Shown in pieces: positions 1-64,000 of a stretch of 64,000 nt of DNA (position 1 is the stretch's first letter; each line of letters starts with the position of its first letter). The notes beneath the pieces are model-generated. The model did no database searches. It was not told the DNA's origin and saw only the letters and a program-made list of their open reading frames with translations. Both the position numbers and the translations under genes were made by a program. The DNA comes from Bdellovibrionales bacterium RIFOXYC1_FULL_37_79. GTDB taxonomy: Bacteria > Bdellovibrionota > Bacteriovoracia > Bacteriovoracales > Bacteriovoracaceae. The DNA lies in contig MEQB01000001.1 in assembly GCA_001770015.1 (NCBI GenBank), positions 1-64,000 on the forward strand. Direction: 5' to 3'.

Positions 1-11
1 ATATAAAATCC

Positions 12-86
12 ATGAGATATCAAGGATACTCGGCTCTTCAAGCAATTGGGCTTGCGATGTCAGGAAAATTTGCAAATAATGGGTGA
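12..86 (+). other. possible 3' end of a gene entering from the left edge
   Basis: This frame is open from the window edge (position 3) and closes with TGA at 84-86, giving about 24 residues after an internal ATG at 12. I recognise no family. It may be the tail of a gene that begins upstream, or chance. No Shine-Dalgarno precedes the ATG, which favours a tail if it is real. Confidence 0.2.
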
Positions 87-129
87 GCAGTTACAATTTA
101 ATCAATTAAAACTAAACACCGATATTGAC

Positions 130-153
130 AATGGTGCTATATATGATACCATT
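130..153. promoter_or_regulatory. inverted repeat upstream of hicA, candidate HicB operator
   Basis: AATGGT at 130-135 and ACCATT at 148-153 form an inverted repeat around an AT-rich centre containing TATGAT (142-147), which could serve as a -10 box. The repeat ends six bases before the hicA ATG. HicB antitoxins usually bind dyads in their own promoters through their C-terminal domain, so this is a reasonable operator candidate. No good -35 lies at the right distance from TATGAT. Confidence 0.35.
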
Positions 154-158
154 GAAAT

Positions 159-407
159 ATGAGTATTGAAGAAGCACTGGAAGCTCTTAAGAGTGAGACA
201 AATGTTAAGTTTAAGGACTTGCTAAAAATTTGTGAAATTTTTTTTGAAGGCCCGAAGACAAAAGGAAGTCACCATATCTTCAAAACGCCATGGAAAGGAC
301 AGCCATGGGTGAATATTCAAAAGGATGGAAGTAAGGCCAAGCGATATCAAGTTAAACAAGTGTATGAGGCCTTGATGAAGTTAAAAGCAACACAGGAGAA
401 AAAGTGA
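159..407 (+). CDS. hicA: HicA-family mRNA interferase toxin
   Basis: The 82-residue basic protein matches the HicA/YcfA family (double-stranded-RNA-binding-like fold; degrades mRNA when free of HicB). The catalytic signature is GSHHIF at residues 36-41, where one His is the active-site residue of the family, followed by a basic beta strand and a C-terminal helix (about 62-75). Length is typical or slightly long. The ATG at 159 has no evident Shine-Dalgarno. The stop overlaps the next gene by 4 bp (ATGA), the usual HicA-HicB coupling. Nothing suggests inactivation. Confidence 0.8.
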   Translation: MSIEEALEALKSETNVKFKDLLKICEIFFEGPKTKGSHHIFKTPWKGQPWVNIQKDGSKAKRYQVKQVYEALMKLKATQEKK

Positions 408-739
408 TGAAAACGTTAAAAGAATTTGTAAATAAGTATTCTTATAATATCGAATTTGATAGCGATGACAATATTTATATTGCCAGATGTGCAGAACTTC
501 CAAGCCTAGCTGCTCATGGAAAAACTCAAGAGGATGCTCTAAAAAAAATTAAGGTTGCGGTGCTCGGTGCACTTGAGTGGATAAAAGAAGAAGGAGATGA
601 AATTCCAGAACCGTTTTGCTTGCATAAATTTAGTGGTGAATTTAGAGTTCGTATGCCACCGGAAAAACATCGTAAAATTGCAATCGAGGCGAATCTCCAA
701 GGTGTGTCTATGAATCAATTTATTGTAAGCAAATTATAA
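404..739 (+). CDS. hicB: HicB-family antitoxin
   Basis: This 111-residue partner overlaps hicA by 4 bp. Residues about 10-65 form the partly degraded RNase H-like HicB domain (acidic strand ending near ARCAELP, then AHGKTQEDAL). The C-terminal part (about 80-111) reads as a ribbon-helix-helix DNA-binding domain, with the pattern FRVRMPPEKHRK then SMNQFIVSKL. HicB neutralises HicA and represses the operon; the dyad at 130-153 is a possible target. The pair lies in a stretch rich in damaged genes but appears intact itself. Confidence 0.85.
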   Translation: MMKTLKEFVNKYSYNIEFDSDDNIYIARCAELPSLAAHGKTQEDALKKIKVAVLGALEWIKEEGDEIPEPFCLHKFSGEFRVRMPPEKHRKIAIEANLQGVSMNQFIVSKL

Positions 740-1168
740 GACTAGATTAATCGAAGAAACCCAAGTATTTACAGTGGCCGGTGGTACCTCAACATTGATT
801 TTCTGTTGTTTATTCCGGCTAGAGTATCTACTGATTATTAAGTACTATAGTGCCACTAGCTACTACAAGTGATCGTAATTGATCGTAAGTCCCTTTGTAA
901 ATTTGATTTGAACTTCCTACCAATATAAGTTGATTCCCAAATTTGGGACTAATTACAATTACTTATTCATAGATATTTTATAGAGGGTAAATTCGTCTCA
1001 AATTATTTTGATACAGTATTCAAAGTTAATAAGTTAAACGTGAAAATCACATTCTATTTTTCCTGATGCCAAAACGCCAAATGCTGTAATATAATTTAGT
1101 GCCTGGGTAAAGGAGTTTTTTGGTAAGCGAACTGAAGTTCCTTGCGGTTCCTGATTTTGGAGATTGTC
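740..1168. other. gene-free stretch with palindromes and a possible promoter
   Basis: I see no coding frame here. It contains a near-direct repeat of GATCGTAA (around 870-890), a perfect 14-bp palindrome (935-948), a good -10 hexamer TATAAT at 1090-1095 without a convincing -35, and a 12-bp palindrome GAACTGAAGTTC (1129-1140) in what would be the leader of the next gene. Confidence 0.5.
935..948. repeat. 14-bp perfect palindrome
   Basis: TCCCAAATTTGGGA reads identically on both strands. It lies between hicAB and the next gene, about 140 bp upstream of the -10-like hexamer. It could be a protein-binding site; it lacks a T-run, so it is not a terminator. Confidence 0.4.
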
Positions 1169-2143
1169 ATGAAAATAATGTTATTTATTCTCCTTTTTTT
1201 TAGCACTGTAATCTCCCTATCTAGAGCTGTCGCACAAGTAAATGGGGCTACTCGGCCACAAAAAGGTCAAGATAAAAATTGTATAAGTAAAGTAGGGCCT
1301 GAGGTATGCACGGAATGTGAAAAACTGGATGTAGTTGCTTTTGAAAGTAATAAGCACTTAAAGGGATTAGATAAGATTACAGAGTGTTTCTTTCCAACGG
1401 ATCCTCCTTTTGCATACATTCGTAAAAATAAAATTGGGTTGAAGGAGGTTTCACTTACTAGTGGAGCTAGGTATACTTTTTTTCCAGATCAACATACTAG
1501 TCCGGAACCATCTAGAGCTTTTCAGTCGCAGCTGAAAAAATTAAAGAGTGAAGGAGTGAGTGTTTTATTTATGGAAATGCTCAATGATGGTTCTACGATT
1601 GACCCTAAAAAACCATTTCCCTCAGATGAGACGATTAGATCAATGCTTAGTGAAAAATAGCCGAAGGGGCATTACCTCAAACTCATCAAGGAAGCGCATA
1701 AATTAGGCATTACAGTGGAAGGGTATTATCCGGCAGATGCAGATAGCGCATATGAAGAAATAAAACCTTGGAGGGTGAAAAGGAATCACTTAAATGTTGC
1801 TGATCAAATGTATACAAATAATATTTTTAAGAAATCGAAGCAATACAGTTCCAAAGAGAAATTTGTGGTGCTTTCAGGTGCTGCTCATACCAATCCCTAT
1901 TACGAAAAAGATGATCCGACTACTAATACGAGGCTTTATGGTGAGTTTTTATCGCAAGGATTAAGACCTGGAGAGCTTCGGTTAATAGAAGTTAAAACTA
2001 GAATTTATCCAGAAGTAAGCGCTAGGTATAATTGGTCCCTTGGCGATTATGTCGTCCCTTTGCCCAAGGGAAAAAGACCTGGTTGTGGTGATTTTGAATC
2101 TCAATCGGCCTTGGATTTGGTGCTGTTTGTGGATGGGATTTAG
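1169..2143 (+). pseudogene. ChaN/TraB(Tiki)-like secreted protein gene with an in-frame amber stop
   Basis: The ATG at 1169 follows GGAG by 6-7 bases and opens a signal peptide (hydrophobic LFILLFFSTVISL, cut near AVAQ). The frame is continuous to 2143 except for one TAG at 1658-1660; the codons after it (PKGHYLKLIKEAHKLGI...) continue the same protein. Motifs resemble the ChaN/TraB/erythromycin-esterase-like fold: a DQH near residue 107, the strand VLFMEML, and after the stop VVLSGAAH, where GxxH is the second metal-type motif. Both halves are needed for one active site, so the product is truncated unless the amber codon is read through. The family call is tentative; the broken frame is directly visible. 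Confidence 0.6.
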
Positions 2144-2194
2144 AGTCTTTACTGGCGTAAAATGCTTAATTAAACCCACTTAACAATGCTAAAC

Positions 2195-4135
2195 TTATGG
2201 ATTGGTCGCTTCATTATCTTCAACTTTGGGAAAATATTCCCCCTTGGGCCCAATGGGGTGACCTGCTGGAATTGCAATTCCAAGTTCATCAATTGCAAAA
2301 ACATTCTCGGGAAGATTTAGTGAGATACGAAGTTTTTCCATGGTAAACGGGGCAAATGGATAAAGCATGATCATAATATTTTTTAAAATATAAAAACATG
2401 AATAGAGCGCATCTTTACGTTGTTCTTCAGGAAAGCGGTCGTCGTGAGGCTTATACTGGGTAAATAAACTGTTAATGAGTCTTGCATAATTTTCGATTGC
2501 AAATAAAAGGGTCGAGTATTCCGCCCGCTTCATTTGTTTTAGATACCTACTTACAATCTGCATTGTTTCTTTTTCCGCTTTTTCTAAAAGTTTTCCCTCG
2601 GGCACTTGACCATTAAATCTTGAATGGACCGCTGAAATTGGTTTTTCAAAAGCAGCGTTGAGTGGCCCGGCTAAAAATTTATTTCTCTCATGAAAGGTAT
2701 TAAAATCAAAATTAGAATTTTTTTCCGGAAGACTTAGCAGTGCTAAAAAGTAGCGGACTTGATCAGGAACATAACCTTTTTCATCTAGTAACTGATCGCC
2801 CGTATAATAGTTGCCGCGAGACTTGCTCATTTTTTCACCATCGATTTGAAGATGAAAGCAGCCAAAAACATCAGTAAGCTGCAGATCATTTTGGGATGGT
2901 TGCTTGTGAGGATTATCTTGGGCACCAAACCACATCGCTCCTTGCATCAGCACATAGAAGTAAATATTATCTTGGCCTAAAAACTGATAGATTTTGGCAT
3001 CTGAATCGTGCCAAAACTCTTTATATTTTTCGGGGTTTTTGCCTTGTTTGATGAGTGCCACTTGAGAAAAGGAAATGGGGGCAATCAAGGAATCAGGCCA
3101 GACGTAAAGTGTTTTGCCTTCCATTTCGGGATCGAGATCTGTGGGAAGGGGAATACCCCATGTCACATCGCGGGTAATCGAGCGATGGGCCCAACCATCA
3201 AGCAGAGACGTCATAACTCCTTTTTCCTTTAACATATTTTGACCAATTTCAAGATCAGCTTTATTTTCAAATTGTACAACAATCTTTTTTCCTGGAGCGT
3301 ATCGGCTTTTATGTTTGGGTAGGGTGGGACGAAGTTCCTTGAAAATTGGTTCGCTGGTATTATCAAAAATAATAGAAGGGGAAACTGTATTATAAACTTC
3401 GTTGAATACGGGGGTTCGCCATTTGTTTTCCTTAGTTTTAAGCCAATCTTTTAATTCATCCGCCACCTTCCAAAGATCAAGCCACCAGTGGACTGTATCC
3501 TTTAACACAGGTGTTGATCCACTCAAGGCACTTTTAGGATTTAGAAGATCGCTGGGATTATATTGATGTCCACAGACTTCGCATTCGTCGCTGTAAGCGG
3601 CCTCATTGGTACAGTTTTGATTAGGGCATTTCCCTTGAACATTTCGATCTTGTAGAAAGCGATTCAGTTTGGTGTCGAACCATTGTTTGGAGGTCTTTTT
3701 TTCGAGCATGCCATTTTTATAAAGCTGTCTTATAAAGTGTTGTGACAGCTTCTTGTGAATGGGAAATGCCTCAGGCCTGGAGGTGCCGCTATAGACATTA
3801 AATGAGATGCCGTAGCGATCCAGTGTTTGTTTTTGTTTAGCATGAGTCTGATCAATAAACTCCCTGATCGTCAGTCCTTCATTGATTGCCGCAACTTCAC
3901 TGGTGGAGCCGTGATCATCAGTACCGCTTACAAAAAGTACATTTTCATTTCCAATGAGCATTCGTAAGTAGCGCGCTAATACATCTGGTGGAACATGAGC
4001 TCCGGCCAAATGACCAATATGAAGCGGTCCGTTCGCATAAGGCATTCCGGCGGTAACCACGGCCTTTTTCGGTCGCTTAACCGTGGCAAGAAGAGATTTT
4101 ACATCAGTTGGTCTTTCATAATTTGGCTTATTCAT
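2195..4135 (-). CDS. metG: methionyl-tRNA synthetase-like class I ligase, atypical pocket
   Basis: This 646-residue enzyme has the class I layout of MetRS: HIGH at residues 39-42, a zinc knuckle with CPNQNC and CEVCG around 160-185, KMSKS at about 435-439, and a helical anticodon-binding domain to the end. No C-terminal tRNA-binding EMAP-like domain is present. The start at 4135 is chosen because GGAG lies just upstream; an in-frame ATG at 4234 has a weaker claim. Several residues that contact methionine in E. coli MetRS differ: Tyr260, His301 and Trp305 align with Pro, Tyr (YFY, near 392) and Gln. About 60 residues (roughly 245-305) are inserted before the GWAHRSITRD strand. It may be a divergent subfamily or have altered specificity. 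It stands alone on this strand among mobile genes. Confidence 0.8.
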   Translation of the reverse strand: MNKPNYERPTDVKSLLATVKRPKKAVVTAGMPYANGPLHIGHLAGAHVPPDVLARYLRMLIGNENVLFVSGTDDHGSTSEVAAINEGLTIREFIDQTHAKQKQTLDRYGISFNVYSGTSRPEAFPIHKKLSQHFIRQLYKNGMLEKKTSKQWFDTKLNRFLQDRNVQGKCPNQNCTNEAAYSDECEVCGHQYNPSDLLNPKSALSGSTPVLKDTVHWWLDLWKVADELKDWLKTKENKWRTPVFNEVYNTVSPSIIFDNTSEPIFKELRPTLPKHKSRYAPGKKIVVQFENKADLEIGQNMLKEKGVMTSLLDGWAHRSITRDVTWGIPLPTDLDPEMEGKTLYVWPDSLIAPISFSQVALIKQGKNPEKYKEFWHDSDAKIYQFLGQDNIYFYVLMQGAMWFGAQDNPHKQPSQNDLQLTDVFGCFHLQIDGEKMSKSRGNYYTGDQLLDEKGYVPDQVRYFLALLSLPEKNSNFDFNTFHERNKFLAGPLNAAFEKPISAVHSRFNGQVPEGKLLEKAEKETMQIVSRYLKQMKRAEYSTLLFAIENYARLINSLFTQYKPHDDRFPEEQRKDALYSCFYILKNIMIMLYPFAPFTMEKLRISLNLPENVFAIDELGIAIPAGHPIGPKGEYFPKVEDNEATNP

Positions 4136-4232
4136 ACACTCGCTCCAAAAAATATTATTTGAAAGGACATTATAGACCTTTTGACAAGACTTAAGAATCA
4201 AAAAAACAAGTGTGTAGAGTAAATGCTCCACC

Positions 4233-4266
4233 ATTACAAACAGTTTTGTCCTCTAAAGAAGCCGTT
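4233..4266 (+). repeat. third, decayed copy of the CCATTCCAAAC-TTGTCCTCC repeat
   Basis: The bases around 4233-4266 follow the same pattern as 4352-4386 and 6625-6648 (CCATTaCAAACagttTTGTCCTCt, then aaagaagccgttag) with scattered changes. It overlaps the possible upstream ATG of metG on the other strand. It marks the left limit of the repeat family that I can see. Confidence 0.4.
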
Positions 4267-4324
4267 AGGCAGGGACTAATCAGGGCCGGAAAAAAAAAAC
4301 CAGATTTCTCTGAGGCTGTTTTTG

Positions 4325-4436
4325 TCAAAACATGACGGGCCAATACCCCGCCATTCCAAACAACCTTGTCCTCCTAAGAGACCATTAGAAAATATTTAAG
4401 GGTCTATGGAATTCCATTAAGAGAAAAATCCCAGCA
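4325..4436 (+). pseudogene. deleted, stop-containing copy of the HTH/recombinase-like gene
   Basis: Bases 4366-4436 match 6767-6837 with one mismatch, and 61 consecutive bases are identical (4376-4436 against 6777-6837). The single change, T for A, creates TAA where the intact copy reads Lys. Bases 4325-4374 match 6599-6648 at 44 of 50 positions. The two blocks are 118 bp apart at the intact locus but joined here exactly at a shared TTGTCCTCC, as expected from a deletion between short direct repeats. Similarity stops at 4436, before the hipBA promoter. Confidence 0.7.
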
Positions 4437-4448
4437 AAAGTGCTATAT

Positions 4449-4557
4449 AATGTATATTAGGCTGATAAAAGTGCATTAAAATGTATATTATTGAAAATTC
4501 TTCAGATTGTGATATAATACTCATCATAATGTATCAAATGTCGATAAATATACATTA
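4449..4557. promoter_or_regulatory. four AATGTATAT operator-like motifs upstream of hipBA
   Basis: The 11-mer AATGTATATTA occurs exactly at 4449-4459 and 4480-4490. A shorter AATGTAT copy lies at 4528-4534, and an inverted copy, ATATACATTA, at 4548-4557. They surround the promoter at 4491-4518: one copy abuts the -35 box and two lie between the -10 box and the hipB start. HipB-type antitoxins repress their own operon by binding repeated sites, so these are likely HipB operators (inference). Confidence 0.55.
4491..4518 (+). promoter_or_regulatory. sigma-70-type promoter of hipBA
   Basis: TTGAAA (4491-4496) and TATAAT (4513-4518) are separated by 16 bases, with the hipB ATG 68 bases downstream of the -10 box. 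This is one of the best consensus matches in the window. Operator-like motifs flank both boxes. Confidence 0.7.
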
Positions 4558-4586
4558 TAATGAGTTTTATTTAAAGGGGAGGAGGT

Positions 4587-4949
4587 ATGAAAGCACATTT
4601 AAATAGAAAAGAAAGCTGGAAAAACTTCCTAAGCCAGAGCGTAAACTCTGATATGAGGGAATTGGGATCTTTATTAAGACTATCTCGAAAAAGACAGGGA
4701 AGAACGCAAAAAGTAGTTTCAACTCTACTCGGTGTAGATCCTCGTGTTATTACAAAGATTGAAAACGGTTCTCCTGAAGTTTCTGCTGGAATATATTTTC
4801 AATATTTAGAAATCTTAGGACTATTCAAAGGGTGGAAGGCTTTATTTGAGCCTGATTTAGATGTTGCTGCTCTAGATAGAGAGATAAAAAGACAGAGAAA
4901 GGCAAAGAGACAAATAAACAAAATTCCAGATAGTGCAGTGGACTTTTAA
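4587..4949 (+). CDS. hipB: HipB-like XRE-family antitoxin
   Basis: The 120-residue protein carries a Cro/C1-type helix-turn-helix at about residues 28-80 (LGSLLRLSRKRQGRTQ, VSTLLGVDPRVITKIENG), the usual HipB fold, with a basic C-terminal tail. The ATG follows a very strong GGAGGAGG. It would neutralise the downstream HipA kinase and repress the promoter at 4491-4518 through the repeated motifs there. Only 3 bases separate its stop from hipA, so the two are cotranscribed. Confidence 0.85.
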   Translation: MKAHLNRKESWKNFLSQSVNSDMRELGSLLRLSRKRQGRTQKVVSTLLGVDPRVITKIENGSPEVSAGIYFQYLEILGLFKGWKALFEPDLDVAALDREIKRQRKAKRQINKIPDSAVDF

Positions 4950-4952
4950 ACT

Positions 4953-6164
4953 ATGAATGAAGTGTATGTATATATCTATTTATCGGATAAATGGATTCCA
5001 TGCGGATTACTTAAATTTTATGATCAAGGGAGATTCTCATACTCTGAATTTAGGTATGGTAAAAAATATCTTGAAAGAGAAAACAGAATTTCTATAGATC
5101 CAGCTCATCTTAATTTAATTGATGACACGATTCAGACAGAGGAAGGAATAGAAATCTTTAATGGGATTAGAGATGCTGGTCCAGATAAATGGGGCCGCTA
5201 CCTTCTCGATAAAAAATTCTCCAGAGCAGTGTCTGAATTAGAATATATTCTTTCAATTGGTCCAGATAGGGCCGGAGCATTGGCATTTGGTCCTAATCCA
5301 GACAATGGCCCCCAAAAATTTGGACTTAATGGTTGGGAACCATATGTGGGAAGAAGATTAACTCTAGAAGTGTGTGTTGATGGTGTTGAAGATGCTATCA
5401 AAAATGAAAACACACAAAAACTTAAAGAGTACCTAGATTATGGCCCATCTCTTGGTGGAGCAAGACCCAAGGCCACAGTCGATTGGAAAAAACGGGCATA
5501 TCTGGCCAAATTTTCACTTTCTCTAGATGAAAAGAATGAGCCACTTGTAGAATATGCCACCATGAAGTTAGCAAAGAAATGTGGTTTGAATGTTCCCACT
5601 ATCGACTTTGTGAAGGTTTTAAATCGTTCTGTATATCTCATTGAAAGATTTGACCGGGATAAACAAGGAAATCCCATTCCGTTTATATCATCACTGAGTA
5701 TCACTGGACTTGTTGAAAACGACTACAATGATTGGAGCTATTTTAGCATTTGTAATGCAATTAAGAAGTTTTCACCCAATCCTTCAAAAGATCTGAAAGA
5801 ACTATTTTCAAGATTAGTATTTAATATAAGCGTTTATAACAATGACGACCATATGAGAAACCACGGTTTTATATATGCCGAAAATGGTAAGTGGACATTA
5901 TCCCCACTATATGATGTTGTGCCGGGAATAATTAGTACCAATACCTATTCACTGGCAATGACGTTTGGCTATGAAGGTAAAAAAGCATCAATCTCTAATG
6001 CACTAAGCAGATGCGGGGAATTCGGTCTACAGAAAAATGATGCGCAAAAAATATGTGAAAGTGTTCAAGAAGTAGTATTAAAATGGAAAAAATATTTTCT
6101 GGGAGTAGGTGTCGATCAAAAGGACATCAAAAGATTGGAAAATAGCTTTAAATACAAAAGCTAA
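4953..6164 (+). CDS. hipA: HipA-like serine/threonine kinase toxin
   Basis: This 403-residue protein has the HipA domain order: an N-terminal subdomain (about 1-110), then the kinase core. Visible motifs are the GGARPK glycine loop (near 169-174), LIERFDR, the catalytic loop NNDDHMRNH, and PLYDV with the metal-binding Asp. HipA phosphorylates aminoacyl-tRNA synthetases such as GltX in known systems; the target here is unknown. Length is close to the 440-residue E. coli protein and all catalytic positions seem present, so it should be active. It sits between fragments of a recombinase-type HTH gene, which suggests acquisition as a module. Confidence 0.88.
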   Translation: MNEVYVYIYLSDKWIPCGLLKFYDQGRFSYSEFRYGKKYLERENRISIDPAHLNLIDDTIQTEEGIEIFNGIRDAGPDKWGRYLLDKKFSRAVSELEYILSIGPDRAGALAFGPNPDNGPQKFGLNGWEPYVGRRLTLEVCVDGVEDAIKNENTQKLKEYLDYGPSLGGARPKATVDWKKRAYLAKFSLSLDEKNEPLVEYATMKLAKKCGLNVPTIDFVKVLNRSVYLIERFDRDKQGNPIPFISSLSITGLVENDYNDWSYFSICNAIKKFSPNPSKDLKELFSRLVFNISVYNNDDHMRNHGFIYAENGKWTLSPLYDVVPGIISTNTYSLAMTFGYEGKKASISNALSRCGEFGLQKNDAQKICESVQEVVLKWKKYFLGVGVDQKDIKRLENSFKYKS

Positions 6165-6191
6165 AAATACTATTTATTGTTTTCATTACAG

Positions 6192-6284
6192 GGATTAAAG
6201 ATACCAACTAAATGTAGGGGAAAGTCTTGGCATCCTGAGATCGTTAAAAGGATTTTAAGGAACAGAGTGGAAAAAGTTAAATGA
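6192..6284 (+). pseudogene. C-terminal fragment of a serine-recombinase-like protein
   Basis: Codons 6192-6284 read GLKIPTKCRGKSWHPEIVKR followed by ILRNRVEKVK and stop. This parallels the end of the gene at 6725-7057 (MKVPTKCRGKKWHSEMVRR) and the typical serine-recombinase ending in which a short basic loop precedes the last helix. DNA identity to that gene is only moderate, so this fragment comes from a different paralogue than the near-identical piece at 4366-4436. No start codon or upstream domain remains. Confidence 0.65.
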
Positions 6285-6557
6285 TCAAATTCTTATTTTT
6301 TTGATAATGGTTTGCTCCTGTTCTTTGTGGTTAATCCAGCAATTTATTCACGAGTTATTTAAGATTCAAGTGTCATTTCTTTTGCTTTCTCCGCTGCTAA
6401 GGCAATCATTTTAATGAAAATAAGTAGACGGGAAGTAGCAAAAGTAGACAAAATATAGTTTGAATGGTTATTTTGAGTTATGAGGCAATGACACCCAAGA
6501 AGAGCGGGTTAGATAAGCTACTAGAAAGCCAATGTTTGTATTATTGAGATTTTAGAC

Positions 6558-6591
6558 AAAAAAAAAAGACCACTTTCGTGATCTCTTTTTT
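6558..6591. terminator. hairpin terminator, usable on both strands
   Basis: GACCAC (6568-6573) pairs with GTGATC (6578-6583) through one wobble around a four-base loop, which on the minus strand is the stable GAAA. Ten A's precede it and TCTTTTTT follows, so both directions end in a T-run. On the minus strand the T10 run is especially good. No obvious minus-strand gene lies directly upstream. Confidence 0.55.
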
Positions 6592-6598
6592 CATTTAG

Positions 6599-6648
6599 TC
6601 AAAAAATGGCGGGCCAAGTCCCCTCCATTCCAAACAACTTTGTCCTCC
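6599..6648. repeat. repeat block shared with 4325-4374
   Basis: This 50-bp block matches 4325-4374 with six substitutions and ends in TTGTCCTCC, which recurs at 6767-6775. On the plus strand both copies can be read MxGQxPxIPNNxVL; on the minus strand both have GGAGGACAA ahead of an ATGG. I cannot tell which reading, if either, is meaningful. Confidence 0.55.
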
Positions 6649-6724
6649 ACTAAAAATCGTTGATTCTATTAAGTTTCGTCAACCAGAAATTTGGAAATCC
6701 GAAAATGTCCTCCACCGCTATTAT

Positions 6725-7057
6725 GTGGAATTAGGTCTTTCAACCAAACAAATTGCCGATAAATTTTTGTCCTCCAAAGAGACCATTAGAAAATATTTAA
6801 GGGTCTATGGAATTCCATTAAGAGAAAAATCCCAGCATCATGGCAACCCATCTCAAGCAAAATTTGGTCAAAAGAAGAGAAATGAAAAGCTTATAGAGCA
6901 CAAGCATGAGCAAAGGGTGATAGAGAGCATAAAGCAGATGAAGGAGGAGGGATTAAGTTTAAGAGCAATTGCCAGGTGCTTAAATGAAATGAAGGTACCG
7001 ACTAAGTGCCGTGGGAAGAAGTGGCATTCAGAGATGGTGAGGAGGGTGTTGGGTTGA
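6725..7057 (+). CDS. small HTH protein resembling a serine-recombinase C-terminal region
   Basis: The 110 residues contain an N-terminal helix-turn-helix (LGLSTKQIADKFLSSKETIR, about 3-22) followed by RKYLRVYGIPLR, then a second part (about 75-110, LSLRAIARCLNEMKVPTK then WHSEMVRRVLG) typical of the DNA-binding end of large serine recombinases. There is no catalytic resolvase domain. The GTG at 6725 lacks a Shine-Dalgarno and the frame stays open back to 6599, so the start is uncertain. It could be a regulator derived from a recombinase or a remnant of one. Fragments of relatives flank hipBA at 4366-4436 and 6192-6284. Confidence 0.6.
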   Translation: MELGLSTKQIADKFLSSKETIRKYLRVYGIPLREKSQHHGNPSQAKFGQKKRNEKLIEHKHEQRVIESIKQMKEEGLSLRAIARCLNEMKVPTKCRGKKWHSEMVRRVLG

Positions 7058-7075
7058 TTAATGACAACCGGCGAT

Positions 7076-7181
7076 GAACTATCCGGAAATACCAGATGGT
7101 TCAGGCAAGAAGATGAACTATTCGATATTATCGAATAGTTCGCCACGCAGCAGCGAACTGCTCGGAATTACCGAGTAGTTC
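7076..7181. repeat. three consecutive 27-nt hairpins with compensatory changes
   Basis: Three inverted repeats, each 11+5+11 bases, lie at 7076-7102, 7115-7141 and 7155-7181, spaced 39 and 40 bases start to start. All begin GAACT and end GTTC, with AT-only loops AAATA, TATTA and AATTA. The middle stem pairs perfectly; the others keep pairing although their inner stem bases differ (one mismatch and a wobble in the first, one wobble in the third). No T-run follows, so they are not ordinary terminators. They may be binding or recombination sites, or a structured RNA leader. Confidence 0.7.
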
Positions 7182-7294
7182 AAAATTTATTCCACCACCT
7201 AAAATAAGTTCTAATCATTTTAAACACCTATGGTTTGAGTATTTGGCAATGATTTTGCTTAAGTTCATTTTTTAATCAATTGTAAGGAGCAGTA

Positions 7295-7490
7295 ATGAGA
7301 GATGATTTTTTTTTGCAAATCTGATGAAAAAAATTGGACTAAATTTTTATTAAAAAGAGATTCTGGCAAGCTAGTACTAATTGATCAAGAGATGTTTAAC
7401 CCTGATGAAGGTTCTTACAAAGTTCTAGGGGCGATCATGGCATCTAGAAATGGTGAAAAGAATTTTGCGGAAGGATTGATTTGGATATGA
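7295..7490 (+). pseudogene. small unknown gene with a shifted reading frame at a T9 run
   Basis: AAGGAG at 7284-7289 sits five bases before the ATG at 7295, but this frame ends after nine codons. The frame that continues to 7490 opens at an ATG at 7302, in the +1 frame and 12 bases from the Shine-Dalgarno. Removing one T from the nine-T run (7306-7314) would fuse MRDDFF to CKSDEKNWTKFLLKRDSG and give about 65 residues. So it is either a slippage-prone gene, a fresh mutation, or a gene really starting at 7302. I do not recognise the product. The DUF1016 gene starts 31 bases downstream and may share its transcript. Confidence 0.45.
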
Positions 7491-7521
7491 TAATTTTTAA
7501 GAAAATGGCAGGTAGTAAATA

Positions 7522-8634
7522 ATGAAATTTGATAAATTAATTTCCCAAATAGAAAAGATAAATAATGATCTACAACACAAAGCTGTTCAAAGTGTTAACC
7601 AGGCATTGACTATAAGAAATTGGATGATTGGTTATCATCTTTTTGTGTATGATCAGAAGGGACAGGATAGAGCAAAGTATGGTGATAATCTGCTTGTAAT
7701 TATTGCAAAACATTTTAGATCAAAAAATATTAAAGGTATTACCGAAAGAAGTTTACGAACTTTTCGGTCTTTTTATCGATGTTACCCTCAAATTCGGCAG
7801 ACACTGTCAGCCGAATTTAGATCTAGGCAAATTGCTCAAAAAACATTCTCGTTACCTTCAAAGCATTCTCCCAATATCAAAGAAATGCTCAATCATTTTT
7901 CATTTTCTCATTTTGCGGAACTGATAAAAATAGATGATCCTCTTGCAAGGGCTTTTTATGAAATTCAAGCCATTAAAGGTCGGTGGTCTGTAAGAGAGCT
8001 ATCGAGACAAATGGGTTCACTTCTCTATGAACGAACTGGTTTGTCAAAAAATAAAAAATCTCTTTTGTCTAAAATTGCTGCAGATGTCACTACAATTGAG
8101 GATTCTATTAGAGATCCTTATTTCTTAGAATTTACTGGATTGAAAGAGTGGCCAGAATATAACGAAAGTGATTTAGAATTGGCCCTTTTAAATCACATTC
8201 AAGATTTTCTTTTAGAACTTGGTAAGGGATTTTGTTTTGAGAGCAGGCAAAAGCGAATTACGATTAATAATGAACATGATCGAATTGATCTCGTTTTTTA
8301 TCATCGCATTCTTAAATGCCATGTTTTGATTGATCTTAAAAATAGATCTTTCTCTCATGCCGATGCTGGTCAAATGAATTTTTATCTAAATTATTTCAAA
8401 GATAACGAAATGAATGAAGGCGATAATCCTCCAATTGGTATTATTTTATGTACTTCAAAAGATTCGATTAAAGTTCAATACGCGATAGGTGGCCTTAATA
8501 ACAAATTATTTGTTTCGAGATATATGGTTGAATTACCTTCAGTTAAACAACTTGAAAATTTTATTAAAAAGGATGTTGAAAAAAACATAAAAAACATAAA
8601 AAAAACAAAGAAAATAACTGGTAAACAAAAATGA
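7522..8634 (+). CDS. DUF1016/YhcG-type PD-(D/E)XK nuclease
   Basis: The 370-residue protein has the two parts of the YhcG family: an N-terminal winged-helix-like DUF1016 domain (about 10-150; note AKYGDNLL and ITERSLRTFRSFY) and a C-terminal nuclease (about 190-350). The nuclease shows the PD-(D/E)XK pattern as DRID (253-256) followed by a strand ending IDLK (270-273), then the characteristic AGQMNFYLNYF helix and PPIGIILC. Such proteins are common in mobile and defence regions; their exact role is not settled. The stop overlaps the next start (ATGA, 8631-8634). Start and length look normal and I see no damage. Confidence 0.8.
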   Translation: MKFDKLISQIEKINNDLQHKAVQSVNQALTIRNWMIGYHLFVYDQKGQDRAKYGDNLLVIIAKHFRSKNIKGITERSLRTFRSFYRCYPQIRQTLSAEFRSRQIAQKTFSLPSKHSPNIKEMLNHFSFSHFAELIKIDDPLARAFYEIQAIKGRWSVRELSRQMGSLLYERTGLSKNKKSLLSKIAADVTTIEDSIRDPYFLEFTGLKEWPEYNESDLELALLNHIQDFLLELGKGFCFESRQKRITINNEHDRIDLVFYHRILKCHVLIDLKNRSFSHADAGQMNFYLNYFKDNEMNEGDNPPIGIILCTSKDSIKVQYAIGGLNNKLFVSRYMVELPSVKQLENFIKKDVEKNIKNIKKTKKITGKQK

Positions 8635-10054
8635 AATTGAATGTTTTAATGATCGCAACTTTTAGTTTTTTAATTGGATGCTCTACTTCAGAAGAAAAGC
8701 AATCACGAACACCGCTAGAGCGAGATCATTTTGAACAAATTGCGGCTTCACCATCACAAGGTTTCTATTACCCTTACTTACTATTTGTTCCTTTAACTGC
8801 TTCATTAAAGAAAACAGCTCATTTGCTTGTAGAACCAAATAATACAGGAAGTTCAACGGATGATTTCAAGGAGCATGTTAATAGTGCTATACAATTAACA
8901 ACAAAATCATATGTAAATCGAATGGCCCGTTTTATCTCTTCACCTCTTCTTGTGCCTATATTTCCTAGAAGCAATCAATTTCCCTTGATGTATACTCATT
9001 CATTGGATCGAGATACGTTATTAACTCAAGAGAAGGATTTACAAAGATTAGATCTCCAGCTTATTGCAATGAGATTGATAATGCAAAAAAGAGATTAAAT
9101 AGTTTGGGGATAAATGTAGCGGAAAAAATCTTACTTGATGGGTTTTCAGCATCTGGAAAGTTTGTTAATCGCTTTGTCATTTTGCATCCTGAACGAGTAC
9201 AAGCCGCAGTTTCTGGCGGTGTTAATGGAATGGCGACTCTACCATTAAAAGAAATTGGTGGTGAGAAACTTATTTTCCCTGTGGGCGTTGGAGATGTCAC
9301 AAGCATTACTGGCAATGAATTTAGGTTAAACGAATATTTAAAAGTTCCACAATTCATTTATATGGGAGATTGGGATAGGAATGATACATTGCCTTATCCA
9401 GAAGCATTTTCAGAAATCGAAGTTGAATTAATAAAAAAATATCTTGGAAAAGAAATGATGCCTGATCGCTGGACAAAAACGCAGGAGTTCATAAGTCAGC
9501 TTGCTTCTAACATTCAAACAGCGACATATCATTCAACCGAACATACTGTAAAAAATGAAATGCTGTATGACATAGTGAATTTTTTTGCTCTCAATACACA
9601 AAGATCATCGACAACCTTAAAAAGAATTAACCCATATCAATATCCTAAACAAGAACTTCCGATGCTTCAAAAAGTTACTGTTGAACATCTGTTTTGGATG
9701 GGTGATCCCAATATTCCTGAATTTGCTCGTAGCGGAACGCAAGATGCTCGTTTGTTTTTATCAATAAAAGAGTGGATTAAAGAAAGAGATCATCAACAAT
9801 TAAAGGAGTTCATAGGCCATGCTGGATTTAATTTTGAAGTCCTTGATCAAAAAGGAAAGATCGTTTTTTTGATTAATGAAAACAATTTTGCTGGAACAGT
9901 GAGTGATGATTCATTTAGAGCATTTGTTATTAAATTTACCCCCAGTCAACTTTCTAGAATAAAAAAGGGTCAAGTGTACAGATTGCAACCACTTAAGACA
10001 AATGAACTGAATCAATGGGAAATATCTAATAAATTGCGGTTTATGCAAAAATAA
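8631..10054 (+). pseudogene. frameshifted lipoprotein of alpha/beta-hydrolase type
   Basis: The first frame (8631-9098) opens with a lipoprotein signal (FSFLIGC) and runs to RLDLQLIAM. The +1-shifted frame then continues EIDNAKKRL into NSLGINVAEKILLDG and the motif GFSASG, then HPERVQAAVSGGVNG, to 10054. The second frame stays open upstream of its own TTG, so the two halves are one protein (about 470 residues) split by an indel at about 9068-9076. GFSASG resembles the nucleophile elbow GxSxG of alpha/beta hydrolases, so the Ser lies in the second part. Either the gene is dead or the sequence has an error there. It overlaps the DUF1016 gene by 4 bp. Confidence 0.7.
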
Positions 10055-10078
10055 AAAATGAGGGAAAAATAGGCAAAA

Positions 10079-10109
10079 AAAAAGCTGTCACAGTGGAGGA
10101 CAGCTTTTT
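10079..10109. terminator. bidirectional intrinsic terminator
   Basis: AAAAAGCTGTC (10079-10089) and GACAGCTTTTT (10099-10109) form a perfect 11-bp stem with a nine-base loop, ending in T-runs on both strands. It closes the lipoprotein gene on the plus strand and the tRNA-Asp transcript on the minus strand. Confidence 0.85.
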
Positions 10110-10124
10110 GGATTCTAAATTAAA

Positions 10125-10201
10125 TGGCGGGAGCGACGAGACTCGAACTCGCGGCCTTCTGCGTGACAGGCAGACGTTATAACCAACTTAACTACGCCCC
10201 C
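10125..10201 (-). tRNA. tRNA-Asp (GTC)
   Basis: On the minus strand the 77 bases fold as a full cloverleaf: the GGGGGCG acceptor pairs with CGCTCCC (one G-U), the anticodon stem-loop is CTGCCTGTCACGCAG with GTC in the loop centre, the T arm is GAGTTCGAGTCTC, and CCA is encoded. The 3' end points at the accessory region (1-10124), the usual geometry for an island at a tRNA gene. The terminator at 10079-10109 follows 15 bases downstream. Confidence 0.95.
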
Positions 10202-10271
10202 GCTGGTATATCCATTGAATATATTGGGGAATCTAATTTTAGTCAAGGTTAATTTATCGAATAAATTGAAG

Positions 10272-11081
10272 TTATAGGGTACTGGTAAAAAAGGAAATCG
10301 CAACGACAAGTAGCATAATTGCAAAACAGCGTTTGCTCCAAGCAGGGTTGGTTTTTTGGCTAATTTTTATGCCGGCAAAAGAGGTGAATAAAGCAAAAAA
10401 AGCAATTAAAAATACCAGATTTAAATTAATTGGACCTATTTGTAAAACCTGCAGGCCAAAATCAATTGGTTGGTAAGTTTTTCCATCAAATAAATAGAAA
10501 ACTGTTCCAAGAAGTACTCCAAATAAAACTATGATGTTGGCATTGACGGGAATTATTCGGTAGGGGATTTTGATCAGATGAATGAAGAGGGGAATAACTA
10601 AAATCCCGCCACCAATTCCGGTAGTGGTAGAAATGATTCCTGCCATAAAAAAACAGACAGCGGTCACAAGCCATTTCATTTTTCCTAGATTTAAGGCCTT
10701 GTCGGTGGGTAATTCCGCAGGAGATGACTTAAAAAATGTAAAAATTGACGAAGCCATCAGCACGAAAGAGAAAAGTCTTTTGAGTTGGATTGCTGGGAGG
10801 GCCGCAGTGACTTTGGTTCCCCAAAAAACACCTATTAACATGATGATCGTAAGCGGAATAATGATTTTATATTGGGGGTAAAGTCCTTTTTTTTGGTAAA
10901 TAAATATATTCACAAAATTGTTAAGCGAAATAACTGCAAGAGAGGTTGAAATGACGGTTTCAGGCGCCAGGGAAGGAAAAATGGTGTAAAGCACAGGGAC
11001 AATTATGACACCTCCACCTATGCCAAAATAGGTGGAGACAAGTCCTACCAGGAAACCGGTAAATATGATAATGACTAACAT
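10272..11081 (-). CDS. TauE/SafE (TSUP) family membrane permease
   Basis: The 269-residue protein is almost wholly hydrophobic, with about eight membrane segments in two related halves. Each half begins with the TSUP signature: GLVSTYFGIGGGVIIVP near residue 12 and ISTTTGIGGGILVIPL near 150. Members move small organosulfur or sulfite anions across the inner membrane; the substrate cannot be told from sequence. It is divergent from the SDR gene at 11237 and followed by tRNA-Asp on the same strand. The ATG at 11081 has only a weak Shine-Dalgarno. Confidence 0.8.
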   Translation of the reverse strand: MLVIIIFTGFLVGLVSTYFGIGGGVIIVPVLYTIFPSLAPETVISTSLAVISLNNFVNIFIYQKKGLYPQYKIIIPLTIIMLIGVFWGTKVTAALPAIQLKRLFSFVLMASSIFTFFKSSPAELPTDKALNLGKMKWLVTAVCFFMAGIISTTTGIGGGILVIPLFIHLIKIPYRIIPVNANIIVLFGVLLGTVFYLFDGKTYQPIDFGLQVLQIGPINLNLVFLIAFFALFTSFAGIKISQKTNPAWSKRCFAIMLLVVAISFFTSTL

Positions 11082-11236
11082 AGAGTGGAATCATACAAAA
11101 TATCAGTAATTTTGTCTTAAGGATTCGCTGAAAGCTGGGGATTTTTATTATTTTCAGCATTCTTATCCTAACTTGGTTGATAAGCGGTATTTATCTTAGT
11201 AAAATAAAACTTGTTTTCGATGAATAGATTTTAATT

Positions 11237-11986
11237 ATGGACAAAAAGCACATTTTTATTACAGGTGGAACTAGCGGGATAGGATTATCTTTGGCGGAAG
11301 CTTATTTAAAAGAAGGGCATCATGTAGGAATTTGTGGAAGGGACTTAAGTAAAATTCCTGAGTACATGAAGGATCAATATCCTTTTATGCATGCTTATGA
11401 ATTGGATATTACTGACCGAAACAAGGTAAATGAAATCATCATTAATTTTTCCAAGGGACGGCTTGATTTGGTCATTGCCAATGCGGGGATTGCTAGCTTT
11501 AAAGGAAATGAGATTCCTGATTTTGATAATGTTTTTGGGGTGATCAATACTAACGTGTTGGGGGTTATGAGTACCATTGAAGCCTCACTTAAGGTGATGC
11601 TTCCTAACCATCATGGACACATTGTGGTGATGTCTTCTGTGGCCGGGGAAATAGGGTTACCAAGGGTGGGACAATACAGTGCCTCTAAGGCTGCTGTGAC
11701 AAAATATTGTGAGGCTTTGGCAATTGATTTAAAAAAATACAATATCACTATCAGCACTATATTACCTGGGTTTATTGATACACCACTAACGAAGGTTAAT
11801 ACGCATTATATGCCCTTTTTAATGAGTAGTGAAAAGGCCACTAGACTGATCAAAAAAAGTATTGATAATAAAAAAATCAGATATGTCTTTCCTCTTAGAA
11901 TGAAATGTTTGGTTTATGTTCTGTCGATAATGCCTAGGGGAATGTACCGTCAACTGATGAGATTAGTAACCCCCACACTTGCATGA
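11237..11986 (+). CDS. short-chain dehydrogenase/reductase
   Basis: The 249-residue protein has the classical SDR plan: the cofactor loop TGGTSGIG at residues 10-17, NAG near 83-85, catalytic Ser in VMSSVAGEIG and YSASK (Tyr/Lys) near 153-157, then PGFIDTPL. CGRD after strand 2 suggests NADP preference (inference). The C-terminal 30 residues are hydrophobic and basic, as in membrane-linked SDRs such as ketosphinganine reductases. The stop overlaps the next gene by 4 bp, starting a tight run of six genes (11237-15095). Confidence 0.8.
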   Translation: MDKKHIFITGGTSGIGLSLAEAYLKEGHHVGICGRDLSKIPEYMKDQYPFMHAYELDITDRNKVNEIIINFSKGRLDLVIANAGIASFKGNEIPDFDNVFGVINTNVLGVMSTIEASLKVMLPNHHGHIVVMSSVAGEIGLPRVGQYSASKAAVTKYCEALAIDLKKYNITISTILPGFIDTPLTKVNTHYMPFLMSSEKATRLIKKSIDNKKIRYVFPLRMKCLVYVLSIMPRGMYRQLMRLVTPTLA

Positions 11987-12783
11987 ATACCAAAGATTAC
12001 GACGATTTGATATTGGGACACTATAAAAAAATTGCAGCTAATTTTAAGGATTTGTCCACTTCCTCCATGGAAGATAGATATGTGCGTGATAAAGAAATTG
12101 AATTCATTCAAGCCGAACTCAAGCGAGAACGCTCATTAAGACAAAAAGATTTAAGGGTGCTGGATGTTGGTTGTGGCAATGGCTATACGCTAAGTGAAAT
12201 AAAAAAAAACTTTCCTGCTTTTAAGCTTTTTGGTGTGGAATTTACCCCTGAACTTTTGGAGATAGCCATATCCAGAAACCTCACGGATGTTGAAATTTTC
12301 CATAAGGATGTCAGAACGGCTGATTTTTTTCTTGAAGAAGTGGATGTGGCCATTACCGAGAGAGTGATTATTAATATCTTACACAAGAAAGACCAGGAAA
12401 CCGCCATTATTAATATTGCCGCAAAATTAAAAACTGGTGGCCTTTATATCATGATCGAGAGTTTTAAAGAGCCGTTGGTGGAACTTAATCTGGCCAGAGA
12501 TGAAATGTCGCTTACACCCATTGCAGAGTCTTATCAAAATATTTATTTGAATGAGTATTTTGTGGGGAGAATTAAAAAATATGGATTGGAAGAAATAAAT
12601 CCGGTTATGCCTTCTAATTACTTGTCCAGCCACTTTTTTAATTCCAGGATTATACATAATGCCATTAGACCGGAAGGCGGTAAAGTCAAACACACTCGGT
12701 TGGTAGGCTTTTTGGATCAGGCATTTCCTCCCGCTATTGGCAATTATTCCCCCATACTCTTTAGAGTTTTTAGGAAAGTGTGA
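11983..12783 (+). CDS. class I SAM-dependent methyltransferase
   Basis: The 266 residues show motif I as VLDVGCGNGYTL (about 55-66), an acidic residue ending strand 2 (FGVEFTPEL), and motif IV near VDVAITERVI. This is the Rossmann-type methyltransferase fold. The acceptor is unknown. Coupling to an SDR upstream (4-bp overlap) and a nitronate monooxygenase-like flavoprotein downstream suggests a small-molecule or lipid modification route, but I cannot name the product. Confidence 0.75.
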   Translation: MNTKDYDDLILGHYKKIAANFKDLSTSSMEDRYVRDKEIEFIQAELKRERSLRQKDLRVLDVGCGNGYTLSEIKKNFPAFKLFGVEFTPELLEIAISRNLTDVEIFHKDVRTADFFLEEVDVAITERVIINILHKKDQETAIINIAAKLKTGGLYIMIESFKEPLVELNLARDEMSLTPIAESYQNIYLNEYFVGRIKKYGLEEINPVMPSNYLSSHFFNSRIIHNAIRPEGGKVKHTRLVGFLDQAFPPAIGNYSPILFRVFRKV

Positions 12784-12787
12784 AAAA

Positions 12788-13726
12788 ATGATGGAACTTA
12801 AAAAACTGCTCAATATTAAATACTCCGTAATAATGGCCCCCATGTTTTTGGTGACCAATCTAAAAATGATGATGGAAGCAGACAAATGCGGGATATCTGG
12901 TTGTATCCCCGCCCTTAATTTCAGAAATATTTCAGATTTTAAAAATGCGCTGAAGGAATTAAAAGAAAAGTGTCATCATGCCTTTGGCGTGAATGTTATC
13001 GTGAATAAATCGAATTTTTTTTTGAAAGAACAGATGAAGTGGATTTTAGAATATCAAGTCCCCTATATTACAACTTCTCTGGGGTCTCCCAAAAATATTA
13101 TTTTAGAATGTAAGAAGAATAAGATTTTAGTTTTTAGTGATGTGGTGGATGAAATTCATGCTAAAAAAGTGCAGGATCTGGGAGGGGATGCCCTGATTGC
13201 GGTCAACAATCAAGCCGGTGGACATTTGGGGCAATATAGTGCCAGGGAGTTAATTTTAAAATTAAAAAATGTGGTGAGAATTCCTATTATTTCAGCAGGT
13301 GGAGTTGCCACCAAGGCTGGTTTCGATGAAATCATGAGTCTGGGGGCAGATGGAATTTGCGTTGGGTCGCCTTTTATTGCTTGCACGGAATCGGATGTGA
13401 GTACTAGCTATAAAAATGCCTGTGTCAATTTTGGTGCGAAGGATATTGTGGTAACTAATAAAATTTCCGGTACCCCTTGCACAGTTATCAAAACTCCATA
13501 TGTAGAAAAAATCGGAACCCAACAAAATTGTGTAGAAGCTTTTTTAAATAGTAATAAAAGACTAAAAAAAATTGCCAAATTCTTTATCACTTATAAGGGG
13601 TTTAGCTTGCTCAAAAAAGCGGCTTTTGGAGCTAATTATAAACAAGTGTGGGTTGCTGGAAAATCGATTGAATATGTGGATAAGATAAGACCGCTCAGGG
13701 AAATTGTTGAGCGATTAACTAAATAG
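12788..13726 (+). CDS. nitronate monooxygenase-like FMN protein (NMO/FabK family)
   Basis: The start at 12788 is preferred to an upstream ATG at 12737 because homology-like sequence begins at LLNIKYSVIMAPM. The 312-residue TIM barrel has the family marks: APM at the first strand, AVNNQAGGHLG with the His used as base in nitronate monooxygenases, and the FMN phosphate site ISAGGVAT then LGADGICVGSPF. Relatives are FabK-type enoyl reductases and propionate-3-nitronate oxidases, and this could be either. It lies four bases after the methyltransferase gene. Confidence 0.75.
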   Translation: MMELKKLLNIKYSVIMAPMFLVTNLKMMMEADKCGISGCIPALNFRNISDFKNALKELKEKCHHAFGVNVIVNKSNFFLKEQMKWILEYQVPYITTSLGSPKNIILECKKNKILVFSDVVDEIHAKKVQDLGGDALIAVNNQAGGHLGQYSARELILKLKNVVRIPIISAGGVATKAGFDEIMSLGADGICVGSPFIACTESDVSTSYKNACVNFGAKDIVVTNKISGTPCTVIKTPYVEKIGTQQNCVEAFLNSNKRLKKIAKFFITYKGFSLLKKAAFGANYKQVWVAGKSIEYVDKIRPLREIVERLTK

Positions 13727-13744
13727 TTTTTTTCGGGAGAAAAA

Positions 13745-14218
13745 ATGAAGAAAGTTATATTTGTGTGTATGGGAAATATTTGTAGATCGCCGGCAGCAGA
13801 AGGGGTTATGCAAAAAATGATTCTTGACCAGCAACTGGCCGAAAAGATTTATGTCGATTCAGCCGGAACCATTGGTTACCATGCGGGAGAGAAGGCCGAT
13901 GCCCGAATGATTAAGCATGCTAAAAAAAGAGGTTATGATTTGTTGAGTATTTCCAGACAATTTGACCCAAGTTGTGATTTTACGGAATTTGATTTCATTA
14001 TCGCTATGGATAATAAAAACTTGGCTGATTTGAAAGCAATGGATGAGTCCGGCCAATATGCTCATAAAATTTATAAAATGACTGATTTTTGTGAAAAGAT
14101 GAAGGTGGATATTGTGCCTGATCCTTACTACGGTGGAGACCAAGGTTTTGAAACCGTGCTTGATATTGTGGAGGATGGATGTCAGGGGCTACTGAAAAAG
14201 ATTAATGAAAATTTATGA
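13745..14218 (+). CDS. low-molecular-weight protein tyrosine phosphatase
   Basis: The 157 residues carry the P-loop CMGNICRS (Cys8, Arg14, Ser15) and the general acid in DPYYGG, both complete, so it should be active. Length is standard. In bacteria such enzymes often dephosphorylate tyrosine kinases of polysaccharide export, but none is nearby. GGGAG precedes the ATG, and the stop overlaps greB by 4 bp. Confidence 0.88.
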   Translation: MKKVIFVCMGNICRSPAAEGVMQKMILDQQLAEKIYVDSAGTIGYHAGEKADARMIKHAKKRGYDLLSISRQFDPSCDFTEFDFIIAMDNKNLADLKAMDESGQYAHKIYKMTDFCEKMKVDIVPDPYYGGDQGFETVLDIVEDGCQGLLKKINENL

Positions 14219-14721
14219 ATTCAAAGGAAAAAAACTATATAACTCCGATGGGGCTAAAAAAATTGGAGGATGAACTTGCCTGGTTTTTAAAGGTAGAGCG
14301 TCCTCAAATTTGCAATATGGTTTCATGGGCAGCTTCGTTGGGGGATAGATCAGAAAATGCGGATTATATTTACGGTAAGAAAAGATTGAGAGAAATTGAT
14401 TCAAAAATTCGTTTTCTTTCCAAACTGATTGATGATGCTGAAATGATTGATCCAGAGAAGATTAAGAGCGATATCGTGCAATTTGGGGCAACGGTAAAAG
14501 TGGTGGATGAAAATAAACGGCCTAAAACTTTTTCTATTGTGGGGATGAATGAAACGAACTCCAGTAAAAACTTTATCAGCTGGAAATCTCCCATTGGAAG
14601 AGCTCTGCTTGGGAAACAAGTGGGCGATGAAGTTTTGATTCAAACTCCCAAAGGTGAAATAGAATATACAATTTTACAGGTGCAATATCTAAAGCTTGAG
14701 ATGGGAGAATTCCAATGTTAG
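14215..14721 (+). CDS. greB: transcription elongation factor GreB
   Basis: The 168 residues have the N-terminal coiled coil whose tip GDRSENADY holds the acidic residues that reach the polymerase active site, then the GreB-type sequence YGKKRLREIDSKIRFLSK, and a C-terminal FKBP-like domain ending PKGEIEYTI. It rescues backtracked RNA polymerase by stimulating transcript cleavage. The GreB-like linker favours greB over greA. It overlaps both neighbours, so it is coupled with the phosphatase and DUF6165 genes. Confidence 0.85.
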   Translation: MNSKEKNYITPMGLKKLEDELAWFLKVERPQICNMVSWAASLGDRSENADYIYGKKRLREIDSKIRFLSKLIDDAEMIDPEKIKSDIVQFGATVKVVDENKRPKTFSIVGMNETNSSKNFISWKSPIGRALLGKQVGDEVLIQTPKGEIEYTILQVQYLKLEMGEFQC

Positions 14722-15095
14722 TTGAATGCCAAATTTCGCTGGGAGAACTGGTGGATAAAATTTCGATTCTTAGAATAAAACTTCAATTTATCAAAGATCA
14801 GGAGTTATTGGCGCATGTTAAATTAGAAGATCAGACATTGACCCAGTGTTTGAATAAATTTAATCTCGCCGGGATTGATGAACACCTTCTTTGGTTAATA
14901 GATATCAATACTCGTTTGTGGAAGATAGAGGATGAGCTCAGAGAAAAAGAAAAAAAACAGGAGTTTGGCGATAAGTTTATCCATTTGGCAAGACAGGTGT
15001 ATAAAATTAATGATGAAAGATTCAAAATGAAGAACATGATTAACCAAAATTTTGGTTCAATTATTAAAGAAGTTAAATCTTATAAAGAATATTAA
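14715..15095 (+). CDS. DUF6165-like small protein
   Basis: The 126-residue protein begins VECQISLGELVDKISILRIK and is otherwise helical and highly charged, the pattern I associate with the DUF6165 family (unknown function, often near glycan or sugar genes). It overlaps greB by 7 bp and closes the run. It has no signal peptide or membrane segment. The family call rests on the N-terminal pattern only. Confidence 0.55.
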   Translation: MLVECQISLGELVDKISILRIKLQFIKDQELLAHVKLEDQTLTQCLNKFNLAGIDEHLLWLIDINTRLWKIEDELREKEKKQEFGDKFIHLARQVYKINDERFKMKNMINQNFGSIIKEVKSYKEY

Positions 15096-15166
15096 AATTA
15101 AATCATAACTTGTAATCTCTGTAAGCATTTGATACTTTTTGGTGATTACTTTAATGGAGAATTGAA

Positions 15167-15970
15167 ATGACCAACACCGCCGAATTAAGTGTCGATCGAA
15201 AATATAAAATGTATGAAGAGTCTGTTCAAAATCCTGAATGTGATATTGATTTTGTCATCAACGAATATAAAAAATGCTTTGGTCGTATTCCCCACACCCT
15301 TCGAGAGGATTTTGCCGGAACTGGTTTTATGGCCTGCGAATGGGTCAAACGAAGTAAGGATAATTATGCATGGGCCATCGATTTGGATAGCGAGCCAATA
15401 TCATACGGACTTAAAAATCATTACGTTACTTTGAATTCAGAAGAGCAAAATAGAATGAAATATCTTGAGTCTAATGTTTTGAGTGATCTGGGTTTTAAAG
15501 TAGATGCGGTCGTGGCCTTTAATTTTAGTTATTATATATTTAAAAAGCGACAAGAACTTTTGGAGTATTTTTCAAAAGTATTTAATGCGCTTAATGAGCA
15601 AGGCATGTTTTTTTTGGATTTGTTTGGAGGTACCGAAGCGTATGCTCCTCAAATTGAAGAAACCGAACATGAAAGTTTTTCATATTTTTGGGACCTAGAA
15701 ATGTTTAACCCGCTCAATAGCGAGTGTCTCTATTATATTCACTTTGAAGATCATAAGGAAGGAGTCCGATATAATAAGGTTTTTACTTATGACTGGAGAA
15801 TGTGGACTCCCAGAGAGTTGATGGAAGTGTTGGAGGAAGCCGGTTTCAAGGAAGTTAAGACTTATTGGGAAGGGGAAGACGGACAGGGGGGAGGAGATGG
15901 TAATTTCTTTGAAACCCAGATGGCTTCGGGGTGTAACTCATGGGTTACTTATCTTGTGGCAGTTAAATAA
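15167..15970 (+). CDS. class I SAM-dependent methyltransferase
   Basis: The 267 residues include motif I in the divergent form REDFAGTGFMACEW (about 46-59), AIDLDSEPI as motif II and VVAFNFSYY as motif IV. The C-terminal half has EALEEAGF-like sequence (VLEEAGFKEVKTYW), as in small-molecule methyltransferases. The substrate is unknown. GGAG lies eight bases before the ATG. It stands alone and converges with the gene at 15976. Confidence 0.72.
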   Translation: MTNTAELSVDRKYKMYEESVQNPECDIDFVINEYKKCFGRIPHTLREDFAGTGFMACEWVKRSKDNYAWAIDLDSEPISYGLKNHYVTLNSEEQNRMKYLESNVLSDLGFKVDAVVAFNFSYYIFKKRQELLEYFSKVFNALNEQGMFFLDLFGGTEAYAPQIEETEHESFSYFWDLEMFNPLNSECLYYIHFEDHKEGVRYNKVFTYDWRMWTPRELMEVLEEAGFKEVKTYWEGEDGQGGGDGNFFETQMASGCNSWVTYLVAVK

Positions 15971-15975
15971 TTTTT

Positions 15976-16443
15976 TTATTCACTGATATTAAAAAACTCT
16001 ATCGGATGATTGTGAAAGCATTTTTTAATTAAGCTGGAGAGTTGGTTTTGTTTGTTTTGGATAACCACTATGTGATCATACTCAGTAGTGCAAACTTTGT
16101 TGAGAGTACTGGTAATTTCGCTGATGCTATCTGCTTGCTTGGTGTGAAGGTTTACTTGAACAATAAAGAAAGGATGGGAGAAGGATGTGGTGGCAATTAA
16201 ACATTTCAGGTCACCGTTATGTTGATTATCAGGTATCTCTTTTAAATTGATTAGGTGCTTGGTGAGTAGCCCATCAACATAGTAATCCAGTTCGTTAAAT
16301 GGAAATGGTTTCTCATGCAGGGTGGTTTCAGTTATCCATAAAACGCAGATGACCTTGGGAGAGAGTAATTGCTGAAGTTTATCGGAGACCTCTTTTGATT
16401 TAATTGCTAAACTCCGTGTTAAGTATGGAATCCAAAATTCCAT
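15976..16443 (-). CDS. hypothetical protein downstream of nusB
   Basis: I do not recognise this protein of about 155 residues. It has a basic amphipathic start, mixed alpha/beta composition, strand-like VICVLWITET and HIVVIQN, and no signal peptide. The annotated ATG (16443) and an earlier one (16473) both lie inside nusB, an overlap of 44-74 bp in another frame. Translation may instead begin near the nusB stop, where GGAG precedes an ATT, so the N-terminus is unsure. It appears to be third in a leftward nrdR-nusB transcript. Confidence 0.5.
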   Translation of the reverse strand: MEFWIPYLTRSLAIKSKEVSDKLQQLLSPKVICVLWITETTLHEKPFPFNELDYYVDGLLTKHLINLKEIPDNQHNGDLKCLIATTSFSHPFFIVQVNLHTKQADSISEITSTLNKVCTTEYDHIVVIQNKQNQLSSLIKKCFHNHPIEFFNISE

Positions 16444-16897
16444 TGACGAATGCAAAAGATTCTTCCTTGCCATATTTTTTTGCCATGTTTATGGCCTCAT
16501 TGATAATGACTTTTTTGGGAGTATCTTGGGAAAACTTCATTTCACAAATGGCCAAGAGTATAATGGTTAAATCAATTTTATCAATATTTTCTTTCTTCCA
16601 TCCCTTCGAATTTTTTTGAGCAGTTTCGACTAGGTATTTATAATTTGAAATGAAATTCAAAATTAAATGCTTGGCAAAAAAAAGTGCGTTGGGAGAGAGA
16701 GTGTTATCGGGATGGTCTAAATCTTGCTCGCTGAAGCTATCGTGAAATAAGTTAAGCTTTGAATTAAATGCTGAGGCATCATATTGTTCACCGGCCTCAA
16801 GTTTCTTTTTGCATTCTTTAAATTCTGATAACTGGATATGGTAAAGAAATTTCAGGGCGTATTCCCTGGCCCGGGTGGGATCCAATTTATTGTTCAT
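16400..16897 (-). CDS. nusB: transcription antitermination factor NusB
   Basis: The 165-residue, mostly helical protein starts with the NusB pattern REYALKFLYHIQL and has near its end ILLAICEM, VIINEAINMAKKYG and SFAFVNGILDSIL, all characteristic. NusB binds boxA RNA with S10 and supports rRNA antitermination. It overlaps nrdR by 11 bp, a common gene pair. The middle (about 45-80) is longer than in E. coli NusB, 139 residues. Confidence 0.88.
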   Translation of the reverse strand: MNNKLDPTRAREYALKFLYHIQLSEFKECKKKLEAGEQYDASAFNSKLNLFHDSFSEQDLDHPDNTLSPNALFFAKHLILNFISNYKYLVETAQKNSKGWKKENIDKIDLTIILLAICEMKFSQDTPKKVIINEAINMAKKYGKEESFAFVNGILDSILNTEFSN

Positions 16898-17375
16898 GGG
16901 ATAGTCCTTCCTGTAAATGCTGTTTCAGCCTTTTTTTCCCTAAAAGGCCTGCTACAAAATCATCAATGTCATCATAATTCCAGTAAAATGAAGCAAATCT
17001 GATATAGGCCACTGGATCTAGTTTGTATAACATTTCCATAACCATTTCGCCGATGATGATGGCGCTAATTTCCTTGACCTGCATCTCGATAATTTTTTTT
17101 TCCACGTCACCTACAATAGTTAAAATTTGTTCCATGGAAATACTTTTTTTGTGACATGATTTTTTTATTCCACGAATAATTTTTTCTCTTTGAAAGGTTT
17201 CGCGGCGTCCATCGTTTTTTACTATTTGTGGCAGCTGTATTTCAAACGATTCATAGGTTGTAAAACGATGTTCACAATGTTCGCACTTTCGACGTCTTCT
17301 GATCGTCTTTCCATCCTGGAAGAGTCTTGAATCGATAACCTTGGTTTCAGGTTTATCACAGCTGGGACAATGCAC
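16887..17375 (-). CDS. nrdR: NrdR transcriptional repressor of ribonucleotide reductase genes
   Basis: The 162-residue protein has the N-terminal zinc ribbon (CPSC at 3-6 and CEHC near 31-34, with RRRRKC between) and the ATP-cone domain (about 49-139, starting VKNDGRRETFQREKI), the complete NrdR architecture. It represses nrd genes when its cone binds dATP. The start is GTG at 17375 with AAGGAG six bases upstream. A possible minus-strand promoter (TTGTAT, 18 bases, TATAAA) lies in the gap to the right. Confidence 0.92.
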   Translation of the reverse strand: MHCPSCDKPETKVIDSRLFQDGKTIRRRRKCEHCEHRFTTYESFEIQLPQIVKNDGRRETFQREKIIRGIKKSCHKKSISMEQILTIVGDVEKKIIEMQVKEISAIIIGEMVMEMLYKLDPVAYIRFASFYWNYDDIDDFVAGLLGKKRLKQHLQEGLSHEQ

Positions 17376-17444
17376 AATTATCTCCTTAATTAACTAAACT
17401 TTCTTCTACTTTGAAGTGTCTTTTCTGGCAAGTAATTTAAAAAT

Positions 17445-17473
17445 TTGACGGTATTTTATAAGATTTGATAAAA
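17445..17473 (+). promoter_or_regulatory. possible promoter for the 22-codon ORF
   Basis: TTGACG (17445-17450) is followed after 17 bases by ATAAAA (17468-17473). The -35 is close to consensus; the -10 is weaker. The small ORF starts 47 bases downstream of the -10 box. Confidence 0.4.
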
Positions 17474-17520
17474 TTTTCATACAACACACACTTGGTTTGG
17501 CATTTTATCAAGGAGAATCT

Positions 17521-17589
17521 ATGCGACTTTTTTCACAGTTTTTTCTGGTTATCACATTAATTATTATTGCCGGACATTATCTGTCTTAA
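17521..17589 (+). CDS. small membrane peptide, 22 residues
   Basis: An ATG at 17521 follows AAGGAG with five bases between, and opens MRLFSQFFLVITLIIIAGHY then LS and TAA. The peptide is a single hydrophobic helix with one Arg near the start, typical of small bacterial membrane proteins or leader peptides. It lies in the 242-bp gap between nrdR and glyA, opposite in strand to both. No homologue is known to me. It could also be an expressed leader of a longer antisense RNA into the 3' end of glyA. Confidence 0.4.
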   Translation: MRLFSQFFLVITLIIIAGHYLS

Positions 17590-17617
17590 AAGGTTTACAG
17601 GTATCTTTTATTTCACT

Positions 17618-18874
17618 TTATTTTGCATAAACGGGAAATTCTCTACACAGTGTTCTTACCTCATTTCTAACCTGAAGAATATATTGTTCATTGGAATTAT
17701 TTTTAAGCGAAGAAACAATCCAGTTAGCAATTTGAGACATGTGTTTTTCATTCAGTCCTCTGGTGGTAATGGCAGGCGTGCCAAGTCTTATGCCTGAGGT
17801 AATAAATGGACTGCGTTTATCTCCAGGAATCATATTTTTATTACAGGTTATTCCAGCACTTTCTAAGATGTTTTCAGATTTCTTTCCAGATAAACCAACC
17901 GAGTCAGTTTTCGCCAGCATCAGGTGATTGTCAGTTCCACCGGAGACGATTTCCATGCCTTCTTTAATCAAACCATTTGCCAGTGCTTGGGCATTTTTTA
18001 ATACTTGTTTTTGATAGCCGGTAAACTCTGGTCGTAAGGCTTCATGAAATGCTACCGCTTTAGCGGCAATAACATGCTCGAGTGGTCCGCCTTGAATACC
18101 AGGAAAAATATTGAAATTGATTTCTTTTGCTAGATCTTCTCTATGAGTGAGGATTAAACCTCCTCGTGGTCCGCGGAGGGTTTTATGAGTGGTACTGGTT
18201 ACAAAATCAGCGATGCCGACAGGGCTCGGATGTAAGTTCGTGGCCACCAGTCCTGCAATGTGTGCCATATCTACCAGTAAGTAGGCTCCAACGCTATCAG
18301 CAATTGCTCTGAATTTTTTAAAATCAATAATTCTAGGGTAAGCACTGGCCCCTGCGACAATCATTTTGGGTTTTTCTTTCAAAGCCAGGTCTGATAGCAC
18401 GTCGTAGTCAATAGTTTCGCTGGTCATATTAAGACCGTAAGCAACTACATTGTAAAGTTTCCCGGAAAAATTAACGGGTGAGCCATGGGTTAAGTGTCCA
18501 CCTTCTGAAAGATTCATGCCGAGAATTTTATCACCAGGTTTTAGGACGCTCATATAACAACCCATGTTGGCCTGACTGCCTGAATGAGGTTGCACGTTGG
18601 CAAATTCAGCATTGAAAAGTTTTTTTGCCCTATCAATGGCAAGTTGTTCCACTTGGTCAACAATTTCACATCCACCGTAATATCTCTTGGATGGATAGCC
18701 CTCAGCATACTTATTGGTGAGAAAAGATCCTTGCGCTTCCATAACGGCCCTGGAGGTATAATTTTCTGAGGCAATTAGCTCTAACCCGTCCTCTTGTCTG
18801 GTCAATTCCTGTTTACATAGATTAAAAATTTCTTTATCCATTTCTTCAAGTGAATATGCATTTGGATGAAACAT
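17618..18874 (-). CDS. glyA: serine hydroxymethyltransferase
   Basis: The 418-residue PLP enzyme converts serine and tetrahydrofolate to glycine and methylene-tetrahydrofolate. Visible marks are [13 protein letters not shown] near the start, SGSQAN, the lysine-bearing [12 protein letters not shown] with Schiff-base Lys, and the C-terminal [13 protein letters not shown]. The start at 18874 follows AAGGAG; an ATG 12 codons earlier has none. Length is standard. It forms its own leftward unit ahead of the nrdR group. Confidence 0.95.
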
Positions 18875-18952
18875 TCGTTTACTCCTTTCTAAATTTAAGA
18901 AAAATAACAATAACCAGAGTTATAACGTATTTCAAGTATTAGATGTAGATTA

Positions 18953-20209
18953 TTAGCAAAATCTTTTGAGAATGAGTGAAGAGTTGGTACCACCAAAACC
19001 AAAAGAATTGTTCAGTGCATATTCAACTTGAACTTTTCTTGCGGTATTGGGTATGTAATCCAAATCGCATTCGGGATCAGGGGTTTCTAAATTAATGGTC
19101 GGAGGTAAAGCTCCCTCATAAAGGGCCATTGCACAAACAATAGTTTCAAGTCCTCCAGCTGCTCCAAGTAAGTGTCCGGTCATGGATTTGGTTGAGCTTA
19201 TTTGAATTTTTTTGGCATGGGTTCCAAACGTTGCCTTTAAAGCTTTGGTCTCTCCAATATCACCAAGAGGTGTGGATGTTCCGTGGGCGTTTACATAACC
19301 AATCTCTTCCAGATTAATTTGGGCATTTTTAATGGAATCAAGCATACACTGAGAAGCCCCAATTCCTTCAGGGTGTGGCGCTGTTATGTGGTAAGCATCT
19401 GAGCTTGATCCACATCCAACAATTTCAGCATATATCTTAGCACCACGCGCTTGAGCCTTATCAAGATTTTCTAAAATCAGTAAACCTGCTCCTTCACCCA
19501 TGACAAAACCATCACGATTTAAATCAAAAGGCCTGGAGGCGTGAGTTGGATCGTCATTTCTTCTAGACAAGGCTTTCATGGAAGCAAATCCCGCAATCGG
19601 TAGATCACAAATAACACTTTCAGCTCCGCCGGTAACCATGACATCCTGTCTGCCTGCGATGATTTCATTATAGGCTGCACTTATAGCATGCCCTGCAGAA
19701 GCGCAAGCGCTGGAAAGCGAATAGTTTATGCCAGTCGTACCTAGGGTTATGGAGATGAGTCCACTTGCCATATTGGGAATAAGTGATGGAATGAAGAAGG
19801 GGGTTACCCGTCTTGCACCTTTTTCTAGAAAGGTTCGATAAGTTTTTTCAATTTCAGGAAAGCCACCCATACCGACACCCATAATACATCCGATGTTATC
19901 CGGACGATAAGGGTTTTGAGATTTAAGGCCTGAATCCATCCAAGCATTGATTGCGCTGTGAAGAGCAAAGTGCAAGAAGCGGTCAAATCTTTTGGCTTCG
20001 TTAGGGGGAAGAATATCCTCAGCAAGAGAAAAATTTTTGACTTCTCCTGCAATATGGACGGGAAGATTAGTGACATCATGATTTTCTATCAGTGATATCC
20101 CTGATTTTCCTTCCAGCAAACCACCCCATACCTCTTTTAAGTTATGACCCAGTCCACAGATGGTATCCATTCCTGTAATCGCAACACGAATACCTGATTT
20201 AGTATTCAT
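18953..20209 (-). CDS. fabF: beta-ketoacyl-ACP synthase II
   Basis: The 418-residue condensing enzyme has the Cys-His-His triad: SSACASAGHA, NAHGTSTPLGD and SMTGHLLGAAGG, followed by NNSFGFGGTN. It elongates acyl-ACP with malonyl-ACP in type II fatty acid synthesis. AGGAG-like sequence precedes the ATG. It closes a leftward block fabH-fabD-fabG-acpP-fabF in the classical order. No key residue is missing. Confidence 0.95.
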   Translation of the reverse strand: MNTKSGIRVAITGMDTICGLGHNLKEVWGGLLEGKSGISLIENHDVTNLPVHIAGEVKNFSLAEDILPPNEAKRFDRFLHFALHSAINAWMDSGLKSQNPYRPDNIGCIMGVGMGGFPEIEKTYRTFLEKGARRVTPFFIPSLIPNMASGLISITLGTTGINYSLSSACASAGHAISAAYNEIIAGRQDVMVTGGAESVICDLPIAGFASMKALSRRNDDPTHASRPFDLNRDGFVMGEGAGLLILENLDKAQARGAKIYAEIVGCGSSSDAYHITAPHPEGIGASQCMLDSIKNAQINLEEIGYVNAHGTSTPLGDIGETKALKATFGTHAKKIQISSTKSMTGHLLGAAGGLETIVCAMALYEGALPPTINLETPDPECDLDYIPNTARKVQVEYALNNSFGFGGTNSSLILKRFC

Positions 20210-20282
20210 AGGAATTCCTCCCTAATGTTTTTGAATGTTATCCTCAAAATAATTATAAAATGATGAGGATATTTTTTACTAA

Positions 20283-20507
20283 CTATTGTTTGTTAGTTAA
20301 ATAGTTAACAACGTCTTTAACTTTTTTGAGGCCTTCGGCATCTTCTTCCGGAATTTCAATTCCAAACTCATCTTCCATTTTCATCATGAGTTCAACTATA
20401 TCAAGTGAATCAAGGTTTAAGTCATCAATAAAACTCGTTTCAAGGTTGATTTTGCTAGCATCAATGTTGGTCGCGTCACTAATCAGTTTTACAATTCTCT
20501 CTTCCAT
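20283..20507 (-). CDS. acpP: acyl carrier protein
   Basis: The 74-residue acidic helical protein carries the phosphopantetheine site DLNLDSLDIVELMMKME, with the Ser in DSLD, and ends YLTNKQ. Size and sequence are typical of the ACP of fatty acid synthesis. AAGGAG stands before the ATG. It sits between fabG and fabF as in most Gram-negative bacteria. Confidence 0.95.
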   Translation of the reverse strand: MEERIVKLISDATNIDASKINLETSFIDDLNLDSLDIVELMMKMEDEFGIEIPEEDAEGLKKVKDVVNYLTNKQ

Positions 20508-20528
20508 TTTTTAATCTCCTTAAATTGA

Positions 20529-21287
20529 TTAAATATATAAACCACCGTCTATTTTTATAACTTCACCTGTAATATAGGATGAGGCAGTACTCAGCAAAAA
20601 AGAAACCAGATTACTGATTTCTCTGCCTTCGCCCATTCTCTTTAGAGGTATCTGGGACATATAGGTCTCTTTTATCTTGTCGTCAAGCACATCTGTCATA
20701 TCGCTTTTAATAAATCCAGGGCATATTGCGTTGCACCTAATATTTCTTGAGGATAATTCCTTGGCGTATGATTTGGTAAAACCGATGAGTCCTGCTTTGG
20801 AGGCAGCGTAAGCGGTTTGTGCTGGATTTCCCATAAGACCAACTACCGAACTGACGTTTACTATGGAAACATTAGTGGCTTTCAAAAAATGTCTGGTCAG
20901 TACTTGGGTGACCAGCATAGCACCTTTTAAATTGATGTCGATGATTTCATCAATTTCTTCTTCCTTGAGTCGCAATACCAAAGTATCTTTGGAGATCCCT
21001 GCATTATTGACGAGTCCTTCTATCGGGCCAAATTCCTTAATAAACTTTTCTAATTCTTCTTTGATGGCCTTGGAATCATTGAGGGAGAACTCCACTTTAC
21101 TCGCTTTACCACCAGCATTTTCAATTTCTTTTTGAAGCATGGTAAATGCATCACGACCTGGTCTCATACTACAGATAACGTGAGCTTTTTGCTCTCCCAG
21201 GTGCAACGCTATTTCTCTTCCGATCCCTCGATTGGCCCCAGTAACCAGAATTTTTTTATTTTCTAAATCATTAAATATTACGCTCAT
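20529..21287 (-). CDS. fabG: 3-oxoacyl-ACP reductase
   Basis: The 252-residue SDR has TGANRGIG (cofactor loop), NNAGISKD, the catalytic Ser in NVSSVVG, YAASK, and the ending YITGEVIKIDGG that marks FabG. It reduces beta-ketoacyl-ACP with NADPH. The start overlaps the fabD stop by 4 bp, so translation is coupled. Confidence 0.93.
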   Translation of the reverse strand: MSVIFNDLENKKILVTGANRGIGREIALHLGEQKAHVICSMRPGRDAFTMLQKEIENAGGKASKVEFSLNDSKAIKEELEKFIKEFGPIEGLVNNAGISKDTLVLRLKEEEIDEIIDINLKGAMLVTQVLTRHFLKATNVSIVNVSSVVGLMGNPAQTAYAASKAGLIGFTKSYAKELSSRNIRCNAICPGFIKSDMTDVLDDKIKETYMSQIPLKRMGEGREISNLVSFLLSTASSYITGEVIKIDGGLYI

Positions 21288-22237
21288 GCAATCATCTCCT
21301 TGAACTCATTAAATCCACCGTCGGTATCAAGGGCGATGACTTTTAGTTTGGGGTTAATTTTGCTCACCAGTCCACTCAATACTTTTCCTGGACCGACTTC
21401 TAGGCAAATGGTATTTTCCGGAAGTTTTAAAATGCTTTGAGTCCATAAAACACTGGCGGTCATTTGTTGGATGAGATTGTTTTTAATGGTTTGAACGTCA
21501 GTTCCCGGCTTATATTCATTAGCATCAATATTGGCCATGTAAGGTATGGAGTTTGATTTGAGTGGATAATCACTTAAAAATTCCTTGAGCTTGATAGCAG
21601 CAGGTTTCATATAGTTCGAATGAAAGGGAGCAGATACTTTGAGAGGTATTGCCTTGGCCTTGCCTTCAGTTTTTTCAATAATCAATTTGGTTGCTCTTTG
21701 GCAGGCTGCAAGGTGTCCGGAAATCACGATTTGGTTGGGTTCGTTAAAATTGGCGGGCATAACTTGGCTGCCATTTTTGCTGGCATTGATACATGCTTGT
21801 TTGACGATCTCTTCGGGGGCTTTCATTATGGCCACCATGCTCCCGGTATTGGCAGGTACCGCTTCTTGCATGAATTTTCCTCTCATATGGACGGCCCATA
21901 CCGCATCTTCAAATGTCAGAGTGCCGGCAGCACACAGGGCAGAATATTCTCCAAGAGAATGTCCCAAAACCCGATCGATGGTTACGCTCTTGGATGAAAT
22001 AGTTTCTAAAAACATCTGATATAAAATAATAGAATAACTTAAGATTGCGGGTTGGGCATTGAAGGTCATTTTTAAGTCGTCTTCTTTGCCGCTGGTGATG
22101 ATTTGGTGTAAATCGTAGTTAAGTCTTTCATTAGCCTTTTTAAATAAATGGTAGTGCCGGTTTGTCGCAAAACGATTGCCCATTCCAATTGCTTGGGAAC
22201 CTTGACCTGGGAAAAGTAGGGTAATTGATTTTGCCAT
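21284..22237 (-). CDS. fabD: malonyl-CoA:ACP transacylase
   Basis: The 317-residue protein has FPGQGSQAIGMG at the start, the nucleophile motif GHSLGEYSALCAAG, and APFHSNYMKPA with the His partner. It loads malonate onto ACP. It sits between fabH (eight bases upstream) and fabG (4-bp overlap). Length is as usual. Confidence 0.93.
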   Translation of the reverse strand: MAKSITLLFPGQGSQAIGMGNRFATNRHYHLFKKANERLNYDLHQIITSGKEDDLKMTFNAQPAILSYSIILYQMFLETISSKSVTIDRVLGHSLGEYSALCAAGTLTFEDAVWAVHMRGKFMQEAVPANTGSMVAIMKAPEEIVKQACINASKNGSQVMPANFNEPNQIVISGHLAACQRATKLIIEKTEGKAKAIPLKVSAPFHSNYMKPAAIKLKEFLSDYPLKSNSIPYMANIDANEYKPGTDVQTIKNNLIQQMTASVLWTQSILKLPENTICLEVGPGKVLSGLVSKINPKLKVIALDTDGGFNEFKEMIA

Positions 22238-22245
22238 AATTGCTC

Positions 22246-23247
22246 CTAGTACTTGACAAGCATGGAGGCAGACGTTAGGCCTGCGCCGAAAGTGGAAAAA
22301 ACCAAATTGTGACCCCGTTTAATACGTCCATCCTTGATGGCTTCATACATGGCAATGGGAATCGTAGCCGAAGAGGTATTCCCGTATTTTTCAATATTGA
22401 TGACAACTTTCTTAGGGTCAAAATCCAGCAGATCAATGGTCGTATTAATGATTCGTATATTGGCCTGATGAGGAATTAACCAATCGATATCGTTTACTCC
22501 TAGCTTGGCTTTTTCCAGAACCACTCTAGAGTTTTGTGCCAGGGTTCTGGTGGCAACTTTGAACATATCTTTTCCCTTCATATGCATGAGGTGTTCTTTT
22601 CTGGCGATATTGTTAATCGTGAGCGGTTCAGTCGCACCACCTACTGGAGAGTTAAAATATTCTTTGCCGGTACCATCGGCTGATAAGTAGCTTGCTAATA
22701 TATCGGAGTCTTCACCGGCAGGAGTCTGTCCTAATATGGCGGCACCACAGCCGTCGCCAAACAGGATGCAGCTACCACGGTCATCCCAATCGATAATGGT
22801 GCTGAGCATTTCTGACCCAATCACTAAAACATTTCGTGCTTTTTTTGCTTTTATCATTGAATCGGCTAGATCCAGGCTATATACAAATCCGCTGCAAGCA
22901 GCAGCAACATCAAAGCAACCACATTTATTGGTTATGCCGAGTTTGGTTTGTAGAATGGTTGAGCTGTTAGGGATGGGCATATCGGGAGTGACGCTGGCAA
23001 AGATGATCATATCGATCTCATTGCGATCAATCTTGGCCTCTTTCAGTGCATCTTCAGTTGCCTTCATGGCCATATCGGTGGGGAATTCGCCTCCATCTTT
23101 GGAGGAAATTCTTCGCTCTCTGATTCCAGTTCGTTCAAAAATCCACTCGTCAGTGGTTTCAACGATTTTTTCAATTTCCTTGTTATGCAAGGTTTTTTGG
23201 GGAAGATAGATGCCTAGTCCTAGAATTTTGGTTTTAATACTGTCCAT
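22246..23247 (-). CDS. fabH: beta-ketoacyl-ACP synthase III
   Basis: The 333-residue enzyme starts fatty acid synthesis from acyl-CoA and malonyl-ACP. The triad is present: Cys in AAACSGFVYSL, His in IPHQANIRII, Asn in YGNTSSATIP. The start at 23247 follows GAGGTC; an upstream ATG at 23271 lies within the terminator hairpin region. In many genomes plsX lies between rpmF and fabH; here only 116 bases and a terminator separate them. Confidence 0.93.
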   Translation of the reverse strand: MDSIKTKILGLGIYLPQKTLHNKEIEKIVETTDEWIFERTGIRERRISSKDGGEFPTDMAMKATEDALKEAKIDRNEIDMIIFASVTPDMPIPNSSTILQTKLGITNKCGCFDVAAACSGFVYSLDLADSMIKAKKARNVLVIGSEMLSTIIDWDDRGSCILFGDGCGAAILGQTPAGEDSDILASYLSADGTGKEYFNSPVGGATEPLTINNIARKEHLMHMKGKDMFKVATRTLAQNSRVVLEKAKLGVNDIDWLIPHQANIRIINTTIDLLDFDPKKVVINIEKYGNTSSATIPIAMYEAIKDGRIKRGHNLVFSTFGAGLTSASMLVKY

Positions 23248-23269
23248 AACCCGACCTCTTTTTTTATGC

Positions 23270-23300
23270 AAAAAAAACCCCTAACTTGGGTAGGGGTTAT
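23270..23300 (-). terminator. intrinsic terminator between rpmF and fabH
   Basis: On the minus strand AACCCCTA (23298-23291) and TAGGGGTT (23283-23276) form an 8-bp GC-rich stem with a seven-base loop, followed by a T-run. It ends the yceD-rpmF transcript or acts as an attenuator for the fab genes, since it lies only 23 bases before the fabH start. Confidence 0.8.
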
Positions 23301-23363
23301 TGTTTTGTAAAAGCTGCAAATTGGCAATCCGCCTTTGTCAAGATTATGTTAAATTTATTTTTT

Positions 23364-23573
23364 TTATTCTTCAGCTTCTTCTTCAGTGGCCTGCTTAATT
23401 ACAATAATTTCTCTTTTCTTGTAGGTTCCACATGATGGACATACATGATGAGCTAAAGCATGATCACCGCAATTTGAACAAGAAATAGTTGATTTCGAGT
23501 AGAGTTTGTGGGTTTGTCCCGCATGTCTTTTGCCTTTTCTTGAAACACTGGTTCTTTTCTTTGGAACAGCCAT
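23364..23573 (-). CDS. rpmF: ribosomal protein L32
   Basis: The 69-residue protein starts MAVPKKRTSVSRKGKRHAG, has the zinc-binding CxxC pairs CSNCG and CPSCG, and an acidic tail. This is standard bacterial L32 with all four cysteines kept. It follows the YceD gene, the conserved pair, and is followed by a terminator. Confidence 0.95.
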   Translation of the reverse strand: MAVPKKRTSVSRKGKRHAGQTHKLYSKSTISCSNCGDHALAHHVCPSCGTYKKREIIVIKQATEEEAEE

Positions 23574-23702
23574 CTTAATCTCCTAACTGCTACTTAATAT
23601 CAAGGTAGTCTAAAATTAATTTAATAAAACGAATTAAACGGTAACCGTCACGGTTTTTTACTTGAAAATCAATAATCACGCAAGTTTATTTTAACATGAG
23701 AG

Positions 23703-24254
23703 TTATTTTTTTTCGATTCGGTGATGAATGCATTTTCCAAAATTAAGATTAAATCCACAAATACTACACAATCCTTTACAATTTTCGCTATGCACAGGGT
23801 GAGGGTTTACATTTAGGTGTACATGCTCATTTATCAATTCTTTGAGATCAATTTTTCCTTTGTCAAAAAAATATAAATCCATTTCTTCGCCGTCGCAATA
23901 AATATCCGATAAATCCTTGTATTCTTCGGAATTTTCCAGCGACGAATGTAAATAACAGGCAGCAAAGTCAACTTCAATGGTCTCCTTGGAAGGGGAGAGG
24001 CATTTTATGCATGGGGCGTAATATAGACAGGCGATTTTACCACGGATAATAAAATGATCCTTGAAGGTTGAATTGGTTTTTCGAACTAGTTGAAGCTCTA
24101 CTTGGAGCAGTTCTTTTTCTTGGTCAGGGAATTTTTCCTGAATGCTATCAATGTCGTTGTAAATTTCTTTTAACCAATCAATTTCAATAAAATCCAAGCT
24201 CATGTATTCTGGATGATTAAAACTAAATTTATGTATTTTAAGGAGATGATCCAT
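23703..24254 (-). CDS. yceD: YceD/DUF177 family protein
   Basis: The 183-residue protein has the central CIKCLSPSKE motif and the C-terminal CKGLCSICGFNLNFGKC pattern of the DUF177 family, linked to 23S rRNA maturation in plants and bacteria. The start at 24254 is chosen because the family-like sequence begins at MDHLLKIH; an ATG 14 codons upstream also exists. It precedes rpmF, as in most bacteria, which supports the call. Confidence 0.82.
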   Translation of the reverse strand: MDHLLKIHKFSFNHPEYMSLDFIEIDWLKEIYNDIDSIQEKFPDQEKELLQVELQLVRKTNSTFKDHFIIRGKIACLYYAPCIKCLSPSKETIEVDFAACYLHSSLENSEEYKDLSDIYCDGEEMDLYFFDKGKIDLKELINEHVHLNVNPHPVHSENCKGLCSICGFNLNFGKCIHHRIEKK

Positions 24255-24338
24255 TTTGTACTCAGTCGTCAATATTATCAGGATCGAATATCTCAAATAT
24301 GTTTAAATGTATAGAATTTATTGATATAGGTGATCATT

Positions 24339-24848
24339 ATGATGGTATTTTTATGTGGTTTTTCGGGAGCCGGAAAAACATATCTGCTTAAAAATTTAAA
24401 ACAGAGTTTTACTGGTTCTCATTGGTCTTTTTTGGATATGGATGAAGAAATTGAGCAAACCCACAAATTGCCAATTTGGAAGATTGTGCATGATTGGGGG
24501 ATGGAACATTTTAGAAAATTAGAAACAGATCAATTGAAGAAAATACTGGTGGGCCAGACTTCCCGTCATTGTCTGATTGCCCTGGGTGGGGGAGCACTCG
24601 ATTTGAATGCTGAATTAATTAATAACACGCCCAAAGCCAAATTAGTGTGGTTGGATGTACCCTTTGAAATGTGTTTTGCCAGGATATCGGGGGACCAGCA
24701 CCGTCCCTTGGTGGCCATGGGCAAGGAAAAATTAACAAAACTTTACTTGCAAAGATGTATAAACTATCAAAAAGCGGATTTGATTTTATCAACTGCTCAA
24801 GTTGAGAGTGTAAAAAAGTTAAACCAGTTGATCGATCTTCTTAAATAG
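24339..24848 (+). CDS. aroK: shikimate kinase
   Basis: The 169-residue kinase has the P-loop GFSGAGKTYL, the shikimate site FLDMDEEIE, then WGMEHFRKLE, the glycine-rich ALGGGALDL and the lid-like HRPLV. It phosphorylates shikimate in chorismate synthesis. Two adjacent ATGs (24339, 24342) follow ATAGG; a GTG at 24330 is also in frame. It is divergent from yceD. Confidence 0.88.
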   Translation: MMVFLCGFSGAGKTYLLKNLKQSFTGSHWSFLDMDEEIEQTHKLPIWKIVHDWGMEHFRKLETDQLKKILVGQTSRHCLIALGGGALDLNAELINNTPKAKLVWLDVPFEMCFARISGDQHRPLVAMGKEKLTKLYLQRCINYQKADLILSTAQVESVKKLNQLIDLLK

Positions 24849-24915
24849 ACTATTCGTGTTGGGCGAGGCATAATAATATTGGACTCATTGTGAGTTTGGG
24901 CGTCAGGAGATTAAA

Positions 24916-26373
24916 GTGCTATCACATACCAATGAAGAAACTTGTTTAAGTGGTTCCATCTTTGAAGTAAGATTGCTTATATCGGAAATACAAGAGGCAA
25001 GAAAAATATCTTCCGTGTTCAGACAGGCCCAAATTATTCCCCATATCTATGAAGAATTTTCGGAATTTTATAGGGATTCTGTTCAAGCTGAAGGCCCCTC
25101 CTTATGCATAATTGATGTCAAAAAGATGAGCCAAGGAATGATAAAACTGAAAGGGTTACCAGGGGTGAAAAATGAATCACTTCATCTGGTTTTTTATTAT
25201 TCTGATGATTCACTTCCTTTGCTTTATTCCACTTACGAAATGTTTAATTTTGGCTTGATCAGAAAATCTGAAGATTATGGCGGGCAGATCAAATCGGTGC
25301 TTAGAAGATATAATCTGTACAGATATCAAGATCACCAGATTAAAATTTTAAATGATGAGATGCTTGACACCAAATCAGTTAATCAAAAAACTTTTGCTCT
25401 TTTAGAGGAGCAAAAGGAAAAGAACTACTACCAAGATCGCTTGTTTCAAATTTGTGAAGAATTTGAACGGGAAAAAAGTAATATTAGTTTCTTTGAGGCA
25501 CTGGAAGATGTGTTTATGAAAGTGGAGGAGTTTGTCGGGTTTTCCTATATGGAATTATCCACCAACGGTCTTAAACTGTTATCCCCGCCTTCCGGCAATA
25601 AAAAATTTCATAAACTTCCGGCTTTGTGGCTGGGGCAGGAACTTCATGAAGGCATAGAATTTTTTGCTCAGAATATGGCAAATCAGGTGGCTTTGGAGGT
25701 ATTGGGGGCAGATGTGATGTGCCTGACCATCAAAGGGCGGCTAACCAATCCTGAAGCACTGATTTTTGTTAAAGTTGACAATGAGGATTTTTTAAACCAA
25801 TTCAGGTGGAATAACTTTGAAGACTATTTATCCAACGTTTTTGCCTATTTTTATGCCCAAAAAGTGCAAGCACCAAATCAAATATCAAATTATCTGGACG
25901 GGTTTTTGTTTTTAGAGAAGCTTGATGAAAATAGATTTTATCAAAACAAGAGTGAAAAGCTTTACTTGGTGGATGTCAATCTCACCGACTTGTCCAATTT
26001 AATTTCAAAAAAATCGGAGCTTCGCTTTTATTGGAAAGATTTCTATTTGGACTTTATCAGAAGTCTTCGGATCAAATATAGTAGTGATTTTTATTACACC
26101 ACCACTAATGCCAAACATCTTTCTTTTCTGGTAGATCGAGAAAAAAGTGAGATCTTTTTACGTTCCGTTAAAGAATTTGCGAAAAGGTTTCCCTATTGGA
26201 AATATTTTGAGGATCGTGAATTTATTTTTACCAAGGATGTGGAAGTGGTGGTGAGATCCCTACCCGTGTCTTCATTAGCGTACTTATCCTACATAAATAA
26301 TGCGGAGAATGTTTATTCCAATATGCCACTGAATAACTCCTCACCGGTCATCTCCACTGAAGTCGTGCAATAA
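24916..26373 (+). CDS. large unknown protein with a receiver-like N-terminal domain
   Basis: The 485 residues start with a response-regulator-like fold (about 12-130: VRLLISEIQEARKI, LCIIDVKKM, LVFYYSD, FGLIRKSED) that lacks the usual phospho-acceptor context, so it is probably a pseudo-receiver. A helical linker (about 145-190) leads to a GAF-like middle (about 195-320) and a C-terminal region (about 335-460) reminiscent of a degenerate GGDEF fold, without GGDEF or EAL residues. GTG start with AGGAG six bases upstream. No transmembrane segment. Function unknown; these domain assignments are impressions of fold. Confidence 0.5.
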   Translation: MLSHTNEETCLSGSIFEVRLLISEIQEARKISSVFRQAQIIPHIYEEFSEFYRDSVQAEGPSLCIIDVKKMSQGMIKLKGLPGVKNESLHLVFYYSDDSLPLLYSTYEMFNFGLIRKSEDYGGQIKSVLRRYNLYRYQDHQIKILNDEMLDTKSVNQKTFALLEEQKEKNYYQDRLFQICEEFEREKSNISFFEALEDVFMKVEEFVGFSYMELSTNGLKLLSPPSGNKKFHKLPALWLGQELHEGIEFFAQNMANQVALEVLGADVMCLTIKGRLTNPEALIFVKVDNEDFLNQFRWNNFEDYLSNVFAYFYAQKVQAPNQISNYLDGFLFLEKLDENRFYQNKSEKLYLVDVNLTDLSNLISKKSELRFYWKDFYLDFIRSLRIKYSSDFYYTTTNAKHLSFLVDREKSEIFLRSVKEFAKRFPYWKYFEDREFIFTKDVEVVVRSLPVSSLAYLSYINNAENVYSNMPLNNSSPVISTEVVQ

Positions 26374-26460
26374 ATTTTTTTTTAATCTATCGTAAACATA
26401 AATATTTTGGTTTAATAATACTGGCTGGTATTTTTAAATAAAACATAAGGAAGTGTTTAC

Positions 26461-27249
26461 TTGCGGTTAATTAAAAGGCTAATTGAAAAATTAGGTTTCT
26501 ATGTAATTGATGTGATCGAAAACCTGGGACAGGTTATTACGTTCATGTATCGATTTTTTTACTGGTGTCATCGACCTCCCTACAGACTTCATCTGATGTT
26601 TGAACAGATCTATTTTGTTGGAAATAAAAGTCTTTTTATTATTATTTTATCGGCATCCTTTACTGGAATGGTTTTTGCGTATCAAACTTATTTTGGGTTT
26701 CAATTAATCTCGGTGGATTCCCTGGTGGGCCCGATCGTTTCCATTTCTCTTGCCAAGGAATTAGCACCGGTTTTAACTGGATTGATTGTGGCAGGCAGGG
26801 CCGGGGCCGCTATGGCAGCACAAATTGGCAGTATGAAAGTGACCGAGCAAATAGATGCCCTGGAGGTGATGGGGATATCTAGCTACCAATACCTGGCAGT
26901 TCCTCGAATCATTGCCGGCACGGTCGCTTTGCCCATGCTTTCAGTGGTTTTTAATCTGGTAGGAAATATAGGCAGCTGGTTTATTGGCACTAAAGCACTG
27001 ATGATTGATGAGGTGATGTATTTTTCCAAATTAAGCGAGTTTATGTTTGTAGAAGATTTAGTACAGGGAATAATTAAGGCTGTGTTTTTTGGATTTATTA
27101 TTTCTGCGGTGGGATGTTATTTTGGGTTTAAGGTTGAAAAAGGCGCTGAAGGAGTGGGTAAAGGTACGAATTTGGCAGTGGTGTGGGGAATGATACTTGT
27201 GCTTATTTTAGATTATTTTCTAACCAGTTTTTTGATTAAAATTTTGTAA
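26461..27249 (+). CDS. mlaE: MlaE-type phospholipid ABC transporter permease
   Basis: The 262-residue membrane protein has the MlaE family core: an N-terminal amphipathic helix, five to six membrane segments, SASFTGMVFAYQTY, the family signature region LAPVLTGLIVAGRAGAAMAA, GSMKVTEQIDALEVM, and a Gly-rich C-terminus. It forms the inner-membrane channel for lipid transport between membranes. The start is TTG with AAGGAAG upstream. It is first of mlaE-mlaF-mlaD, spaced 9 and 45 bases apart. Confidence 0.92.
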   Translation: MRLIKRLIEKLGFYVIDVIENLGQVITFMYRFFYWCHRPPYRLHLMFEQIYFVGNKSLFIIILSASFTGMVFAYQTYFGFQLISVDSLVGPIVSISLAKELAPVLTGLIVAGRAGAAMAAQIGSMKVTEQIDALEVMGISSYQYLAVPRIIAGTVALPMLSVVFNLVGNIGSWFIGTKALMIDEVMYFSKLSEFMFVEDLVQGIIKAVFFGFIISAVGCYFGFKVEKGAEGVGKGTNLAVVWGMILVLILDYFLTSFLIKIL

Positions 27250-27258
27250 GGAAAAAGA

Positions 27259-28005
27259 TTGGATAAAGAAATTATTGTTTCCATAAAAAATTTAACCAAG
27301 ACGTTTGCTGGACACACGGTTTTGGATAATTTGAATTTTGATATTTATAAAAATACAATTACGACCATTCTGGGTTTTTCGGGAGCTGGTAAATCTACAT
27401 TGTTAAAGCATATCTTGGGACTGCTTAAGCCCACAGACGGGGTTATCAACGTACTTGGTAAAAATATATCGAAAATGAATTCGTTTGAAACCAGAGAGTT
27501 TCGTCAAAACTTCGGGATGCTTTTCCAGTATGCAGCCTTGTTTGATTCTATGACGGCATTTGAAAATACGGCCTTTCCTTTGAGAGAATTTACCAAATTA
27601 CCAGAATACGAAATTCATAAGCGAGTTACTGAACTACTTTTATCGGTCAATTTACAAGAGATTGCTTTTAATAAATTACCCTCTGAACTGTCTGGTGGCA
27701 TGAGAAAACGAGTTGGACTCGCCAGGGCCTTGGCCCTATCTCCTCAAATTATTTTGTATGATGAGCCCACCACTGGCCTGGATCCAATTACCACCCGAAT
27801 GGTTAACGAATTGATAAAAAGCACTGCGTTAAAACATAAAGAAAGAGGACTTACCTCTATCGTCATTTCGCATGATGTTAGAGCAACGCTAGAAATTTCC
27901 GACTATGTGGCCTTTCTGGACCATGGTAAAATTATTGAGTACTTACCAGCTTTAGAATTTGCAAATTCGGATAATCCGCTGGTTAAGTCGTTTATTAATC
28001 TTTAG
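27259..28005 (+). CDS. mlaF: MlaF-type ABC transporter ATPase
   Basis: The 248-residue ATPase shows Walker A GFSGAGKST (near 39-47), the Q-loop FGMLFQYAALF, the ABC signature LSGGMRKRVGLARA, Walker B IILYDEPTTGLDP and the switch SHD. All are intact. FQYAALFDSMT is typical of MlaF. The start is TTG. It energises the MlaE permease. Confidence 0.93.
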   Translation: MDKEIIVSIKNLTKTFAGHTVLDNLNFDIYKNTITTILGFSGAGKSTLLKHILGLLKPTDGVINVLGKNISKMNSFETREFRQNFGMLFQYAALFDSMTAFENTAFPLREFTKLPEYEIHKRVTELLLSVNLQEIAFNKLPSELSGGMRKRVGLARALALSPQIILYDEPTTGLDPITTRMVNELIKSTALKHKERGLTSIVISHDVRATLEISDYVAFLDHGKIIEYLPALEFANSDNPLVKSFINL

Positions 28006-28050
28006 GTCAAGGATAGGACTAGGCCTAGATTATTACTTGTGAGATAGTCT

Positions 28051-29424
28051 ATGAACGAGTTTAAAGTCGGTTTGCTTACAGTTTTTACGATTGGTGCGAT
28101 TATTTTTATGTCGCTGAAAGTTACTACCAATCAATCAGGCTTTGGGGATTACGTCCCCTATAAGACAATTGTTGAGGATGCTTCAGGGGTTTTTCCTAAA
28201 ACTCCCATCAAGATTGCGGGAATCAATGCTGGTAGAATAAAAACTATTGAGCTTAGTGATGGTAATCGTGCGCTTATCGAATTCGAGGTTTTAGAAAAAA
28301 TAAAAATATCCAGTGACTCCAAACTTAGAATAAAAACCGTGGGTTTTTTAGGGGATAAATATCTTGAAATAGAAGTTGGCCAAAAAACTGATCGCTTAAA
28401 AGCAGGTTCTTTAATTGGATCATTGGAATCAGGAGGGCTTGGTGATTTAACTAAAAATGCTACTGAGCTTATGGATGATGTACGAGGAATTGTTAAGGAG
28501 TTAAAAACTACTTTAGCTCCGGGAGATAAAAAAGGTCCGCTCTATCAAATTTTGGAAGACTTTAAAATAATTGCTCAAAATACCAAAGGTGCCACTGAAA
28601 AGTTAGATAATATACTGGGGGAAAACCAGACCAAGTTTTCAAATTTTGTAGCTAATCTGGAGAAATTTTCTGAGAAATTAAATTATCACATGGAAACTGG
28701 CAATAAGGATGCTGTGATTTCTGATTTAAAAAACATGATGAAAGAAGCCAATGAGGCCATGAGCGGCCTTAACGAATTGGTGGTTAATTTGCGCAATGGA
28801 AAAGGTACCATGGGAAAACTGCTGGTTGAGGAAGAGATTGCGGATGAAGTAAGGCAGACTCTCGCGGGGGTTAACAAAATGGTTAACAAGGTCAATGCCA
28901 TAAAAACTGAACTCAGTGTGTTTACAGGAGCGAATTCGTTAAATGGTACCACGGCTAGCGGGGGGATACGGATATTTCCTTCACCTGAGCGGTTTTATGA
29001 ACTGGGGATTGTTTCCGCTAAATTTGGAACCCCCTTTGAACAAGTCAAAGAGGAAGATGTCAACGGCGTAAAAACCATTACTCATAAAAAGGAAACGGTA
29101 AAAAATACGTTTAGATTTACTGTGCAAATCGGGCGTAAATTTGATGACTGGGTTTTTAGAGGGGGTTGGATAGAGTCTTCCGCAGGGCTTGGCGTTGATT
29201 ACGAAATAATTGGCAAACGTTGGCTCGCAGGTATTGATGTTTTTGATTACGATGAAGACGAGGGGGGAATTAATTCAAGATTATATACTGAATTTTTGTT
29301 GTGGAATGTGCTGTACGGACGTTTGTCAGCACAAGACATGAGGAAAAAAACTACAGCGACCGGTATGGTTGGGTTGCGGTTTAATGATGATGATATTAAA
29401 AGCTTGATAGGATATTTCTTTTAG
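28051..29424 (+). CDS. mlaD: MlaD/MCE-domain protein with an unusual long C-terminus
   Basis: The 457-residue protein has one N-terminal membrane helix (about 5-22), an MCE domain (about 35-115, VFPKTPIKIAGINAGRIKTI, VGFLGDKYLEIEVG), a long helical part (about 130-280, LNELVVNLRNGKGTMGKLL), and a C-terminal 140 residues of alternating polar/aromatic strands ending in GYFF. E. coli MlaD is 183 residues and stops after a short helix. The final Phe and strand pattern resemble an outer-membrane beta-barrel end (inference), so the protein might bridge the two membranes. Confidence 0.82.
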   Translation: MNEFKVGLLTVFTIGAIIFMSLKVTTNQSGFGDYVPYKTIVEDASGVFPKTPIKIAGINAGRIKTIELSDGNRALIEFEVLEKIKISSDSKLRIKTVGFLGDKYLEIEVGQKTDRLKAGSLIGSLESGGLGDLTKNATELMDDVRGIVKELKTTLAPGDKKGPLYQILEDFKIIAQNTKGATEKLDNILGENQTKFSNFVANLEKFSEKLNYHMETGNKDAVISDLKNMMKEANEAMSGLNELVVNLRNGKGTMGKLLVEEEIADEVRQTLAGVNKMVNKVNAIKTELSVFTGANSLNGTTASGGIRIFPSPERFYELGIVSAKFGTPFEQVKEEDVNGVKTITHKKETVKNTFRFTVQIGRKFDDWVFRGGWIESSAGLGVDYEIIGKRWLAGIDVFDYDEDEGGINSRLYTEFLLWNVLYGRLSAQDMRKKTTATGMVGLRFNDDDIKSLIGYFF

Positions 29425-29433
29425 AAGTAATAA

Positions 29434-31911
29434 ATGGAAAAAAATTGGCTGATTAGAACAACAAAACTAAAAATTTTAGGCCCGGCGTCTAGGGATAAGA
29501 TCATTGAACTAGTGGAGAAGGGTTCGCTAGCATTTGAAGATGAAATTTGCGTAGGAAATGGTTTTTGGTTTTCGATAAAAGAAAAGGAGTTTTTAAAAAG
29601 ATATCTGTTTGATCAGGAGGTGCAAAATTTCAATCCTATCAGTGAAGCAGAAGTTGTTTTCGGGGGACCTGACTCACCTTCGATCAATGATTGTATTAAT
29701 TTTCCAGTTAAGGGAAATGTGGTGGCGGATGCTGCTAAAAAAATTCTTACCGAACATTTTGATCGAAAGACCAGTCAGGATGTAACCCAGCTTACCAACC
29801 TTGCAGATTTTTTCAAGGTTGCAGATGTGCATAAGAAACTAAAACATGATCAAGGCCCACCAAATAATATATTCAAAGCAACTCCCAAAACTGACGAAAA
29901 TGAACTGACTATGGAAGAAGAGGAGGAATTGGTGATTTACCCGGCGGGGGTAGATCAAGAATTTCCCTCCATTGTATCGCAATCGTTGGGAGCAGCACAA
30001 GATGAGATTTTATCCACCCCCTCTGATGGAAGTGGAATGATTTTGCAGTTGTCCCCTGATAAAATCAGGGTGGAAATGAAAAATAATCAAAAGCCAATGG
30101 ATGGTTTTGAGGTTGATGTGGGGGTGCTCCTGGCCAATAAAAAAAATGGTCATTCTTCTAACCCCGAGGAACAATTAGCAGGACAAAGTATTGCGCTAGA
30201 TGACGAAGACAAGGATGAGGATTCACTTTTTCCATCAATGGACGATTTGGAATTTCCCAGCCAGGAAAATATTGAAGCAGTGAAAAGAGGGGAAAAATTA
30301 CCTACGGTAGCCAAAGAAAAAGTGCAAGAGATTCTAATTGATTTAAAAAAGACCAAGCCGGTGGAAAAAATAATTATCAAAGAGGAAGGGATCAAACCGC
30401 CGGTAAGTCCAGCGAAAACGGTTGATAAAAAAGTAAAAAAGAGTGTTTCTAAAACAGTATCTAAAAAGAAAAAAGGTAAGCCTCACAAGAGCAGAGGTGG
30501 AAATCGAAGAAATTCAACGACAAGTAGCTCCACTAGTAAATTATTGGTGATTGTGGTTACCGCTATCATTTTACTTTATTGTTTGTTTCAATTTACAGAT
30601 ATAATCGCTAAAGAGATCCGACCGTTAGAGGTGGGGAAAAAATTATTGGATTTTCCCCCGCTTATAAATAGTGAGATAGTGATTTCTTCGCAAATGAATC
30701 CGGGAGGATTCCGATTGGAAGAATTTGATGGAGAAATTCCCTCATTTGATTGCCAGAAAATTAATGATTTCTACTATCGACTTAAAATCTTGTTGTATCC
30801 CGGCATTGATAAATGGATGAGAAAAAATTCTATGTCCAAGATATGTCCCTTGGCCAAAAGTGAATTTCTGGCCTTGTTTGATTATCGGTCAAAAAAAATG
30901 ACCAGTGTGGGAGAACTTGAAAAATATCTGAAAAGTTTTAAAATTGATGAACTGCAAATTAAAAAAATATTAGAAATATATTCAGCCAAAAAAGAAATTT
31001 TGAGGCAAGAGGAATATGTTGATTCATTCATTAACTCGGTTCAACACTTTGTGAAGGCCCAAGAAATAGAAACCGAAAAAGTGGTTTATTTTGATAAACA
31101 TTTAGAATTGATGTCGCAAAAATATCCGGATACGATCATCTCATCGTACTTTAAAATGTTAACCTATTGGCAAGTAGGAAACACTTATCAAGTTAAACGA
31201 GTGATGAGCGATGTGGTTAGCACGGGTTTTATACAACTGGTTTTAAAAAATCCGGTCTCTCCGTTTCTTGACCAAAATAAAATGAAAGGTTATGTTAATA
31301 GCATTGTTGGGCTTATGAGGATACTGGAAGCTGATTTTGGCAATAAAATTGAGTATCAGATGATGCTCAATTATCTTTCTTTAACTTATGATACGTTAGA
31401 ATTTTATGAATTAAAAAAAAGAAATAATTGCGATTGGAATATCTCTCAGATATGGGAAAAATCCAAGTCCGTCAATTTTGGGCTTACCTATTTTGCCTTT
31501 TGGGGAAGTTTGCTCCTGTCGTTTGATCAGTCGCTGGCACATGATTATATAAATCAAAGCCTGAGTGTAGAAAATTTAAAAAAAATTGATCGTAACTCAT
31601 TATGGTTTCTTGCTTTTTTCAAGGTGGATGATTTGAAAATCAATCAAATGATGGCAGACAGGATTGCGAAAGAATTATTGACCGACCAAGACGAAGTCGA
31701 TGAACAAACTGTAATCAATTTTTTGCAAAATCAGGTGGTGGTTAAACGATTAATTAGAGAAGATAGTAAATATGCCAAACTAAGCCTTGAACTAGAAATT
31801 GAATTTTATAAGAAGCTTCTTTCCAAAGGACGCAGTGTAGAATATGCCATTTATCAATTGCTTCGAAGAAATCAAATAAAGAACGAGTATTTGTGGTGGT
31901 GGGTTTTATGA
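29434..31911 (+). CDS. 825-residue membrane-anchored protein, GYF_2-like start
   Basis: I cannot name this protein. Residues 1-60 look like a GYF_2-type domain (WLIRTTKLKILGPASRDKI, then a Trp-containing strand). Residues about 60-310 are acidic and low in complexity, 310-360 are strongly Lys/Arg-rich, about 367-389 are a membrane helix (LLVIVVTAIILLYCLFQF), and 400-825 are helical with no metal or nucleotide motif. So a cytoplasmic N-terminus with a large periplasmic C-domain is likely. It starts nine bases after mlaD and overlaps the TsaC gene, so it may belong with lipid transport. Confidence 0.55.
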   Translation: MEKNWLIRTTKLKILGPASRDKIIELVEKGSLAFEDEICVGNGFWFSIKEKEFLKRYLFDQEVQNFNPISEAEVVFGGPDSPSINDCINFPVKGNVVADAAKKILTEHFDRKTSQDVTQLTNLADFFKVADVHKKLKHDQGPPNNIFKATPKTDENELTMEEEEELVIYPAGVDQEFPSIVSQSLGAAQDEILSTPSDGSGMILQLSPDKIRVEMKNNQKPMDGFEVDVGVLLANKKNGHSSNPEEQLAGQSIALDDEDKDEDSLFPSMDDLEFPSQENIEAVKRGEKLPTVAKEKVQEILIDLKKTKPVEKIIIKEEGIKPPVSPAKTVDKKVKKSVSKTVSKKKKGKPHKSRGGNRRNSTTSSSTSKLLVIVVTAIILLYCLFQFTDIIAKEIRPLEVGKKLLDFPPLINSEIVISSQMNPGGFRLEEFDGEIPSFDCQKINDFYYRLKILLYPGIDKWMRKNSMSKICPLAKSEFLALFDYRSKKMTSVGELEKYLKSFKIDELQIKKILEIYSAKKEILRQEEYVDSFINSVQHFVKAQEIETEKVVYFDKHLELMSQKYPDTIISSYFKMLTYWQVGNTYQVKRVMSDVVSTGFIQLVLKNPVSPFLDQNKMKGYVNSIVGLMRILEADFGNKIEYQMMLNYLSLTYDTLEFYELKKRNNCDWNISQIWEKSKSVNFGLTYFAFWGSLLLSFDQSLAHDYINQSLSVENLKKIDRNSLWFLAFFKVDDLKINQMMADRIAKELLTDQDEVDEQTVINFLQNQVVVKRLIREDSKYAKLSLELEIEFYKKLLSKGRSVEYAIYQLLRRNQIKNEYLWWWVL

Positions 31912-32492
31912 GTTACGAAAATATTTATATTTACCCCACCGATACTGTTTGGGGCATGGGAGCAAGCATCTATTTAAAAAAGGCCCAGGAGCAAATCGCG
32001 GAAATCAAAAAGACGTCCGGTCAAAAACCTCTCTCTATGATGTTTTATGATTTGGATGATGTAAAAACTAGTTTTCATTTGCCAGGGTTTATGGACAAAA
32101 CATGGCTACAAGATTTTTTTTCGCTAGAAACCACTCTTGCTGTGGATATGAGTAGGGCCAAGATTGAAATTCCATCATGGATAAATCATGGTGGATCGCT
32201 GGTGGCATTTAGGTGTGTCTCTAATAATGCATTAAAATATATTATGGCAAAAGTGCATGCCCCCATCACCACGACCAGTTTAAATCAAACGGCGAGCCCT
32301 CCCATTACTAATAAAAAAGAGGCCCTCGCCTTTTGTTTAAAGTATTGTAAAAGTGCCCAATTCATTGAGGATGATAATCAAATCCTTTCCGGGCGTTCTT
32401 CCACGTTTGTGCAATTTCATGATTTGCACAAATTTTCCATTCTAAGAAAAGGTGCCTTAAGTGATCGAGTCGAAAGATATTTGGGATTATAA
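31908..32492 (+). CDS. TsaC/Sua5/YrdC-family protein
   Basis: The 194 residues begin YENIYIYPTDTVWGMGASIY, the family's PTDT motif, then a KxxSGQKPLSMMF segment matching the KRP-like nucleotide site, and end near GRSSTFVQF (the SxxSTVV-like motif). Family members make threonylcarbamoyl-AMP for the t6A37 tRNA modification. The ATG overlaps the preceding stop (ATGA); in-frame GTG at 31893 is less likely. The TrmN6-like gene follows with 32 bp overlap, so this may be a tRNA-modification pair. Confidence 0.75.
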   Translation: MSYENIYIYPTDTVWGMGASIYLKKAQEQIAEIKKTSGQKPLSMMFYDLDDVKTSFHLPGFMDKTWLQDFFSLETTLAVDMSRAKIEIPSWINHGGSLVAFRCVSNNALKYIMAKVHAPITTTSLNQTASPPITNKKEALAFCLKYCKSAQFIEDDNQILSGRSSTFVQFHDLHKFSILRKGALSDRVERYLGL

Positions 32493-33093
32493 TCAACCAG
32501 ACTTTTATCATTTTAGTGATGATTCAGTGTGGTTAGCTAAAGTCGTCGCTCAACAACTTAAAAGCGAGGCCACTTTGGGTATGAAGGTGCTTGATCTGTG
32601 TGCAGGTTGTGGAGTGATCGGTATGGAAATTCTTTTGGCACTTGATCGAAGCCTTAGTTTGGATTTTATCGAGATACAAAGATCTTTTTTGAAGCATTTT
32701 GATGTGAATGCAAAACATTTGGGCCGGCTTGGGACAAAGATCAACTTTATCAATCAAGATTTTAGAAAACTTCATAAAAATGATAAATTCAAGGAAGCTT
32801 ATGATCTGGTCGTTTCCAATCCGCCTTACTTTGAAGTTGGTAATAATCGTTTAGGCCCAAGTGACGCAAAAAATATTTGCAGATTTTTTATAAAAGGATC
32901 TTTTGTCGAGTTTTTGCAAGCAGTTTGGTGGGTGACTAAAAAAGGTGGAAGGGTTTTTTTTCTAAGTCGAGGATTTGATGCAAAACAGGTGATGTTGATC
33001 GCAACACAGCTAAATATTAGAATTAAATTAGAGATACTGGAAAAGAAATCAGACACTTCTATTGTTTTGATGTTTGTGGGTGATGAAAATTGA
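32461..33093 (+). CDS. TrmN6/YfiC-like N6-adenine methyltransferase
   Basis: The 210 residues show the SAM motif VLDLCAGCGVIGMEI (about 41-55), LDFIEIQRSF, and the catalytic NPPY motif in VVSNPPYFEVG followed by CRFF, as in tRNA1(Val)-A37 methyltransferase and HemK-type enzymes. The target is probably RNA (inference). GTG start inside the previous gene. The 3' end overlaps the convergent gene by 45 bp. Confidence 0.72.
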   Translation: MIESKDIWDYNQPDFYHFSDDSVWLAKVVAQQLKSEATLGMKVLDLCAGCGVIGMEILLALDRSLSLDFIEIQRSFLKHFDVNAKHLGRLGTKINFINQDFRKLHKNDKFKEAYDLVVSNPPYFEVGNNRLGPSDAKNICRFFIKGSFVEFLQAVWWVTKKGGRVFFLSRGFDAKQVMLIATQLNIRIKLEILEKKSDTSIVLMFVGDEN

Positions 33094-33609
33094 AGTCAGT
33101 AGGTTTTTAGTCTCTTCATCCTCTATATTGCCAAATAAGTTAACGGCTTCTTGTTGGTATTTTAAATATTCGGGTGAAAAGGGGTGGAGATTTGGAGACT
33201 GGAGGGCCTGTTTTTTTAATTCAGTTTCTGTTTGGCATGGGCAAGGTGGAGGGGTATCTAAAATTCGCAGGTTTTGGTTTTTAAAAAAAGTATTATCTGC
33301 TTGAAATTTAATTTTTTTGATTTCATAGGAAAGCTTAGGAATGGTTTTAAAAATTTGGTGTTTAATTTTTTTTTCTAAAAAGCTTAATTCTTGGGCCCAT
33401 TGAGGATGATCGGTTAAGATGGTTAAGGTTTTATGAGTGTTTTTAAGAGGAGTGGAGTGCTGGGCGAGGTGGTTTCCCACAATTTGGGGCCATAATTTTA
33501 TAAGGTCAAAAAATAATGCCTGTTGGTTGGTGGTTCCAGTTTTTCTTTGCGACCTATCTGAACAGGAAATATCAAAACCGGATAAAAATGACTTCAAGTG
33601 TTTAAACAT
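33049..33609 (-). CDS. DciA/DUF721-like protein
   Basis: The 186-residue basic protein has, at about residues 25-105, the DUF721 pattern: LIKLWPQIVGNHLAQHSTPL, then TLTILTDHPQWAQELSFLEKK and helices. DciA loads or regulates the replicative helicase DnaB in bacteria without DnaC. The C-terminal half (105-186) is divergent and polar. It is convergent with the methyltransferase gene, overlapping it by 45 bp, and divergent from lptE. Confidence 0.6.
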   Translation of the reverse strand: MFKHLKSFLSGFDISCSDRSQRKTGTTNQQALFFDLIKLWPQIVGNHLAQHSTPLKNTHKTLTILTDHPQWAQELSFLEKKIKHQIFKTIPKLSYEIKKIKFQADNTFFKNQNLRILDTPPPCPCQTETELKKQALQSPNLHPFSPEYLKYQQEAVNLFGNIEDEETKNLLTSIFITHKHQNNRSV

Positions 33610-33702
33610 ATATTATTTGTTAATTTCCAAGAGAATTTGATTGTATATTATCTGTTTTTTTTATAATTTCAACCTTAATGATCTTATGTAAGAATTGAGA
33701 GT

Positions 33703-34386
33703 ATGAAATTTAGTGTATTATTTCGATCAAATGTAGTTTATGTGATTATTTTTTTATCGTTGAGTTCCTGTTCGGGATACCATTTTAAAAATAAAAATAA
33801 TCCATTCATGGCTTACGAAATTGAATCGATCTCCATTCCGATGTTTGTTAATTGGTCGATTGTGCCTAACGTTTCTGGCCCGATGACAAGTAATTTTATC
33901 AATATGTTGATGAATTATTCTGGGCTTACTATTTATTCGCATGAAAAAACCTCTGCTGATGCAATTTTGGTGGGAATCATTTCCTCCAAGGATAAGACCA
34001 GACAGGTTTATAAGAATAAATCCTACCAGGCCACTGATGGAAATTTGCATGAATCAATTCGTGACAGACGGGATTTTTATATTCCTCAAGAAACTGAAAT
34101 TGCGTTGACTCTTAGGGTATTACTTATTAAAAACCCGCTTCCTCATGAGTATAACGGGATGGTAAAGAATGATGCGGATTATATTCCAGATAAATCCAGA
34201 GTGATTTTTGATGAAAAGATGGAGCTAAATTCCACGATAACCAGATCTATCCTGCCAAATAGCGGGGGAAAAAGTGGGGGAGAAGTAAATTTCACCAAGA
34301 GTAAGAAGGCGCAAAATGATGCCATTTTATCTTTAGTTGATACCGCCACGGAAAAATTTAAAAAAGAGATAATTGATGCATTTTAA
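33703..34386 (+). CDS. lptE: LptE-like LPS assembly lipoprotein
   Basis: The 227-residue protein has a lipoprotein signal (VIIFLSLSSC, lipid on Cys at about 23) and continues CSGYHFKN, the typical LptE opening, followed by the family strand SISIPMFVNW. LptE plugs LptD during LPS export to the outer membrane. Order lptE-holA-like-rpsT supports the call, though leuS is not upstream. It is longer than E. coli LptE (193), and the C-terminal 60 residues are extra. Confidence 0.75.
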   Translation: MKFSVLFRSNVVYVIIFLSLSSCSGYHFKNKNNPFMAYEIESISIPMFVNWSIVPNVSGPMTSNFINMLMNYSGLTIYSHEKTSADAILVGIISSKDKTRQVYKNKSYQATDGNLHESIRDRRDFYIPQETEIALTLRVLLIKNPLPHEYNGMVKNDADYIPDKSRVIFDEKMELNSTITRSILPNSGGKSGGEVNFTKSKKAQNDAILSLVDTATEKFKKEIIDAF

Positions 34387-35350
34387 GGCCAAACCTTGGG
34401 ATTATGAGCGCATTTGTAAAACGATCATTGATTTGTCCCGCCCAGGCCTTTATTTATTTCACTCCTTTGATCCTTATTTGGATGTATATTTTTCGTTAAA
34501 ACTGAAAAATCTTTTTTTGGAAAATCCAATTGCTGGAAAACTTAAAATAGTTTTAGCGGATGAAATTACCTCAGATTGGTTGGATGCCCATCTTGAGTCC
34601 GCAGAACTTTTTGGTAATAATGATTCTTATGTGGTTTTGATGGCCGAGAAATTAGGCAAGCCGGTCTTTGCGGAAATTTTAAAAAATGCGGTTCACATTA
34701 AGGATAAATTTTTTATTTTGAATTTTTCCAAAGAATCGCCATTTATGGAAGAAGCTTCTTCCTTAAATATTGGTCATGTTGCTTCCATTATCAAACCCAT
34801 GTTTTGGGAAAATGAAAAACTATTTGATTTCATCTGCAAGATTTTGAAACTGAATTTGTCCAATCAGAATCGAAAATTCCTAATTGCTAATTTGTCTGCC
34901 TCTACTAGTAATTACGTCGCCCAGTTGTCATTAATTAGAAAAATGTTTTTAAATCCTGACCAAATAAAAATTGATGATCTGAAAAAAATGATTACCAATG
35001 AAAATTTTGATTACTTTGCCAGTGCCTCCAAGTTTTCGAAAAAAGATAAATTTGGTTTTATGAAGGATTTAATAAGTGGCCCTTTGGATTTTGAGGAGCT
35101 TAATAATTTTTTTGTTTTTATGATCAGGCATTTGATGAAATTGATTGATGCTGAGCAACTCATGGAAAAACTCGATGGCAAAAAACTTAATGATTATAAT
35201 AAAGAGATTATGATTTGCAGCAAGCTTTGGACCAAAGAGGAAATAAGAAACGCCATCAGAATGTTTAGTTTGTGGCAAAAAATGGCTCGGGCAAAAGATA
35301 ATAAACTGATTGATTCACTTAGAAGTGAATACTTACATCAAGTGACTTGA
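34376..35350 (+). CDS. holA: probable DNA polymerase III delta subunit
   Basis: The 324-residue protein is weakly conserved: a start HFKAKPWDYERICKTI, a Rossmann-like region (GLYLFHSFDPYLDVYF, KIVLADEITSDW) without Walker residues, and a helical C-terminus, the layout of HolA. HolA opens the sliding clamp in the clamp loader. I rely mainly on position: it overlaps lptE by 11 bp and precedes rpsT, the common lptE-holA-rpsT neighbourhood. Direct motif evidence is thin. Confidence 0.55.
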   Translation: MHFKAKPWDYERICKTIIDLSRPGLYLFHSFDPYLDVYFSLKLKNLFLENPIAGKLKIVLADEITSDWLDAHLESAELFGNNDSYVVLMAEKLGKPVFAEILKNAVHIKDKFFILNFSKESPFMEEASSLNIGHVASIIKPMFWENEKLFDFICKILKLNLSNQNRKFLIANLSASTSNYVAQLSLIRKMFLNPDQIKIDDLKKMITNENFDYFASASKFSKKDKFGFMKDLISGPLDFEELNNFFVFMIRHLMKLIDAEQLMEKLDGKKLNDYNKEIMICSKLWTKEEIRNAIRMFSLWQKMARAKDNKLIDSLRSEYLHQVT

Positions 35351-35376
35351 TGTGACTTGGCGTTAAATAAGCTGGT

Positions 35377-35634
35377 TTATTTCGCTAAATGTTTAGCGAG
35401 TCTTGAGACGATTCTACTAGCAGTGACCTTGCTTATCGCACTTGACTTGGCAGCCTTGGCCAGTAATGATTGGGCCATTGGTAATAGTTCCTTGGCCTTA
35501 TCGATACTTCCCGCAGAAATTTCTGCTCTAACTTTTTTTACAATGTTTCTGGTTAGACTTTTTTTAACTTTGTTTCTTTCAGTTTTTACCAGAGTTTGCT
35601 TCGCTCTTTTTACACTTGATTTGTGTCTTGCCAC
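35377..35634 (-). CDS. rpsT: ribosomal protein S20
   Basis: The 85-residue basic helical protein starts (V)ARHKSSVKRAKQTLVK and ends SRIVSRLAKHLAK, the S20 pattern. The start is GTG at 35634 with AAGGAG six bases upstream. An ATG seven codons earlier lies before the Shine-Dalgarno and is unlikely. S20 commonly uses non-ATG starts linked to autoregulation. The gene is convergent with holA. Confidence 0.92.
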   Translation of the reverse strand: MARHKSSVKRAKQTLVKTERNKVKKSLTRNIVKKVRAEISAGSIDKAKELLPMAQSLLAKAAKSSAISKVTASRIVSRLAKHLAK

Positions 35635-35903
35635 AGTTATCTCCTTAACGTTCACCGGATTGTATTTTTATAAACTATGACTTTTTAATCTAAAATAGCT
35701 TTTATGGCAATATTTATTGCTAGATAGATCAAGATAACTTTTGTAATGCGCAGGGTTAGTAGCAGACAAAGTGTTCAAAGACCCCTTTTAATTTGCAATT
35801 TGGGAAGTTATTTTTTAGTTTTACAGAGGTGAGTGATTAGTGCTAGTTATATGAATTCCAAATACTTAATAATACGTTTTTAGTATTAATTCCTGGAGTG
35901 AAC

Positions 35904-37061
35904 ATGATTCTAAAAAAGAAGCAATCATCCAAGTCAAAAAACCAAAAGGTAATTGTTAAAAAACAGCCAATTAAACCAGTTAATCAAAAGAAATTAGCTC
36001 CTAAGGGAAAAGTAAACAGCAAGGAAAGTAATAAAAAAATTTCTAGGCCAAAAAATGAACCAAAGACCTTGAAGGACAAAATTATTAACTTGATTACCAA
36101 GAAGAAGGTTATTCCTAAAAAGGAGTCTTCTCCAAAAGAAAATAAATTAAAAAAAATAGAACCGGCCAAAAAGATCCAAAGTAAGCCACTGGCAAAAACA
36201 AAAAAACTTGAGCCAGCTAAAAAAGTTAAAGGCAAGTCATTGGAAAAAACTAAAAAAGTTGAATTAGTTAAAAAAACTAAAGGCAAGACGCTGGAAAAAG
36301 CTAAAAAGGCTGAACCGGTTAAAAAAATGACCGGTAAGTCTCTCGAGAAAACCAAAAAAATGGAACCAGCTAAACAAGTTAAAGGCAAGGCGCTGGAAAA
36401 AAACAAAAAAATTGAGGAAAACAAGAAGACCAAAGATAAGCAATTGGGAAAAGTCAATAAGGCTGAACAAAGTAAAAAGGTCAAGGGAAAGCTTTCGAAA
36501 AAATCAGATGCATTTGATGATATGGATCCACTAGATGATCACGAAGATCTTGATTTAAACAGCGATTTGATGAATGATCTTGAGAAGGCGGATATTGATA
36601 AGGCAATAAGGGAAGAACTGGTCGAACATTTATCCAGCTTGGATGAAGATTATTCATTGGAAGATTTATTTAATTCACTCAAAGGAATTGATTTTTTTAA
36701 CGGACATACCGGGGATTGCTTGGAGAGAGGTTGCGATAATCCGCCAACCACCATGGGATATTGCCGGCTTCACTATATAAAACGCTGGTCTGATATCAAG
36801 AAAAAAATAAAAATTTTGAATGAGGGTAAGTTGCAAACCTTTATCGAAGAATTGGTAAATAAATATCCACCCAAGTTTATCGAATCTGTGTTGGACGATT
36901 TGAAAGACGAAAAGAATTTTTTTAAGGCATTAAAGGAATTAAACATTGAATCGGATGATGATTTTGATGATGTGGCGCTGGATGAAGTTGATGACGACCA
37001 GGATATCGTTTTTGAAACGAAATCTACCTTAAAAACCACGGTCTTTACGGAAGAAGATTAA
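35904..37061 (+). CDS. Lys-rich repeat protein with a small zinc-type motif
   Basis: The 385-residue protein divides in two. Residues 1-200 are Lys-rich like histone H1, with six tandem 17-residue repeats (consensus AKKVKGKSLEKTKKxEP) starting at residue 88. From about 205 it is acidic, then has CLERGCDNPPTTMGYCRLHY (272-291), whose Cys/Cys/Cys/His spacing suggests a small zinc site, and an acidic tail. The basic part should bind DNA or RNA (inference). The ATG follows GGAG. It is not followed by an obvious partner on its strand. Confidence 0.6.
   Translation: MILKKKQSSKSKNQKVIVKKQPIKPVNQKKLAPKGKVNSKESNKKISRPKNEPKTLKDKIINLITKKKVIPKKESSPKENKLKKIEPAKKIQSKPLAKTKKLEPAKKVKGKSLEKTKKVELVKKTKGKTLEKAKKAEPVKKMTGKSLEKTKKMEPAKQVKGKALEKNKKIEENKKTKDKQLGKVNKAEQSKKVKGKLSKKSDAFDDMDPLDDHEDLDLNSDLMNDLEKADIDKAIREELVEHLSSLDEDYSLEDLFNSLKGIDFFNGHTGDCLERGCDNPPTTMGYCRLHYIKRWSDIKKKIKILNEGKLQTFIEELVNKYPPKFIESVLDDLKDEKNFFKALKELNIESDDDFDDVALDEVDDDQDIVFETKSTLKTTVFTEED
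36165..36494 (+). repeat. six tandem 51-bp coding repeats plus a partial one
   Basis: Units begin at 36165, 36216, 36267, 36318, 36369 and 36420, exactly 51 bp apart, with a partial seventh from 36471. They encode the 17-residue Lys-rich repeat. Because unit length is a multiple of three, copy-number change would keep the frame. Confidence 0.9.
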
Positions 37062-37083
37062 GAGATTCGGTTAAGAGTAACAA

Positions 37084-37524
37084 CTAGAGACCACTAAGTA
37101 GTTTATTTGCTTCAATTGTCAGTGAGATGTCTTCCCTGGTGATCATATAATAGAAGTTAATCTTTTTAAAAGTTTCTTCCAGCCAGGTCGGCTGCCAGTT
37201 GGGAGAATCGGGGTTATCGAAAAAATGATCGAGGAGAATGCCGAGAGCATCCACTAAAGTGTTTAAAACTTTTTTCACATCCTGCATGGGGTCCAGATCG
37301 ATTGATAAACACATTGAGGTGGGAGAAATCGAGCGGTTATTTGTGTTGATAACGGAAACTGCTAAAAAAAGTTCATCCTGGTAAGAAATACCATAAAATT
37401 CCAAGAAGCAATCCAAATTTTTCAGTTGAGTGGAATAAACGGTATTGAGCAGGTTTAATACTTCGCTTACCCATATTTCTGGTAGGGGATTACCTGAGGA
37501 ATTTTGTTCTTTTCTAGCTAGCAT
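37084..37524 (-). CDS. hypothetical protein
   Basis: I do not recognise this 146-residue acidic protein. It looks cytoplasmic, alpha/beta, with strand-like LFLAVSVINT and CLSIDLDP and several Trp residues (IWVSEVL, NWQPTWLEE). AGGTAA-like sequence precedes the ATG. It converges with the Lys-rich gene and is divergent from the small gene at 37592. Confidence 0.5.
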   Translation of the reverse strand: MLARKEQNSSGNPLPEIWVSEVLNLLNTVYSTQLKNLDCFLEFYGISYQDELFLAVSVINTNNRSISPTSMCLSIDLDPMQDVKKVLNTLVDALGILLDHFFDNPDSPNWQPTWLEETFKKINFYYMITREDISLTIEANKLLSGL

Positions 37525-37591
37525 TAATTACCTCTTTTTTAAAAATTTCAGGTAATTTACACTAATAAAAAAGAAGGTGCAAGGAGCACAA

Positions 37592-37915
37592 ATGCGGGCC
37601 AGAAAAATTGATGATCTGCGGGTAAAGATTTTTTTACATCGAAAAAAAGACCAGGGACCGAAAAAATTGAGAGTGGATTCCATTGATGATCATTTATTAA
37701 TGTTAAAGGAAAATATTGAATTCAATGAATTTGAAAACATTGAGGAAATAAAATTGATGTTGTGGGTATCTTGCCAGTGGAAATGTTACTCCCTGGGATT
37801 GCTGACCCCTGGTACTGGTGACAGCCTAGGTAATCCGACTCACATTAGTAGTATTCTTTTTTCCTTGCCGGAAAAGTGTCAGCGGGAATTTTTAAAAGAT
37901 CTTTCATTGGTTTAG
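37592..37915 (+). CDS. hypothetical protein upstream of a cNMP-binding protein
   Basis: The 107 residues start RARKIDDLRVKIFLHRKKDQ and contain LMLWVSCQWKCYSLGLLTPG. No family is recognised, and there is no signal peptide. The ATG at 37592 has AAGGAG six bases before it; a GTG five codons earlier is less suitable. The cNMP gene starts 19 bases after its stop, so they are likely cotranscribed. Confidence 0.5.
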   Translation: MRARKIDDLRVKIFLHRKKDQGPKKLRVDSIDDHLLMLKENIEFNEFENIEEIKLMLWVSCQWKCYSLGLLTPGTGDSLGNPTHISSILFSLPEKCQREFLKDLSLV

Positions 37916-37934
37916 TTTGAATTAAAGGTTATGT

Positions 37935-39035
37935 ATGGTGCAAGCAGTATCAAATTCCAACAATATGTCCAATAGTCAGGGTAATCCAGGCGGCAATGAT
38001 GCTTCTAAAAAGTCTGGAATAAAAGTATTACAGGCCGGTGAGAATTTATTTCATGAGAATGATTTAGCCAGTTCCTTGTTTATTATACAAAAAGGGCAAA
38101 TCAGGTTATTTCGCCCTAAAGGAAGAGGGTTTGTTGAGTTGGCAATTTTACGGGCAGGAGAAGTTATAGGAGAAATGGCCTTCTTTGATGATGCTGCTAA
38201 AAAAAGAAGTTGTTCTGCCGAGGCAATCGTTAATACCGATATTATAGAAATTTCATTTGAGGCGTTTTCCAAGGCCATGGATAAACTCAACCCTTGGTTT
38301 AAAACCATCGTTAATACGCTGGTAAAAAGATTGAAAAAATCCAATGACACCGTGAAATCTTTGGAGTCCAATTCCATCAGTTATGGCAGGGATGGCAAGG
38401 TCAGTAATTATAAATTTTTTACCAATTTGGATGTGGCACGGGCCCTTTCTACTTTCTACCTGGTGGCCAAGACACATGGGGAGGTGAGGGGAGTGCAGAT
38501 GGCAATTCATATGAATATGCTGAAATTTTATATGTTTGATATTTATAACTTCCCTGAAATCAAGTTTGAAGAAGTGATGAATCTTTTTAGAGAACTCGAG
38601 ATGATTGAGATGAAAGAAGATAAGGACGGGCTTTTAAACGAGATTAGAATTAACAAATTGGAAACCTTTAGAAGTCTGATGAAGTTTTTCAACAATCAAA
38701 GGCACGCCGGGGAGGATGACGAACTCATGATCTCGGCCAAATGTGAACGTTTCCTCAAAAGAATTTATGATCAGGTGGATGCGGAAAGATCAACCCAAAA
38801 AATAGTGGAAGCGGATCTTTCCGAGATATTGGCCGATTTTAAACATAGAAATATTCCAATTGATGAAGAAGATTTAAAAGACGCTATTGAAGCTGGATTT
38901 GTAGGAGAAATTATTGTTGGCCACAACAATCAGCTTATTTGTGATGTGGAAATACTAAAACTCCGAGAAAATTTTCCTATTATCGTCATGGTCAATAAAA
39001 TTAAAAAGCTGAACGAGGCTAAATCAAAAGTCTAG
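37935..39035 (+). CDS. cyclic-nucleotide-binding domain protein
   Basis: The 366-residue protein has a polar start (1-28), then a cyclic-nucleotide-binding beta roll (about 30-140: VLQAGENLFHENDLASSLFI, GEVIGEMAFFDD, KKRSCSAEA). The phosphate-binding cassette keeps GE and an Arg but differs from CRP. Residues 165-240 and 255-360 form two helical, winged-helix-like regions without a clear HTH. It may be a regulator or effector responding to a nucleotide; the ligand is unknown. The stop overlaps the convergent lipoprotein gene by 4 bp. Confidence 0.7.
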   Translation: MVQAVSNSNNMSNSQGNPGGNDASKKSGIKVLQAGENLFHENDLASSLFIIQKGQIRLFRPKGRGFVELAILRAGEVIGEMAFFDDAAKKRSCSAEAIVNTDIIEISFEAFSKAMDKLNPWFKTIVNTLVKRLKKSNDTVKSLESNSISYGRDGKVSNYKFFTNLDVARALSTFYLVAKTHGEVRGVQMAIHMNMLKFYMFDIYNFPEIKFEEVMNLFRELEMIEMKEDKDGLLNEIRINKLETFRSLMKFFNNQRHAGEDDELMISAKCERFLKRIYDQVDAERSTQKIVEADLSEILADFKHRNIPIDEEDLKDAIEAGFVGEIIVGHNNQLICDVEILKLRENFPIIVMVNKIKKLNEAKSKV

Positions 39036-40477
39036 GTGCCTGGGTCAAAGTAACACTCGAAGGTTTCGCCGTTGGTGTAAATGGCACTTCCCCGTAGTTT
39101 TAACATAAAACCGGATTGAATCACTGCCGGAGTACCAGGGGTGTCAGGATTGCTGGGGCTTTCAATTTTTACATTTTTATTTTCAACATATCCGATATAC
39201 TCGAAACCGTTGCTGGTGCTGGCGGTTACAGTTGTACCATTTTTGGTACATTGGATGGAGCTGGGATTGGGTTTACCGGATAATGTAAAATAACCATAAT
39301 AACTGGCCTGTTCATCCGCCGCCACCACTACACAGTCCGGGTATTTAACCCTTCCACTACCGTAGAGTCTAACGACATTTCCGGTATAGGGCTCACCCGG
39401 GGTGGGAGCATATCTGGTGTTTTGATTGTTTCGGTGTCCAAGATAAACGAAACCGTTGGTGGTGTCATTGGGGGTTAAACTGGTGCTTCCAGATGCTGTA
39501 TATTTGGTGACCCGCAGGGTTAGTGGATCAAAATTTCCTTGGAGGGCCACTGGCCAGTAGTTATACTGATGGGCAACCGTCACCATGGTGATGGATTGAT
39601 TGATGCCATCGAAAATGCGATTATAATCCGCACCTGCTATGTTGTAACTGTCAGGGTCTGGTCTTCCTTCTTGATCGGTGGGGCGAATAGTTTGTCCAGC
39701 ATCATAGTAAATTTGAGATGACATAGCTATGTATGCATATCCTTTTTTATAACCCGAAGGGATACCATCATAGGCATGGGAAACGAGGGACATAAAACGC
39801 ATTTGCTCGTTTCCCAATGTGGATCGTAGATTGAGAAGTCGGTTTTTGTCAGTGGTGAGAATATAAGGGTGCACCCAATAGCCGTTGTTGTAGGTTCTTA
39901 CGTCCCCGTTACTCATGACGACAATCATTAGATAAGCATTATTTCTAAATATTCCATTGGTGCGATTATTATTGATGATTTCGTAGGCCCTATAAAAACC
40001 ATTTTCTTGATTGCCTCCATTTAGGGTGGAAACTATTTGATCAAGTTTGGAGGCTGCAATAGTGTAGGGCACTTGTCGATTGAGGGCACTACTGGTAAGT
40101 CCCGTGTTATCATAGGATACCAGAAATGAGTTAACATCTACGGAGTCATAAGTGGATCTAATGAGTGGTGCCATGAGAATATGGTGGTCAAAATTTGAGG
40201 AAATTCTATTCACTAAATTATTAAAACCATTTCGTAGTGCTGGTTCAACGTATGTCTGACTGGCGGAATTGTCCCACAGGAATAAAAAATCAACTTTAGG
40301 TTTGACCACGCTGTGCTCTGAACAGATCTGGTCCGAGGTAAAAGTATCCTTTTGCGCAACACTACTGGTGGCTTTATTTTTTTTAGTTCCAAATATCTCC
40401 TTCGAGCATGATGCCAGCAGAACAATACTTAGAATTCCAATCGCAAAATAAATGTACTTCCAAGGTCTAACTTTCAT
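39032..40477 (-). CDS. surface lipoprotein with a von Willebrand A-like domain
   Basis: The 481-residue protein opens with a lipoprotein signal (IVLLASC, Cys near 24). At about residues 62-290 it has a vWA-like fold: VDFLFLWDNSAS gives the DxSxS metal site, and later VVMSNGDVRT a second metal loop. The last 170 residues hold two related modules, NGFVYLGHRNNQN...LYGSG and NGFEYIGYVENKN...LRGSA, each with Cys pairs. Probably an adhesive or binding lipoprotein at the outer membrane. It is divergent from the GYF_2-PilZ gene. Confidence 0.65.
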   Translation of the reverse strand: MKVRPWKYIYFAIGILSIVLLASCSKEIFGTKKNKATSSVAQKDTFTSDQICSEHSVVKPKVDFLFLWDNSASQTYVEPALRNGFNNLVNRISSNFDHHILMAPLIRSTYDSVDVNSFLVSYDNTGLTSSALNRQVPYTIAASKLDQIVSTLNGGNQENGFYRAYEIINNNRTNGIFRNNAYLMIVVMSNGDVRTYNNGYWVHPYILTTDKNRLLNLRSTLGNEQMRFMSLVSHAYDGIPSGYKKGYAYIAMSSQIYYDAGQTIRPTDQEGRPDPDSYNIAGADYNRIFDGINQSITMVTVAHQYNYWPVALQGNFDPLTLRVTKYTASGSTSLTPNDTTNGFVYLGHRNNQNTRYAPTPGEPYTGNVVRLYGSGRVKYPDCVVVAADEQASYYGYFTLSGKPNPSSIQCTKNGTTVTASTSNGFEYIGYVENKNVKIESPSNPDTPGTPAVIQSGFMLKLRGSAIYTNGETFECYFDPGT

Positions 40478-40697
40478 AGAGATTCCTCTGTTTTAACAAA
40501 GCAAGTCGGTAAGTTGATCGGATTATTTGTTGATTTGCTTGAGTTTCGTTTAAAAAAAGTTAAAACCCAGTAATTTCCTCGGAAATTTTTTAATAGTGGG
40601 AAAAAAAGATCATTATTTCTTCAATAAATTTCAATGAGTTATAATATATTTAAGAAATAAGTGTTTATTGAATAAACCCTTACCTGGGAGAATTTCG

Positions 40698-41600
40698 ATG
40701 GGTAGTACTTGGTATTTCGTAGAAAAAAATGATAAGGCGGGCCCGATTGATGATGCTACTTTAGAACAATATATTCGGGAAAAAAAGTTGGGTGAAAAAA
40801 GTTTTGTATGGAAAAAGGGTTTCGAGGATTGGAAGCGCATAGAGGATGTTGCGGAACTCGATCAGTATTTTAATGAGACGCCCATCTCCCCTCTGGAAAG
40901 TTTTGATGAGGTTCCTTTTTTTGAAGAGGAAAATACCGGTTCCGGGTTTGAAGAATCGTTGGATGTTTCTGATTATTTGGAACTGGAGGATGAAAGTAAA
41001 AATAAAAAAGTGAATCCAGTTTCTCCAGCAGCAGATAAGTCGATGGGAATCAATTGGAGTCAAATCTCCCATGATGCCCAGATCTTTACGATTAAAGTTG
41101 GAATGGACAGAGGTGCAGAGGAAAATGAGTATGGACCTTTTTCTTTAAATATGCTGAAAAAATTATTTGATGAGAATAGAATAAATGCGAAAACATTTAT
41201 TTTTACTCCCGGCATGACCAACTGGATTTTTTTAGCTGATCTGCCGATTTTTAGCAAGATTTTTCAAATGGTTCCTCCTGTTATCGAGGAGGTTGATCGT
41301 CGGGTGGCATCCAGACGGCCGTTTGTAGCTAAAATGTTTTTTCATAATAATGCCAAATTCTTTGAAGGAATTTGTCGGGATATTTCGGTAGGTGGACTCC
41401 AGGTGCTGGTTTCCAATTCTCCCGTCAAAGTGGGTGAAATAATTTCTCTTAATGTTCATCCAGAAAATTCAGAATATTCATTTGTCGCTTCCGCAAAAGT
41501 TGTGAGATTATTGAATGGTGGACAGGGGTTTTCTCTGATTTTTAAAAATTTAAGCGAAGAGGCCACGCGGGCAATTAATAATTACTTGGAGAGAGTTTGA
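40698..41600 (+). CDS. GYF_2-GYF_2-PilZ protein
   Basis: The 300-residue soluble protein has two GYF_2 domains (about 4-60: WYFVEKNDKAGPIDDATLEQ; and about 130-195: ENEYGPFSLNMLKKLF, TNWIFLAD) and a PilZ domain (about 205-300). The PilZ part has the c-di-GMP signature RxxxR (RRVASRR) and DISVGG, both complete. So it likely binds c-di-GMP; an FHA-GGDEF cyclase is in the window. The start at 40698 follows GGGAGA; a TTG ten codons upstream is less likely. It overlaps the next gene by 4 bp. Confidence 0.78.
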   Translation: MGSTWYFVEKNDKAGPIDDATLEQYIREKKLGEKSFVWKKGFEDWKRIEDVAELDQYFNETPISPLESFDEVPFFEEENTGSGFEESLDVSDYLELEDESKNKKVNPVSPAADKSMGINWSQISHDAQIFTIKVGMDRGAEENEYGPFSLNMLKKLFDENRINAKTFIFTPGMTNWIFLADLPIFSKIFQMVPPVIEEVDRRVASRRPFVAKMFFHNNAKFFEGICRDISVGGLQVLVSNSPVKVGEIISLNVHPENSEYSFVASAKVVRLLNGGQGFSLIFKNLSEEATRAINNYLERV

Positions 41601-42130
41601 TTTATATAAACCGGATATTTTTGATTGTTGTTTTACTCGGATTAGTGCTAATTGGATGCAGTAGTTCGACAAAAAATCAAATAAATCATAATCAATTTTC
41701 CATTCGCGAAGGAAGTTATAAAAATAAAAAATGGTCGGATGATCTGGTGTTTAAGAGGACTTCCTGGTTTCAGGAAATAAGTATGCTGTTTGATGTGCTG
41801 GCAAGCGAGATTAATTCCAGCAGTCCTTTCTTTGAATGGTTTTCTGATTTTGAAAAAAGTGAAATCCATAAATGTGGGCACTTCGTTTTAATTTTAAGTT
41901 ATCGTCTAACTGACACCCGTTTATCGGATGGGATGTTTGTTGGAGAATTAAAAAAACTCGGTTATCAGATGATTGAAATTCCCCATTTTAAGGATAATTT
42001 AAAACTTCATCCCGATTATTTGAATGAATTGCTCGAACATTACAAAGTCAGGGGAGCATGCCGGACGACCCAGGAGAGTTCGGGTCTATTAATCTCCTTG
42101 CCTGGTTATGCGCCAGTAAATATTATTTAA
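41597..42130 (+). CDS. hypothetical lipoprotein
   Basis: The 177 residues have a clear lipoprotein signal (LIVVLLGLVLIGC, Cys near 21) and no recognised domain afterwards; about 45-175 are mixed, with a Cys pair (HKCGHF and GACRTT). TTG start overlapping the PilZ gene stop, which implies coupling to it. It may be an envelope partner of that signalling protein (inference). Confidence 0.55.
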   Translation: MIYINRIFLIVVLLGLVLIGCSSSTKNQINHNQFSIREGSYKNKKWSDDLVFKRTSWFQEISMLFDVLASEINSSSPFFEWFSDFEKSEIHKCGHFVLILSYRLTDTRLSDGMFVGELKKLGYQMIEIPHFKDNLKLHPDYLNELLEHYKVRGACRTTQESSGLLISLPGYAPVNII

Positions 42131-42143
42131 TTCGCTTAATGGT

Positions 42144-42158
42144 GTCTAATTATTAGAC
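42144..42158. repeat. 15-bp palindrome upstream of the kinase gene
   Basis: GTCTAAT-T-ATTAGAC has perfect 7-base arms about one base, 14 bases after the preceding stop and about 70-85 before the kinase start. It could be an operator; there is no T-run following, so not a standard terminator. Confidence 0.4.
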
Positions 42159-42227
42159 TTCGTATTCAAAAACATTTTTAAAAATATACTACAGAAGTTT
42201 GCATATTTTCCGAACAGGTAAGGAGGA

Positions 42228-44408
42228 ATGGAGGATCATAACTATATGGCCGTAGGGGATGGACTGATATTAAAGCGTTTTGGAAAGTACTTGCTTCTTG
42301 ATCATTTTGTTGATGGAGGCATGGCCAAGATATGTCGAGCGCGGTTTTTGGGCGAACAAGCTGATAAAATTGTTGCTATCAAAATGATCCAGGCTCAGTA
42401 TTTTGCGGATGAGGCCTTTAGAAATATGTTTCTTGACGAAATCAGGGTTACCTTCGGGCTTATTCATCCAAACATCACTCAGACATTTGATTACGGCATG
42501 GAGGATAATCAGCTCTATCAGGTGATGGAGTATATTAACGGCAAGAATTTAAAAGAGTATCTGGATAAGCTTAAAAAAAGAGGTTATGTATTCCCGGTGG
42601 AAGTCTCCGTTTATGTGATCGCACAGACTTGCCAGGGATTACATTATGCTCATACTTTTAAAAACCAGTTAACCGCAGAGAGTGCCAATATTATCCACCG
42701 GGATATATCTCCGCATAACATTATGTTAACCTACGATGGCGCAGTCAAGATCATCGATTTTGGTATCGCCAAGGCCAGTAGTAATTCAGATAAAACCCAG
42801 GCCGGGACCATTAAAGGAAAGTTATCCTATTTGGCCCCTGAGTATTTGGATGGACTTGATTTGGATGCCAGATATGATCAATTTGCCCTAGGGATCACTC
42901 TCTGGGAAATGCTTTGCTCGAGAAAATTGTTTTCGGCCAAGAATGATTTGGCGGTTTTAAAGAAAATCCAGGCTTGCAAAGTTCCCCCACCTTCTTCCAT
43001 CAATCCCAATGTGCCCAAGGCCTTGGATAAAATTGTCTTAAAAGCACTTGAGAAGGACCGGGAACTGCGATATGAAAACCTTGATCAGATGAACCGGGCC
43101 TTGATCAAGTTTCTTTACGCCAAATATCCAGAGTTCAATGCAACTGATCTTTCCTATTTTGCCCAGGAACTCTTTAAGGACGTCATCAAGCAGGATCAGG
43201 AGAGATTTAAGGAATTTGGAAAAATAGATATCCATCCCTTTTTAGATGAAATGAGAAAAGGGGTTCCGCTAGCCTCGAAAAATAAAATTTATGATGATGA
43301 TGTCATCATTATCCAAGACGAATCAGAAGATAGTGGGCAACTTGATCAAAATGGCAATCGTTCCACGAATAAGTCTTCTACCAGAAGGACCGAACTGGAT
43401 TTAGATAGCGGGGCGGAAGGGGATTCATCAGCTTTGGCCCTTGAAATAGATGGTGGAAAATCTAAGACTCTGGCCAGAAATGAGGAGACCAGGACCAAGA
43501 CCAACCGTAAACCTACTTGGGGATTGGTGAAAACGCCTAATAAAGCTGGGTCGGAAGCAAACGATGCGTATAAAGCAGGACAGCGATCCACGGGAACAGT
43601 GACTGGGGTTAAAGCATTGCATGGAACCCTAACTGGAATTAAGCAAAATTCTGGCAGCACTCGGACCAAAACTTGCAGCGCTTCTCGAGATGGCGCTAGC
43701 CGAAGTTCAACCGGATCATTGTTTAAAATATTAGTGGCGAGTTTATGCATTACCCTGGTCTGGTTTGGACATGAAAAATATTTGAAAAATCAAAAATCTC
43801 ATATGGCATCTAATATTGATTTAGCACAACAAAACCAGATTGTGCGGAAAGTGGCTTCTTCCGGGGTATTACGGCTTGGAAATTACCAAAATTTTGATAA
43901 AGTGAAATATAAGCTCTATCTAGATGGCAAATTGTACGACGATATGGCCAAGGTTTTGACTGGGGAAATTGAAAATTTGAAAATTTCTGAAAGCGAAATC
44001 ATGACCGTGAGAATTGTTTACGATAATGAACATGAATATCTGGTGAGAAAGGTTCGTTTTCAAGACGGTGTGGCGAATGTTGATGTAATGCCCTTCGAGC
44101 AAATGTCCCGTGCTTCATATGCTGACCTGGTGGGAGGAGTAAATTGCAATGCCAAAGGTACAATTCACTTTCAAATGCTGGGAGAGGATCGAATAGAAGC
44201 GGTACCAATCGCAAAAACCAATCCGATTGCTTTCAAAGTAGATGAAAAGCAAAAGGAATACGATATCAAATATGTTCCAGCACCAAGCGACGATATTGAC
44301 TACAAGGACTTACAATTTACGATCAGGTTTCCTAGGGCGGATAATCAAGTGGATATTTGTGATGGGATAGTCAAGGCGTTGGAGCGGCACTCACGGTCCT
44401 CTAATTAG
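42228..44408 (+). CDS. transmembrane Ser/Thr protein kinase
   Basis: The 726-residue protein has a PknB-type kinase domain (about 18-290): VAIKMI, catalytic HRDISPHNIM (near 158-167), IIDFGIAK, and APEYLDG. Catalytic residues are complete. A Ser/Thr/Asn-rich linker (350-490), one membrane helix (about 497-515), and a periplasmic domain of about 200 residues follow. Two starts are possible: 42228, with AGGAGG only one base away, or 42246 with GGAGG 11 bases upstream. It ends three bases from the convergent Nramp gene. Confidence 0.85.
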   Translation: MEDHNYMAVGDGLILKRFGKYLLLDHFVDGGMAKICRARFLGEQADKIVAIKMIQAQYFADEAFRNMFLDEIRVTFGLIHPNITQTFDYGMEDNQLYQVMEYINGKNLKEYLDKLKKRGYVFPVEVSVYVIAQTCQGLHYAHTFKNQLTAESANIIHRDISPHNIMLTYDGAVKIIDFGIAKASSNSDKTQAGTIKGKLSYLAPEYLDGLDLDARYDQFALGITLWEMLCSRKLFSAKNDLAVLKKIQACKVPPPSSINPNVPKALDKIVLKALEKDRELRYENLDQMNRALIKFLYAKYPEFNATDLSYFAQELFKDVIKQDQERFKEFGKIDIHPFLDEMRKGVPLASKNKIYDDDVIIIQDESEDSGQLDQNGNRSTNKSSTRRTELDLDSGAEGDSSALALEIDGGKSKTLARNEETRTKTNRKPTWGLVKTPNKAGSEANDAYKAGQRSTGTVTGVKALHGTLTGIKQNSGSTRTKTCSASRDGASRSSTGSLFKILVASLCITLVWFGHEKYLKNQKSHMASNIDLAQQNQIVRKVASSGVLRLGNYQNFDKVKYKLYLDGKLYDDMAKVLTGEIENLKISESEIMTVRIVYDNEHEYLVRKVRFQDGVANVDVMPFEQMSRASYADLVGGVNCNAKGTIHFQMLGEDRIEAVPIAKTNPIAFKVDEKQKEYDIKYVPAPSDDIDYKDLQFTIRFPRADNQVDICDGIVKALERHSRSSN

Positions 44409-44411
44409 TCA

Positions 44412-45701
44412 TCAGGTTTTAATTTCAAAATAGATAAAAATAATATTCGCTGCGAACATAAAAAAAACGATCAAGTAGCTGACCAGATTATAGATCGGGG
44501 TATTGGTGTGTTCGCCCATGACATCGGGGTCGTTGCAAAGTTTGATAATGTACAATAAAACAATTGGAATTAAAATTCCGTTAATGATTTGCGACCAGAT
44601 CAGAATGTTAAAGAGGTTGATTCCTGGCATGAGAATTAAAAGAGCACTAAAGGCAATAATTCCGGTAAATATCGAAAAAAAGTTCGGGGCTTCTTTGAAA
44701 GTTTTATCGACCCCGGATTCCCACCCCATGCCTTCACAAACATAATAGCTGGTTGCCAAAGGCAAAAGTGCCGCTGCAAAAATGGAGGCATTAAACAATC
44801 CAAAGGCAAATAGGGTGGAGGCATATTTGCCTGCTAATGGGGCCAGCGCGATGGCGGCATCCTTGGCATTACTGATGATAATTCCAGAGTTAAATAAAGT
44901 GGCGGCACAACAAATGATGATAAAAATGGTAACGGTTACCATGGTGGTACAACCAAGTATGACATCAATTTTTGAGTGGGTGAGATCCTTAGTGGTGAGT
45001 CCTTTTTCAACCACTGCTGATTGGATATAAAATTGCATCCAGGGAGTGATGGAGGTACCGATCAGACCAACAATAATAGGAAAATCACTTGGTTGTATTT
45101 CTCGAAAATCAGGGGTGAAAATCGCCGAGACAATATCCGTAAATGAGGGACCTATGATAATGCCTGAAATGACGTAGGAGATATATAAGGCGCATCCAAT
45201 TAAAAAAACGCGCTCGACGGTTTTATAATTTCCTTTGAGTATTAATAACCATACAAACACCGAGCAAATGGGAACCGAAATATATTTGGAAATCCCAAAA
45301 ATCTCTCCGGCAGAAGCAATGCCGGCAAACTCCGCCATGGTGTTACCCAGATCAGCTACCACCAGAAAGATAATGGTATAGAAGGTGATTTTCAGACCAA
45401 ACCGTTCTCTGATTAAATCGGCTAAACCTTTTCCAGAGGAAATTCCCATGCGGGCCGACATTTCTTGAACCATAATCAAAGCGATGGTGATGGGAATGAG
45501 CACCCATAGCAGGCGATAGCCGGTTTGCGCCCCGGTCAGGGAATAGGTGGCAATTCCTCCCGCATCGTTGTCAATATTGGCGGTAATGAGGCCCGGACCA
45601 ATAACTGCCAGTAAAAGAAAAATCTTTTTCAAAAAAGGCGGAAAATTTAGTTTGGAGATATAGTCTTTCGTAAATTCCCCTTTCTTTAGTCCAGTAACCA
45701 A
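44412..45701 (-). CDS. atypical Nramp-family metal transporter
   Basis: The 429-residue protein has about eleven membrane segments and Nramp-like TM1 and TM6, but with altered metal motifs. The usual DPGN of TM1 is IDNDAGGIATY, and the MPH of TM6 is GTSITPWMQFY. Canonical Mn/Fe transporters use Asp, Asn and Met there; loss of Met suggests another metal such as Mg (inference by analogy with Nramp-related Mg transporters). It starts with TTG within the 3' end of the MgtE_N-CBS gene (16-bp overlap), so both are made together. Confidence 0.8.
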   Translation of the reverse strand: MVTGLKKGEFTKDYISKLNFPPFLKKIFLLLAVIGPGLITANIDNDAGGIATYSLTGAQTGYRLLWVLIPITIALIMVQEMSARMGISSGKGLADLIRERFGLKITFYTIIFLVVADLGNTMAEFAGIASAGEIFGISKYISVPICSVFVWLLILKGNYKTVERVFLIGCALYISYVISGIIIGPSFTDIVSAIFTPDFREIQPSDFPIIVGLIGTSITPWMQFYIQSAVVEKGLTTKDLTHSKIDVILGCTTMVTVTIFIIICCAATLFNSGIIISNAKDAAIALAPLAGKYASTLFAFGLFNASIFAAALLPLATSYYVCEGMGWESGVDKTFKEAPNFFSIFTGIIAFSALLILMPGINLFNILIWSQIINGILIPIVLLYIIKLCNDPDVMGEHTNTPIYNLVSYLIVFFMFAANIIFIYFEIKT

Positions 45702-47017
45702 GGCAGTACATCATCAATAAAGACAATACCAAGCAGGGTATGGTCTTGTTCAACCACTGGTACATAAAACAGATTGTATTTGGACATATAACTGGCGACC
45801 TCTTTCCAATGAGTTTCTGGCGTGAGGCACTTGATGTCGTTGGTGATCATCAAGTCGCCGACTTTTAAATTTTCATTTTGAATAAGCAGTTTGTTAAGAG
45901 AACACGTTCCAATCAATTTATCAGAGTCATCGATGACATATAATTCGTAGAGGGTTTCTATATCATCATGCTCATTTTGAATAATTTGCATGATCTCTGA
46001 CTTGGTATGCCCGGGCCTAACGGTCAAAAATTCAGTGGACATCAACCCGCCGGCAGTATCTTCGTCGTATTCGAGAAGTTCTTGAATATCCTCTTGAATC
46101 TCGTCGTCTTCGATATTCTCAAAAATCCTTTCCCTGATATCATGACTTAAATCTTCCAGAATGTCGGCAGCCTCATCGGTACCCATGTTTTCAATTATAT
46201 CCGCTACTCGTTCGGGGGATTCAAATTTTAAAAGCATGGGTTGGATTTCAGGTTCCACCTCTATGAGGGTTTCGGCAGCCATTTCGGGGTCAAGCTCCTT
46301 AAAAATCAAATCTCTTGAGTGGGGATCTAGATCCTCTAGGATATCGGCCAGATCAGCGGGGTGAAGATTATTGAGTTCATCATTTTTTAAATTGAGGCGG
46401 ACATTGCTATGGACTGTTTTGTCGGGGATCGCGTGAACATATTTCCAGCTTATTAGCAGATTGCCGGTTAGATATTTTGAATTGGGATTGATGATTTTAA
46501 CAAAAAAATCCACCAATTTTTCAAATCCCAGTCTTCGTAAAAGGCTGCGCATTCCAATTTCGGCGTGGGTTACCCTGATATTTTGTCCCACGCGGATAAA
46601 TTGGATGTCATTGACCCGGACTACTTTTTTTCCATGGGTATCTACAATTTGTCTGTCGAGAATGACTTTTCCAAGCGGAGGATATTCCACAGCCTGGCCG
46701 GAGAATTGGCTAAACATTAAATTGGTGACGGTTTTTTTTTGACAAATTTTCGGAAAAGTTCGACTGCGTCCGATGGGCGATTCGTTGCGGATAATAATTT
46801 TTCTGCGGGAAAATGAGAGGATGTGTTCCCAGCGAACATAAAACACTTGATTATTTTTTTTAAATTGCAATGCCAGAACTTCGGGAAAAATATCTTCGTA
46901 GTTTACAAAGAAGTCAGTTAGTGACCCTACTTTGTTTTTCTCCTCGTTAATAATAGGTGTTCCGATCAGATCGGAAAAATTCAAGGTGATATCCGTGAAT
47001 GCATCAAATACGCTCAT
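45686..47017 (-). CDS. soluble PRC-MgtE_N-CBS regulatory protein
   Basis: The 443 residues contain two PRC-barrel-like parts (about 10-75 and 105-170), an MgtE N-terminal superhelical domain (about 215-300, LHPADLADILEDLDPHSRD and IENMGTDEAADILEDLSHD) and a pair of CBS domains (about 325-440; STEFLTVRPGHTK, MITNDIKCLTPETHW). In MgtE the N and CBS domains sense Mg and close the channel; here the MgtE membrane domain is missing and an Nramp-like transporter overlaps instead. It probably gates that partner in trans (inference). No signal or membrane segment is seen. Confidence 0.8.
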   Translation of the reverse strand: MSVFDAFTDITLNFSDLIGTPIINEEKNKVGSLTDFFVNYEDIFPEVLALQFKKNNQVFYVRWEHILSFSRRKIIIRNESPIGRSRTFPKICQKKTVTNLMFSQFSGQAVEYPPLGKVILDRQIVDTHGKKVVRVNDIQFIRVGQNIRVTHAEIGMRSLLRRLGFEKLVDFFVKIINPNSKYLTGNLLISWKYVHAIPDKTVHSNVRLNLKNDELNNLHPADLADILEDLDPHSRDLIFKELDPEMAAETLIEVEPEIQPMLLKFESPERVADIIENMGTDEAADILEDLSHDIRERIFENIEDDEIQEDIQELLEYDEDTAGGLMSTEFLTVRPGHTKSEIMQIIQNEHDDIETLYELYVIDDSDKLIGTCSLNKLLIQNENLKVGDLMITNDIKCLTPETHWKEVASYMSKYNLFYVPVVEQDHTLLGIVFIDDVLPWLLD

Positions 47018-47109
47018 GGTATAAACTCATTTAGCAGGATGTTTATCTTGTCGGACTATAGTGTCCATTTATTAGAAAATTGCTGGAAATGTCAAAGGAA
47101 AACCTGCAG

Positions 47110-48117
47110 TTATCTTAGAAATGCCAAAACATCCGAGATAATCTTCTTTTCATCATTTAAACCATGATAGCTATTTTTAGGGGTGACTTTTTTAAAGAAT
47201 GTTCTTTGACCTTTGGCAAGCTGTCTGGTGGCGATAACCATCTTTTGCACTAATTCTTCCTGGCTTTTAATTTTACCGGCTAAATAATCCAAAACTTCGC
47301 TATATCCGACTGAATTGATCGGCTTTTCCTTTCCTGTAATACCTTGTCGTAGCAGGTTTTGTACTTCTTCGATGAGATGGTTTGCGAGCATTGCATGAAC
47401 CCGTTTTTGAATAATTTTCTGATGCTCCAGCTTGGGTATATCCAGATAGAGATGAAAAATATTCCAATTGGGATGCTGATTGATGCTAAAGTCGTACGGG
47501 GAATTATGGTCAAATACCTTTTTTTGATCGGATAATTTTTCGGTGGTCATCATATGATGTTCTACTGCCCGAATTATTCTATAATGGTCGTTGGGATGAA
47601 GACTTTGATAACTTTCCAAATCATATTGCTTTAAATAATTAATGAAAAAAGTGATTCCATTTTTTTTATATTCTGATTCATTAATTAATTTTTGCTGGGG
47701 AGAGATCTGGCATGAGTCATACATTCCTTTAATGAGTGCTCGCAAGTAGAAGCTACTGCCTCCCACTAGAATAATCACTTGATGGTTAGCATGATGTCTG
47801 GCGATCAAGTCACTGGCGGTTTTTACAAAGTCGGCTGTGTTGAAGGGGCTGGTGATGGATCTGATATTGATCAGTTCATGGGGGTGCATGGCGAGTTCAA
47901 CTGGACTTGGTTTGGCCGTTCCGATGGAAAGCTCCTGGTAAAAAAGCAGAGAATCGAAATTGACAATAACCACTGGTTGGTTTAACTGGTCCTTGATGGC
48001 GGAAGCAACTTTTAAACTTATTTGGGTTTTGTTGGTTGCCGTTGGGCCTGAAATAATGATTATTGGTTGTGTTTGCACGCTAATCCCGGGTAAAGAAGTG
48101 GGCCAGTTTTTCGTCAT
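47110..48117 (-). CDS. miaA: tRNA dimethylallyltransferase
   Basis: The enzyme (up to 335 residues) adds dimethylallyl to A37 of tRNAs. It shows the P-loop GPTATNKTQISL (usual form GPTASGKT), FDSLLFYQELSIGTAKPS, VGGSSFYLRALI and ATRQLAKGQRTFFKK near the end. Asn replaces Gly before the P-loop Lys. The ATG at 48117 overlaps mutL by 38 bp; a GTG at 48078 just after the mutL stop is an alternative that still keeps the P-loop. mutL-miaA is a common pair. Confidence 0.88.
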   Translation of the reverse strand: MTKNWPTSLPGISVQTQPIIIISGPTATNKTQISLKVASAIKDQLNQPVVIVNFDSLLFYQELSIGTAKPSPVELAMHPHELINIRSITSPFNTADFVKTASDLIARHHANHQVIILVGGSSFYLRALIKGMYDSCQISPQQKLINESEYKKNGITFFINYLKQYDLESYQSLHPNDHYRIIRAVEHHMMTTEKLSDQKKVFDHNSPYDFSINQHPNWNIFHLYLDIPKLEHQKIIQKRVHAMLANHLIEEVQNLLRQGITGKEKPINSVGYSEVLDYLAGKIKSQEELVQKMVIATRQLAKGQRTFFKKVTPKNSYHGLNDEKKIISDVLAFLR

Positions 48118-49756
48118 CTATCACGGTAACCATCCCAGATGAGACCAGGTCAGTTATTTGAAATTGGGAAAGCATTTCCTGGAGCTTGGTGGAATTAATA
48201 CTTAGGGCATAATCAAAACTTGAATCAGTTAACCACTGATTGACCAAGGCAAGACCATTACCCTCAGGGAAATCATTGATCCTCTGGGCAAGGTAATCCA
48301 GAAGATTTTTAAATAAAAGATCAAGCGGAAGTTCCAGACAAAAGTCGGGAATAGTTCTCAGTACCAATAAATTGGCATCAAGGATATCTAGATTAATACC
48401 AGTTTTTAAAAGCTCTGGAAGAAAACTTTTCACCCTTTCACTAGGCAGATGAAACGGTTCGCTTATGAGTAGCGGGATAAGTTTATTTTCGTGGACCGGG
48501 TACGTTTGCTTAAAATTTATTTTTAGAAACTCTTTTAATAATCTTTCAAAAGCAATCAGATAATTGCACTCCTTTTTTAAAAGAATATATTTATGAGAAA
48601 GTGGAAAAAAAGATGAAGTGGAGGAGTCTCGGTGCGTTTGGGGGGCTTGATCTGAAGGGGATGGTAAATAAGAGGTGACGGAGAGTTTGGTCAAGTTATC
48701 CGGGGGAGTCGGGATATCAATTTTTAATTTTAAATCATTCACGGCTGTCTTAATTGCTTCCATGATGAGCGAACAAATCAGGTTTTCGTTGAAAAACTTG
48801 ACGCTAGTTTTGGCCGGATGAACATTGATATCAATTTGATCGGGTGGAAGGTTAATAAAAAGGGCATAATGACCGGTGTGTAAAGCGGGCCAAAATCCCG
48901 CCAGGCTTTTAAGAATAATCTGATTGATTTTTTTATCCATAAAAAGCCGGTGGTTGACAAAGAGAAACTGGTGTTTATAAGCATTACTCTTATTGGTTTG
49001 GTGGGAGAAATAACCGTTGATGTGGATGGCCTGATATGAGGTGCTGGCATGAAGTAGCTTGCCTGAGTTGGTTTTTTTATTGTTAAAAATTTGCGTTATG
49101 CGGTTCGTATATTGGGTTTTTTCGGTGCTGGGATAGATTATTTTGTCTTGCTCATCTTGCTTGAGTGAAAAAGCAATGGAAGGGTTTGAGATGATAAATG
49201 CATTTATGATCCGGCAAATGGCGTTTTGTTCAGAAGTCCTCGCCTTGATGAATTTTAGTCGGGCAGGGGTGTTGTAAAACAAGTCTTTGATGAAGATGGA
49301 TGTTCCAGATGTTTCTGCATTAAAGGGGGTGTGTGAGATCATTTTCCCCCCGTGAATGATATATTTTCCTCCGTGTAAACGGGGAAGCCTGGGGGAACTT
49401 AGGCATTCAAGTCGTGCCACACTTGCCATGCTGCTTAATGCCTCTCCTCTAAAACCATAACTGGTTAAGTTGTAGAGATCTTCAAAAAAATTTAATTTGC
49501 TAGTGGCGTGCTTGGTAAAGGCCAAAGGTAGTTCGTCGAAACTCATACCCTTGCCATCATCTTCGATCGAGATAAAATTCAAACCTTGCTCTTTGATGGT
49601 AACATCAATCCGGGTTGATTTGGCATCAATGGAATTTTCCAGTAACTCCTTGATGAGTGAGGCTGGTCGTTCAATGACTTCGCCCGCCTTAATCTGGTTA
49701 ATCAAATGATCTGGTAACAGCTTGATCGAGCATTGAGGGGTTAAATCAGTTTGCAT
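48080..49756 (-). CDS. mutL: DNA mismatch repair protein MutL
   Basis: The 558-residue protein has the GHKL ATPase motifs: KELLENSIDAKSTRI, DDGKGMSFDELPLAFTKHAT and GFRGEALSSMASVA. The C-terminal dimerisation domain (about 390-558) lacks the DQHAX2EX4E endonuclease motif: at its place is IAFERLLKEFL. So it is a MutL of the nuclease-less type, which in E. coli works with MutH; whether MutH exists here is unknown. It overlaps miaA. Confidence 0.9.
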   Translation of the reverse strand: MQTDLTPQCSIKLLPDHLINQIKAGEVIERPASLIKELLENSIDAKSTRIDVTIKEQGLNFISIEDDGKGMSFDELPLAFTKHATSKLNFFEDLYNLTSYGFRGEALSSMASVARLECLSSPRLPRLHGGKYIIHGGKMISHTPFNAETSGTSIFIKDLFYNTPARLKFIKARTSEQNAICRIINAFIISNPSIAFSLKQDEQDKIIYPSTEKTQYTNRITQIFNNKKTNSGKLLHASTSYQAIHINGYFSHQTNKSNAYKHQFLFVNHRLFMDKKINQIILKSLAGFWPALHTGHYALFINLPPDQIDINVHPAKTSVKFFNENLICSLIMEAIKTAVNDLKLKIDIPTPPDNLTKLSVTSYLPSPSDQAPQTHRDSSTSSFFPLSHKYILLKKECNYLIAFERLLKEFLKINFKQTYPVHENKLIPLLISEPFHLPSERVKSFLPELLKTGINLDILDANLLVLRTIPDFCLELPLDLLFKNLLDYLAQRINDFPEGNGLALVNQWLTDSSFDYALSINSTKLQEMLSQFQITDLVSSGMVTVIDDEKLAHFFTRD

Positions 49757-49767
49757 GTTGGTACTAT

Positions 49768-50673
49768 TTATTCTCTAAAAAAATTGACCTGGTTTCTACC
49801 ACCATCTTTGGATTTATAAAGAGCGATATCTACCCGTTTAAACAAATCCAAACCGGAATTGACGCCTTTGCGGTAGTCAGCAAGTCCCACGGAGATAGTC
49901 ACCGGCAAGCGGTTACTATCGTAGAGAAATTGATGGGCCTCTATCAAGGCACGAATTCTTTCGGCTACTTCATAGGCTTGTTTGATATTTGTTTTGGGAA
50001 GTAAAATCATAAACTCTTCTCCCCCAAATCTGGCAAAAATATCGTTATCTCTCACCCCGTTGGTTCTAACAATGGTGGATAATTCTTTAAGTACAAAGTC
50101 ACCGGCATCATGACCGAAGGTATCATTTAATTTTTTAAAATGATCCAAGTCGAACATGATGAGAGAAAGGGGTTCCCCGGATAATTTACTTTTTTTAACC
50201 TGTAAATCAAGTGAGCGGTTAAAATATGTTTTGGTATAGCAACCGGTCATGCCATCAGTATTGGCCGCATGCTGTAATTTATCGTAGGTTAAGCGCTCCG
50301 AATCACCCTTGGGGATATATTTTAAAGCAATTTTCCCAACTTTGACGATATCACCCTTTTTAAGCAGGGTAGGTGTTAAAACTCTTTTATTGTTAATATA
50401 GGTTCCATTTCTTGAGCCGGTGTCTTCCACGGTATGGCCTATTTCAGTTTCATCTACTTTAAAGTGATTCCGGGAGATGCCTTGAAATTCAAGGGGAATA
50501 TTGTTTTTTAAGCTTCTGCCCACCAGAATGGTCTTCTTATCCAAGTCGAAAATAGTTCCGTTAAGTTCACCCCCGACAATTAATAAGGCGGCAGGTTTTT
50601 TGTCGGCTTCTTCATCTACTGCTTTTAAGGCTTTTTTAATATCAGTTATGACTATAGTAGTATCATCGACCAT
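49768..50673 (-). CDS. FHA-GGDEF diguanylate cyclase
   Basis: The 301-residue protein has a short N-terminal tail with VDDTTIVITDI, an FHA domain (about 28-125: GRSLKNN, GISRNHF, DTGSRNGTYINNKRV) and a GGDEF domain (about 135-300) with intact GGEEF and the inhibitory-site RDND five residues before. Thus it should make c-di-GMP and respond to phospho-threonine. Bdellovibrio has an FHA-GGDEF protein, DgcB, needed for prey invasion; this is the same layout. The start at 50673 is chosen over an upstream ATG (50787) because sequence before it is not domain-like. It lies 12 bases before mutL. Confidence 0.85.
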   Translation of the reverse strand: MVDDTTIVITDIKKALKAVDEEADKKPAALLIVGGELNGTIFDLDKKTILVGRSLKNNIPLEFQGISRNHFKVDETEIGHTVEDTGSRNGTYINNKRVLTPTLLKKGDIVKVGKIALKYIPKGDSERLTYDKLQHAANTDGMTGCYTKTYFNRSLDLQVKKSKLSGEPLSLIMFDLDHFKKLNDTFGHDAGDFVLKELSTIVRTNGVRDNDIFARFGGEEFMILLPKTNIKQAYEVAERIRALIEAHQFLYDSNRLPVTISVGLADYRKGVNSGLDLFKRVDIALYKSKDGGRNQVNFFRE

Positions 50674-50891
50674 TTTGCAATTGCCCTTAAGTTTAAATAA
50701 ATGAAATTGTAACCCGCTTAAGTTGGAACTACAACCTTGAAGTAAAAAGTTTTTTTGTAAACAGCGATCTGGTTGGGCACAGCGCAATTAGAGAAAAAAG
50801 GATCATTTGCTTTAGGAAGGAAAACTTTTATTTTTGTGTATAGTCTAATACTATTAAACTATAATAATTTTTTTATGGTGAGGGTTTTTTT

Positions 50892-52649
50892 TTGCAAATA
50901 CCAAACGATTTAACGAGTGATAACGAGAAAATTTTTCCCGGAGATAATTGGTTTTTTTATTGGAAGACTTCTTCGGCATTATGGCGAGATAAAATTGCCG
51001 GATTTGATTCATCAAAAATTGTAGTTCCTATTAATTGGGCGTTTCACACCGATAACGGGGAAGATTTTGATTTTCATCACGATAAACCCGAAACGGATTT
51101 AAAAAGGTTGGAGGAAATTGCCAGCGAGGTTTCTAAAAAGTTAGTTTTTTTTGTGCCGATATCACCCGCCCCTTTTTTAGTGGGGGGGGGATTGCCCCAC
51201 ATCCTTTCAAGAATACCGTCTATTTCCAGAGAAGGTATTCAGACGGTGGTTACACAAGCCAGTGGCCGAATTAATAAAATTTACAGTTTTTACGATCAAA
51301 GGGTTTTTGTAGCCTATCGAAAGTTTATAAGAGCGCTGGGAAAGTTTTTTTCACAAAATGAAATGACTTCAAATCTATGGGCCATCGAATGTGGTTTCAT
51401 TCAAGATGAACAATTTGTCAGTTTTTTTGAAGATTATTCAAAGGCACAACATGAAACCTTTGAGCGATTTTTAGCAATTAAAAAACAAGCTAAAGAAAAT
51501 AATAATCAGCAGGTTGAAATGACTCACCTTCTGTCTTCATTAAGTGATGAAGAGCTATTACAAAACGAATTTGTCACAGATGTCAAACAACTTTACATTG
51601 AAACGATTAAAGAGTTTTTTCCAATTAATTATGAAGGCCTGGTTAAAATTGCTTTTCTGGGGACCGCCACCGATGATTTGTTTTTCAAGATGATGGACGT
51701 TGAAAGACAAAATAAATATTCCAAGGATATTTTGTTTTGTCTGACCATGAATATTATTCCTTCTTCCATCTTGCTTCCTTCCAATCTTAAAAAGGGTATT
51801 ATCGAAAAACAATTTAAAGATTTGGTGAGCAGCACTTATTTGAGTTTCATACTGGGCGATCATATGTATGATATGAGCGATGATACCAGCTTCCAACCGT
51901 TAACTAATTTCTACCTTTGCCATAAAAATTTAATGGACTATTCTCAAAGATATTTTTGGGAGGAGATCGGACTATACAAGTATTTGAAGGAAAATTTCAA
52001 TTGGGCGTATAAAATTAACGATTCATATTCCCAGGCAGCAACGTTGGATGAAACTTATCTGGCCAATAAAATTTATTTTTATAATGGCGTGGACATTTAT
52101 GCCAACGAGTATTTTCATATTCTAAAAATGTTTATGAATGGTGGAAAAATTGTGGTTGAAAATTCCTCTTTGGATAAAAATATTTTAAAAAGATTTGAGG
52201 GGTTTTTTATTGAAAATTCCATTACGATGGAGATGATCAACGCCACCACCCGGATTAGTGTGGGATCTTTGGGAGAGGGCCGCTTGGTCTTTTTTGATGG
52301 AACTTTGATTCAATCTCTGGATGAAGGGAAGAAACTAAATTTCTGGTCAGAAATCATTGCAACCTTTGATCTGGTAAATGTGAAGATCAATTCAGAACAA
52401 GGCGTGGATTATTTGTGGAAAACGAGAACCCCCATGAAAAATGAATTGAAGTTTGAAGAGGTGCGTCGGGTTTATTTTTATAATCCCACTAGTTATAAAA
52501 AAAGAGTGAAATTAAATTGGGCCAAGAATTTTGCTCTGCTTAAAATCAACGAGGAGATCAATTCCAAGGTTCAGCATGAGCCCAATCAATCAGTTATTGA
52601 TTTTTTACCCATGGGGTCAGTGTCTATCGATTTTGGTGTGTTTTATTAA
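50892..52649 (+). CDS. unknown 585-residue protein, possibly glycosidase-like
   Basis: I cannot name this protein. The first 220 residues look like a TIM-barrel start of GH42/GH35 type (PGDNWFFYWKTSSALWRDKI, VFFVPISPAPFLVGGGLP, NLWAIECGFIQDEQF), the C-terminal third (about 410-585) resembles the extra domains of such enzymes (MFMNGGKIVVENSS, VYFYNPTSYKKRVKLNW). The acid/base pair is not evident. No signal peptide, so cytoplasmic. TTG start with GAGGG upstream across a T-run. The next gene follows after 11 bases. Confidence 0.5.
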   Translation: MQIPNDLTSDNEKIFPGDNWFFYWKTSSALWRDKIAGFDSSKIVVPINWAFHTDNGEDFDFHHDKPETDLKRLEEIASEVSKKLVFFVPISPAPFLVGGGLPHILSRIPSISREGIQTVVTQASGRINKIYSFYDQRVFVAYRKFIRALGKFFSQNEMTSNLWAIECGFIQDEQFVSFFEDYSKAQHETFERFLAIKKQAKENNNQQVEMTHLLSSLSDEELLQNEFVTDVKQLYIETIKEFFPINYEGLVKIAFLGTATDDLFFKMMDVERQNKYSKDILFCLTMNIIPSSILLPSNLKKGIIEKQFKDLVSSTYLSFILGDHMYDMSDDTSFQPLTNFYLCHKNLMDYSQRYFWEEIGLYKYLKENFNWAYKINDSYSQAATLDETYLANKIYFYNGVDIYANEYFHILKMFMNGGKIVVENSSLDKNILKRFEGFFIENSITMEMINATTRISVGSLGEGRLVFFDGTLIQSLDEGKKLNFWSEIIATFDLVNVKINSEQGVDYLWKTRTPMKNELKFEEVRRVYFYNPTSYKKRVKLNWAKNFALLKINEEINSKVQHEPNQSVIDFLPMGSVSIDFGVFY

Positions 52650-52660
52650 TTGGTGAAAAT

Positions 52661-53101
52661 ATGTTTGAAAAAAATCATCTCTTGTGTGTTTATAATTATT
52701 TAAAAATTAATATGGTTTACCCAGAGCATGAAAGGGTGGGGTTTTCTGCCAATGCTCACTATTATTACATGCTTTATTTAATTGATTCTTCGGGCCCGGT
52801 GGAAAGAGAAATTGTTTCATCCCATTATTACGACCAATACAAAATTCCTCTCAATTGCGGAAGAAGGTATATTGGCCCATTTAAGGATTTGGAGGAGTTA
52901 CAGGGATTTGCTGTAAAAATCAGTGAAAAAATCAATGCGTTAAAGGTTTTTGTATTATCTGCGCAAAACTTGTCCCAGTATCTGGATGAATCCACTACTT
53001 TACCTGATTTGGTGAATAAAATAATCACCACGGGTGACAGTTTTGAAAATGATGAGACGAAAGATTCGAAGAATTCTTTTTTTAGTAAAATATTCAAATA
53101 G
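52661..53101 (+). CDS. hypothetical protein
   Basis: The 146 residues are not recognised. They contain aromatic strands (SANAHYYYMLYLIDSSG, VSSHYYDQYKIPL) and a basic/acidic polar tail (KDSKNSFFSKIFK). No signal peptide is visible. It starts 11 bases after the glycosidase-like gene and is probably cotranscribed with it; rlmN follows 37 bases later. Confidence 0.5.
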   Translation: MFEKNHLLCVYNYLKINMVYPEHERVGFSANAHYYYMLYLIDSSGPVEREIVSSHYYDQYKIPLNCGRRYIGPFKDLEELQGFAVKISEKINALKVFVLSAQNLSQYLDESTTLPDLVNKIITTGDSFENDETKDSKNSFFSKIFK

Positions 53102-53138
53102 GTAATGATTCTATTTTAAAACTTTGATCTGGTTGGCC

Positions 53139-54194
53139 ATGAATAACAAACAATCGCTTTACTCCCTGACGCTTTCGCAATTGCAAAATGTACTGGTGGA
53201 AAATCATTTTGCAAAATATGCCGCTGACCAGATCTATCACTGGATTTATAAAAATTTCAAGCTTCAGGCGGATGATTGGAGTAATACTTCCAAGAAAATG
53301 CGCCAGTGGCTTGGGGAAACTTATGATACCAATATTCCCGAAGTGGTCACTGTCATAGAATCGGTAGATGGTACCAGAAAATTTTTATTTAAGTTAGGGG
53401 ATGGTGAATTGGTGGAAGCGGTAACCATTCCTATGCCCGGGCGCTTGACGATTTGTGTCTCTTCCCAGGTAGGATGTGCCGTGGGCTGTAAATTTTGTCG
53501 TACGGCACTTATGGGGTTTAAGAGAAATTTGGATTCGTCAGAAATCATTGGGCAATATCTAAGTGCGACACTTTGGCTGAGAGAAAAAGTCGATCAAAAT
53601 ATGTTGATTACCAATATTGTTTATATGGGACAAGGAGAACCTCTACTTAATTTAGCAAACGTTAAAACCAGTGTAATGGTTTTTTTAGAAGACAAAGGCA
53701 TCAGTATAGGACAAAGAAGAATTACGCTTTCAACGTCTGGCATTGCCTCCCAGATTGAAAAACTCATAGATTTTCCTTCGGTCAATTTAGCTGTTAGTTT
53801 GCATGCTGCAGATGATGTCACCAGAGATCTGTTAATGCCGATCAATAAGAAATACAATATGGAAAGGCTGCTGGAGGCGATCAATCGCATTCCACTGAAG
53901 GCCAATCGCAGAATTACTTACGAATATTTGCTGGTGGATGGAGTGAATGATCGAATGTTGGATGTGGAAAACCTAACTCGCATACTTAAGCGAAAGCTGT
54001 CGAAAATCAACCTGATTCCTTTCAACTCATTTCCTGGTTGCGAATTCAAAACGCCAAGTAAGGAGAAAGTTGTCTGGTTTCAAGAGCAACTGTTAAATAG
54101 GGATTTCGTATGTACTATCAGATCCTCCAAAGGGGAAGATATTTTGGCAGCTTGCGGACAGCTGAAAGCCGATCATTGCCTGGCCAATAGATAA
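53139..54194 (+). CDS. rlmN: 23S rRNA (A2503-C2) / tRNA (A37-C2) methyltransferase
   Basis: The 351-residue radical SAM enzyme has the CxxxCxxC cluster as CAVGCKFC (near 115), the mechanistic Cys in RSSKGEDILAACGQL near the C-terminus, and MGQGEPLLN. This is RlmN/Cfr architecture. It methylates C2 of A2503 in 23S rRNA and of tRNA A37. ATG at 53139 is preferred over an in-frame TTG at 53124. Confidence 0.92.
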   Translation: MNNKQSLYSLTLSQLQNVLVENHFAKYAADQIYHWIYKNFKLQADDWSNTSKKMRQWLGETYDTNIPEVVTVIESVDGTRKFLFKLGDGELVEAVTIPMPGRLTICVSSQVGCAVGCKFCRTALMGFKRNLDSSEIIGQYLSATLWLREKVDQNMLITNIVYMGQGEPLLNLANVKTSVMVFLEDKGISIGQRRITLSTSGIASQIEKLIDFPSVNLAVSLHAADDVTRDLLMPINKKYNMERLLEAINRIPLKANRRITYEYLLVDGVNDRMLDVENLTRILKRKLSKINLIPFNSFPGCEFKTPSKEKVVWFQEQLLNRDFVCTIRSSKGEDILAACGQLKADHCLANR

Positions 54195-54208
54195 AATCCA
54201 AAATGGTT

Positions 54209-54514
54209 TTATTCGTATTTGGGATGCACTATCCAGTATTTAATAGGTTCATGTTTGTCTGAAGAAGGCGCTCTTTTCAGCGTTTTTTTAGGCGTATACT
54301 GGGGAGTATTTTTCTTGAGAGAAGCAATATCCCTTTCGGTGTTGTCTTCAATCTTGTAATTGGATTCCCATTCAGGGTCTTTTATTATTACCGTTTGACC
54401 TAGTTTTTTATCTAGTTTTAATTTGGGAGATGTATATACATCTTTCGAAAAAAGATTAAAACTTATAGTGGTCAAAGCCGCGCTGATGATGACTATAAGT
54501 AATCTGGTCTTCAT
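54209..54514 (-). CDS. small secreted hypothetical protein
   Basis: The 101 residues have a signal peptide (RLLIVIISAALTTISFNLFS, cut near FSK) and then a Lys/Thr-rich, low-complexity mature part without cysteines or a known domain. It is convergent with rlmN, 14 bases apart. AGGAG lies seven bases before the ATG. Probably a small periplasmic or surface protein; no function can be assigned. Confidence 0.5.
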   Translation of the reverse strand: MKTRLLIVIISAALTTISFNLFSKDVYTSPKLKLDKKLGQTVIIKDPEWESNYKIEDNTERDIASLKKNTPQYTPKKTLKRAPSSDKHEPIKYWIVHPKYE

Positions 54515-54703
54515 AATCGACTCCTTTTAGGATGGATAAAATGTACCCATCTATCCTGTTTATCGGAATAAACTTGCAATACTTGAGAAAAATAATCAAA
54601 ATAAGTTGATTGCTAAAAAAGTATCGAATTAAAATTTACCAATGAGTGCCGGAAGTGGTAGTATAACCTACGGTATTGATTACAATTCAAGGGGCGTTTT
54701 TTT

Positions 54704-55609
54704 ATGGTTGAAAAGAAAAATCGGGCGGTTATTGGAATCTTGTTATTAGTGGTCTTTTTTTTTCTAATTTTAGTCATTTTTGCCACTTATACCATTGAGG
54801 CATTAAAAGGGTCCAAAAATTTTGATGATGATGGAAAAGGTGGAACGATTGCTGTGGTTGAAATCACCGGAGTTCTGCTTGATTCTAAAGAAACCATTGA
54901 AAAACTGGTGAAGGCCCAGGAAGCCAAAGATGTCAGGGCCATCTTTATCCGTATTGAATCGCCGGGTGGGGCGGTGGCACCGGTGCAAGAGATTTATGAT
55001 GAGATCGTGAGGATTGATAAGGAAAAACCAGTTTATGCCAGTATTGGCTCGGTGGCTGCCAGTGGTGGATATTACATTGCAGCGGCAACCAGAAAAATTT
55101 TTTCCAGTCCGGGAAGTCTGGTGGGATCTATTGGGGTTATCCTGCCTCATGTGGACATGACCTCACTGTTTGAATGGATAAAATTAAAACCCACTCCCAT
55201 TAAGGCTGGTAAATTTAAAGATATTGCCTCTAATTCACGACCGATGACGCCTGAAGAGAAAATGATACTGGAGAATATGCTCCATGATGTGCACCAACAG
55301 TTCATTGAGGATATTTTAAAAAAGAGAAAAAATATTATAAAAAAACCCCAGCAAGAATATGCAGAAGGACAAATATTCAGCGGTCGGCAAGCACGAGATC
55401 TTGGACTGGTGGATGAACTTTTAGGCTTGTGGGAAGCCGGAAGGAAGGTGCATAAGGAATTAAATTTGAGTGGAGAATTTGGTTTTCGCTATATCAAGAA
55501 GAAAAAAGAGTCCCGTTTGATAAAATTGATGGATGATTTAGCGGAATCAATAAGTAATCTTGATCCGTTAGTTCAACAAAATGCGCCTATGTATCTCATG
55601 AAGAGATAA
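54704..55609 (+). CDS. sppA: signal peptide peptidase SppA-type protease
   Basis: The 301-residue protein has an N-terminal membrane helix (10-27) and an S49 domain: IRIESPGGAVAP, catalytic Ser in SVAASGGYYIA (Ser120), and KAGKFKDIAS with Lys172, 52 residues later, the spacing of the short SppA dyad. It degrades cleaved signal peptides at the inner membrane. AGGGG precedes the ATG. It starts the operon sppA-lapB-like. Confidence 0.88.
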   Translation: MVEKKNRAVIGILLLVVFFFLILVIFATYTIEALKGSKNFDDDGKGGTIAVVEITGVLLDSKETIEKLVKAQEAKDVRAIFIRIESPGGAVAPVQEIYDEIVRIDKEKPVYASIGSVAASGGYYIAAATRKIFSSPGSLVGSIGVILPHVDMTSLFEWIKLKPTPIKAGKFKDIASNSRPMTPEEKMILENMLHDVHQQFIEDILKKRKNIIKKPQQEYAEGQIFSGRQARDLGLVDELLGLWEAGRKVHKELNLSGEFGFRYIKKKKESRLIKLMDDLAESISNLDPLVQQNAPMYLMKR

Positions 55610-55616
55610 AGGGTTG

Positions 55617-56852
55617 ATGATGGATATCTACTGGCTGTGGATGCAAGATCATATTCTGTCGGTGGTGGCCATTGTGATCACTGTTGTCCTTATCTATCAC
55701 TACCTGATTGAAAAAGATACCGGAGTCAAGTTGTCCAAGAGATATCGAAGTTCGATCTTTGAGGCGCAATCAAAAATATTTTTAAATGCTACTCAATATT
55801 TGATTTCTGGAAACAAAGACCTGGCGATCCGGGAATTTTTAAATGCAGTTGATATTAATCGAGAAACTATTGAGACCTATTTTGCGCTGGGGGGATTGTT
55901 TAGAAGTAATGGAGAGATTGAGAAAGCTATTTCCATACATCGTTCGTTGATTGCCAGGGAAAATATTTCCGAGTCAACCAGGCTTCGGGCCCTTAGAGAA
56001 TTGGCCATTGATTTTGATAAGGGTGGATTTGTGGACAAGGCTATCGAAACCTACAAAGATGTTTTAAAAATCAACCGTGATCAATATGAAGTCATTTTGG
56101 CCTTATGCCGGATTTATGAGGACATCGAAGATTGGGATGAGGCGTATAATTACCGCATCATGCTTTCCAAAGTGGGGCATGTCAATCAGGCTGAGACTAT
56201 TTCCCACATCCTGGTGGAGAAGGCAAAAAAGTATTTTTTAAAAGGTGATTTTGCCAAATGTGATGAAGACTTAGAGGATGCACTTCGTTTTGCCCCGTCT
56301 GTATCAGCTAAAATTTTAAGATTAAAACTGATTATAGTGAAAGGGAATATGGAGGGGGCCAAATTCAATCTTCTTGAACTATTAAAAGAGCATCCTCTTT
56401 ATGCATCTTTTATTTTTTTGGCACTTGGGGAAATTGGCAAGGATTGGAATGATGTGGATAAAACGAATTATCTTCAGCGGCTGGAAGTGCTTAGAGCATT
56501 TTTTCTGGGATTGGAGGATAAGGAATTATTGGAATCACCCTCGATGGTGTTATCCCAGGTGAGAATGTTAAAGGAAGGCGGGAAGTTTGAAAATGCTCAT
56601 GAAATTTTAAAGGCCTGGATCCATGAACATAAAAACCCTTCGGAGGTACTGAAAATTGAATATATCAAACTTCTGATTCAGTTGAAAAAAACCGACGAGG
56701 TGGTTTCTCAGGTGATGGGGTTTTTAGAAAATATTCATAAGTCGCTATCTAGACATTACTGCAAAAGTTGCGGATATGAATCGGATGATATCTTTTGGCG
56801 TTGTCCCCAATGTCATGAGTGGGAAACTATCAGTTTTAGATGGAAAATGTAA
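55617..56852 (+). CDS. lapB: LapB-like TPR protein with rubredoxin-type zinc end
   Basis: The 411-residue protein has one N-terminal membrane helix (about 10-25), about eight TPR-like helical pairs (residues 45-365, AIREFLNAVDIN, AISIHRSLIA) and a C-terminal rubredoxin-like zinc site CKSCGYESDD...CPQC. This is the LapB/YciM layout that couples LPS synthesis (LpxC turnover) to assembly. Several start codons are adjacent; ATG 55617 is my choice. It lies seven bases after sppA. Confidence 0.8.
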   Translation: MMDIYWLWMQDHILSVVAIVITVVLIYHYLIEKDTGVKLSKRYRSSIFEAQSKIFLNATQYLISGNKDLAIREFLNAVDINRETIETYFALGGLFRSNGEIEKAISIHRSLIARENISESTRLRALRELAIDFDKGGFVDKAIETYKDVLKINRDQYEVILALCRIYEDIEDWDEAYNYRIMLSKVGHVNQAETISHILVEKAKKYFLKGDFAKCDEDLEDALRFAPSVSAKILRLKLIIVKGNMEGAKFNLLELLKEHPLYASFIFLALGEIGKDWNDVDKTNYLQRLEVLRAFFLGLEDKELLESPSMVLSQVRMLKEGGKFENAHEILKAWIHEHKNPSEVLKIEYIKLLIQLKKTDEVVSQVMGFLENIHKSLSRHYCKSCGYESDDIFWRCPQCHEWETISFRWKM

Positions 56853-56868
56853 AAAAAAGGGGGTTTGT

Positions 56869-57738
56869 ATGGTTAGAGTGATGATATGGCTATCCTTCCT
56901 TTTGGGATCTTTTTTTCTATATGGCAAAGCTCCGGAGGATGCCAAAAAAATAATTGATTATCAATCCATCAAGAATGTATTAAAAAATGATATGCTGGAT
57001 ATCGAGATTGATAAAAAAAAGAACGACTTGAAATTAAAACAGGAGCAATCGGCTTTAAAGGAAAAGAGTAAATATCAAATTCCCGATGAAGACGAGTACT
57101 GGTCTTTTTTTTCAGAGTATTGGCTGGTAAAAAATGCTCAAGTCCTTAAGTGGGACTTTGAAAAACCTGACTATGGTTTGAAGGAATCGATTATAACGTT
57201 ATTTGAAAAGCTGGGCCTTTATGAAAAAAAGTTCAAGCTGCTCTTAATTAACACTTCCACTATTGCCCATATGGGCCTGCCCTCTAATAAAAACGAGTAT
57301 ATTTTTGTGCTTTCGCTGCCGTTTGTCAGATCCCTTGATTTATCCAAATTGGAAATCAGCTTATTGCTTTTAGAAGATCTGATTCGGTTGGATCAAAATT
57401 ATTTTAAAAATTATCTTGCCCAGTCAAAAATAACCAAAATGATCGGCAAAAGTTTTTATAAGGATAATTTGAATGCCAAGGATATAAGCGATTTTATGAA
57501 TCTTTATGATCAGAAAGTATTTGATCAGGGATTTTCTTTTAAGGAACAATTTGAAGTGACACAAAAAGTGGATAGAATTTTAAAAGGGGATTTGAACCTC
57601 TGGAGTATTTTTTTGGAGATGAAAAAAAAGACCAACAATCTGGTGAAAACCAATGCATTATATAAGACCTATGCTAAAATCTATCCATCCCCCGAATTGC
57701 AGATCAACTGGCTCAGTCCAACCAAAAAAAATGAATGA
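56869..57738 (+). CDS. hypothetical secreted or membrane-anchored protein
   Basis: The 289 residues begin with a signal-like helix (VMIWLSFLLGSFFLYGKA) and continue with a coiled-coil-like Lys-rich part (about 25-60) and a helical alpha region (80-289). No known motif. The ATG follows GGGGG; the frame continues upstream into lapB but no domain lies there. It overlaps the next gene by 4 bp. It may function with lapB or with the Tol genes downstream. Confidence 0.5.
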   Translation: MVRVMIWLSFLLGSFFLYGKAPEDAKKIIDYQSIKNVLKNDMLDIEIDKKKNDLKLKQEQSALKEKSKYQIPDEDEYWSFFSEYWLVKNAQVLKWDFEKPDYGLKESIITLFEKLGLYEKKFKLLLINTSTIAHMGLPSNKNEYIFVLSLPFVRSLDLSKLEISLLLLEDLIRLDQNYFKNYLAQSKITKMIGKSFYKDNLNAKDISDFMNLYDQKVFDQGFSFKEQFEVTQKVDRILKGDLNLWSIFLEMKKKTNNLVKTNALYKTYAKIYPSPELQINWLSPTKKNE

Positions 57739-58610
57739 TAATGGTTTTAAACATGATTAACCAAGTTCAGTTGATATTCAAAAACTATTACTCCAAACAA
57801 TTGCTCATGTATGGTGGGTATCTTTTTTTTATCGCTCTTTTTTATCTCGTTTTAATATCCATTATTTCTTTTTTTCATTTTATGTTGGGTCATAAAATTA
57901 GTGAAATTCAAGAATGGATTCTGGGATATGGTTGGCAGCTTATCATCTTATCCAAGCTAATGGCCTTTTTTTGTATTTTTCAAATTATCGGGTTGGATGC
58001 TTACTATAAGGATCTTTATAGGTATATTACTGAAAAAAAAATAAAAAAATTTGATCGGAATATTTTGATTCTTATTCTATTTACGGCGGTGTTTTTTATT
58101 ACCCTAGGACAGCCGGTGATTATCCCCCATCACCAATTTCAAATGATCAGATTTGCGCTTGCCCTGGTGGGTATCACGGCTTTTTATGTTGCCGATCTTA
58201 TTTTGATAGTGGCCTTGCAAATAGTTTATCCGCTTGATAAGCGCACCCTGGTGCTTAGATTACTCATTTTTCCCCTGTTGTTTTTGCTCAGTTCAAAGCT
58301 TACCTATACTTTTGCGGAAAACATCAATATCTTTGTGTGGGGGCAGTTTTTTGTAACCATGTATCTATTAAATATTGATCGAAATAATTATTTGAGTGTC
58401 TTGTTGTACATCACCATTACTTCAGCGGTATTTGTTTTTTGCGGTGGTGATCCGGTGTGGGGTAATCTATTTTCTATTTTTAAATTTGAAAAGCCCATCA
58501 CTGGAGGTCTTATTTTTGGGTGGCTGGCCATTGTGGTTATGTATATGAATTTTAAAAGAAGCAAGACGCTACTTAAGATCAAAAGAAAAATTCATCTTTG
58601 GAGTACTTGA
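57735..58610 (+). CDS. polytopic membrane protein, unknown
   Basis: The 291 residues contain about eight hydrophobic segments (near 20-45, 72-95, 110-130, 140-165, 172-190, 195-215, 222-240 and 255-272) and a basic C-terminus. No transporter signature is recognised. It is coupled to the previous gene (ATGA) and ends 14 bases before tolQ, so it is part of this run. A role in envelope energy coupling is only a guess. Confidence 0.55.
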   Translation: MIMVLNMINQVQLIFKNYYSKQLLMYGGYLFFIALFYLVLISIISFFHFMLGHKISEIQEWILGYGWQLIILSKLMAFFCIFQIIGLDAYYKDLYRYITEKKIKKFDRNILILILFTAVFFITLGQPVIIPHHQFQMIRFALALVGITAFYVADLILIVALQIVYPLDKRTLVLRLLIFPLLFLLSSKLTYTFAENINIFVWGQFFVTMYLLNIDRNNYLSVLLYITITSAVFVFCGGDPVWGNLFSIFKFEKPITGGLIFGWLAIVVMYMNFKRSKTLLKIKRKIHLWST

Positions 58611-58624
58611 AATAAGGAGTTTGT

Positions 58625-59335
58625 GTGAATAATGCTAATTTGGATATTCTAAGAATTATTTGGGAATCGGGTGTGGTGGTTAAAAGTGTTCTGTTTATTC
58701 TTATTTTGGCTTCGATCATATCTTGGGCGGTGGTCTTGAAAAAAATTAAGCAGCTGAAAAAGATTGAACTTAATAATATGGAATTTTTTAATAACTATGC
58801 TGGTTCAAAAAAATTAAAAGAAATTGTGTTAACGACCGAACATTTTTCGTTTACTCCTTTCCGGGAGGTTTTTCTCGAAGGTTATAATGAGTTGATTAAA
58901 CTTAGACAAAATTTTATGAAAGAAAATAAGCATCTGGCCATGAAAGAGCATTTCAAGGACTATGGCCTTGATATAATCGTGCGGGCCATGCAAAAAGGTG
59001 TAATCGAATCGAATTTAAGAATGCAGTCCTATCTTTCACTGCTGGCCAGTATTGGCTCTATCTCTCCCTTTATAGGGCTGTTTGGAACGGTTTGGGGTAT
59101 TATTGACTCATTTAGTGGACTGGCTTCAGGATCGGCTACTCTTGACGTGGTGGCTCCAGGTATTGCTGAAGCATTGGTGGCCACGGCGGTAGGACTCGGG
59201 GCGGCCATTCCGGCGGTATGGTTTTTTAATTATTTTAATAATAGAGTGGATAAAATTAATAGCGAGATTAAAAAATTTGAACAGGATTTTTTAAACCTGA
59301 TCGAGCGAACTATGGTGGCAGATAAGGAAAACTAG
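58625..59335 (+). CDS. tolQ: TolQ/ExbB-type proton channel subunit
   Basis: The 236-residue protein has a first membrane helix (about 18-37), a long cytoplasmic loop, and two further helices in LASIGSISPFIGLFGTVWGI (near 142-161) and EALVATAVGLGAAIPAVWFF, the MotA/TolQ/ExbB signature. It uses proton flow to energise TolR and TolA. GTG start with AAGGAG five bases upstream. First of tolQ-tolR-tolA-like-tolB. Confidence 0.9.
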   Translation: MNNANLDILRIIWESGVVVKSVLFILILASIISWAVVLKKIKQLKKIELNNMEFFNNYAGSKKLKEIVLTTEHFSFTPFREVFLEGYNELIKLRQNFMKENKHLAMKEHFKDYGLDIIVRAMQKGVIESNLRMQSYLSLLASIGSISPFIGLFGTVWGIIDSFSGLASGSATLDVVAPGIAEALVATAVGLGAAIPAVWFFNYFNNRVDKINSEIKKFEQDFLNLIERTMVADKEN

Positions 59336-59345
59336 GAGAATACCG

Positions 59346-59762
59346 GTGGGAATGGATTCGAATAATAAAAAAAGATTGGTGTCTGATATTAATGTTACCC
59401 CTTTTGTTGACGTGGTGCTCGTGTTGTTGGTTATCTTTATGATTTCAGCTCCGCTTATGTTAAATGGCATCAAACTGGATCTGCCCAAGACCAGAGAGGT
59501 CAATAAAATGAATATTACGGCTTCCCAGGTGATTCTTTCTTTTACCAACACCAACGAAATATTTATTGGTAAAGAAAAATTTTTACAAGATGAAATTATT
59601 CCCAGAATTATGACAGAATTTAAAGATAAGAAAACCAATGTGCTTTATGTACGGGCCGATTATGGCCTCAAATATGGAAGTGTTGCCAAGCTGATTTCCT
59701 TCTTAAAAAGAGGTGGGATTACCAATTTGGCGTTAGTGACGGAAATTGAAAATCAAGATTAA
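59346..59762 (+). CDS. tolR: TolR/ExbD-type protein
   Basis: The 138-residue protein has SDINVTPFVDVVLVLLVIFM, with the conserved membrane Asp of TolR/ExbD in PFVD, one membrane helix and a periplasmic domain. GTG at 59346 stands seven bases after AGGAG; ATG at 59352 is 13 bases away. Ten bases separate it from tolQ. Confidence 0.9.
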   Translation: MGMDSNNKKRLVSDINVTPFVDVVLVLLVIFMISAPLMLNGIKLDLPKTREVNKMNITASQVILSFTNTNEIFIGKEKFLQDEIIPRIMTEFKDKKTNVLYVRADYGLKYGSVAKLISFLKRGGITNLALVTEIENQD

Positions 59763-59768
59763 CGGAAT

Positions 59769-60608
59769 ATGGTTATAGAAAACAAAAATTTACTATCATT
59801 TTTATATTTATCGGCGATATTACATTTCATACTGTTTATCGGTATTGTCTTTTTTTCCAAATTTGATTTTTTGGGTGATAGTAATATATTAGGCATAAAA
59901 AAACCGATTCAAATATCTCAAATTCAAAGTTCCGTAAGAATTGATGTGGTGGCTATGCCTCAACAGACCTTGCTGGAACTTAAAGCAATTGAGAAAAACT
60001 TAAAAAAAGGGGAGGCTTTGTTCAAGGAAGAACCCACGGAAATTAAGAAAATTGAAAAAACCCAGGATATCATCAATAAGGATGACTTGGTTTTTGATAA
60101 AGAGAAGAAAAGTGATAATCTAATGTCGTTGCTTAAAGATATGAGCAAAAAGGATATTGATGTTAAAAAACGTCAGAAAGAGATGGACGTAAAGGCGAAA
60201 GCAAAGGAAGCTGGGGCGGTGGTTGGACACAATTTGGATGGAGAGCTCAAAAAGCTGGTGCTCCGGGGAAATCAATTGTCTCAAGGGACCGGGTTAACTG
60301 GCGGAGGCGATGTCAGTGGGGACATGACGGCCTTGAATCTCTACGCTTCCGGGCTGCCAGATCATATCAGGCCTTATTGGAAATTACCCACTTATTTAAA
60401 AGACAAGGATTATATGTGCCGGATTAGAATATATTTAAGGCCTTCAGGTAGTTTGATTAAGGCCCATATTTATGAAGCGAGCGGTAATGAGGAGTTTGAT
60501 CAAAAGGCTTTGAGTGCGGTTAAAAAAGCAGAGCCTTTTTTAGCTGTACCAAATGATATTCAAAGTCGAGTATCTCAAGGTGATATAATACTGGGATTTC
60601 CTCTTTAA
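59769..60608 (+). CDS. TolA/TonB-like energy-transducing protein
   Basis: The 279 residues have an N-terminal membrane helix (about 9-27), a Lys/Glu-rich helical stretch (70-155) and a C-terminal TonB-like domain (about 195-279: YWKLPTYLKDKDYMCRIRIY, IYEASGNEEFDQKALSAVKK). The stalk is much shorter than E. coli TolA (421 residues). It lies between tolR and tolB, so it probably serves as TolA. TonB is an alternative. Confidence 0.72.
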   Translation: MVIENKNLLSFLYLSAILHFILFIGIVFFSKFDFLGDSNILGIKKPIQISQIQSSVRIDVVAMPQQTLLELKAIEKNLKKGEALFKEEPTEIKKIEKTQDIINKDDLVFDKEKKSDNLMSLLKDMSKKDIDVKKRQKEMDVKAKAKEAGAVVGHNLDGELKKLVLRGNQLSQGTGLTGGGDVSGDMTALNLYASGLPDHIRPYWKLPTYLKDKDYMCRIRIYLRPSGSLIKAHIYEASGNEEFDQKALSAVKKAEPFLAVPNDIQSRVSQGDIILGFPL

Positions 60609-60621
60609 AAAGGATTGTTTT

Positions 60622-61929
60622 ATGAAATTAAAAAATTGGTTGATGTTATTATGTCTTAGTATGCAGATCATGGCGGGAGAAGAGCTGACGGTGGTGGCAG
60701 TGGGGGAGGCTGAGTTAGAAAGGGAAGACATTTATTTAAATTTAAACATAGTTGGTGGATTAGGTGCCAAAAATGCACAAATGGGCAGGGAAATTTTTGA
60801 TTTACTGGTGCGTGATTTTAGCTTTTATAGATCTCTGTTTTCGGTCAATAAATCGGAAGGAATGGTCATTAATAAAAAAACGGGTTATCTGGTTAATTTA
60901 AAAATAACCCCTTCAAAAAGAGGCGTGTCTTTTATTGATGTTGGAATTGAATGCAATAATAATCAAAAAAACAAGATTGTTTTTAGTGAGCAACAAGATG
61001 TTTCGGAAGGTAATTTAAGAACGCTTGGTCATAGTTTAGCCGATTCGATTTTTCAAATTATCACAGGAAAAAAATCAATATTTGATTCATTTTTAGTTTT
61101 TGTATCAGATATTGAAACCCGTGACAAAAATTCTCCTATTAAGGAGTTATACCAGATGGATTTTGATGGATATAGAAAGAAAAGACTAACCTTTCACCGA
61201 GGGACGGTGATCTCTCCCGAAATTTCCAAGGATAACCGCTATGTCCTTTATAGCTTGTTAAAAAATGAAGTAACCAAAGACCGCAGAGTGAATTTATACA
61301 TGCTCGATTTGTTGACTAAAAAAACATCATTGATCTCGTCTCGTAAAGGTATTAACTCAGGGGCGGTTTTTATGCCGGACGGCAAGCACATTGCTTTGAC
61401 CTTGTCCCATACGGATAATGCCGAAATTTATGCCTTAAATTTAGAAAGCGGCAACCTTCGCAAGATTACCAACCACTTTGCCATTGATGTGGACCCCTCC
61501 GTTTCCAAGGATGGTACCTTGATGGCCTTCTTGTCGAATCGGCCTGGTGATGCCCATATTTACACCCTAGATCCAAGGTCTGTGGAAAAGGACGTAACCA
61601 GGGTGAGTTATGTTGGTAAATTTAATGCCACTCCTAGATTTTCTCCTGATGGTAAGATGATCGCTTTTGCCTCGTGGTTGGACGAAAGATTCGACATCTT
61701 TAGAATAGATGCCAATCGAAAAAATCTGGTTCGATTGACCAAGGATTTCGGTTCCAATGAGGATCCCACCTGGTCAAGTGATAGTCAGTTCATTGCTTTT
61801 AGCTCTCAAAGAATCATCACTACCTCCAAAGCTGTTCATAATATCTACATTATGACACAAGAAGGTAATATTATTGGCCCTGCCACCAACGGTTTTGGGA
61901 TGTGTATATCTCCTAGATGGTCTAACTGA
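60622..61929 (+). CDS. tolB: TolB periplasmic protein
   Basis: The 435-residue protein has a signal peptide (LMLLCLSMQIMA), a TolB N-terminal domain (about 20-150), and a beta-propeller with repeats such as PDGKHIALTLS, KDGTLMAFLSNRPGDAHIY and PDGKMIAFASWLD. It works with Pal in outer-membrane integrity. AAGGA precedes the ATG. No pal gene follows; a regulator gene comes next. Confidence 0.9.
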   Translation: MKLKNWLMLLCLSMQIMAGEELTVVAVGEAELEREDIYLNLNIVGGLGAKNAQMGREIFDLLVRDFSFYRSLFSVNKSEGMVINKKTGYLVNLKITPSKRGVSFIDVGIECNNNQKNKIVFSEQQDVSEGNLRTLGHSLADSIFQIITGKKSIFDSFLVFVSDIETRDKNSPIKELYQMDFDGYRKKRLTFHRGTVISPEISKDNRYVLYSLLKNEVTKDRRVNLYMLDLLTKKTSLISSRKGINSGAVFMPDGKHIALTLSHTDNAEIYALNLESGNLRKITNHFAIDVDPSVSKDGTLMAFLSNRPGDAHIYTLDPRSVEKDVTRVSYVGKFNATPRFSPDGKMIAFASWLDERFDIFRIDANRKNLVRLTKDFGSNEDPTWSSDSQFIAFSSQRIITTSKAVHNIYIMTQEGNIIGPATNGFGMCISPRWSN

Positions 61930-61980
61930 TTTAAAATATTAAAAATGTGTAAAAAAATACAGTAGTTGATCACTTTTATC

Positions 61981-62008
61981 TTGTAAATTTTTCAGACAAT
62001 GTTATATT
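61981..62008 (+). promoter_or_regulatory. promoter of the Fis-type regulator gene
   Basis: TTGTAA (61981-61986), 16 bases, TATATT (62003-62008) lie 64 bases before the ATG at 62073. This reads as a sigma-70 type promoter, in keeping with the gene being separate from the tol run. Confidence 0.5.
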
Positions 62009-62072
62009 AGACCAGTAATGCAATGAGTCAATTTGTGAAAATTATCCACTTTTTATGTCTAGGAGTTTAACA

Positions 62073-63611
62073 ATGATAAATTTAGCGCATAATCTTTTGT
62101 CAGAAATTAAGTATCTTGAGACCAATTTATTGACACAACTAGATGAATCAGCCTTTTTTATGCAATTAGGTGATTTCATTAAAAAACAGATAGATGCACA
62201 GTTATTTTCAGTGGGTTTGATCTACGAAAATTTGAATATTAAACAGATTATAAGGAATGGCGAATTTCTGAAAGATCAAGAGGTTACCCAAATAGTGGGG
62301 ATAGATAGCTTTGTACTTAGGACCAAGAAAGCTTATTACTCGAATAATGTTAACAGTGATCCCCTTTTTTGTAATGAGGACCGTAGCAGAATTAAAGCTT
62401 CTCTTTGTGTCCCGGTGGTGATCGAGGGCGTGGCAATTGCAATTCTTAACTTTCAAAATATTGAAGAAAAATATTTTAAACGAGAAGATATAACCCAGAT
62501 ACTGGGTATCTTAAACGAACTTATACGCCCTATCTCGAACATAAAAATGTATTTACAGGCTAAGCAACTCAATGAGCTGCTTTTAAAGCAGATAGAAATG
62601 AAAGAAAAAGAAATAGAATTTCAAAAAAATGGCCTGCTGGTGTCCAACGGAAATCAAGTGGAAGAGAAAGAGATTATCGGTATATCGGAGGCAACCAGCC
62701 GTCTAAAAAATATTGCCGATAAACTGGCAGGTGTGGAAAGCAATTGTATTATCCAAGGTGAACCAGGAGTTGGTAAGGAGCTTTTGGCCCGTAGAATACA
62801 TTGCCGCAGTCAGAGAAAATTGGATAATTATCTAATTGTGGATTGTTCCTCTATGAGTGAAAAGGAAATGGATGTTGAATTGTTTGGCGAGGAGTTGATC
62901 GGGGTTTGTGTAAAAAAAGGCCTTTTGGAATTGGCCAAAAATGGAACTCTTCTGATTAAAAATATCAATTTTTTGACAGAAAAACTGCAAGCTAAGCTTT
63001 ATCAGGCCATCAATAGCAAAAAAGCGCAAAAAATCGGTGGGGAATTATTTTATTCTATAAATCCAAGGATCATAGCTACCTCCACGGTGAGTATGCAAGA
63101 AGAAGTTGATGGTGGGCATTTTAGAGAAGATTTGTTTTATGGTGTTGGTAAAATTATTGTGGTGATGCCTCCTTTGAGAGACCATGTCGAAGATATTGAG
63201 GTTTTGGCAAATAATTTTTTAAATGATGGCCAGTCCATTGTAGAGCAAAAAATATTATCACCTGGGGCAGTTGTACTTCTTAAGAGTTATAAGTGGCCGG
63301 GTAACGTGAGAGAATTAAAAAACATCATGGAAAGATCCTATATCATGGCCGATGGGCCGATCGTTGAAAAGATACATTTGATGGATAAGTTGGTTACTAA
63401 GTCCGAGGATTCAGAGGAAACCATCCAGTTACATGAAGAAAAATACGTTGAAATGACGCTGGAGGATCTTGAACAAAGACATATTATAAAAACCCTGGAA
63501 GTGTTAAGTGGCAATAAGACGAAAACCGCCAAGATTCTCGGGATTACCGTTAAAACGCTTTATAACAAACTTCATAATTATGGGCTTATTGAGGATAAAG
63601 AAATGATATAG
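62073..63611 (+). CDS. GAF-AAA-Fis regulator with degenerate sigma-54 features
   Basis: The 512-residue protein has a GAF-like domain (about 15-150), a short coiled coil (165-195), a bEBP-type AAA domain (205-430) and a Fis HTH at the end (IKTLEVLSGNKTKTAKIL). Walker A is GEPGVGKE (near 229-236). The loop that should read GAFTGA after ELFG is shortened to EELIGVCVKKG, and Walker B reads GTLLIKNIN without Asp-Glu. FREDLFY is kept. It therefore probably neither hydrolyses ATP well nor engages sigma-54. TAGGAG stands seven bases before the ATG. Confidence 0.78.
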   Translation: MINLAHNLLSEIKYLETNLLTQLDESAFFMQLGDFIKKQIDAQLFSVGLIYENLNIKQIIRNGEFLKDQEVTQIVGIDSFVLRTKKAYYSNNVNSDPLFCNEDRSRIKASLCVPVVIEGVAIAILNFQNIEEKYFKREDITQILGILNELIRPISNIKMYLQAKQLNELLLKQIEMKEKEIEFQKNGLLVSNGNQVEEKEIIGISEATSRLKNIADKLAGVESNCIIQGEPGVGKELLARRIHCRSQRKLDNYLIVDCSSMSEKEMDVELFGEELIGVCVKKGLLELAKNGTLLIKNINFLTEKLQAKLYQAINSKKAQKIGGELFYSINPRIIATSTVSMQEEVDGGHFREDLFYGVGKIIVVMPPLRDHVEDIEVLANNFLNDGQSIVEQKILSPGAVVLLKSYKWPGNVRELKNIMERSYIMADGPIVEKIHLMDKLVTKSEDSEETIQLHEEKYVEMTLEDLEQRHIIKTLEVLSGNKTKTAKILGITVKTLYNKLHNYGLIEDKEMI

Positions 63612-63679
63612 ACTTATGATTTGATTTGAAAAAATAACTATTAGTAAGTATATTGGGCATATTGAAAGGGAGCATCCAT

Positions 63680-63889
63680 ATGAATCAAGACACGCAAGTT
63701 ATCAGTCCGGTGAAGGTTGATTTGTCCAAAAGTATCAGAACTTTTAAATCAGGGTCTGAAGTTGAATTGTTCTATCGTTTTGTAAACGATAATGATTTGA
63801 GAAGAGAAGCCGGTATTATGCTGAACGTTCTCATTTCCGGGCTTCGCAGAATGAAAAAAAGAAAGACTTCGGGAACTAAACAACATTAA
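63680..63889 (+). CDS. small hypothetical protein
   Basis: The 69-residue protein is polar and basic at the end (SGLRRMKKRKTSG), with a helical middle (ELFYRFVNDNDLRREAGIML). No family recognised. GGGAG precedes the ATG; 68 bases after the regulator gene. It may follow it on one transcript. No further gene is visible in the last 111 bases. Confidence 0.45.
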   Translation: MNQDTQVISPVKVDLSKSIRTFKSGSEVELFYRFVNDNDLRREAGIMLNVLISGLRRMKKRKTSGTKQH

Positions 63890-64000
63890 TAGCTTTGATC
63901 GGGTGTGAAAACCTATAAATAAATGCTATTTTAAAATACCTGACAAATTTGCCCAGTTTATACTTGTCTTTACTTTTATTTACTCACTAAGTTAAAATGA

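Follow-up and report, generated by a model that had tools for sequence, protein, structure and literature searches.

A soluble MgtE-like sensor encoded next to an Nramp-related magnesium transporter in a Bdellovibrionales genome: a putative operon for feedback-controlled Mg2+ uptake

In the 64,000-nucleotide stretch of Bdellovibrionales DNA that we have analysed, referred to as the window, two neighbouring genes on the reverse strand encode a soluble homologue of the cytoplasmic part of the channel MgtE, which we call the sensor, and a membrane transporter of the Nramp fold. The question raised by this locus is what the sensory part of a channel does without its pore, beside a transporter of another kind, and which metal the two proteins handle. 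The pairing itself has been known since 2014, and the window pair is a further instance of it: Shin et al. demonstrated Mg transport by NrmT genes, reported that most of these genes adjoin a homologue of the MgtE cytoplasmic domain, and proposed feedback regulation for this MgtE-like neighbour, with the role of a metal chaperone as the alternative (PMC4072509). Nothing on the neighbour gene was found in the later literature, most subscription papers being outside the search. What we add here is the obligatory co-occurrence of the two genes, their exchange with MgtE, the mapping of the Mg sites, a second barrel domain in the sensor, and a predicted complex.

The downstream gene is located at 44412..45671 on the minus strand, from its likely ACG start to its stop, with an open frame that extends upstream to a TTG at 45701; the open reading frame 44412-45701, of 429 residues, has the Nramp fold (PF01566, E=6.7e-94 in the Pfam search). 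Its metal motif in TM1, I-D-N-D-A-G-G (45555..45575, minus strand), contains D46 and G49 of the frame as numbered from the TTG, and its motif in TM6, G-T-S-I-T-P-W (45039..45059, minus strand), contains T216 and T219, as placed by alignment. The clade of the Nramp-related magnesium transporters (NRMTs) has been defined by DxxG in TM1 together with TxxA/T in TM6 (Ramanadane et al., PMC8806188), a pattern that the window transporter shows as D-A-G-G and T-S-I-T. The nearest solved structure is EleNRMT of Eggerthella lenta (PDB 7qia; E=1.6e-108, compared with 1.6e-24 for MntH structures), which shares the fold and the positions of both motifs but has TxxA in TM6, where the window transporter has TxxT; the NRMT of a close relative (locus L035) is 44% identical to EleNRMT, with a TM-score of 0.91. 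MntH and the classical Nramp transporters (DraNramp, ScaDMT, EcoDMT) have the fold and PF01566 in common with the window protein, but the similarity is far weaker: the DPGN and A/CxxM (MPH) motifs of the classical metal site are not found in the alignment, and the score against the NCBIfam MntH subfamily, 130, is below the cut-off of 430. Judged by the clade motif and its closeness to EleNRMT, the downstream gene is a member of the NRMT clade. The initial annotation had rightly set the two motifs apart from DPGN and MPH but had taken them as atypical; since D-A-G-G and T-S-I-T match the published definition, what seemed odd is the hallmark of the clade, and EleNRMT itself has NDAGG and GTTIAPW.

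The sensor gene (45686..47017, minus strand) encodes a soluble protein of 443 aa, in which the Pfam search has identified a PRC barrel (aa 13-77), an MgtE_N domain (aa 218-320) and two CBS domains that reach aa 441, followed by the stop. Neither the MgtE membrane domain (PF01769) nor the plug helix is present, according to Pfam and the alignment with MgtE of Thermus thermophilus (TtMgtE), and the match to TIGR00400 (mgtE), 143.8 bits, covers only the N-CBS part and stays under the full-length cut-off of 232.75. Pfam has thus borne out the named domains of the initial annotation and the end of the protein after CBS; what had been missed is a second conserved, barrel-like domain between PRC and MgtE_N, at about aa 106-196 (46430..46702, minus strand), recognised by its conservation and its signature LDxQxxD...RVND...RR.G...W. 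Invariant residues are more densely clustered in this domain than anywhere else in the sensor (D121, Q123, D126, R134-D137, R161, R162 and W191); the domain matches no Pfam family, and the structure search has given no credible solved relative. In our sample of 291 genomes from the phylum of the window, it occurs in exactly the 30 genomes that have an NRMT and in 0 of the 261 others. The ATP-site residue R187 of the CBS domains is not kept in the window sensor, and a search for viral relatives of the protein found none. Upstream of the sensor gene, at a distance of 92 bp, two overlapping open reading frames on the same strand (47110-49756), named from sequence reading, resemble miaA and mutL; given the shared strand and the short gap, the pair may be co-transcribed with them.

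We have mapped the Mg sites of MgtE, each of which from Mg2 to Mg7 is required for channel closure (site naming as in PMC5882242), onto the sensors through alignment with TtMgtE, counting 89 sensors. Residues D281 and D285 of the window sensor (46163..46177, minus strand) align with TtMgtE D91 (Mg4) and D95 (Mg6), and D436 (45710..45712, minus strand) aligns with D247 (Mg4); the D95 equivalent is kept in 89/89 sensors, and the two Mg4 equivalents in 79/89 (D91) and 80/89 (D247). The equivalent of E59 (Mg7) is E249 in the window and mostly acidic among the sensors, and the window sensor has all four of these N-CBS residues (E59, D91, D95, D247), which would form putative sites. The Mg5 residues D226 and D250 are replaced by N415 and P439, while E258 and D259 (Mg2, Mg3) are missing along with the plug helix. 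The N domain, the paired CBS domains and the D91/D95/D247/E59 equivalents are therefore what the sensor has in common with MgtE (PDB 2yvx, 2yvy), whereas the pore, the plug helix and the residues of Mg2, Mg3 and Mg5 set the two apart, as do the two barrel domains added to the sensor; with the residues of Mg4, Mg6 and Mg7 kept and the plug gone, the sensor still has the N-CBS clamp but no longer the channel's output element.

The pair is conserved well beyond the window. An NRMT-grade match occurs in 30/291 genomes of the phylum sample, in which the relatives of the window are named Bacteriovoracaceae or Bdellovibrionales, and the same 30 encode a full-length sensor. The 80 loci of a scan of named genomes, top-ranking matches of the query rather than a random sample, span Desulfobacterota, Omnitrophota, Nitrospirae, Firmicutes, Acidobacteria, Chloroflexi, Spirochaetes, Bacteroidota and others. 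Combined, with five duplicates removed by hand, the two sets contain about 105 distinct NRMT loci, 5 of them at contig ends; among the other 100, a sensor is located near the NRMT in 95, i.e. directly upstream in 87, upstream but with wider spacing or a split frame in 2, downstream in 3 and on the opposite strand in 3, and it is not nearby in 5, all five of these genomes encoding one elsewhere. The MgtE membrane domain, whose fusion to the sensor the initial annotation had named as evidence against its proposal, is absent from every sensor gene located beside an NRMT, and fused sensor-NRMT genes, for which that annotation had recommended a search, do not occur in the approximately 105 loci. 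These counts point to the sensor as a near-obligatory partner of NRMT. A programmed frameshift or read-through fusion has been rejected, because the relation of the two frames differs even between the window and a sister genome that is 94% identical (offsets of 2 and 1, respectively). Three further loci are worth recording: in a genome of Nitrospirae, a second NRMT stands directly beside the sensor (L124) in addition to an unlinked NRMT (L103), where one sensor may serve two transporters; a divergent pair has the reversed order, with the sensor downstream and an NRMT 37% identical to that of the window (L031); and a 54-codon stretch (L002, G000:C2:40270-40431), 54% identical to NRMT and with an internal TGA, is possibly the remnant of a second NRMT copy.

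The border between the two genes differs from the one first described, where the last 16 bases of the sensor gene were said to contain the TTG start of the transporter. No ribosome-binding site is evident ahead of the TTG at 45701, and a difference of 1 nt together with a stop abolishes this start in the sister genome (G196, locus L003). In relatives, the NRMT start is mostly found 22-27 codons before the GPG motif; both the window (45671) and the sister have an ACG 24 codons before it, and a Shine-Dalgarno-like stretch, AAAGGGGA (45676..45683, minus strand), precedes this ACG by 4 nt and is kept in the sister. The TTG start is doubtful because the sister lacks it and the ACG lies at the start position of the relatives, so that the 16-base overlap is probably wrong; with the ACG, the two genes are 14 nt apart. 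ATG, GTG and TTG are likewise absent from the conserved start place in L008 (ATT, 24 codons before GPG) and L018 (ATT, 21 codons), and an alternative TTG is found 11 codons before GPG in the window, the sister and L008. Translation of NRMT from ACG or ATT is likely, as judged from these alignments, and coupling to the sensor may perhaps assist it. In all, four genomes of the family (the window, L003, L008 and L018) have an NRMT gene with ACG or ATT behind a Shine-Dalgarno-like stretch, and non-canonical starts are possibly recurrent in this gene, coupled to that of its regulator.

A contact between the two proteins, for which co-folding had been suggested as a check, is indeed predicted. In some relatives the sensor and NRMT lie in one shared frame, so that reading the intervening stop as Gly yields a linked chain, and such chains have been modelled with AlphaFold2. 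The linked model from L035 (Bacteriovoracaceae, Bdellovibrionota) has a pLDDT of 89.8 and a pTM of 0.81, and that from L053 (Pelotalea chapellei, Geobacterales) has a pLDDT of 87.8 and a pTM of 0.82, its two halves being joined by about 27 disordered residues; a pTM of about 0.55 is expected for halves without a fixed orientation. The sensor half resembles the Mg-bound cytosolic domain of MgtE (2yvy; TM 0.85) and the transporter half resembles EleNRMT (TM 0.91). The pTM values of these relatives' linked models suggest a defined interface; a direct sensor-NRMT contact is thus a prediction of the models.

The metal is pointed to indirectly, by the gaps of the window's own genome, the replacement of MgtE and the M-box riboswitches of relatives, all of which suggest Mg2+ transport by the window NRMT. 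Searches of the window's own genome (96% complete) for the MgtE membrane domain and for CorA gave no match, and the present NRMT is its only Nramp above threshold. Among the 97 genomes of its family (f1), the pair alone occurs in 22, MgtE alone in 67, both in 3 and neither in 5 (Fisher p=4e-14, a value that overstates the exclusion because the genomes are related). In this family, and also within its genera, a genome that has the pair almost always lacks MgtE and vice versa: five genera (g2, g6, g7, g8 and g9) each hold genomes of both types, which argues for repeated replacement and not for one event. M-boxes are located upstream of the sensor gene in eight loci (L040, L042, L049, L050, L052, L053 and L079, as well as L085, where the distance exceeds 1 kb); in two Firmicutes with the sensor elsewhere (L051, L056), an M-box precedes NRMT instead. 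None is found in the window between 43500 and 48500, in the short loci of its relatives L001, L003, L010, L015 and L024, or in L034, L035 and L037. Many, not all, of the published NrmT-associated MgtE-like fragments have an M-box upstream, the pair of Acidobacterium capsulatum being among those without (PMC4072509).

We consider it reasonably probable that the two genes form an operon that serves Mg2+ uptake and in which a soluble, MgtE-derived sensor acting on NRMT provides the feedback control. The sensor would be what remains of MgtE after loss of the pore and the plug helix, namely its cytoplasmic N-CBS half, preceded by two additional barrel domains; at high cytoplasmic concentrations, Mg2+ would bind to the retained N-CBS sites, i.e. 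Mg4, Mg6 and possibly Mg7, the Mg2+-bound sensor would adopt a compact form and hold NRMT non-transporting from the cytoplasmic side, and a drop in Mg2+ would make it release the transporter. From the kept residues we infer that the sensor binds Mg; Mg-dependent inhibition of NRMT is the presumed direction of the regulation, and the second barrel domain (aa 106-196) is a candidate docking domain on NRMT. The identity of NRMT, the obligatory partner, the replacement of MgtE, the M-boxes of relatives, the kept sites and the predicted contact count in favour of this feedback operon. Against it count the loss of Mg2, Mg3 and most of Mg5, although closure of MgtE needs all of them, the transport by NRMTs without a sensor, the lack of an M-box in the window, and the one published test, in which co-expression of the neighbour gave no further rescue by the A. 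capsulatum NRMT, a protein that mainly carried Mn (PMC4072509). The two-protein magnesium system of the initial annotation accordingly stands as the best reading of a conserved pair, strengthened by these results, and resembles the hypothesis already in print: the same partners in the same order, the sensor gene upstream, are known from the Ca_c0685 operon of Clostridium acetobutylicum and ACP2976-ACP2977 of A. capsulatum, with the same proposed feedback role (PMC4072509), and the window sensor, a stand-alone MgtE-cytoplasmic-domain homologue beside an NRMT gene, differs from many members of that published set in having no M-box at its locus.

The obligatory co-occurrence and the predicted contact would suit any stable complex, so the sensor might instead be an assembly or stability partner of NRMT, or a chaperone-like aid to the uptake and handing-on of Mg2+, and no inhibitor, in line with the metal chaperone named by Shin et al.; we regard this as improbable, since NRMTs transport in cells without the partner (PMC4072509), EleNRMT, which has no sensor in that work while the window NRMT has the gene alongside, was purified and characterised on its own (PMC8806188), and the Mg sites kept in the sensor are among those that closure of MgtE needs. 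Less probable still is that the window pair handles Mn2+, either alone or along with Mg2+, and that Mn2+ is the ion to which the sensor responds: the A. capsulatum pair fully rescued a Mn defect and only weakly a Mg defect (PMC4072509), and the window has TxxT in place of TxxA besides lacking an M-box, but the NRMT motif includes both TM6 variants, the pair takes the place of MgtE within the family, and its own genome has no MgtE, CorA or other Nramp. That the sensor acts on another target, such as gene expression, and is linked to NRMT by co-regulation alone is very improbable, because, even though its gene is unlinked to the detected NRMT in five genomes, Pfam has detected no DNA-binding domain in it, the linked models from two phyla are of high confidence, and the co-occurrence is strict even when the genes are unlinked.

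Returning to the feedback operon, we see evenly balanced chances for its wider form, in which the sensor would be a general, obligatory, Mg2+-operated brake of the NRMT branch of the SLC11 family, the gating module of a channel now serving an unrelated secondary transporter, and would dock through an NRMT-specific barrel in place of the plug helix, the whole unit having been repeatedly exchanged with MgtE. The finding bears on how NRMT importers avoid an Mg2+ overload of the cell, a question that has stood since 2014 and is now made directly testable by an obligatory partner, by three candidate residues for Mg binding that are nearly invariant, by the predicted complex and by genomes in which the pair has naturally taken the place of MgtE; if the proposal is true, a sensory module would have moved between two proteins of unrelated fold, an ion channel and a carrier.
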